Positions 1-20,182 of a stretch of DNA of 20,182 bases are shown piece after piece. The position numbers and the translations under genes were made by a program. Each line of letters begins with the position of its first letter. Position 1 is the first letter of the stretch. The stretch comes from a virus. The notes below the pieces were generated by a model, which was given only the letters and a program-made list of their open reading frames with translations, was not told where the DNA came from and ran no database searches. Where the stretch lies: IMG/VR virus record IMGVR_UViG_3300032246_001034, positions 1-20,182 of that record. One strand, written 5' to 3'.

Positions 1-50
1 CTCTTTACCAATGGGGAAAAAGTTTAAGTTTCTCCTAGATTGTCGCTTTT
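1..50. other. left edge, no gene seen
   Basis: No reading frame is supported here. Read on the minus strand it lies directly after the HNH gene and carries an AGGAGA ribosome-binding-like motif near position 30, so the next minus-strand gene may begin just outside the window. Positions 39-59 hold copy 1 of a 21-bp repeat that recurs at 502-522. Confidence 0.4.
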
Positions 51-503
51 TTACAACACATTTGATGCATGGGATGGGGTCGAGCCGAGCACAAATTTAT
101 ATTCATGCAAGGCATAGTCTTTAGTATCTGCTATATAGCATCGGTATATACCCTGTTGTTCTAGTGCTGTCTTATGGCTATGGCACTCTGGGCATAGTGA
201 TTGAAATAGGTTGTTATAGAACGCATCCTTGCCTAATGCTTTCCAAGCAAACACATGATCCACATGATTAGCTTGGGTTACTCTGCCTACCTTTAGACAG
301 GATTGGCACAATGGCTGACTAGATAGCTGACTATTTCGCTTTTGTTTCCAGAATGAGGTTTGATAGATAGAGTTGAATTCTTTTCTCTCTTTAGTGTCTA
401 TCCATTCCTTACCACCATGCTCCATGCAGTAGCTATTGAGCTTACTCTTGGTACTCTTACATCCTAGGCTGGCACATTTGGTATAGGTAGGTATGCTAGG
501 CAT
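51..503 (-). CDS. HNH endonuclease
   Basis: A 150-aa HNH-family nuclease, expected to cut double-stranded DNA with a beta-beta-alpha metal finger. An N-terminal cysteine/histidine knuckle is visible (C10, C15, C26, H29). The HNH core follows: C66-x2-C69, H80-V-D-H83, N97/N98, then C104-P-E-C107-H108-x2-K111. This order (CxxC, HxxH, N, CxxCHxxK) is the standard HNH arrangement in phages, where such proteins serve as homing enzymes or in packaging and DNA processing. No terminase is in view to support a packaging role. The gene is bracketed by two near-identical 21-bp repeats, one overlapping its start and one its stop. No strong ribosome-binding site is visible. The family is secure; the role is not. 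Confidence 0.85.
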   Translation of the reverse strand: MPSIPTYTKCASLGCKSTKSKLNSYCMEHGGKEWIDTKERKEFNSIYQTSFWKQKRNSQLSSQPLCQSCLKVGRVTQANHVDHVFAWKALGKDAFYNNLFQSLCPECHSHKTALEQQGIYRCYIADTKDYALHEYKFVLGSTPSHASNVL

Positions 504-521
504 TGTCGCTTTTATACAACA

Positions 522-746
522 CTATTTGTCCCAATCGCCAAAGTCCTTATTAAATTCTAGGATGGGATAGGCTAATGCTTCTTTCATCCAGTCTGTGTAT
601 TCATGCAGTTCATCTATGGAATCGCCTGATGCCCTAGCCAAATGAAAGCCACAGGGTTTACCAATCTCATTGTAGTAAACCTCTGCTACCTCTAGGATTA
701 CTTCATCATCCTCAGAATACTTAACTACTCTGATATTCCAATGCAT
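522..746 (-). CDS. hypothetical protein, 74 aa
   Basis: A small acidic protein with no recognised domain. It opens with a probable beta strand (MHWNIRVVKY), continues with strands around EVILEVAEVYY, and ends in an amphipathic helix rich in Asp and Glu. The segment GDSIDELHEYTDWMKEAL resembles the Ser-Leu-Glu-Glu-Leu turns of small phage proteins, but I cannot name the family. Its ATG shares one base with the TAA stop of the upstream gene (TAATG), so translation is probably coupled. The HNH gene follows after a 21-bp repeat. Confidence 0.7.
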   Translation of the reverse strand: MHWNIRVVKYSEDDEVILEVAEVYYNEIGKPCGFHLARASGDSIDELHEYTDWMKEALAYPILEFNKDFGDWDK

Positions 747-1246
747 TATCTTAGGAATGTGAGCTTGTAGATGGTGCTGTCCAAAAGGGTCATGATGGTA
801 TCAATCTCATTTTGGATGTTGCTGTATTCAGAAATTTGTTCTCTGTTATTCATCACATATTCTCTGATGGATTCCAGATAATCTAGGGCTTCTACTGCTG
901 GATTGCCAAACATTGGGGGATAGGCTTTAATGATCTCGCCTGTGCATCCCTGTATAGCTTCGGCTAAAGTATCTGTGGCTTCAACCACTTCATCATAGTA
1001 TGTAGCAAGTGCTTGATGCTTCGCATAAGAACCTTCACCTACTGCTTGCAGATGCATGATGTGGGCAATTGTGGCTGAATGTAGCAACATTCCTACAAAT
1101 TCACCAATAGCTGATTGATTCATAATTGATTCTTCCTTATATCCTGAAGCATGGGCGGCTCTTGCCACTTGTATAGCTTTGGTTTTAGTTGGATATGGAC
1201 CGGAACTTCCCCAGTACCAACCCTTGTCTGTTTTTCTAAATGGCAT
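746..1246 (-). CDS. two-domain phage protein, DUF5856-like C-terminal part
   Basis: A 166-aa protein. Residues 1-39 (aromatic Trp-Tyr-Trp stretch, GPYPTKTKAIQVARAAHASG) match a short module seen at the N-termini of assorted phage proteins. Residues 42-166 are mostly helical (SAIGEFVGMLLHSATIAHIMHLQ, then HQALATYYDEVVEATDTLAEAIQG) and resemble the DUF5856 phage family, a ferritin-like four-helix type of unknown function. An internal ATG at codon 42 (position 1123) is preceded by AAGGAAG eight bases upstream, while the upstream ATG has no clear ribosome-binding site. The C-terminal part may therefore also be made on its own. The family assignment is from memory of sequence style. Confidence 0.7.
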   Translation of the reverse strand: MPFRKTDKGWYWGSSGPYPTKTKAIQVARAAHASGYKEESIMNQSAIGEFVGMLLHSATIAHIMHLQAVGEGSYAKHQALATYYDEVVEATDTLAEAIQGCTGEIIKAYPPMFGNPAVEALDYLESIREYVMNNREQISEYSNIQNEIDTIMTLLDSTIYKLTFLR

Positions 1247-1258
1247 AAAGTGATTTTA

Positions 1259-1411
1259 CTATCTTTTACAGGATTTGCAGACAAACTTTTCACGCAATCC
1301 ATTGTTGTAAATTAAAAAATATCCTTCATTGGTTTTGGCTTTTAACTGACATTTGGCACAAACTCTTAAACTATATACTTTGGGTTTTTGTGTGTATTTT
1401 GTATAAGCCAT
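1259..1411 (-). CDS. small zinc-ribbon protein, 50 aa
   Basis: Read directly from the sequence: an ATG at 1411 opens a 50-residue frame ending in TAG at 1259. It has two cysteine pairs, C18-x2-C21 and C45-x2-C48, separated by a short beta-like stretch (EGYFLIYNNG), which is the layout of a single zinc ribbon. The ends are basic (AYTKYTQKPK, then CKSCKR), so nucleic-acid or protein binding is plausible, but no function can be assigned. It is the first gene of the leftward unit, 12 bases upstream of the two-domain gene, and lies next to the palindromes of the divergent control region. Only a distant GGAA precedes the start. Confidence 0.7.
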   Translation of the reverse strand: MAYTKYTQKPKVYSLRVCAKCQLKAKTNEGYFLIYNNGLREKFVCKSCKR

Positions 1412-1468
1412 TGTTTTTTAATAGAATTCCATTAAGATATGTAACTACATAACTATTGTAAGCGATTT
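1412..1468. promoter_or_regulatory. divergent control region with two palindromes
   Basis: The 57 bases between the leftward zinc-ribbon gene and the rightward exonuclease gene carry two adjacent dyads. The first, 1418-1435, is an 18-bp palindrome centred on GAATTC with one mismatched pair (A1423/C1430). The second, 1438-1451, is TATGTA-AC-TACATA with perfect 6-bp arms. Such paired palindromes between divergent genes suit a dimeric repressor or activator. No convincing -35/-10 pair is visible on either strand, so promoter positions are not called. Confidence 0.4.
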
Positions 1469-2215
1469 ATGAAGATACTTTTGCTTGACATTGAAACATC
1501 ACCCAATACTGCTCATGTGTGGGGGCTTTGGCAACAGAATGTATCCTTGAACCAGCTTCTTGAATCCTCTTATACCATGTGCTACTCAGCTAAATGGCTT
1601 GGACAAAAACAAATTTACTTTGATTCTGTTCAAAAAAGCACATCAAAGTCTATGTTAGAGGGAATACATGGACTGTTAGAAAAAGCTGATGCAGTAATTC
1701 ATTACAATGGCACAAAGTTTGATATGCCAACATTAAACAAAGAATTTTTAATCCATAAACTTCCCCCACCACCACCAATTAAGCAAGTTGATCTGCTAAG
1801 AGTAGTTAAAAGCCAATTTAGATTCCCCAGCAATAAACTAGATTATGTAGCTCAAAGATTAGGTTTGGGCAAAAAGAAAGATCATGAGGGGCATACATTG
1901 TGGATTAAGTGTATGAATGGGGATAAAAAGGCTTGGGCAACAATGGAAAGTTATAACATTCAGGATGTCATATTGCTTGAAAAGTTATACAACAAGCTAT
2001 TGCCTTGGGTTAAACAGCCAATTAATGTAAACATAATGAAAAAGGATAGGGATGGTTTTAGCTGTCCTACTTGTGGCAAAGCATCAATTATCAGCAAAGG
2101 CTTTAGATATACAACTACTGGAGCTTATCAAAGGTATCAATGCAAGGCTTGTGGGGCATATTCCACAGACACTAGAACTTGTATTCCCCATGTAAAACTT
2201 AAACATTTAGCATGA
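1469..2215 (+). CDS. DnaQ/YprB-like 3'-5' exonuclease with zinc ribbon
   Basis: A 248-aa protein with an RNase H-fold exonuclease domain (residues 1-180) of the YprB/RNase_H_2 type. The metal-binding motifs are in order: D7-I-E9 in LLLDIETSP, N80 to D85 in NGTKFDMPTL, and Y162-N-x2-D166. A C-terminal zinc ribbon has C199-x2-C202 and C225-x2-C228. The expected activity is two-metal 3'-5' degradation of DNA, for repair, proofreading or breakdown of host DNA. A proline run (PPPPP, 99-103) links two parts of the domain. It is followed by an SprT-like gene with a 4-base ATGA overlap. The ATG follows an AT-rich leader with no clear AGGA, so the start is less certain than the family. Confidence 0.88.
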   Translation: MKILLLDIETSPNTAHVWGLWQQNVSLNQLLESSYTMCYSAKWLGQKQIYFDSVQKSTSKSMLEGIHGLLEKADAVIHYNGTKFDMPTLNKEFLIHKLPPPPPIKQVDLLRVVKSQFRFPSNKLDYVAQRLGLGKKKDHEGHTLWIKCMNGDKKAWATMESYNIQDVILLEKLYNKLLPWVKQPINVNIMKKDRDGFSCPTCGKASIISKGFRYTTTGAYQRYQCKACGAYSTDTRTCIPHVKLKHLA

Positions 2216-2565
2216 AGCTGACACCAGAAATTCTACGCAATTTATATGCAAGCCTATATTGCTGTTATCCATTTACTAAATGGTCAATGCCTTTGCCTGA
2301 TGAAGTTGAATTTCTTGTAACTCCTGACCCAGAAGTAATGGGTACATATATGTACGATACTGGGGAAGATTATGAGCATAGCATTACTGTTTCATCTGCC
2401 AGATGTGGGCATTTATATACAGCCCTTACTACACTTGCTCATGAAGCAGTCCACATGAGCTTTCACAGGCAAAAAGGGGACAAATGGTTGCATCACTCTA
2501 AGCAATTTAGAACACGCTGTAAGATGGTCGCAAATGAATTAGGTTTTGATCCCTTAGAATTATGA
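2212..2565 (+). CDS. SprT-like zinc metalloprotease
   Basis: A 117-aa protein with the gluzincin motif H77-E-A-V-H81 and a downstream histidine pair (H94/H95) in the HHSKQFRTRC segment, matching the SprT/Spartan-like arrangement in which a third histidine completes the zinc site. The end, MVANELGFDPLEL, also fits SprT-like phage proteins. Cellular relatives degrade proteins crosslinked to DNA. In a phage this could clear blocks ahead of replication, or act on a host DNA-bound protein (inference). It lacks the C-terminal zinc ribbon of bacterial SprT; a ribbon is instead carried by the upstream exonuclease, to which it is coupled by ATGA. A hairpin element begins at its stop codon. Confidence 0.88.
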   Translation: MKLTPEILRNLYASLYCCYPFTKWSMPLPDEVEFLVTPDPEVMGTYMYDTGEDYEHSITVSSARCGHLYTALTTLAHEAVHMSFHRQKGDKWLHHSKQFRTRCKMVANELGFDPLEL

Positions 2566-2604
2566 GCCGAATTTTATAACTTTCGGCTCAATTTCTGAGC
2601 CGAA
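2563..2604. terminator. three-part hairpin, probable bidirectional terminator
   Basis: The 9-mer TGAGCCGAA occurs at 2563-2571 and 2596-2604, with its exact complement TTCGGCTCA at 2582-2590 between them. The middle copy can pair with either flank, giving two mutually exclusive stems: 2563-2590 (10-base loop) and 2582-2604 (5-base loop). The second is followed on the plus strand by T-rich sequence (TTTATATTTAT). The element sits between the ends of convergent genes, which fits termination from both sides. Confidence 0.6.
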
Positions 2605-2635
2605 TTTATATTTATAGGTATATATTTTGTATATA

Positions 2636-2869
2636 TTAATGATTGCTTGAATAAGGCTTGATTTGCTCTTGATTGTAGATTCTAAGTAACTGATTCTCAT
2701 TAGCCATATCGCATATATCATCCACAATATGCTGTAACAACTTCATTTCATCATTAGTCATAGATTTGCCTACAAACAAATCATTTAAATGCTCAATGAT
2801 TTCATTTAGCTTATCGCTACCTACTGTGTAGCTAGTTCGACTAGAGCTTGTCTTTATCGGTCTGTTCAT
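2636..2869 (-). CDS. hypothetical protein, 77 aa
   Basis: A 77-aa protein with a polar Ser/Thr-rich N-terminus followed by two predicted amphipathic helices (DKLNEIIEHLNDLFVG and NDEMKLLQHIVDDICDMANENQ), perhaps a helical hairpin that dimerises. No catalytic motif or known family is recognised. It is the last gene of the leftward replication operon and overlaps the stop of the Ref-like nuclease gene by four bases (ATGA). The convergent terminator-like hairpin lies just beyond its end. Confidence 0.7.
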   Translation of the reverse strand: MNRPIKTSSSRTSYTVGSDKLNEIIEHLNDLFVGKSMTNDEMKLLQHIVDDICDMANENQLLRIYNQEQIKPYSSNH

Positions 2870-3156
2870 TTCTCAGTTCCTTTTCCAAGTCTTTTATCGA
2901 CTTGCTCCAATAACTTCTCACAGGATATTTGCCATTTTCTTTCAAAAGCACAGACACCCAATGAGTGAAAACTATCATTTCCGAGCCTATGGTGGATTGG
3001 ACAAAGTGGCAAGATTGGGGATGTAGCCCGCTTAGCTCCATACCTACGCACATGATGGAGTTCTGCCGGAGTGCCTTCAATCCCAAGGACTTCGGAACAG
3101 AGAATACATCCGAGTTCTGCAATCTGGTTAAGTGACTTCGCTTCATTTTTGGTCAT
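2866..3156 (-). CDS. Ref-like HNH nuclease
   Basis: A 96-aa protein with C17-x2-C20, H34-H35, and C52-P-I-H55-H56 followed by RLGNDSFHSLG. This matches the HNH core of the recombination enhancement function (Ref) group, whose P1 member is a RecA-dependent nuclease. Only the nuclease core is present, so RecA dependence is unproven. An in-frame extension upstream to 3213 exists. I prefer the ATG at 3156 because it overlaps the stop of the 48-aa membrane gene as ATGA, matching the coupling used across this operon, and because the upstream stretch is coding in another frame. Probable role: DNA processing in recombination or packaging. Confidence 0.8.
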   Translation of the reverse strand: MTKNEAKSLNQIAELGCILCSEVLGIEGTPAELHHVRRYGAKRATSPILPLCPIHHRLGNDSFHSLGVCAFERKWQISCEKLLEQVDKRLGKGTEK

Positions 3157-3299
3157 TTTGTAGCAATAAGATAAGCACCATAATTGGCAAAACAATAGCC
3201 AGCATACATACAAGCCAGCCCTAAATCACCTTTAAATAACTGTTCAACAGCGATGTAAAAGTAGATTAAACCAGTAATAATTATTAAAAAGGAACTCAT
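3153..3299 (-). CDS. small membrane protein, 48 aa
   Basis: Read directly: ATG at 3299, TGA at 3153. The N-terminal hydrophobic helix (about residues 3-17, FLIIITGLIYFYIAV) is followed by a polar turn (EQLFKGD) and a second hydrophobic stretch (LGLACMYAGYCFANYGAYLIA, shown as residues 26-46), giving a likely two-pass protein with both ends on the same side. The KGD turn and the GYxxANxG pattern resemble a small membrane protein common in aquatic phages, of unknown function. The start shares a base with the stop of the 24-aa peptide gene, and the stop overlaps the nuclease start, so it is coupled on both sides. Confidence 0.75.
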   Translation of the reverse strand: MSSFLIIITGLIYFYIAVEQLFKGDLGLACMYAGYCFANYGAYLIATK

Positions 3300-3373
3300 T
3301 AAAAATCAATCCATATAGAAAAGACCACGATTGCGAGAATAACGCAACCAAAATAGTAAGGTAAATCCCCCAT
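3299..3373 (-). CDS. 24-aa single-pass membrane peptide
   Basis: Read directly: ATG at 3373 directly abuts the TAA of the upstream gene and is preceded by AAAGGG, a good ribosome-binding site lying in that gene's last codons. The peptide begins MGDLPYYFG, then has one hydrophobic helix (VILAIVVFSIW) and ends IDF. The TAA shares a base with the next ATG. The ribosome-binding site, the hydrophobic helix and the seamless joins on both sides support translation. Function is unknown. Confidence 0.6.
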   Translation of the reverse strand: MGDLPYYFGCVILAIVVFSIWIDF

Positions 3374-3706
3374 TTACATCCCTTTATCAATAGCACGATT
3401 GTTTGCACTTTCAGTCCTGTATATCTCTACAGCGAGTTGAGCACTTATCAGCTTCCATTTTAATTCTTCTTCAGTTGCTACAGCTTCTTTTAGCCCAAAT
3501 AGCAAATTTAGATAATCCTGATGCTTTTTGGCATCCATTTCCTTGCCAGCCATAGTGGTTTCTGATGATTCAGACATAAGCAATGCCAGCTTGGATTTAA
3601 GAAACTGCTCGATATATATCCTATTTGCCTTGGCTTGGGCAAAATCTACTGATTTCTCATAAATAAATCGTCTTGCTTTGTTTGCTGATTCTTCTGTATT
3701 TTCCAT
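3374..3706 (-). CDS. conserved phage helical protein, 110 aa
   Basis: A 110-aa, almost wholly helical, charged protein. The pattern EKSVDFAQAKANRIYIEQFLKSK, then KHQDYLNLLFGLKEA, then ending in SANNRAIDKG recalls a family common in phage replication regions (a repeated theme of AKANR, EQFLKSK, EYL..L..LKEA, EANNRA). I know no function for it. Coiled-coil assembly is likely. It overlaps the preceding 72-aa gene by 61 bases, unusually long for this operon, so a later start is possible, although the N-terminal residues look family-like. Confidence 0.75.
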   Translation of the reverse strand: MENTEESANKARRFIYEKSVDFAQAKANRIYIEQFLKSKLALLMSESSETTMAGKEMDAKKHQDYLNLLFGLKEAVATEEELKWKLISAQLAVEIYRTESANNRAIDKGM

Positions 3707-3864
3707 AATCTTGTTATTTCATCCTGTAGTTTAATTGCACCTTCAGCACCTCTTTTTTCCCAAACTAATGCCAGTTGCTTCCTTCTTTTCTGTAAAGACC
3801 AGCTTAACAGTTCTCTTGCTTCACATTCTAATCGCCATGCTTCTGATTTCTTAAATTCAGACAT
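3646..3864 (-). CDS. small conserved phage protein, DUF7696-like
   Basis: A 72-aa protein whose core (SEAWRLECEARELLSWSL, then KRRKQLALVWEKRGAEGA, then LQDEITRLWK) resembles a short phage family annotated, as I recall, as DUF7696: a charged helical protein with the WRxECEAR opening. The last 18 or so residues extend past the usual end of that family and are read from sequence that also encodes the next gene, a long out-of-frame overlap. It also overlaps the upstream nuclease-like gene by 37 bases. Function is unknown. Confidence 0.7.
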   Translation of the reverse strand: MSEFKKSEAWRLECEARELLSWSLQKRRKQLALVWEKRGAEGAIKLQDEITRLWKIQKNQQTKQDDLFMRNQ

Positions 3865-4277
3865 CTGTAAGTTACTCCATCATCCCATCTTTGATCTACT
3901 GCTTTTTCATACAGCCTTATGATTTGGTCTGGGTATTTCAATATAGGGTTTTGACCCTCAAAACAAAAAGCATAAATCAATGGTGCTTTTGGCGAGTGAT
4001 ACCATTCTAAAAACAAAGGCAATAAATCTATTTCTTTCTTTTTAAAATTGTCTGTGCCTTTTACTTGCACTACATAGCTATTGTCCAAAGAATGCACTAC
4101 ATAATCTGGTAAATTTCTAATTAAATGGTTTAAATTGTAAAAGTTTGGCACTTCGGTTTTATGTTCATTAAACCCAATCCTATTAAACTTATACCCTTTA
4201 GAATTGCAATAGGCTTCAAACAGGATTTCTCCTTTGTTTGGCTCTTTTAGGCGATCAGCAAAATTAGGTATGTTCAT
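3828..4277 (-). CDS. PD-(D/E)XK-like nuclease, putative
   Basis: A 149-aa protein that I judge to be a restriction-endonuclease-fold nuclease. Helix 1 carries E17 (KGEILFEAYCNSKGYKF), followed by P57-D58 and then V70-Q71-V72-K73 in SYVVQVKGTDNF. This is the PD...(D/E/Q)xK signature on two neighbouring strands, with Gln in place of the usual acid as in several resolvase- and Vsr-related groups. A C-terminal half rich in aromatic residues follows. Possible roles are Holliday-junction resolution or nicking. The start overlaps the preceding 54-aa gene by 14 bases. Fold assignment is by motif only. Confidence 0.6.
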   Translation of the reverse strand: MNIPNFADRLKEPNKGEILFEAYCNSKGYKFNRIGFNEHKTEVPNFYNLNHLIRNLPDYVVHSLDNSYVVQVKGTDNFKKKEIDLLPLFLEWYHSPKAPLIYAFCFEGQNPILKYPDQIIRLYEKAVDQRWDDGVTYRCLNLRNQKHGD

Positions 4278-4428
4278 TTTTAGCCTGTTCTATAGCTTTT
4301 TCTAAGATTGCAATAAATCCATATTGGAACATCATCTTCATAAATTCTGGTGAACAATCCAATTCAATGTCTGCTGAACCATCTGGGTTCTCTACTAAAC
4401 TAACAACTGTAAATGATGGGGTTGTCAT
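4264..4428 (-). CDS. small conserved phage protein, 54 aa
   Basis: Read directly: ATG at 4428 overlaps the glycosyltransferase stop as ATGA, and TAA lies at 4264. The N-terminal half is beta-like (PSFTVVSLVENPDGSADIELDC) and the C-terminal half is one amphipathic helix (SPEFMKMMFQYGFIAILEKA) with a polar tail. The pattern ENPDGSAxxxxD followed by a helix recalls a small phage protein found in replication operons, with no known function. It fills exactly the gap between two certain genes, which supports it. Confidence 0.75.
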   Translation of the reverse strand: MTTPSFTVVSLVENPDGSADIELDCSPEFMKMMFQYGFIAILEKAIEQAKNEHT

Positions 4429-5282
4429 ATCAATTTCATTCCATAGTTATTAACTACATTAGGAATAACTAATCCTTGCTTTTTGATTAGCCTATTTTTT
4501 TTAAATGCTCTGTAATCTACATGATGATGCCATCTGTTAAATCTCCATACAACTTTAGCAACATCTGGATGCATATCCTCTAGCATTTTAGATTTTGGTA
4601 AAGTTCCTTCTTTTGCATAGAATTCCTCAGTATTTCCACCTTTTAAAGTTTGTGTCTGAGCTTTTTCTTGTATAAAAGCATTAAATTGAACTGTGCAAAA
4701 GCCATCTTTTAATACTCTTAAAGATAAATCTGTATCTTCATTATAACGACCTCGCCATCTATAGGGAATGTTATTCCTAATTAACAAACAAGAATAAATC
4801 CTAGTATTCATAATGTAAGGTGGATGCTTAACTTTTGACTGCACAAAAAAATCATAGTTAAAGCCAGATATGTAAATATTTTCATATCGATCCACAAAAT
4901 CTTCTGATGCTTTAAAAATAGCCCCTGACAGGCATTTAATCATTAGGTTTCTGTTTATCCTTTGAAATGATTTTATATTGTCATCCATTACCCAATGCTT
5001 ATCTGCTCCCAAGCCAATTGAATGCTCCCATGCAAAATTTCTAGCCGCACCCGGTCCTTTGCTTTTGGTGCTATTTAAATCATCACAAGTATCATATTCA
5101 TCCAAATACTTTTGGGGCAATACAAGAATCTTTTTTTCATCAATTACATTGGCATATTCTTGATACTGTGATTGTTCAACCACAATAAAATATGGCACTT
5201 GCATTTCTTCCAATGCTTTGCTTGTAAGCCTTGTATCCCATCTGCTCTTGGAAACAATGTAAATTGGGCAATTAGGATTCAT
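4425..5282 (-). CDS. TET-associated-type glycosyltransferase
   Basis: A 285-aa protein that matches the TET/JBP-associated glycosyltransferase (TAGT) family, predicted to transfer sugars to hydroxymethylated bases in phage DNA. Visible landmarks: YIVSKSRW near the N-terminus, ARNFAWEHS (80-88), H-W-V-M-D-D-N (96-102) as the nucleotide-sugar/metal acidic pair, NTRIYS, RYNEDTDLSLR (179-189) and KGGNT (214-218). These are the family's most conserved blocks in order and at normal length, so the enzyme looks intact. I chose the ATG at 5282 (AAGG seven bases upstream); one at 5288 is possible. No TET/JBP oxygenase, kinase or methylase is in this window, so the acceptor base must be made elsewhere or the substrate differs. 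The gene overlaps its neighbours on both sides. Confidence 0.85.
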   Translation of the reverse strand: MNPNCPIYIVSKSRWDTRLTSKALEEMQVPYFIVVEQSQYQEYANVIDEKKILVLPQKYLDEYDTCDDLNSTKSKGPGAARNFAWEHSIGLGADKHWVMDDNIKSFQRINRNLMIKCLSGAIFKASEDFVDRYENIYISGFNYDFFVQSKVKHPPYIMNTRIYSCLLIRNNIPYRWRGRYNEDTDLSLRVLKDGFCTVQFNAFIQEKAQTQTLKGGNTEEFYAKEGTLPKSKMLEDMHPDVAKVVWRFNRWHHHVDYRAFKKNRLIKKQGLVIPNVVNNYGMKLI

Positions 5283-5520
5283 CAACATACCTTAAATGTG
5301 CTCTTTTTCTTGGTTCTGCAAAAGGAAACCAGATTGTCTTTAATTTTGGTGTAATTTTTTGATTCATTAACCTTTCAAACTCCAGCACATCTTCTTCATT
5401 TCTAAAGCGAACATTAATGGTTCTGTAAGGTGTCAAATCTTCTTGCACAAACTCTGGCATATCGACCCAATGCTCTCGCCAGCCTTCTTGTAATTCATCA
5501 TTAAATAAATCATTTGTCAT
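5272..5520 (-). CDS. TAGT partner protein, 82 aa (MPEF motif)
   Basis: An 82-aa protein with the pattern W-x-D-M-P-E-F-V-Q-E-D (19-28), then INVRFRNEEDVLEFERLMNQ and K-x-I-W-F-P (61-66), ending RYVDES. From memory, this short protein repeatedly sits beside phage TAGT or DNA-methyltransferase genes in environmental phages and is built around the MPEF and TKSIWFP-type motifs. Its biochemical role is unknown; a DNA-binding or adaptor function in base modification is an inference from neighbourhood. It overlaps the glycosyltransferase gene by 11 bases, so the two are co-translated. A ribosome-binding-like AAAGGA lies eight bases before the ATG. Confidence 0.8.
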   Translation of the reverse strand: MTNDLFNDELQEGWREHWVDMPEFVQEDLTPYRTINVRFRNEEDVLEFERLMNQKITPKLKTIWFPFAEPRKRAHLRYVDES

Positions 5521-5530
5521 ATTTTGTCCT

Positions 5531-5683
5531 TTACATTAAAGCATCTTCAAACTTAACAACTGGTTTTATTTCCTTTTTTACAACAATCTTCCAATCTGGT
5601 CGCAAAGATACTAAATATTTCGCTTCTGCTCTGCTTTTTGTTTTGCGAATCAAGCCTAGTTCATCATAAATGTAATAAATCAT
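5531..5683 (-). CDS. small conserved phage protein, 50 aa
   Basis: Read directly: ATG at 5683 overlaps the stop of the replication gene as ATGA, and TAA lies at 5531. The sequence (MIYYIYDELGLIRKTKSRAEAKYLV, shown in outline, then SLRPDWKIVVKK, then FEDALM) has a beta-alpha-beta layout: a hydrophobic strand, a turn with charged residues, a helix over RAEAKYLV and a closing strand. Short proteins of this type (YYxYDELGLIRKT) are frequent between phage replication genes, with unknown role. It exactly fills the space between two secure genes. Confidence 0.75.
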   Translation of the reverse strand: MIYYIYDELGLIRKTKSRAEAKYLVSLRPDWKIVVKKEIKPVVKFEDALM

Positions 5684-6456
5684 GCCCTAGCCCTTTCTTC
5701 TCTTTTGTCAATAATGAACTTTCTCATTTCAAAATAACTGTTAAATCGAGCTAGGCGAGGATCACCACCACATTCGACCCTGTATGCTTCTTCTATCTGT
5801 TGCTCTGTTCCTAGGGGCAATTCCTTGGGTTTTGTAGCCTGTTCCACAATTACTTCATCTAGCCAATGCTGACCCTTTAACCATCTTTCAGGGTCTTTTC
5901 TGTATTTGTTATCAGGCTTGGCAACTTTGTCTGCTTTTGCTTTATTGACAATGATCGCGATAAGTTGTGCATCTGGCTTAATCTTTTGCCATTGTTTAAT
6001 TGCATTAGGTTTGCCAACCTTTTTATCATAAGCATTCCAAAATAAATCAAAGCCTTCAGGCTGTATTGTTTTTATATGGTTCTTGGTTACTGGTTCTTGG
6101 TTACTGGTTGGTTGAACGATTGTTGAACGACTGTTGATTGCTCGTTTAAGGGCTGATGCTTTGCCAGCTTTAGAAGCATTTTCTATTAAAGAATGATAGT
6201 GAGCTATTTCTTGGTCGCATCTAGTGTGATGCCATCCATCATCAGTTTCTATAAAAAACATATTAAGAATGCCAGTAACTATGCTTTCACTATCTCTAGC
6301 ATTTGCTTTCATTGACAATACAAACAAGTTTTTTGGCAATGGCTTTTCAGTATCGTAATAAAGCCAAAGCAATTTCATATAAATACCAACTTCTTCATTG
6401 GTAAGATATGAAGTATCTTTTATGAAATCACCGATATGGTGTTGATAATAATGCAT
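5680..6456 (-). CDS. DUF1376 (YdaU-like) replication initiation protein
   Basis: A 258-aa protein. Residues 1-85 form a DUF1376 domain (MHYYQHHIGDFIKDTSYLT, then a helix with MKLLWLYYDTEKPLP, then W-H-H-T-R-C-D-Q-E), the winged-helix module of YdaU-like phage replication initiators. A polar linker follows, then a C-terminal block starting FDLFWNAYDKKVGKPNAIKQW, found in phage O/DnaT-like proteins that load the host helicase. An in-frame TTG lies five codons upstream, but the ATG at 6456 has AGGGA at good spacing and begins exactly like the family, so I use it. It likely binds an origin; none is recognised here. The next gene starts inside its stop (ATGA). Confidence 0.83.
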   Translation of the reverse strand: MHYYQHHIGDFIKDTSYLTNEEVGIYMKLLWLYYDTEKPLPKNLFVLSMKANARDSESIVTGILNMFFIETDDGWHHTRCDQEIAHYHSLIENASKAGKASALKRAINSRSTIVQPTSNQEPVTKNHIKTIQPEGFDLFWNAYDKKVGKPNAIKQWQKIKPDAQLIAIIVNKAKADKVAKPDNKYRKDPERWLKGQHWLDEVIVEQATKPKELPLGTEQQIEEAYRVECGGDPRLARFNSYFEMRKFIIDKREERARA

Positions 6457-6564
6457 ACAATTCCCTGTCAAAGGCAGTCAATGGTGGACTTGGCAGAGAA
6501 GTGACTAAGTTCCTTTTCGGGTAAAGTAATGAGCTTTCCCCTAGCCTGTCCATAGACTTTACTA
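6457..6564. other. 108-bp spacer, unassigned
   Basis: This lies between the replication initiator and the upstream nuclease-like gene, both on the minus strand. It is unusually long for this packed operon. A minus-strand ATG near 6530 opens a frame of about 42 codons running out of frame into the initiator gene, but it lacks a ribosome-binding site. It is also richer in G and C than its surroundings. It could be a leader, an origin or a recent insertion; I see no clear repeat or structure beyond a 6-bp GTAAAG/CTTTAC pair. Confidence 0.35.
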
Positions 6565-6876
6565 CTAAAACTCAAATTCCTTAACATCAAATCTTCCATT
6601 GTCTTTTTTGTACCAACCAAAGACAATAATTCGCCAACCAGCTTCCAGCAATAGGGGTAAATACTCAGATTCTTCTATTTTCTTAATTCTGGCTGACATA
6701 TTCGATTTAGATGTGATCTGTACCCCTATCGTATCGCCTTTGCCAATAGCCAGAATGTCGAATACCCCAAATAAATCTTTTTTTCTTTTGGTAAAAGCAT
6801 TGTAGCTTTCGACTATATCGCATTGGTAGCCCCTGTCTTTTAGAAGTGCAACAGTTCTTTGATTTAAGCTAGTCAT
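6565..6876 (-). CDS. PD-(D/E)XK-like phage nuclease, putative
   Basis: A 103-aa protein starting MTSLNQRTVALLKDRGY, followed by an E-x-Y-N-A-F stretch, then K-x-D34-L-F-G-V-F-D40-I-L-A-I and G-V-Q53-I-T55 and S-N-M-S-A-R-I. This pattern (an acidic strand D-L-F-G-x-x-D, then a G-V-Q-x-T strand) is characteristic of a small phage family with a restriction-endonuclease-like fold, compatible with resolvase or repair nuclease activity, though the usual Lys is replaced. It is the first gene of the leftward operon, reading away from the divergent control region. GGG lies just before the ATG, too close for a normal ribosome-binding site, so translation may be leaderless or weak. Confidence 0.65.
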   Translation of the reverse strand: MTSLNQRTVALLKDRGYQCDIVESYNAFTKRKKDLFGVFDILAIGKGDTIGVQITSKSNMSARIKKIEESEYLPLLLEAGWRIIVFGWYKKDNGRFDVKEFEF

Positions 6877-7026
6877 CCCTAATCATACAATAAAATACTT
6901 TGTTGCTTTTTTACCACATTTTATATTAGGGTTTGTCCTATGCTGATTTTTGTTTACTTTAGCAAAAAGATAGTTCAATATTCACCCATGCAGTAAATTT
7001 TTTATCACAACCGAAAGGAATTACAA
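6877..7026. promoter_or_regulatory. divergent operon control region
   Basis: The 150 bases between the two early operons. An interrupted inverted repeat spans 6877-6931: CCCTAAT (6877-6883) pairs with ATTAGGG (6925-6931), and inside it ATAAAAT (6890-6896) pairs with ATTTTAT (6918-6924). The enclosed 21 bases contain most of a third copy of the repeat found at 39-59 and 502-522. On the plus strand TTTACT at 6957, 17 bases and CAATAT is a weak promoter candidate only. AAAGGAA seven bases before the ATG at 7027 is a strong ribosome-binding site. Confidence 0.5.
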
Positions 7027-7239
7027 ATGATTAAATTATTTTTAAACCAAGTTGAAGCAACTGATACAAGTCGTGGTTATTGGATTGGCGAAACAGAAGC
7101 CATTTGTATTAACACCAATGTTGCTGAATTAAAAAATACTCCAGTTGAATTTTATGGCGATGATATGTTTGATGTTGTTCGTCAAGTTCAAGCAGTTTTA
7201 AAATCTAAAGGTTTGCCAACTGGCATTCAAGTTGTTTAA
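7027..7239 (+). CDS. hypothetical protein, 70 aa
   Basis: The first gene of the rightward early operon, with the best ribosome-binding site in that operon (AAAGGAA). The 70-aa product is short and acidic and looks alpha/beta: MIKLFLNQV strand, a segment with W-I-G-E-T-E-A-I-C, then a helix (DDMFDVVRQVQAVLKSKG). No family is recognised and no catalytic motif seen. First-gene position under a strong ribosome-binding site suggests high early expression, as for phage regulators or host-takeover proteins (inference). Confidence 0.7.
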   Translation: MIKLFLNQVEATDTSRGYWIGETEAICINTNVAELKNTPVEFYGDDMFDVVRQVQAVLKSKGLPTGIQVV

Positions 7240-7245
7240 TATTAC

Positions 7246-7261
7246 AGCCCCTTCGGGGGCT
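7246..7261 (+). repeat. UUCG-tetraloop hairpin in operon leader gap
   Basis: AGCCCC-TTCG-GGGGCT is a perfect 6-bp stem, with five G-C pairs, capped by the very stable UUCG tetraloop, in the 42-base gap between the first two genes of the rightward operon. There is no T-run afterwards, so it is not a classic terminator. Protection of the upstream message from 3' exonucleases or partial attenuation is plausible. Confidence 0.6.
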
Positions 7262-7281
7262 ACTTACAAGGAATCACAATT

Positions 7282-7578
7282 ATGAAAACATATCGCCTAA
7301 AAGAAGCCATCAAAGTATTAGCTCATGGTGGTTTTGTTAAAGAACCTTCATATTATTTTTCTAAGCACAGCCCATTGTTTGATAAGTTTGGTGCATTGAT
7401 TGGCTGGGTAACTTATGATTGTTACTTTGAAATAACAGATGTTTTGGGTTATGAGCATAATGGTGGCTTGCTTAAATCAGGCAGAAGATTTGATGGTTTA
7501 GATACAGATAGGGCAACACCTTTTTCCACTATTAGTGGTGATTTTTATTCAGTAGATAAGATGTTACAAGTAGCTTAA
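7282..7578 (+). CDS. hypothetical protein, 98 aa
   Basis: A 98-aa protein preceded by AAGGAA (nine bases upstream). It is rich in aromatic residues and glycine (PSYYFSKHSPLFDKFGALIGWVTYDCYFE), suggesting a compact beta-rich fold, and ends with a short helix. No family, signal peptide or membrane segment is recognised. It sits between the UUCG hairpin and the next gene, 16 bases downstream. Early position and small size are typical of phage accessory proteins acting on the host, but no function can be claimed. Confidence 0.68.
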   Translation: MKTYRLKEAIKVLAHGGFVKEPSYYFSKHSPLFDKFGALIGWVTYDCYFEITDVLGYEHNGGLLKSGRRFDGLDTDRATPFSTISGDFYSVDKMLQVA

Positions 7579-7594
7579 TTAAACAGGAAAAGAT

Positions 7595-7855
7595 ATGAAC
7601 AACCCATTAACATTATTGCAACAACAGCGACTTATTAATGCATCCAGCAAAATGAGCCGAGAAGAATGGAACAAGTTGCCAGTTGGCATTACAGACCAGA
7701 TTGCCGCTAGGATCGACAGAGTAATCCTAGAACTGCATGAGGAAAATCCTATGGCTTTTAGCACCATTGCTTATTATGATGAAGCATTAGGTAAAGTTGT
7801 ATATACAAAAAAATCAGTTGGCATGGATTTTTATAGATATGGGCATAGGAGATAA
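7595..7855 (+). CDS. hypothetical protein, 86 aa
   Basis: An 86-aa protein with AGGAAAAG upstream of the ATG. The N-terminal half is helical (LTLLQQQRLINASSKMSREEW, outlined) with a further helix ITDQIAARIDRVILELHEE. The C-terminal part is beta-like and basic (KVVYTKKSVGMDFYRYGHRR). The basic tail suggests nucleic-acid contact, but no family is recognised. Its stop (TAA, 7853-7855) lies inside the ribosome-binding region of the next gene, only one base before that start. Confidence 0.68.
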   Translation: MNNPLTLLQQQRLINASSKMSREEWNKLPVGITDQIAARIDRVILELHEENPMAFSTIAYYDEALGKVVYTKKSVGMDFYRYGHRR

Positions 7856-7856
7856 C

Positions 7857-7949
7857 ATGAAAGACTTTATCTTAGGTGGCTTACTTGGCTTGATGTTTGC
7901 TATAGTAATTTTTGGAACTCATTATCTTAGAACTGGATATGTGATATGA
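7857..7949 (+). CDS. 30-aa membrane peptide
   Basis: Read directly: ATG at 7857 with a perfect AGGAG six bases upstream, ending in TGA at 7949. The peptide MKDFILGGLLGLMFAIVIFG, then THYLRTGYVI, is a single glycine-rich hydrophobic helix with a short polar tail. The next gene starts inside its stop (ATGA). The strong ribosome-binding site and coupling make it one of the better supported microproteins here. Role is unknown; early membrane peptides of phages often interfere with host membrane complexes (inference). Confidence 0.72.
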   Translation: MKDFILGGLLGLMFAIVIFGTHYLRTGYVI

Positions 7950-8227
7950 ACAAATATGATAACTGGCTTGAATCTCCATACAATGAAGCTGAAAATGAAC
8001 AAGCTGAACTTGATGAACAAATAGCTGAGTTGCTCAATGGCGATTACAACCCAGACCTACCAGAAAATATTAAAGAAGCCTTTTTAAATGATGCTTTCTT
8101 TGGTGCTCATTGGGATGCTTTAGTAGATGCCATTCAAAAAAATGAAAAAGCAGTCATTGGTCTAATTATTACTACTTGTCTATATGAGTATTGGGAAACC
8201 AGAGCAGAACAGGATTGCCAGCCATGA
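7946..8227 (+). CDS. acidic hypothetical protein, 93 aa
   Basis: A 93-aa strongly acidic protein. Its N-terminal third is rich in Asn, Glu and Asp (YDNWLESPYNEAENEQAELD), followed by helices (NIKEAFLNDAFFGAHWDALVDAIQ) and a C-terminal helix ITTCLYEYWETRAEQ. Net charge and size are consistent with a DNA-mimic or adaptor protein, but no family supports that. The YDxWLESPY opening occurs in assorted phage proteins of unknown function. It is coupled by ATGA at both ends to two membrane peptide genes. Confidence 0.7.
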   Translation: MNKYDNWLESPYNEAENEQAELDEQIAELLNGDYNPDLPENIKEAFLNDAFFGAHWDALVDAIQKNEKAVIGLIITTCLYEYWETRAEQDCQP

Positions 8228-8334
8228 TAAACTTTTTAATTTGGTTTTTTGCTTTATCTGGTTTGGCTATCTGGGCATTTATTATTTTTGTCTTTATACA
8301 TATTTGCTTACAACTTTGGAATGCAGAAAAATGA
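8224..8334 (+). CDS. 36-aa membrane peptide
   Basis: Read directly: ATG at 8224 overlaps the stop of the 93-aa gene, and TGA lies at 8332-8334. The peptide is almost entirely hydrophobic (INFLIWFFALSGLAIWAFII, then FVFIHICLQLW) with a short polar tail NAEK, enough for one long membrane helix. It is rich in Phe, Ile and Trp. ATGA overlaps on both sides support translation. A 72-codon frame overlapping this stretch in another phase is judged a shadow. Confidence 0.65.
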   Translation: MINFLIWFFALSGLAIWAFIIFVFIHICLQLWNAEK

Positions 8335-8402
8335 ATCCAATCAAATCACAATTTTGGTATATCTTACAAAGAGAAATTGCAAACAGAAAGAATAAGAAAT
8401 GA
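8331..8402 (+). CDS. 23-aa basic micropeptide
   Basis: Read directly: MNPIKSQFWYILQREIANRK, then NKK, ending in TGA at 8400-8402. It is short and strongly basic with an aromatic centre (FWY), like an amphipathic nucleic-acid- or membrane-surface-binding helix. Both ends overlap neighbours by ATGA, so ribosomes finishing the 36-aa gene could run through it into the Sak3 gene. It may act mainly as a coupling bridge for the annealing protein. Confidence 0.55.
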   Translation: MNPIKSQFWYILQREIANRKNKK

Positions 8403-8947
8403 ACAAATACAAAGAACTCAGAACAATAGATGTATCTAATGAAATAAAAAAGATGGGTCGATTTAATTATTTGCCTTGGGTATATTCTGTTGATACATTG
8501 TTACAACATGACCCACAAGCCAACTGGACTTATGGTGAACCACAAATTTACAATGGCACAATGATGGTTAATTGTTCTGTTACTGCATTTGGCAAAACCA
8601 TGACTGAGTATTTGCCAGTTAAAGATAACAATAACAAAGCGATCACCAACCCAACTGCAATGGCTATAAATAATGCACAGAAAAGGGTTTTGGTTAAGTG
8701 CATCGCAATATGCACAGGCATTGGTTTATCATTGTATGCTGGGGATGAATTTTGGGATGAACCAGAAGAATCAATAGTTGATAAAGTTAATGCAATGTTA
8801 GAATCAGCTAAAACCCCAGAAGAATTAATAAAAGTATTTGGTGAAAATTGGGCAAAATTAAAAGGTAAAAAACAGCAAGATGAAGTTAAGCCAGTTTATG
8901 AAAAGCGAAAGGCAGAACTAAATGCGACTAGCCCAAGAGCAACCTGA
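8399..8947 (+). CDS. Sak3-type ssDNA annealing protein (DUF1071)
   Basis: A 182-aa protein of the DUF1071/Sak3 group, single-strand annealing proteins in the Rad52-like superfamily that pair complementary strands during phage recombination. Visible features: Y24-L-P-W27 near the start, a segment with HDPQANWTY, then G-x-T-M-T-E-Y-L-P-V-K-D-N-N-N-K, then NPTAMAINNAQKRVLVKCIA and G-L-S-L-Y-A-G-D-E. These are the core blocks of the family. The tail is acidic/basic mixed and likely flexible. The YqaJ-type exonuclease and SSB-like protein downstream complete a Red-like set. Coupled by ATGA upstream; it overlaps the zinc-ribbon gene by 26 bases. Confidence 0.85.
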   Translation: MNKYKELRTIDVSNEIKKMGRFNYLPWVYSVDTLLQHDPQANWTYGEPQIYNGTMMVNCSVTAFGKTMTEYLPVKDNNNKAITNPTAMAINNAQKRVLVKCIAICTGIGLSLYAGDEFWDEPEESIVDKVNAMLESAKTPEELIKVFGENWAKLKGKKQQDEVKPVYEKRKAELNATSPRAT

Positions 8948-9119
8948 TAATGTTTGCACCGATTGTGGCAAACAATGGGGACTAGGAAAGCCCAGACATC
9001 ATGAGTACCGAGTTTGGCTAGATACTTGTGATGTATGCAAGAAATTAACAGCAGTATGTGATGCATCAGAATATAGGTACTTGAAAGTAGGCTGGGATGG
9101 AAAAGAAGTTTTGTGTTAG
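8922..9119 (+). CDS. zinc-ribbon protein, 65 aa
   Basis: A 65-aa protein with C12-x2-C15 (VCTDCGKQWG) and C36-x2-C39 (DTCDVCKKL), plus histidines 26 and 27 between them, consistent with one zinc site. It ends in a short beta-rich stretch. Small zinc ribbons of this kind are common within phage recombination operons, but no role is established. It overlaps the end of the annealing-protein gene by 26 bases and the next, also cysteine-paired, gene by 23. Two adjacent zinc-ribbon genes may have arisen by duplication, though sequence similarity beyond the cysteines is slight. Confidence 0.75.
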   Translation: MRLAQEQPDNVCTDCGKQWGLGKPRHHEYRVWLDTCDVCKKLTAVCDASEYRYLKVGWDGKEVLC

Positions 9120-9246
9120 TTGTCAATCATTAAGAGAAGCAGATGGTTTTAAATTAGTATTAAGAAATAAGACAAAAGTGTGGAAGTGTGCAGTTTGTTT
9201 GAAGCGACAATCCGATCAACAATATAGGAGTAAACATGGTAGATAA
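9097..9246 (+). CDS. small zinc-ribbon protein, 49 aa
   Basis: Read directly: ATG at 9097, TAA at 9244-9246. It has C6-x2-C9 (KKFCVSCQ) and C31-x2-C34 (WKCAVCLKR), separated by a charged beta-like stretch, then a basic Gln/Arg/Lys tail (QSDQQYRSKHGR). The layout is a single zinc ribbon with a possible nucleic-acid-binding tail. It overlaps both neighbours (23 and 11 bases), which fits the operon's gap-free style. The tail region holds AGGAG for the following gene. Confidence 0.68.
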   Translation: MEKKFCVSCQSLREADGFKLVLRNKTKVWKCAVCLKRQSDQQYRSKHGR

Positions 9247-9457
9247 AGACTTTATTTATACTTCAGCAAGCACCGATATTACTATTAGGTGGCGAAAAAT
9301 ATATGGCTATATTCCAGCAAGTGAACAAGCACATTACAAAAAAAAATGGGCTGATTTTAAAGCATTATTTAATAGGACATTGGATGATTCTGATGCTATA
9401 TTTATTGATCCTAAAGTGCAACAGATTTGGCAGAAACAGCGAAAGCATAAAGTATGA
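9236..9457 (+). CDS. hypothetical protein, 73 aa
   Basis: A 73-aa protein with a strong ribosome-binding site (AGGAG seven bases before the ATG). The pattern DFIYTSASTDITIRWRKIYGYIPAS, outlined, followed by a basic helix and LDDSDAIFIDPKVQQIWQ resembles a small phage family in which a short N-terminal strand, a W-R/P-P turn and an LDDS motif recur. It has no known activity. It is coupled by ATGA to the next gene. Confidence 0.7.
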   Translation: MVDKDFIYTSASTDITIRWRKIYGYIPASEQAHYKKKWADFKALFNRTLDDSDAIFIDPKVQQIWQKQRKHKV

Positions 9458-9657
9458 ATCCATTTGCACAAAAGGAATTCGATAAGATACCAAAAGCTGT
9501 CTATGCACCAGAAGAATATTTTGAAATGGGCTGGATGTCGGCAATCAACACTTTGTCTAAGGAATTTATGACTAAATGGGAAAAAGCAGAAATTGAAGAT
9601 ACCCAATTAGTTCATGAACACCAGCAAATGCCAATGCCAGATGATGAAGCAGAATAA
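9454..9657 (+). CDS. hypothetical protein, 67 aa
   Basis: A 67-aa acidic helical protein (EEYFEMGWMSAINTLSKEFM, then KWEKAEIED) with a His/Gln/Met-rich tail ending in DDEAE. No domain is recognised. It is ATGA-coupled to the gene before it, and its last codons overlap the start of the following cysteine-containing gene. The acidic C-terminus is reminiscent of tails that bind SSB partners or act as disordered linkers, but that is only an observation. Confidence 0.66.
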   Translation: MNPFAQKEFDKIPKAVYAPEEYFEMGWMSAINTLSKEFMTKWEKAEIEDTQLVHEHQQMPMPDDEAE

Positions 9658-9874
9658 TTGGTATCCATTATGTTTTGAATCAAGAACTCAATATATTTCA
9701 TGGCAACAGGCAAGAGATTATGCTCATGAAGTAGCTTCAGTTTGTGATGATTGTGATGCAGATTATTCAGCAGAAATGCAAAGACAAAAAAGGTGCATCC
9801 CACAAGATGCTATGTTCAACTCCACTAACAGTAAGAAATCATGCAAACTAAAGATTATTCAGAGTTATACCTAG
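9641..9874 (+). CDS. cysteine-motif conserved phage protein, about 78 aa
   Basis: The protein reads MMKQNNWYPLCFESRTQYIS, then WQQARDYAHEVASVCDDCDA, then YSAEMQRQKRC. The block ISWQQARDYAHEVASVCDDC is the recognisable core, with C35-x2-C38 and one more downstream cysteine, consistent with a small metal-binding phage protein whose relatives lie in recombination operons. An upstream ATG at 9614 is in frame, but its first nine codons are poor matches. I therefore prefer 9641 (or 9644), which overlaps the upstream stop by about 15 bases. Function is unknown. Confidence 0.7.
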   Translation: MMKQNNWYPLCFESRTQYISWQQARDYAHEVASVCDDCDADYSAEMQRQKRCIPQDAMFNSTNSKKSCKLKIIQSYT

Positions 9875-10029
9875 ATACCCAATGTGCTATCAAGAACTGT
9901 CATTTATTTTGCTTAAAAAGCGATTGGGAATCAGCAAGTAAAGCGGCAGAAGCAATATCAATATATGCAAAACAACTACAGGATACGATAAAAACTTATG
10001 ACAACATTCACAACAGAAGATCGGCTTAG
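9841..10029 (+). CDS. hypothetical protein, 62 aa
   Basis: A 62-aa helical protein (YLDTQCAIKNCHLFCLKSDW, then ESASKAAEAISIYAKQLQDT). Helix 1 carries C15, C20 and C24 but in no recognised metal-binding spacing. A helical hairpin that oligomerises is likely. It overlaps the gene before by 34 bases and the exonuclease gene after by 32, both in different frames. The long overlap with the exonuclease suggests either coupling or that the exonuclease starts later. No function is known. Confidence 0.66.
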   Translation: MQTKDYSELYLDTQCAIKNCHLFCLKSDWESASKAAEAISIYAKQLQDTIKTYDNIHNRRSA

Positions 10030-10678
10030 TGCCATAGAACCAATCCCTTTTGCTGGGTTGGTCGATTTAGAGATTAAACAGGGTACTGAGGAATGGCATC
10101 AGATTAGGCTTGGCAAAGTAACAGCCAGTAGGGTCGCTGATGTCATGTCCAAGGTTAAAACTGGGGAATCTGCTAGTCGAAAGAACTATAAGATGGATTT
10201 GGTGGTAGAAAGGCTTACAAACAGCCCTACAAGCAGTTTTAGCAGTCCAGCTATGCAATGGGGTACAGAAACAGAACCATTGGCTAGGATGGCTTATGAA
10301 GCCAAATTTGGGCTATTTGTAGATCAGGTTGCTTTTTGCAACCATCCTACTATCAAAAACTTTGGTTGTAGCCCAGATGGAGTGGTTGGGGATGGGCTTA
10401 TAGAAATTAAATGCCCAAATACTACTACCCATATTGAGTATTTAATGGGGGGTATTCCCCCAGCAAAGTATGTCCCACAAATGCAGACACAAATGGCTTG
10501 CACAGGGGCTAGATGGTGCGATTTTGTATCATTTGACCCTAGACTGCCATCTGAGTTGCAATTGATTGTAATTCGCCTGAATAGGGATGATGCATATATT
10601 CAGGAAATAGAAACAGAAGTTAAGCAGTTTTTAGAAGAAGTTGAACAAATTTACTCACAATTGAAAGCGAGAATGTAA
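9998..10678 (+). CDS. YqaJ-type viral recombinase (lambda-exonuclease family)
   Basis: A 226-aa 5'-3' exonuclease of the YqaJ/lambda-exonuclease branch of PD-(D/E)XK nucleases, which resects double-stranded ends to give the single strand bound by the annealing protein. Motifs in order: KQGTEEWHQIRLGKVTASR (27-45), W-G-T-E-T-E-P-L-A (88-96), C124-S-P-D127-G, E136-I-K138 as the catalytic pair, then V-P-Q-M-Q-T-Q-M-A-C (159-168). All catalytic positions are present and length is normal, so it looks functional. It partners with the upstream Sak3 gene and the following SSB-like gene. The start overlaps a neighbouring gene by 32 bases; the true start could be slightly later. Confidence 0.88.
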   Translation: MTTFTTEDRLSAIEPIPFAGLVDLEIKQGTEEWHQIRLGKVTASRVADVMSKVKTGESASRKNYKMDLVVERLTNSPTSSFSSPAMQWGTETEPLARMAYEAKFGLFVDQVAFCNHPTIKNFGCSPDGVVGDGLIEIKCPNTTTHIEYLMGGIPPAKYVPQMQTQMACTGARWCDFVSFDPRLPSELQLIVIRLNRDDAYIQEIETEVKQFLEEVEQIYSQLKARM

Positions 10679-10920
10679 TGGGCATTAAATATGATTGTAT
10701 TGTTAAGAATGGCACTTATACTGATAAAACTGGGGCTGAAAAGAACCGGTGGCAAAAGATTGGTGTTTGTGTAGAAACCAAACAAGGTGGTCTGGCAGTT
10801 AAGCTAGAAACTATCCCTGTAACTTGGGATGGTTGGATTTCTTTAGCAGAGCCAAAGCCAAGGGAAAATGCTCCACAAGCTGTAGCACTTAGTGGTATAG
10901 AAGAAGATATACCCTTTTAA
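10678..10920 (+). CDS. SSB-like single-strand DNA-binding protein
   Basis: An 80-aa protein with an OB-fold-like beta pattern (MGIKYDCIVKNGTYTDKTGA, then K-N-R-W-Q-K-I-G-V-C-V) and a proline/alanine linker leading to an acidic, hydrophobic tip, IEEDIPF. Such a D-I-P-F end is the docking tail of bacterial SSB proteins, which recruit repair partners. It is shorter than cellular SSB but like several phage forms. It shares one base with the exonuclease stop (TAATG) and closes the recombination module (annealing protein, exonuclease, SSB). The structured junction at 10933-10996 begins 13 bases after its stop. Confidence 0.7.
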   Translation: MGIKYDCIVKNGTYTDKTGAEKNRWQKIGVCVETKQGGLAVKLETIPVTWDGWISLAEPKPRENAPQAVALSGIEEDIPF

Positions 10921-10987
10921 TGAAAAATAGCAGATAGGACTATTACTTCACGATTCTGCGACAGCCCAGAATCTTCCTATCAGGCTG
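10921..10987. repeat. interlocking inverted repeats, possible RNA pseudoknot
   Basis: The junction between the convergent SSB and lysozyme genes has three perfect 7-bp complementary pairs: GATAGGA (10933-10939) with TCCTATC (10975-10981); GATTCTG (10952-10958) with CAGAATC (10967-10973); and GACAGCC (10960-10966), lying in the loop of the second stem, with GGCTGTC (10983-10989). They are mutually compatible as a pseudoknot. A fourth pair, GAATCTT (10969-10975) with AAGATTC (10990-10996), competes. On the minus strand the element is followed by a T-run near 10929, which suits termination of the lysis operon. Confidence 0.65.
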
Positions 10988-11464
10988 TCAAGATTCAAAC
11001 AATGCTCTTTCATCATTTCTTCGGTTTTGCAAACCTTTAAGAATCTTGCCACCAGCCATGATGTATTTTAAGAATTCCATTGATGCCCCTTTAAAATCTT
11101 CTCGATTAACCTTTTGACGCAAGGTTGATCTTTGTAATGTCCCCAGACCAACATTAAAGCTAAAAGACACCAAAGCATCGAACTGACCTTGTGTGAGTTG
11201 AACAGGACAGTATTGCTCAACACCTCTTTCAAACCTAGCCAAATCTGTTCTAAGAATATCATCGACTTCTTCCATGCTAAATGTTCTATTATCTTCTGAT
11301 CTTAATGGCACAAGCATTCTATCATCCATTTTTAGTTTTGCCTGTTCTGGATAAAGCACATGACCAACACCAATTGTCCAAAGATTAGCTGGACATCGAT
11401 AGGCTTTTTGTCTTACACCTTCATGGTGTTTAATCATGTTTATTGCTTTAGAAGATACTTTCAT
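10988..11464 (-). CDS. endolysin, GH24 lysozyme
   Basis: A 158-aa phage-type lysozyme that cuts the MurNAc-GlcNAc bond of peptidoglycan. The triad region is visible: E15 in HHEGVRQKAYR, C24 in YRCPANLW, T30 in WTIGVGH. The Glu-Cys-Thr spacing (9 and 6 residues) equals T4 lysozyme's Glu-Asp-Thr, with Cys replacing Asp as in P1 Lyz. Downstream, LTQGQFDALVSFSFNVGLG and LQNRRNDERALF are standard family blocks. The N-terminus has no signal or SAR anchor, so export must come from the holin directly upstream, with which it overlaps by ATGA. The stop codon lies in the pseudoknot-like junction. Confidence 0.93.
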   Translation of the reverse strand: MKVSSKAINMIKHHEGVRQKAYRCPANLWTIGVGHVLYPEQAKLKMDDRMLVPLRSEDNRTFSMEEVDDILRTDLARFERGVEQYCPVQLTQGQFDALVSFSFNVGLGTLQRSTLRQKVNREDFKGASMEFLKYIMAGGKILKGLQNRRNDERALFES

Positions 11465-11943
11465 TTTTTAAATGCCTGTGTTCCAAACCAGAATGATACA
11501 ACTGATGCCCAAATAGTCTGAGTATCATTATCCCAAAGAATGTTCATGGCATCTGTAAATTCGACACCAGTTTTAATGGCATAGTAAAAGCCAAAAGCAT
11601 CTACAAATACCAACAAAAAGAACAAACCATAAGTAATGGTTGGTCTTACCATAGCTCTCATATTAATAACCCATTGGCTTGCACCTTTGCTGATCTCAAT
11701 ATCATGCTGGTATAGGGCAACTCTTTCCTGTGTCTGGGATTCAATCTGGATTTGCTGGGTCTTGATGTCCTCAACATGGGCTTGGGCAATATAACCCCTT
11801 TCAGCCATTGCCAGTTCCCTTTCGGTCTGCATTTTAGCCATTTCTAGCTCATGGCTTTTATCAGACTTATCTTGAAAATAGCCAAGAAGTGTAGGTAATC
11901 CACCAGATAAAAAAGATATAACTGTAGTAAGTAAAGTAAACAT
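11461..11943 (-). CDS. holin, GTA-type three-TM family
   Basis: A 160-aa protein resembling the GTA_holin_3TM family. A hydrophobic N-terminus with Gly-Gly (MFTLLTTVISFLSGGLPTLL) is followed by a long charged coiled segment (25-85), then a membrane helix around residues 103-122 (RPTITYGLFFLLVF) and a second around 143-156 (IWASVVSFWFG). The RPTITY start and the FWFG end are typical of the family. It is expected to open the inner membrane for the lysozyme. An in-frame ATG at 12006 is rejected because that stretch encodes a 29-aa peptide in another frame, and the ATG at 11943 forms a TAATG join with it. The coiled middle is long for a holin, so a structural role is the alternative. Confidence 0.75.
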   Translation of the reverse strand: MFTLLTTVISFLSGGLPTLLGYFQDKSDKSHELEMAKMQTERELAMAERGYIAQAHVEDIKTQQIQIESQTQERVALYQHDIEISKGASQWVINMRAMVRPTITYGLFFLLVFVDAFGFYYAIKTGVEFTDAMNILWDNDTQTIWASVVSFWFGTQAFKK

Positions 11944-12032
11944 TATGACCCCCAATAAACATACATTCCAAAGGCAATCCAAGCAGTAGCTACTACCCAG
12001 CCCCACATCATTAAATTAAAATCATCATTCAT
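11943..12032 (-). CDS. 29-aa membrane peptide in the lysis cassette
   Basis: Read directly: ATG at 12032 overlaps the previous stop as ATGA, and TAA at 11943 overlaps the holin start as TAATG. The peptide (MNDDFNLMMWGWVVATAWIA, then FGMYVYWGS) has an acidic N-terminus and one Trp-rich membrane helix. Its place between the tail-anchored protein and the holin suggests an accessory lysis role such as an antiholin or pinholin-like peptide, but nothing in the sequence proves it. Seamless joins on both sides support translation. Confidence 0.7.
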   Translation of the reverse strand: MNDDFNLMMWGWVVATAWIAFGMYVYWGS

Positions 12033-12484
12033 ATAACACCCAATATAAATTTGAGCCATAAAGTAACTATTAATGCCGCTATAAAGCACCACATCTGCAC
12101 TCTACGAACTTCTTTCAAATCATGCTGGTATTCTTCATTGTTTTTTCTTTCAAGATTTTCAATGTCCAGCTTAATCTTTAAGACTGCTTCCCATTCTTTA
12201 GCCCCATGAGCCTTAACAAATTTAATCTTTAAATCAGCTTCTTCATCACTTATTTGTTTTTTATGCTTCCATGCTTCTAATGCTTTAATTAAAGCTCTTT
12301 CTTTTCTTAGTTCGGCTTCTCGATTTGCTCTTAATCTGTCTTGTGCTTTTTGCTTTGCGACATCAGTAGCATCTTTTTGAATGCCCTCTATGCTTTTAGA
12401 TAAACCTTTGCTGGCTTCTCTAGCTGAATCAAGGCTTGAAGAAAAGGCTTTGACCCCTTCGGAAAATCCAAATTGATCTGGCAT
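12029..12484 (-). CDS. tail-anchored coiled-coil protein, 151 aa
   Basis: A 151-aa protein with a mostly helical, highly charged body (residues 10-120, rich in Lys, Glu and Arg, coiled-coil-like) and one C-terminal membrane helix (VQMWCFIAALIVTLWLKFIL, 129-148), leaving almost no tail. This is a C-terminal anchor with the coil in the cytoplasm, or exposed if inserted late. Its site within the lysis genes suggests control of holin timing or a scaffold. An i-spanin is unlikely because that has an N-terminal anchor. Similar proteins occur near lysis genes of other phages without known function. It starts six bases after the preceding stop. Confidence 0.75.
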   Translation of the reverse strand: MPDQFGFSEGVKAFSSSLDSAREASKGLSKSIEGIQKDATDVAKQKAQDRLRANREAELRKERALIKALEAWKHKKQISDEEADLKIKFVKAHGAKEWEAVLKIKLDIENLERKNNEEYQHDLKEVRRVQMWCFIAALIVTLWLKFILGVI

Positions 12485-12490
12485 GAATCA

Positions 12491-12658
12491 TTAATGGAGC
12501 TTTAATGCTACTGAAAGTAGGATTGCAATAATAAATCCAGCAGAAGCTATTAGGATTTGTTCTAGTCTTTTGAGCCTAGCATTTATGCCCAAATATCTTT
12601 CGGCACATACTTTTTCATGGGCTGATAGAGCCGCTTCATTTTTATCAACAGTTGGCAT
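12491..12658 (-). CDS. XhlA-like small membrane protein, 55 aa
   Basis: Read directly: ATG at 12658, TAA at 12491-12493. Residues 1-33 are polar and helical, with HEKVCAERYLGINARLKRLE forming an amphipathic helix, followed by one membrane helix (ILIASAGFIIAILLSVALKL). The VCAERYxxINARLKRLExIL pattern and C-terminal single TM match the XhlA/haemolysin-like phage family, accessory lysis or tail-adjacent proteins. It opens the lysis cassette. Six bases separate it from the tail-anchored protein gene. No clear ribosome-binding site precedes the ATG. Confidence 0.75.
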   Translation of the reverse strand: MPTVDKNEAALSAHEKVCAERYLGINARLKRLEQILIASAGFIIAILLSVALKLH

Positions 12659-12691
12659 AATATAAAACTCATAAATTTAGGTTAATCAGTC

Positions 12692-13129
12692 TTATATTAT
12701 CTGTAGAGATTTTATCACTTCTTCTGGCTTGACAAAAGCATCAGGGTTATATTCTGTCAAATCCCACCAAAGAAATTGATTTTGTGCCAGATTATCTCTG
12801 CTTTTTAATAGATTAATATTTTCTGGATGCCCAAAGATTAATGGATCAGATACAGACCATAGAACAATGCCTTGTTTGCCACATTCCCATGCAAGATGCT
12901 GAAAGAAGCTATCACAACCAATCCATGTTCGACATTGTGCTATTAGCTGTCGCAATTCTGAAATAGGCAAATTTTTCCTAAAGTCTGGCACTAATTGTTC
13001 TTCTCCTTCAATACCAATTTGAACAATAGGCTTATCTATTAATTCAATTAGCTCTTTCCAATAAGGATAGTTTTTAGGATTTTGTTTGCCATTTACTAAT
13101 GCTTTGGCATAAGGAGAAATAATAATCAT
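12692..13129 (-). CDS. GT9-like glycosyltransferase, C-terminal half
   Basis: A 145-aa protein with the donor-binding half of a heptosyltransferase (GT9) fold: MIIISPYAKA opening, then TWIGCDSFFQHLAWECGKQG (68-87) and VLWSVSDPLIFGHPENINLL, the G-C/V-D-S-F-x-Q-H-x-x and F-G motifs used to bind the ADP-sugar. A complete GT9 enzyme needs an N-terminal Rossmann half as well; that half appears to be fused to the end of the preceding gene. It overlaps that gene by ATGA. It probably acts with it in adding a sugar to a surface glycan or lipopolysaccharide-like acceptor (inference). Confidence 0.72.
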   Translation of the reverse strand: MIIISPYAKALVNGKQNPKNYPYWKELIELIDKPIVQIGIEGEEQLVPDFRKNLPISELRQLIAQCRTWIGCDSFFQHLAWECGKQGIVLWSVSDPLIFGHPENINLLKSRDNLAQNQFLWWDLTEYNPDAFVKPEEVIKSLQII

Positions 13130-14097
13130 AGGTATAGCTTTTTAAATGCATCTGCCAAAGAACCTTTCCAATTCCATTGACACATTTTTTTATAAATATT
13201 CCATTGGTCAAGATCACCAAATAAGGCTTTAGCTTCAGCAATTGATCTGCAAGGAATTATCTCAGGATAGCATCCAAAGACCATTGGATTTGGGATAGAA
13301 CCCAAGATACTATTGAAAATGATATGATCGCCCAGCCCACAATTAAGTACGACAATAGTCCTATCAGAATGACCGACAATATTCCTAAAAATTTGTTCAT
13401 CATGTTCATACATCTCCCTTTTGGTTTCGCTTCTAATGCCACCTTCTGGGTTCTTCATGTGCCATGTAATTGCATGAGGAACTGTTAAAATTTTATATCC
13501 TTTTTGATATAACCCATAAGTAAATAATGTTTCTTCCCTATGTGCCACTCGCGATAATCCAAGATTGTAGTCATGCACTCCAGCACGATATAGAAATGAA
13601 CAATGTAAATGCTCTACTTCTTTTGTTTTCTTTATATCATTCCATTGAATATTCGGTTCTGTATCAATATCTGCTATTTTGCCAGTAGATTTGCTAGTAT
13701 CAAATAAGTTAGGTGGAGTAAGAATAGAGCCACCAACAGCCCCTATATCTTCTATAGATGTGTAGGCTAATAGATTGCCAAGCACATTAGGCTCTGGTAT
13801 TGCATCATCATCGCATCGCCAAACCCAATCAAAGCCCATTGTGTTAGCTCTCTGATGGATATGGTGTTGCCCCTTTTTTTCTGCAAACTGCCATTCCCAA
13901 GCTATTTTTTTTATATCTAGCATTTGAAAGAAATATTGATAAATCATTTCCTTTCGCATATCTTGGGGTTCATCATTATCATCAAATATCATCACCTTAT
14001 CTGGTGGTGTAGTCTGATTAATAATGGCATTTAAAACCAATGGCAAAGTTGTAAAGTATCTACCCCTAGTTGCTACAGAGCATAAAACTTTAGGCAT
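13126..14097 (-). CDS. GT2-family glycosyltransferase fused to GT9 N-terminal half
   Basis: A 323-aa protein. Residues 1-230 form a GT2 (GT-A) domain: V-A-T-R-G-R near the start, F-D-D-N-D (38-42), C-D-D-D (95-98) as the metal-binding acidic set, H-R-E-E-T (187-191) and PHAITWHMKNPEGG. From residue 246, DRTIVVLNCGLGDHIIFNSI is the N-terminal glycine-rich strand of a GT9/heptosyltransferase Rossmann domain; its other half is in the next gene. It overlaps the methyltransferase gene by 8 bases. It likely transfers a sugar onto a glycan near the virion surface or host envelope. Confidence 0.8.
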   Translation of the reverse strand: MPKVLCSVATRGRYFTTLPLVLNAIINQTTPPDKVMIFDDNDEPQDMRKEMIYQYFFQMLDIKKIAWEWQFAEKKGQHHIHQRANTMGFDWVWRCDDDAIPEPNVLGNLLAYTSIEDIGAVGGSILTPPNLFDTSKSTGKIADIDTEPNIQWNDIKKTKEVEHLHCSFLYRAGVHDYNLGLSRVAHREETLFTYGLYQKGYKILTVPHAITWHMKNPEGGIRSETKREMYEHDEQIFRNIVGHSDRTIVVLNCGLGDHIIFNSILGSIPNPMVFGCYPEIIPCRSIAEAKALFGDLDQWNIYKKMCQWNWKGSLADAFKKLYL

Positions 14098-14662
14098 TAT
14101 CCCACCTACAAAGCATTAAACTAAATTTATCATCTGGGCTAATATAAGATGTTACATAACCATCTTGATTAATAAATTCATATTTAAAATCAGGCAAATC
14201 TTTTTCTGTAAGACCATGTAGTTTATGATGCTCACCCCAAAAGCCTACTGGCTCATTATAGGGAACTGAAATTAGCAATCGCTTACAATGCTTTTTAAGT
14301 TTTTCAACAATCTCTAAACCATTGTCTAAATGCTCTATTACTTCAAAAGCAATAATAGTGTCATGTTGCTGAAGTTTTAATTTGTTGATGTCTGCATGAA
14401 CATACAAAGTATTGTTTCGCCAACCTTGCATAGAAGCATACTTGATAATTTTTTCATCATAATCAACACCTACATAGTAAATGTCATTTGGTAAGAACTG
14501 TATTCCATAGCCACTAGAGCAACCAACCTCTAAAATGTTTTTACCTAAAATGTGTTCATTAGCCCAGATATAGCGACTTGCTTCTCTGGGATAAACAGGA
14601 TCACCCTTTAGGAATACTGCTCTTTCAAAGTTGTTTTCTAATTCTTGTCTTATGTTATTCAT
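14090..14662 (-). CDS. class I SAM-dependent methyltransferase
   Basis: A 190-aa methyltransferase with motif I N-I-L-E-V-G-C-S-S-G-Y-G (42-53), the D67 acidic end of strand 2 (VGVDYDE) and F-E-V-I-E-H-L (106-112), the UbiG/Methyltransf_11-type signature. The tail carries H-K-L-H-G-L-T, common in sugar- or small-molecule methylases. Standing beside glycosyltransferases, it may methylate a sugar residue or the acceptor. An in-frame TTG upstream is rejected in favour of the ATG at 14662, which has AGGA six bases before it. The gene follows the fibre gene and overlaps the GT2 gene. Confidence 0.85.
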   Translation of the reverse strand: MNNIRQELENNFERAVFLKGDPVYPREASRYIWANEHILGKNILEVGCSSGYGIQFLPNDIYYVGVDYDEKIIKYASMQGWRNNTLYVHADINKLKLQQHDTIIAFEVIEHLDNGLEIVEKLKKHCKRLLISVPYNEPVGFWGEHHKLHGLTEKDLPDFKYEFINQDGYVTSYISPDDKFSLMLCRWDNA

Positions 14663-14672
14663 TTTTATCCTA

Positions 14673-17600
14673 TTAAACAATTACCCATGCACTTCCTGTA
14701 TCTACTGATACTGTAACACCAGTATTAATGGTTATTGGTCCGGCAGATAATCCATTAGTTCCAGCCGCAATAGTTTGGTTAGATGAAATGGTAGTGCTAT
14801 TGTAATAAATACCAGTTCCATACATTTGACTTGTGCCAGTTGCACCACTAAAACCTGACCAGCCAGATATGCCACTACCAGAATAACCACTATAACCACT
14901 TATACCAGAAGCACCATTTGTACCATTTGTACCATTAGTACCAGAGTATCCACTAAAACCACTTGTGCCTGTTGCTCCACTATATCCTGAATAACCACTA
15001 AATCCTGAAATTCCTGATTGACCAGCAATATCAAAAGTCCAAGATGCAAAAGTTCCTGAACCACCAACCAAATCTACATTGACTGTAAGAGTTGTAGTTG
15101 TATAAGCAGTAATCTGACCTTCCATAAAGTTAGTAGTATTGTTAATGCGAACTCTCATGCCTACTACATAAGCATTAGTGCCTTGTGATTGATTTACTGT
15201 AAAGGCTTTAGAACCAGTACCAATTAAAAAAGAAGTAGTAGAAGTTAAATTAGCATAACCTAATCCAGAATATCCAGAATAACCAGAAATTCCACTAAAA
15301 CCACTTGTGCCTACAGCACCAGAATATCCTGAAATACCAGATGCACCATTAGCACCACTATATCCACTAAACCCTGATGTGCCTACTGCACCAGAATAAC
15401 CTGAGAATCCACTTATGCCTTGTGAGCCATTTGTGCCACTAATACCAGAAAATCCTGATAATCCTGATGCTCCAGTTGCACCACTAAACCCAGAATAGCC
15501 TGAAATTCCTGATGCTCCATTAGTTCCATTAGTGCCACTATAACCACTAAAGCCTGATGTGCCTTGTGCTCCAGAGTAACCAGAAAAACCACTTGTGCCA
15601 ATTGCACCACTATAGCCAGAGTAACCACTAACTCCTGATCCTGAATAACCAGAATAGCCTGATACACCACTTCCACTATAACCACTTATTCCAGACCAGC
15701 CACTAATGCCAGAGAATCCACTATAGCCAGAAATTCCACTATACCCTGATTGGGTATACATCACTTGTGTTGCAGTAAGAATGACTGATGGAGTTCTAGG
15801 ATAAGAGCTAGTTGCCGCTATTGTTTCAATAGTTACATTTGTGTTTGCGGTCTGCCAATAAAGTTGGAATACATCATTAGCCGCAACATTAAGCACATAA
15901 TTTACAGTCAATACTTCAGAAGAAAATGATGAACCTTGTTTATCTGGCACATCATAATGAGTATTACTATCTGCCAAATCAGAACCATTCTTACGCAACC
16001 AAACTTGTGTATTGCCTAATGCGGTGCTTCTATTTGTAAATTGAATTGAGTAAGTAATGCTAAATGTTCCAGCAACATTAAATCGCCATTGATTAGCAGA
16101 AATTAATACAACATTATTGCTTCCATCTGTTGTATTTAAATTAATTGCAGTTGGAGTATTTGCAGTTGCAGTTTGATTTGTGGTGTCATAGAAAGAACCA
16201 TAAGCACCTACAGTTCCACCTAGACCAGCCACTCCTGAATAACCACTATAGCCACTATAACCAGATTGACCTACTGCACCAGAGTAGCCTGAGTAACCAC
16301 TAATACCAGAACCAGAATAACCAGAATAACCAGATACTCCACTTCCTGAATATCCACTTATGCCACTATAGCCACTAAAGCCTGATTGACCATTTGTGCC
16401 TGAGATTCCTGAGAACCCACTAAATCCTGAGATTCCACTTGCACCAGAATATCCACTTACACCAGAACCAGAATAACCTGAATAGCCACTAATTCCAGAG
16501 TATCCTGAGAAACCACTTACCCCTGATCCTGAATAGCCTGAGAAGCCACTAAAACCACTTACACCACTTCCAGAGTAGCCAGATATACCTGAGTAGCCAC
16601 TATATCCAGATTCGCCACTAAAGCCTGAAAAACCACTTTGCCCTGAATAACCAGATTCACCAGACCATCCTGATATGCCACTATCTCCAGAAAAACCTGA
16701 GATACCTGAATCGCCACTATAGCCTGAAATACCTGAATCACCAGAGTATCCAGAAATTCCTGAAAAGCCACTATATCCTGATATACCAGAATCACCAGAC
16801 CAACCAGAAATACCACTATCACCAGAATACCCAGAAAATCCACTTATGCCAGAATCTCCACTAAACCCTGAAATACCTGAATCACCTGAAAATCCTGAGA
16901 AACCACTAATACCACTATCACCAGAATAACCACTAAAACCTGATTGACCTTGTGGAACAAATAAAGCCCAGTCTGCGTTTGTGGTTGGTGGATTATCAAA
17001 AGGTATTATAGATGCTAGTGCAATCCAAGTTTGATTCGCATAAGCAACTATTGAATTTTGAATATAAGAAACTTCAATTACCCAACTACCTTGCCAATAT
17101 AAACCTATACCTGAATAACCAGAATAACCACTATCACCTGACCAACCAGATATTCCTGAATCACCTGAGTAACCAGAATAGCCTGAAATTCCACTATCGC
17201 CTGACCATCCAGAAATTCCACTATCGCCACTAAATCCAGAGTAACCACTTATTCCTGAATCGCCTGAGTAACCTGAAATGCCAGAATCTCCAGAGAATCC
17301 TGAATAGCCACTATCGCCTGAGTAACCAGAAAAACCACTTATACCTGAATCACCAGAATATCCAGAGAAACCAGAAATACCACTTTGACCAGCCGGACCA
17401 ACTATCTGCCCAACATCAGTCCAAGTAAGTCCTGTCCATACATATAGATCGCCATTAGATGAAACAATATAAGCATCATTTAAATTGCCAGTTAAAGGCA
17501 AATCTAAAGGTGTTGGTACTGTACCAATAATATTAATTGATGTACCTTGCTGACCACTATATCCAGAAAAGCCACTATAGCCACTTATGCCAGAATCGCC

Positions 17601-17978
17601 TGAATAACCAGATTGTCCATCTTGACCAGAATACCCAGAATATCCACTTTCGCCTAATGATTCTCCTGAGTAGCCACTAAAGCCACTAAAACCACTTATG
17701 CCACTTCCAGAATAACCAGATATACCAGACTGTCCATTTTGACCTGAAAAGCCACTATAGCCACTATAGCCAGAATAACCAGAACCACCAATAACACCAT
17801 CTTGCCCTGAAAAACCACTATATCCTGATTGACCAGATGCTCCAGAGTAGCCTGAGTATCCAGATACACCTTGTGATCCTTGAACACCCTTATCAACAGT
17901 AAGAGTAATTTGATTGCCTACAGCTACATCAACATTGACTGTATCGCCATTAGCATTGGTAACTATTAATTCTGCCAT
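14673..17978 (-). CDS. giant Gly-X-Ser repeat tail fibre
   Basis: A 1101-aa virion fibre or adhesin. Most of residues 38-1047 are triplets Gly-(Tyr/Phe/Ile/Trp or Asp/Val/Ala)-Ser, interrupted by globular inserts at about 143-197 (NDAYIVSSNGDLYVW, a beta module), 291-342 (Y-W-Q-G-S-W, NSIVAYANQTWIAL, resembling a CBM5/12-type sugar-binding module), 588-738 (a C1q/TNF-like beta jelly roll) and 903-985 (beta-rich). It ends in a 50-residue C-terminal beta module. The N-terminus (MAELIVTNANGDTVNVDV) likely binds the tail. Few prolines occur, so a classic collagen helix is doubtful; a polyglycine-II-like bundle is possible. Good AAGGAA ribosome-binding site. The sugar-binding-like inserts suggest receptor recognition. 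Confidence 0.88.
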   Translation of the reverse strand: MAELIVTNANGDTVNVDVAVGNQITLTVDKGVQGSQGVSGYSGYSGASGQSGYSGFSGQDGVIGGSGYSGYSGYSGFSGQNGQSGISGYSGSGISGFSGFSGYSGESLGESGYSGYSGQDGQSGYSGDSGISGYSGFSGYSGQQGTSINIIGTVPTPLDLPLTGNLNDAYIVSSNGDLYVWTGLTWTDVGQIVGPAGQSGISGFSGYSGDSGISGFSGYSGDSGYSGFSGDSGISGYSGDSGISGYSGFSGDSGISGWSGDSGISGYSGYSGDSGISGWSGDSGYSGYSGIGLYWQGSWVIEVSYIQNSIVAYANQTWIALASIIPFDNPPTTNADWALFVPQGQSGFSGYSGDSGISGFSGFSGDSGISGFSGDSGISGFSGYSGDSGISGWSGDSGISGYSGFSGISGYSGDSGISGYSGDSGISGFSGDSGISGWSGESGYSGQSGFSGFSGESGYSGYSGISGYSGSGVSGFSGFSGYSGSGVSGFSGYSGISGYSGYSGSGVSGYSGASGISGFSGFSGISGTNGQSGFSGYSGISGYSGSGVSGYSGYSGSGISGYSGYSGAVGQSGYSGYSGYSGVAGLGGTVGAYGSFYDTTNQTATANTPTAINLNTTDGSNNVVLISANQWRFNVAGTFSITYSIQFTNRSTALGNTQVWLRKNGSDLADSNTHYDVPDKQGSSFSSEVLTVNYVLNVAANDVFQLYWQTANTNVTIETIAATSSYPRTPSVILTATQVMYTQSGYSGISGYSGFSGISGWSGISGYSGSGVSGYSGYSGSGVSGYSGYSGAIGTSGFSGYSGAQGTSGFSGYSGTNGTNGASGISGYSGFSGATGASGLSGFSGISGTNGSQGISGFSGYSGAVGTSGFSGYSGANGASGISGYSGAVGTSGFSGISGYSGYSGLGYANLTSTTSFLIGTGSKAFTVNQSQGTNAYVVGMRVRINNTTNFMEGQITAYTTTTLTVNVDLVGGSGTFASWTFDIAGQSGISGFSGYSGYSGATGTSGFSGYSGTNGTNGTNGASGISGYSGYSGSGISGWSGFSGATGTSQMYGTGIYYNSTTISSNQTIAAGTNGLSAGPITINTGVTVSVDTGSAWVIV
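14840..17900 (-). repeat. degenerate 9-bp tandem repeat encoding Gly-X-Ser
   Basis: About 3 kb of imperfect 9-bp units. The minus strand reads GGN-(TAT/TTT/ATA/GAT)-(TCN or AGY). Serine is written with both the TCN and AGY families (for example AGTGGTTATAGTGG beside GGTTATTCTGG), so protein repeats are tight while the DNA is scrambled. Non-repeat inserts break it at about 17390-17550, 16955-17107, 15765-16215 and 15025-15270. Confidence 0.85.
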
Positions 17979-17987
17979 GACGATTCC

Positions 17988-18473
17988 TTAATTGTTTACG
18001 ATTGCATCAGAACGCACTAAAAATAACAAGAAAATAATCAAGTCATTGGCTGGTGTTGTTCCATTTGCTGGAAAACTAATTTTAATGCGACCAGAATAGC
18101 CAACACCATTTACATTAGCAATATCTAAACCTACTTGACCTTCTACCAAATCCCAAGCTGTATCATCAATTACAAGAGTAAATGAACCACCAGCACCAGT
18201 TTCATTTGTAATGGTTAGATCAATAGGATCAGGTGTTGGAGTGTAATCGCTAATATCAAAAGTTAAACCATAGCGACTGTCCCTTACATTAGTAAGGGTT
18301 CTACGAATAATTTGAGCATCTATTGTGGCATCAGATAAATCTAATGGTGTGCCATCATCAGCATTTAAAGCTAGATTCCAATAGGTTTTTTGTTGCCAGA
18401 CTAATTCGCCAGCAATAATTTGATTGTCAAATCCTGATACCTGAGTTAAGGTATTTTTATTAAAGACTGCCAT
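17988..18473 (-). CDS. virion-associated beta-rich protein, 161 aa
   Basis: A 161-aa protein, beta-rich throughout. The block VWQQKTYWNLALNADDGTPL, then DLSDATIDAQIIRRTLTNVR, then YSGRIKISFPANGTTPANDLIIF resembles a phage baseplate or tail-fibre-adjacent protein (BppU-like N-terminal modules share the LDLSDATIxAQ style). It lies immediately upstream of the giant fibre gene. A strong GGAGAG ribosome-binding site precedes the ATG. It is separated from the upstream gene by a promoter-like and hairpin-bearing leader. Its role in attaching or chaperoning the fibre is inferred from position. Confidence 0.75.
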   Translation of the reverse strand: MAVFNKNTLTQVSGFDNQIIAGELVWQQKTYWNLALNADDGTPLDLSDATIDAQIIRRTLTNVRDSRYGLTFDISDYTPTPDPIDLTITNETGAGGSFTLVIDDTAWDLVEGQVGLDIANVNGVGYSGRIKISFPANGTTPANDLIIFLLFLVRSDAIVNN

Positions 18474-18494
18474 GATCTCTCCATTACTCGGTTA

Positions 18495-18521
18495 ATAGGG
18501 CATGGAACTCCACGCACCTAT
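18495..18521 (-). repeat. intercistronic hairpin in 5' leader
   Basis: ATAGG (18495-18499) pairs with CCTAT (18517-18521), and GCATGGA (18500-18506) with TCCACGC (18509-18515, one G-U pair in the RNA), leaving A18516 bulged and a very short loop. The resulting long stem sits 22-48 bases before the start of the 161-aa gene. No T-run follows it, so it is not a terminator; a leader structure is more likely. Confidence 0.6.
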
Positions 18522-18544
18522 GGATCGTATTTTGTCTTTTTTAA

Positions 18545-18553
18545 ATTATATCA
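18545..18553 (-). promoter_or_regulatory. extended -10 promoter candidate
   Basis: The minus strand reads TGATATAAT, an exact extended -10 (TGnTATAAT), whose TGA is also the stop codon of the 66-aa gene. No good -35 lies 16-18 bases upstream (AAGTAA). A start near 18538 would give a leader of about 65 bases holding the 18495-18521 hairpin and the GGAGAG ribosome-binding site, feeding the fibre genes. Confidence 0.4.
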
Positions 18554-18751
18554 GCCAACCAACGCTTTTACTTCATCTTGGGTTAAACCTAATGCGTCAA
18601 TCTGCTTTTGCAGTTCAGCAATTTTTTCTTCTTTAGTTGGCTGTTCTGATAACCATTGTGCGTATTGAGCTTGTGCTTGTGCCACTTCTTCAGCAGTTAA
18701 TTCAATAACTTGTTTTTCGCCAGTAGTAACATTAATTTCTATTTTGTTCAT
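18551..18751 (-). CDS. small tail-region protein, 66 aa
   Basis: A 66-aa protein: a short beta hairpin (MNKIEINVTTGEKQVIELT) followed by a charged coiled helix (AEEVAQAQAQYAQWLSEQ, then KEEKIAELQKQIDALG) and a helix-turn end. Short proteins of this style with a coiled-coil C-terminus are common beside phage fibre genes and often resemble fibre-assembly or chaperone proteins; none is identified here. It starts four bases after the preceding stop and ends at the promoter candidate. The ribosome-binding site is weak (GAG). Confidence 0.72.
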   Translation of the reverse strand: MNKIEINVTTGEKQVIELTAEEVAQAQAQYAQWLSEQPTKEEKIAELQKQIDALGLTQDEVKALVG

Positions 18752-18754
18752 GGC

Positions 18755-19288
18755 TTACTCGTAAAGAATGTTAATTGTGCCAGCGTCAAAAGTATCTGTT
18801 CCATTGGCAAAAGTTACTTGAACCTGAGTTAAAGCACCGCCTAATGCAATACTACCTGCTGATATAGATGTATTTGTTCCATCACTTCTAGCAAAAGTAC
18901 CAGCTTCTACCCAAGAATTGCTATTAATTAAATCTATTGTCATTAAGCCATGAAAAATTACGCCTGAACCACTTTGACCAGTTAAATATATGCCAAATCC
19001 ATTGGTGTAATTGCTTGTTCCAACAGTATTACCAAAAGCACTAGCCGCACCTAAATATCCGCTAGTAACAAATCCACCGCTTGTACCAAGCCTAATTAAA
19101 AAATCACTAGAACCATTACCGCTAATACCTTGAAGCATTACAGTAATACGCTTAACCCAGCTAGGAATACTAGTAAAGCTAACCGCAGTACCGCTTGCAG
19201 ATACGGCAGTACCACTAGTAATAACTCCACCAGCATAGCCAGTAGCGGCACTAAAAGTAGGTGTGCTTCCTGAAATAGTAACTGCCAT
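18755..19288 (-). CDS. beta-rich virion protein, 177 aa
   Basis: A 177-aa protein rich in Ser, Thr, Gly and Ala. It opens AVTISGSTPTFSAATGYAGG and has many alternating strands (WVKRITVMLQGISGNGSSDF, then GFGIYLTGQSGSGV), ending TFDAGTINILYE. Such low-charge beta proteins with N-terminal MAVTISGS segments are typical of environmental phage tail or decoration proteins, probably a trimeric fibre head or binding module. GGAGTG in the last codons of the upstream gene is its ribosome-binding site. No enzymatic motif. Confidence 0.72.
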   Translation of the reverse strand: MAVTISGSTPTFSAATGYAGGVITSGTAVSASGTAVSFTSIPSWVKRITVMLQGISGNGSSDFLIRLGTSGGFVTSGYLGAASAFGNTVGTSNYTNGFGIYLTGQSGSGVIFHGLMTIDLINSNSWVEAGTFARSDGTNTSISAGSIALGGALTQVQVTFANGTDTFDAGTINILYE

Positions 19289-19290
19289 GA

Positions 19291-19695
19291 TTACACTCCA
19301 GCTTTAAGGCTACGCAATTCGTCTAATGTAGTTGCAGAAAAGTTAGTTACATCTCGTAAACGCTGTTTTTCAGCAACGATAGCGGATGTATCTGCACCAG
19401 TTTCTAATGCTCGTTGAAACGCAACATCTTGTGCGGCAAGCAATGGCTCACGCTCTGCTCGTAAACGCTTCTTGGTGATTTCTTTAGCTTTAGCTAGGCT
19501 AACTTCTACTTTGCCATCTACCAATTCCCAAGCATCAAAGAAATCATTGTGCTGATTAGGCAAAGAAGATTGCTCAACAATGATTGCACCTTTAGGGCAG
19601 TCTTTAGCTAATACTGCTTCGATTGAAATTTCGCCAGTAGGGATGCAAACTGATACACCGCCATTGTCGTTAGTAAAAATAATTGCTTGTGTCAT
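19291..19695 (-). CDS. tail-region protein, 134 aa
   Basis: A 134-aa protein. The N-terminal half is beta-like (TQAIIFTNDNGGVSVCIPTG, then a cysteine-containing loop). The C-terminal half is a long charged helix (KAKEITKKRLRAEREPLLAA, then DVAFQRALETGAD and LRDVTNFSATTLDELRSLKAG) of the type found in phage tail-fibre assembly or virion scaffold proteins with a DUF4376-like helical end. Specific family is uncertain. AAGGAA precedes the ATG. It sits between two beta-rich virion genes. Confidence 0.7.
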   Translation of the reverse strand: MTQAIIFTNDNGGVSVCIPTGEISIEAVLAKDCPKGAIIVEQSSLPNQHNDFFDAWELVDGKVEVSLAKAKEITKKRLRAEREPLLAAQDVAFQRALETGADTSAIVAEKQRLRDVTNFSATTLDELRSLKAGV

Positions 19696-19704
19696 TTTAA
19701 TTCC

Positions 19705-20073
19705 TTAATTAAATATTGCAACAGAAACATATGTCAAATCAACCACATTGCCTGAGTTTGTAACTTGAAACCGCACAGCCGATGTAGTTGGGGATGCCAC
19801 ATTATAGTTTGAGCATACAGAACCATTTGTTGTATTTCCACTTCCAGCAACCCCTGTAAGTGCATAATTTGCATTAGACATTGCAGTAGTAAATGCTAAG
19901 GTGTAATCACCTGTGCTATTTCTTGTTATTGAAGTAACATTATAAGAACCATTAATTGCGGCAGTAGAACCATTAAAATAAGCCCAAGCCTTTGCTGAAC
20001 CCCTAATTGGATTAGTTGCAGAAGTGCTATTAGTGCCGTCTGATAGCGTTGATATTGTTAGTGTGCCAGCCAT
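19705..20073 (-). CDS. beta-rich virion protein, 122 aa
   Basis: A 122-aa protein of Ser, Thr, Asn and Gly-rich strands (TLSDGTNSTSATNPIRGSAK, then AWAYFNGSTAAINGSYNVTS, then GDYTLAFTTAMSNANYALTG). The block SAKAWxxFNG...SYNVTSITRNSTGDYTxxF is a recurring signature in phage tail-fibre and host-range proteins, including head-binding or receptor-facing modules. AGGA lies eight bases before the ATG. It is one of a run of consecutive minus-strand virion genes. Role inferred from composition and place. Confidence 0.75.
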   Translation of the reverse strand: MAGTLTISTLSDGTNSTSATNPIRGSAKAWAYFNGSTAAINGSYNVTSITRNSTGDYTLAFTTAMSNANYALTGVAGSGNTTNGSVCSNYNVASPTTSAVRFQVTNSGNVVDLTYVSVAIFN

Positions 20074-20083
20074 GATTTATCCT

Positions 20084-20182
20084 TTAAGCACTAAAAAATA
20101 CTGCATTATTTATTGTATAGTTTGCTAAAGCATTTGAACCATTTACTGAATAAACACCGCAAGCTGAAGTAGTATTTGTAAA
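20084..20182 (-). CDS. partial beta-rich virion protein (C-terminus)
   Basis: Read directly: the last 32 codons of a minus-strand gene ending in TAA at 20084-20086, continuing past the right edge. The visible end (TNTTSACGVYSVNGSNALAN, then YTINNAVFFSA) is Asn/Ser-rich with aromatic strands, like its neighbours. The stop falls 10 bases before the start of the 122-aa gene. The family cannot be judged from this fragment. Confidence 0.6.
   Translation of the reverse strand, partial: FTNTTSACGVYSVNGSNALANYTINNAVFFSA

Follow-up and report, generated by a model that had tools for sequence, protein, structure and literature searches.

The beta-glucosyl-HMC-alpha-glucosyltransferase of phages T2 and T6 is a TAGT-family enzyme of known chemistry and acts on DNA, as described in the available part of PMC13216743. 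It works with hmC from gp42 and with an alpha-glucosyltransferase (alpha-GT). A textbook arrangement is seen in Nonlabens phage P12024L, where a TET/JBP oxygenase (gp26), a TAGT (gp27) and a methyltransferase (gp28) are found together. Solitary TAGTs have also been described: the available part of PMC13216743 finds that 288 of 753 phage genomes encode a TAGT while lacking both alpha- and beta-glucosyltransferase (beta-GT), and calls the enzymes potentially novel transferases. RefSeq gives the name 'beta-glucosyl-HMC-alpha-glucosyltransferase' to the TAGT of Aeromonas phage Aeh1 (NP_943971.1). In the accessible portions of two further papers, Aeh1 and phage 65 are absent from the gene-42 phages of Table 4 and lack gene 56 (PMC2993671), while the Aeh1 homologue is a presumed modifier of DNA at an 'unknown base', after Iyer et al. 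2013 (PMC8056088).

The locus analysed here comes from an IMG/VR record that is classed as linear, i.e. a fragment; all 20,182 bases of this record are referred to below as the window. It combines a TAGT gene with an overlapping gene for a small partner, named MPEF from the motif of the protein. The T2/T6 enzyme is matched by the same Pfam family (PF20691, at 37 bits) and the same PHROG family (842) as the window TAGT, and the T6 stretch has no MPEF match. The P12024L enzyme also belongs to this Pfam family and shares core residues with the window TAGT at 26% identity, but P12024L has no MPEF. The TAGTs of Aeh1, of phages 65 and phiAS5 and of Tenacibaculum phage PTm1 are 56–61% identical to the window enzyme over nearly the whole length. 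In these phages MPEF is the N-terminal domain of one fused protein, whereas the window has two overlapping genes, and their genomes measure 220–236 kb as against about 37 kb. Aeh1 and PTm1 are without gp42, and the RefSeq name is not supported for carriers that lack it.

Solitary TAGTs are a puzzle already in print; what is new here is the partner, MPEF or ParB, and the finding that known precursor enzymes are missing genome-wide. The solitary TAGTs of PMC13216743 likewise lack alpha- and beta-GT, and the available text of that report mentions no MPEF or ParB partner; nor was such a partner of TAGT seen in the titles and opening lines of abstracts of the literature on TAGT, PF20691 and ParB-glycosyltransferase. 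The question can now be tied to a defined two-gene unit with its partner family, and to genomes of a size that allows the known precursor routes to be excluded.

The TAGT glycosyltransferase

The TAGT gene (4425..5288, minus strand) encodes a GT-A glycosyltransferase of 287 aa. Its position, and the 17-base overlap with an 82-aa partner that had been predicted from the sequence, agreed with the coordinates, Pfam and PHROG. The protein matched PF20691 at E=1.7e-42 and 146.1 bits (cut-off 27.5) over profile positions 2–204 of 205, and PHROG 842 at E=1.1e-53. It was modelled by AlphaFold2 with a pLDDT of 92.2 and a pTM of 0.90, and a BFVD structure search with the model returned named TAGT proteins at ranks 2, 4, 5, 6, 9 and 11. 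A structure search had been put forward as a means of overturning the TAGT identity; the fold matched other TAGT proteins and the identity stands. The PDB matches of the model were GT-A enzymes, the best being COLGALT1 (E=1.6e-5). As COLGALT1 is a protein O-glycosyltransferase, this match of a predicted fold lends no support to DNA as the acceptor.

Residues R16, Y45, R83, W99, D102, D103, D185 and G217-G218 are common to at least five of the seven aligned T6/TET-linked TAGTs. The claim that the main TAGT blocks are kept was borne out, with D102, D103 and D185 present in all seven. The codons of D102-D103-N104 (4977..4985, minus strand) form the presumed metal/nucleotide-sugar (DxD-like) motif, which is invariant in an alignment of 74 MPEF-type rows (A5) and differs at its third position in the T6/TET-linked enzymes. 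The codons of E184-D185 (4734..4739, minus strand), within RYNEDTDLSLR, mark the presumed catalytic base motif, a role that we take over from GT-A enzymes in general; D185 is again invariant in the 74 rows. Many residues conserved within the clade of MPEF-linked TAGTs differ from those of the T6 and TET-linked enzymes, and this pattern of conservation suggests that the acceptor may differ entirely between the two. A comparison of the window TAGT with its counterpart in locus L002 gave a dN of 0.125 and a dS of 1.31, the latter near saturation. Family, fold and conserved residues all show the window TAGT to be intact as a GT-A sugar transferase, and it is under purifying selection.

A DUF1376 replication protein of the primosomal type is encoded upstream of the pair (5680..6471, minus strand; Pfam E=6.5e-25, PHROG primosomal protein 5e-35), which therefore places the pair in a replication/recombination region. 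The next gene in the same operon-like run is a 54-aa ORF (4264..4428, minus strand) that overlaps the TAGT stop and has no family match in Pfam or PHROG. Just downstream, at 3828–4277, a 149-aa protein resembles a small PD-(D/E)XK-type nuclease by eye and has no Pfam match.

The MPEF partner and the two-gene module

MPEF (82 aa; 5272..5520, minus strand) was delineated from an alignment of 24 sequences, the adjacency and fusion counts, the ParB fusion and dN/dS. Its end overlaps the TAGT start at 5272..5288 (minus strand) by the ORF coordinates, and translational coupling of the two genes is likely. The protein had no match in Pfam, NCBIfam or PADLOC and no PHROG match at E<=0.01, and the search for solved relatives by sequence gave weak matches alone. 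Comparison with the nearest relative of the window gave a dN of 0.015 against a dS of 0.90, which shows that the MPEF ORF is a real gene.

The relatives were drawn from viral contigs (the best 80 of 292 TAGT candidates, 19 MPEF loci and the best 80 of 553 MPEF candidates), from 24 annotated phage records with a TAGT match and from 46 bacterial loci. MPEF was directly upstream of the TAGT (202) or fused to it (20) in 222 of 233 TAGT ORFs, a redundant set in which overlapping loci are counted more than once. The two genes overlapped or abutted (gap <= 0) in 193 of the 202 adjacent pairs. On inspection, the 11 TAGT ORFs without an MPEF call comprised five start-codon artefacts in which MPEF is present, one tandem second copy, one whose MPEF lies 1.1 kb upstream, and four that were partial or at the edge of the locus. 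Among the annotated phage records 22 of 24 also carried MPEF, and the other two were the GenBank and RefSeq copies of P12024L. Conversely, every MPEF found in the phage collection (21 records with one query; POP12 with other queries) was in a TAGT record, and the plasmid collection had none; for viral contigs, the statement on MPEF without TAGT refers to the best 80 of 553 candidates. Judged from these sequences, MPEF-TAGT is a widespread two-gene module in which the partner looks obligate.

The same grouping was found in a tree of 92 TAGTs, where the 85 MPEF-linked rows fell on one side of a branch with a support of 90/86, which is below the strong level of the tool; none of 500 shuffles was as clustered. 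The T6 and TET-linked TAGTs, including that of P12024L, lay outside the MPEF group, with T6 and a Winogradskyella TET-linked enzyme on very long branches, and the TET-linked rows did not form one group.

The constancy of the pair also bears on whether the module is a non-functional relic in the window phage. Nothing speaks for this beyond the missing partner enzyme, and it is contradicted by strong purifying selection (dN/dS), full-length ORFs, conserved catalytic residues and the retention of the pair across 66 representative lineages; we regard a relic as hardly credible.

Fused proteins gave a view of how the two parts may be arranged. Residues 131–510 of the fused MPEF-TAGT of a viral contig (L095) were modelled as one body (pLDDT 91.0, pTM 0.90), a predicted structure in which MPEF seems to hold a fixed position against the TAGT. 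The best PDB matches of the fused model were LH3 and GalNAc-T enzymes. In the same contig, at 9590–11122, two MPEF-like stretches are followed by a TAGT in a single protein. Tandem TAGT genes were observed in L043, L047, L051, L056, L145, L230 and L103, and in some of these one copy is joined to a divergent MPEF domain of its own.

The module was located either among replication/recombination genes or just upstream of the terminase in prophage-like loci. The terminase-like genes of the Pantoea, Chryseobacterium and Acidobacteriaceae loci, which were identified by eye and served as seeds, were 0.6–1.3 kb downstream of it. After MPEF, the commonest neighbour was the DUF1376 replication protein. 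With 15 of 66 representatives it was also the best candidate for a universally linked third gene, and such a gene was rejected.

Association with ParB-like domains

In many bacterial loci MPEF forms the last ~70 residues of a protein of 200–226 aa, the first ~140 residues of which are ParB-like. The ParB-like domain of the Pantoea copy matched PHROG 620 (E=2.2e-56) and that of the Rubrivivax copy matched Pfam ParB_N (E=6.5e-07). A profile built from seven ParB-MPEF proteins showed 21 TAGT-linked MPEF proteins to carry the domain; together with two profile seeds that the adjacency rule had missed (L228 and L263), a ParB-like N-terminus is carried by MPEF in 23 of the 46 bacterial loci. Related versions of MPEF are thus fused to TAGT, as its N-terminal domain, to a ParB-like domain, as its C-terminal domain, or to both, as in L253, where ParB, MPEF and TAGT form one ORF. 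A further MPEF protein of 285 aa (L242 4142–4999) has an N-terminal domain that is not ParB-like and gave a weak RYYR-CCHC match alone.

Phage DNA methyltransferases begin with this ParB-like domain as well (PHROG 498 E=1.9e-46; PADLOC type II MTase E=6e-34), and the presence of the domain on MPEF therefore points to DNA. The phage enzymes of PHROG 498/620 join this N-terminal domain to a methyltransferase, while the bacterial relatives of the module join it to MPEF and a glycosyltransferase. The window MPEF differs from both, as it aligns solely to the C-terminal part of the ParB-MPEF proteins; the ParB N-terminal fold is absent from it, as from most viral MPEF copies, and was either lost or never present. 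ParB-like domains are also found without modification enzymes, which counts against a reading based on DNA.

A ParB-linked form without MPEF is found in Lactobacillus phage phiLdb, whose complete 34-kb genome has a ParB gene overlapping the TAGT gene and neither MPEF nor TET. The phiLdb TAGT (L298 848–1713) is apparently split over two overlapping ORFs directly after the ParB gene, and intact relatives occur elsewhere.

Search for precursor enzymes

The TET/JBP profile PF12851 had no match in the window and was detected by the same search in P12024L (E=2.8e-29). A tblastn search of the window with T6 gp42, two thymidylate synthases, two TETs, a phage methyltransferase and the T4 beta-GT gave a best E of 0.24, gp42 having no match at E<=1. 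The statement that no oxygenase or hydroxymethylation enzyme is visible in the 20 kb was thus confirmed. Absence here and below means that a protein falls below the profile thresholds, and the oxygenase search covered PF12851, generic 2OG oxygenases lying outside it.

The original prediction had placed the missing enzyme elsewhere in the genome or in the host, or had allowed for a different acceptor. The nearest relative of the window, G043 (L078/L302), is a 37.5-kb record that is co-linear with it at roughly 73–84% nucleotide identity in the longer blocks. Its genes, named by eye, run from lysis genes to the module, terminase, capsid and tail, followed by the same GT2/GT9 cassette as in the window. 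The ends of G043 carry an exact direct repeat of 123 bases (L078 1–123; G043 37363–37485), compared with at most 20 bases in 44 random comparisons. Despite its classification as linear, the record is therefore probably a complete genome of about 37.4 kb. The whole record contained no TET/JBP, thymidylate synthase/hydroxymethylase family, C5 cytosine methylase, T6 gp42, or alpha- or beta-glucosyltransferase. The proposed search for TET/JBP, dCMP hydroxymethylase and thymidylate synthase homologues in the rest of the genome thus extended the absence to G043 and went against a location elsewhere.

The two proteins of the module are unequally conserved between the window and G043, MPEF being 96% identical and the TAGT (L078 7142–7963) just 70%. 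The lower value arises in part because L078 has a different, shorter version of a loop at about TAGT residues 57–84 (5037..5120, minus strand, from the window/L078 alignment). The shorter version also occurs in other lineages, a distribution that we read as an allele swap inside the enzyme.

Beyond G043, TET/JBP was found in none of 65 viral and phage records (0/47 viral and 0/18 further viral and named phage records). The thymidylate-synthase family was detected in five of 34 long or isolate records, all of them large isolates (PTm1, POP12, Aeh1, Kuja and henriette), and in none of the 29 that were under 107 kb or from IMG/VR. Both companions of the T2/T6 enzyme were missing: T6 gp42 was absent from all 34 relatives, the five with a thymidylate-synthase homologue included, in a search that detects it in T6, and so was the alpha-GT (PF11440), whose profile detects the T6 enzyme. 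The beta-GT (PF09198; detected in T4) was equally absent from the 34. The C5 cytosine methylase (PF00145), searched for in these relatives, was found once among them, as a partial match in Vibrio phage 1.124.O. A precursor enzyme elsewhere in the phage genome was accordingly rejected for the known families, on 65 records for TET/JBP and 34 for the other routes.

These results bear on whether the window TAGT attaches a second sugar to a base that already carries one, as the T2/T6 enzyme does. The shared Pfam and PHROG family and the RefSeq name of relatives favour this, whereas the lack of alpha-GT, beta-GT and gp42 in the 34 relatives and the position of T6 outside the MPEF group, on a very long branch, make it very improbable.

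For a supply from the host, 36 module-bearing bacterial genomes were searched, many of them metagenome bins that may be incomplete or chimeric, and TET/JBP was absent from 35 (found in 1/31 and 0/5). The exception, a Winogradskyella MAG, has the oxygenase as a neighbour of the module and not as a distant host gene, and a host-supplied oxygenase was rejected; for the known families, an origin in the host, like one elsewhere in the phage genome, is largely excluded. On one 5.5-kb Winogradskyella contig (L243 533–3409), TET and a TET-type TAGT are convergent with a fused MPEF-TAGT, the sole case seen of the two types of TAGT together. Their juxtaposition indicates that the two kinds are distinct and able to coexist, in a DNA-modification setting. 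Among 19 TET-bearing viral loci, seven had a TET-type TAGT and none had MPEF within the flanks.

An ordinary 5-hydroxymethylpyrimidine glycosyltransferase would need an oxygenase or hydroxymethylase that is too diverged for the profiles or is provided by a co-infecting phage or the host. Such an enzyme would fit the TET adjoining MPEF-TAGT in one of the 36 bacterial genomes, the unknown ORFs left in every genome and the naming of the Pfam family for its association with TET. The counts given above for TET/JBP, with a profile that detects P12024L, and for the thymidylate-synthase family in the smaller and IMG/VR records run against it, as do the single, partial match to the C5 methylase, which is needed upstream of TET, and the TET-bearing viral loci, in which MPEF is missing. 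This makes an ordinary enzyme quite unlikely. Since the module-bearing genomes lack the known families of these enzymes, the base that receives the sugar is probably something other than a 5-hydroxymethylpyrimidine produced by TET/JBP or a dCMP/dUMP hydroxymethylase. A different acceptor, one of the options raised beforehand, is left standing beside a hydroxylase of no recognised family. The description of the pair as half of a DNA hypermodification system probably does not fit, as the module moves as an independent unit.

Proposed function of the module

The explanation that we favour is a DNA-directed, self-contained phage glycosylation module with MPEF as its targeting subunit, a reading that we hold to be about evenly balanced between right and wrong. 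The TAGT would act as the intact sugar transferase and MPEF as its dedicated substrate-targeting subunit. The module would most likely add a sugar to phage DNA around replication or packaging, and the sugar would shield the genome from host nucleases. The hydroxyl or amine that receives the sugar may be made by an unrecognised enzyme or may already be on the base. The ParB link, the location among replication and packaging genes, the Winogradskyella contig and the T6 chemistry, as given in the available text of PMC13216743, argue for DNA. Against DNA stand the window partner without a ParB domain, best solved folds that are protein O-glycosyltransferases, and the differing clade residues; moreover, the five large isolates with the module carry a thymidylate-synthase homologue, though not T6 gp42.

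A doubtful but possible alternative is that the acceptor is not DNA but a protein (a host defence or transcription factor, a phage protein, or perhaps the MPEF/ParB partner itself) or a surface glycan. This would agree with the best PDB matches being protein O-glycosyltransferases (COLGALT1 for the window; LH3 and GalNAc-T for the fused model), with conserved residues of the clade that DNA-linked TAGTs lack, and with the absence of a base-hydroxylating enzyme from the whole G043 record. It is opposed by a ParB-like domain in common with DNA methyltransferases, by a setting among replication/packaging genes and not tail or receptor genes, and by the action on DNA of the family member of known chemistry, as stated in the available text of PMC13216743. 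If the product is not linked to DNA, the name of the family and its annotation as DNA-modifying are in part wrong.

Within the favoured reading of DNA glycosylation, a more specific form is that MPEF-TAGT, with or without ParB, is independent of any oxygenase. The sugar would be placed directly on a standard base (e.g. on an exocyclic amine) or on a base that an enzyme outside the known families has prepared, with MPEF/ParB providing the positioning on DNA. We consider this specific form unlikely; if true, it would represent hypermodification by two proteins alone. A DNA-linked product would be a modification missed by pathway-based prediction, and would bear on restriction, type IV defences and phage engineering. 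Cultured carriers are available in Vibrio phages 1.124.O and 1.076.O, Aeromonas phages Aeh1 and 65 and Tenacibaculum phage PTm1, and phiLdb carries the ParB-linked form.

A second group of glycosyltransferase genes in the window, at 12692–14680, was considered as a part of the system and rejected, being found within the flanks in two of 66 representatives. It consists of methyltransferase, GT2-type and GT9-type genes beside a collagen-like protein, and is common to G043 and L088 and not to most TAGT carriers. The adjoining gene (14673–17978) encodes a protein of 1101 aa, composed mostly of GYSG/GFSG-type collagen-like repeats, that is long and poorly conserved in G043 and is probably a tail fibre.

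Follow-up and report, generated by a model that had tools for sequence, protein, structure and literature searches.

A candidate three-stem pseudoknot RNA at the border of the recombination and lysis modules of uncultured phages

What is encoded in the short gap between the recombination operon and the convergent lysozyme gene of this phage genome, where a first-pass annotation made from the letters alone noticed interlocking stems and proposed an RNA pseudoknot switch? The window analyzed here is the whole of the 20,182-base IMG/VR virus record IMGVR_UViG_3300032246_001034 (positions 1 to 20,182), in which the genes that matter for this question are the following.

8399-8947, + strand: Sak-type single-strand annealing protein (PF06378, E 1.1e-23)
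9998-10678, + strand: YqaJ-family exonuclease (PF09588, E 9e-32)
10678-10920, + strand: small SSB-like protein of 80 aa with a DIPF tail, the last gene of the recombination operon
10988-11464, - strand: convergent GH24 phage lysozyme (PF00959, E 9.6e-39)

A Pfam search with the SSB-like protein returned no match. The protein has an acidic DIPF tail and a weak match to phrog_18187, a phrog of unknown function, and represents a compact phage SSB family that is absent from the family libraries searched. Elsewhere in the window, the other convergent junction carries a conventional hairpin-plus-T terminator (2582-2604), unlike the pseudoknot junction, and positions 14673-17978 of the minus strand encode a 1101-aa tail-fiber-like protein of SGYSGFSG repeats with a collagen-like G-x-y pattern.

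The three perfect 7-bp complements described by the first-pass annotation, here called stems A, B and C, are indeed present, as is a fourth 7-bp pair (10969-10975 with 10990-10996). No base separates the inner strands, the 5′ strand of C and the 3′ strand of B abutting at 10966/10967. The segments are listed below, where L numbers denote related contigs.

10928-10932, + strand: 5′ flank TAGCA, kept in the window clade and L300 (CAAGA in L141, GGAGA in L301)
10933-10939, + strand: 5′ strand of stem A (P1), GATAGGA; 6 bp always paired, the seventh variable
10940-10951, + strand: asymmetric internal loop J1 between stems A and B, with a core ACUUCAC (10945-10951) that is nearly invariant in the alignments
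10952-10958, + strand: 5′ strand of stem B (P2), GATTCTG; compensatory change in 4 of 7 pairs
10959, + strand: loop base before stem C (1-3 nt in relatives)
10960-10966, + strand: 5′ strand of pseudoknot stem C, GACAGCC, within the stem B loop; compensatory change in 3 of 7 pairs
10967-10973, + strand: 3′ strand of stem B, CAGAATC
10975-10981, + strand: 3′ strand of stem A, TCCTATC; compensatory change in 2 of 7 stem A pairs
10982, + strand: single invariant A between stems A and C (AA in L301)
10983-10989, + strand: 3′ strand of stem C, GGCTGTC, overlapping the stop codon of the convergent lysozyme gene on the minus strand
10990-10996, + strand: 3′ half of the suggested fourth stem, taken to lie outside the element and conserved only in close lysozyme-bearing relatives

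The argument that such 7-bp pairs are rare proved wrong, since the window holds 83 perfect pairs within about 70 nt, whereas dinucleotide shuffles average 94. Of 300 shuffled windows, 15 also contain an interlocked triple with this topology at some position. Comparison with shuffled sequence, suggested as a way to refute the stems, therefore gave a divided answer: the pair counts across the window are ordinary, whereas the local cluster of four stems in 80 nt is unusual (0.125 expected; one shuffle in 5000 has three or more). As such statistics could not settle the matter by themselves, the question was taken to the relatives.

A search with the SSB-like protein brought 33 viral contigs, and searches with patterns of the element returned the same genomes. 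Thirteen distinct close variants make up alignment A1, and the full set comprises 16 variants including the distant L141, L300 and L301. Outside the close clade are five distant loci with three distinct elements, as L301-L303 share a single element sequence; L299 is the L141 contig again. In A1, standard pairs occupy 96% of pair cells and four pairs show double changes, with every helix contributing, and the observed covariation values were reached by none of 500 shuffles. Across the 16 variants, compensatory double changes are found in 9 of 21 pairs (two in stem A, four in stem B and three in stem C), and the unpaired core, namely ACUUCAC and the single linker bases, is nearly fixed. Stem A, for example, becomes GATAGC/GCTATC in L012 and GATCG/CGATC in L141 and L300, and stem C becomes GACTGCC/GGCAGTC in L006 and L011. 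These last two variants break an upstream TAGC × GCUG pairing that appears in the minimum-energy fold, which we rejected; the same change is compensated by stem C.

The covariance model and search for compensatory changes that had been proposed as a check bore out the three stems. All three helices covary, and the model (R1) located L141 at 29.9 bits (E 8e-5). The last SSB-based scan added L300 at 24.6 bits and L301-L303 at 14.6 bits (E 0.6, not significant alone), in each case 3′ of ssb. Note that a second model, R2, scores the distant loci in a partly circular manner because L141, L300 and L301 are included in it. The stems of these loci are GATCGG/CCGATC (A), AACTG/CAGTT (B) and GCAGAC/GTCTGC (C) in L141; GATCGA/TCGATC, AAGG/CCTT and GCAGCC/GGCTGC in L300, where one extra C between stem C and stem B, omitted from the table of variants, leaves pairing unaffected; and GATAGG/CCTATC, TCTTG/CAAGA and GCTGCC/GGCAGC in L301. 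Between the window and its relatives the element is 93-97% identical, compared with about 80% for the upstream genes. The comparative data thus indicate that stems A, B and C are maintained by matching mutations while both adjacent genes change. Selection on the interlocking stems, as originally suggested, therefore holds for A, B and C but not for the fourth stem, which is intact in 2 of 16 variants (the window and L009). The two-fold switch built upon that stem is unsupported, because the stem is missing from nearly all relatives and overlaps lysozyme codons.

Searches also reached beyond these genomes. Pattern matches elsewhere in viral contigs and bacterial genomes were rejected, since all of the non-syntenic ones fail the covariance model or the structure; a Burkholderiales chromosomal match at 25.9 bits (L379) lacks stems B and C and was attributed to chance. 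No SSB relatives were found in 85k GTDB genomes with the patterns used, 399 Burkholderiales genomes gave a single weak SSB match (35%) and no element with model R2, and phage records compared by BLAST with the 68- and 81-nt elements gave only chance matches. The carriers are a family of uncultured, mostly freshwater bacterial viruses, and the element is, as far as seen, confined to phages known from metagenomes alone.

The family layout, from 5′ to 3′, consists of stem A (6-7 bp), a 10-14 nt loop with the near-invariant ACUUCAC, stem B (4-7 bp), 1-3 nt, the 5′ strand of C, zero or one base, the 3′ strand of B, 0-2 nt, the 3′ strand of A, one A (two in L301) and finally the 3′ strand of C. The strand order is therefore A B C B′ A′ C′ (1 2 3 2 1 3) on the plus strand and 1 2 3 1 3 2 on the minus strand. 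Helix energies are similar (-8.0, -6.9 and -11.4 kcal/mol), and nested folding programs display only A and B together or C. The comparison supports the three-stem fold well and makes the element a compact, structured RNA about 60 nt long. Stems A and B would form one hairpin that is split by the conserved 10-14 nt 5′ loop, and the apical loop of B would pair with the 7 nt just past the hairpin to create stem C. With only 1-2 bases linking A to C and B to A, end-on stacking of stem A beneath stem B is impossible while C forms; on geometric grounds, stem A would sit alongside stem B.

All seven wobble cells in the alignments are G-U on the plus strand, and none is the A-C that would signify a wobble on the minus strand. 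Hence the functional strand is probably plus, that of the recombination operon, although the evidence is moderate and not overwhelming because the wobbles reflect at least four or five independent changes. A structured terminator on the minus strand, which the first-pass annotation had considered, is disfavored by these wobbles. The T-run on which that proposal relied (CTATTTTTCAT) exists in the window but is not conserved in relatives, and a terminator scan calls no site there. The wobbles bear in the same way on the idea that the element works as folded single-stranded DNA, for instance at a site of replication or recombination, as G-T wobbles, used seven times, are better tolerated in RNA. 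Although the element always adjoins genes for handling single-stranded DNA, and a single-stranded DNA reading has been raised for the SSB-associated STAXI motif (PMC2864571), it always lies in the operon sense and outside the plus-strand reading frames, and we consider a DNA structure highly unlikely.

The setting of the element was then compared among the carriers. There is one element per genome in 13 records of 7-40 kb, and its position is constant, always downstream of sak-yqaJ-ssb. To the left, ssb is the direct neighbor in most relatives, and the remainder carry a 105-nt insert between ssb and the element (L006), an HNH gene that ends at the element edge (L004) or small ORFs (L032, L141 and L300-L303). 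To the right, the window clade has a convergent gene whose stop codon falls inside the last stem or the linker, in one of two frames. This gene encodes GH24 lysozyme in the window, a GH19-type endolysin (phrog_181) in L011 to L031, a spanin-like protein in L006 and endonuclease VII in L032. The knot is followed at 1-15 nt by the start of a same-strand gene in five relatives (L141 and L300-L303), and the lysis genes converge on this following gene with overlapping ends. The following gene in L141 encodes a wHTH protein (phrog_1123); those in L300 and in L301-L303 encode two unrelated proteins that, from reading their sequences, are presumably nuclease-like. DNA similarity between the window and its relatives ends at 10990-10995 where the right-hand gene differs and restarts at 10925 where the left side carries inserts. 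The element is thus the constant piece where the early recombination module borders on the lysis module. Because it stays while both sides swap, neither neighbor can be an obligatory partner. The description of the plus strand as the 3′ end of the recombination message accordingly fits the window clade but not L141 and L300-L303, where a same-strand gene follows.

Several further observations were made at these junctions. HNH/endonuclease VII-like genes have inserted flush with the left edge of the element in L004 (3290-3733, + strand) and with its right edge in L032 (3448-3948, - strand). The final codons of the L032 gene (LTA) are supplied by the element and also close the endolysin genes beside it in other phages. 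The 105-nt insert of L006 (about 3241-3355; also in L007) has a perfect TTATATTTAA...TTAAATATAA inverted repeat plus GGGT/ACCC pairs and is possibly a second structured element. A gene of the window at 3828-4277 (- strand) resembles by eye the nuclease-like gene of L303 (3987-4418, + strand), which has a VKGT...NFK motif; the window homologue lies in a different operon without the element, whereas in L301-L303 the gene follows the element.

The same gene arrangements allow a role as transcription terminator of either convergent operon to be assessed. The window element does sit at the end of a convergent operon, and the equivalent junction of the isolated Methylophilaceae phage P19250A holds a bidirectional intrinsic terminator. 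However, no U-tract follows the element on the plus strand and no conserved one on the minus strand. The terminator reading is unsupported, because a same-strand gene starts right after the element in L141 and L300-L303 and no terminator-like site is called at 10930-10996, and we regard it as very improbable.

More distant relatives of the SSB operon (L093-L101 and L336-L375) lack the element and have other downstream sequence. Since the element is missing from distant operons or is replaced by a terminator, its function must be dispensable or replaceable. In L333, L334 and L335, and also in L331, all without the element, another conserved leader (AACGGGGGAAAGTGGACTACCGACATGAGTACCCCACC in L334 and L335) precedes a wHTH gene after ssb; in L333-L335 this leader can form a different hairpin before the winged-helix gene and is possibly a replacement regulatory RNA. 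In P19250A (L376, KX815270), an unannotated 23-aa frame, MWTTPAATEMRFGFEVTMYVMNK, is located at about 4316-4387 between the SSB gene and the terminator. This frame looks like PqqA, the PQQ precursor peptide, which is plausible in a methylotroph phage.

A riboswitch or other 5′ UTR regulator of the next gene was rejected as the sole function, because the fold is conserved in a clade without that gene; no same-orientation downstream gene is conserved, as it is absent in the window clade and unrelated among L141, L300 and L301-L303. A broader version holds that the element is a cis-regulator that binds a ligand or protein at ACUUCAC, for example in autoregulation by SSB or another early protein, and thereby alters message stability or translation. 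Aptamers and protein-binding sites usually look like this, with a conserved unpaired core and variable helices, and the ssb gene is always close to the element. In L300-L303, moreover, the next start codon is 1-7 nt past stem C and the best Shine-Dalgarno-like bases are inside the knot. Nevertheless, the fold is kept throughout the window clade where there is no downstream gene, the downstream gene is of three unrelated kinds where present, and the adjacent gene is not SSB in L004, L006, L032, L141 and L300-L303. We therefore hold a cis-regulator of this sort to be possible but doubtful.

The first-pass annotation had seen no likeness to the known ribozymes and riboswitches with which it compared the stems by eye, and a search of Rfam 15 agreed, giving no credible match for the window element or for the distant L141, L300 and L301 copies. 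A literature search of incomplete coverage revealed no paper describing the motif. The leader of T4 gene 32 is likewise a pseudoknot tied to a phage SSB gene, but it is located upstream of gene 32 and is a simple H-type. REP sequences and lambda sib are intergenic structures that stabilize mRNA, and like the element they are operon-end structures altering mRNA life, but they are plain stem-loops.

Among the closest structural counterparts is xrRNA_D. The element has the P1-L1-P2 hairpin of this type with the apical loop paired to the 3′ flank, and helices A, B and C covary; the strand order 1 2 3 2 1 3 is that of xrRNA_D, with helices as in the published description. These exoribonuclease-resistant RNAs of dianthoviruses and poleroviruses block Xrn1 and occur in 3′ UTRs or 5-20 nt upstream of a start codon (PMC6299227). 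Shared features are a two-helix hairpin with a conserved internal loop, an apical loop that pairs with the 3′ flank, conserved nucleotides immediately 5′ of the 3′ pseudoknot strand and the same two kinds of site. In contrast, xrRNA_D comes from plant RNA viruses and has another sequence, whereas the phage element has a 7-bp pseudoknot and a 10-14 nt 5′ loop of its own. No sequence match between the two was found in the Rfam 15 search, whose library may hold no xrRNA_D model.

STAXI (RF01728), a pseudoknot of RNA or single-stranded DNA associated with SSB in Enterobacteriales (PMC2864571), resembles the element in lying near SSB and DNA-handling genes. However, STAXI is a tandem array of simpler pseudoknots, whereas the phage element is a single three-stem knot; we found no tandem repetition (one copy per genome) and no match to the RF01728 model.

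Could the element be a new ribozyme that cleaves itself and so trims the early transcript? A short conserved core in a double-pseudoknot fold is typical of small ribozymes, and either a 3′ UTR or an intergenic placement is tolerated. Phages do carry HDV-like theta ribozymes, which are found in Caudoviricetes, are mostly non-coding and lie in the sense of neighboring genes (PMC10879173). Like them, the element is a nested double-pseudoknot RNA of Caudoviricetes. However, its order A B C B′ A′ C′ differs from the P1 P2 P3 P3′ P1′ P2′ of HDV (1 2 3 3 1 2), and no tRNA was found near the element in the window. Pistol (PMC4604425) is nearer, as a hairpin loop pairs into the junction of another stem and the order is a circular permutation minus P3, but the element lacks J1/2 and P3 (by inspection, the flanks of the variants do not pair). 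Neither the CUGANGA/GAAA motifs nor the order 1 2 3 1 2 3 of hammerheads, permuted forms included (PMC10085705), were found. No Rfam ribozyme family, HDV-like, pistol and hammerhead included, matched at E up to 10 for the window or up to 5 for L141, L300 and L301. A ribozyme is, in our estimation, quite unlikely.

Our tentative interpretation, to which we assign a probability of roughly 0.38, is that the element founds a new phage RNA family that punctuates the recombination operon at its end, post-transcriptionally and in cis. Its structure, conservation, strand bias, single copy, constant position and replaceable neighbors are established. The element would be read from the plus strand within the early recombination transcript sak-yqaJ-ssb, where we infer that the knot acts in cis as a roadblock. 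It would halt RNA-degrading enzymes and so protect the upstream recombination mRNA; alternatively, the same roadblock may separate the recombination mRNA from the downstream variable gene or from RNA antisense to lysis genes. That the element can do without a downstream gene favors an effect on the transcript upstream or an autonomous one. The plant-virus class of like topology and site types (PMC6299227) provides a parallel for such a role, in which we place modest confidence. Against it, the knot and the ribosome-binding region of the following gene overlap in L300-L303, and a role as a 3′ guard alone leaves this unaccounted for. Furthermore, the conserved unpaired core suggests something more specific, because a simple hairpin would suffice as a block to 3′ exonucleases; such a core is compatible with protein or ligand binding or with catalysis.

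A further reading is a trans-acting small RNA cut from the operon transcript, or one that serves as bait for an RNA-binding protein or nuclease of the host. Independence from the neighbors on both sides and the single copy would suit either. No promoter or processing signal was identified, however, and GTGAAGT, the 7-mer complement of the core, has no further copy in the window, so that we view this reading as a long shot.

Under the roadblock interpretation or the ribozyme alternative, the element might prove to be a new class of functional phage RNA, either the first phage exoribonuclease-resistant RNA of the xrRNA_D fold type or a new small self-cleaving ribozyme, an outcome we consider rather unlikely. 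If the element is indeed nuclease-resistant or self-cleaving, it would constitute such a class. In either event, it is a small structured RNA absent from Rfam, whose helices all covary and whose core is conserved. It persists at the border of recombination and lysis while the flanking genes swap, and it offers a test case for how phages may punctuate convergent operons without terminators.
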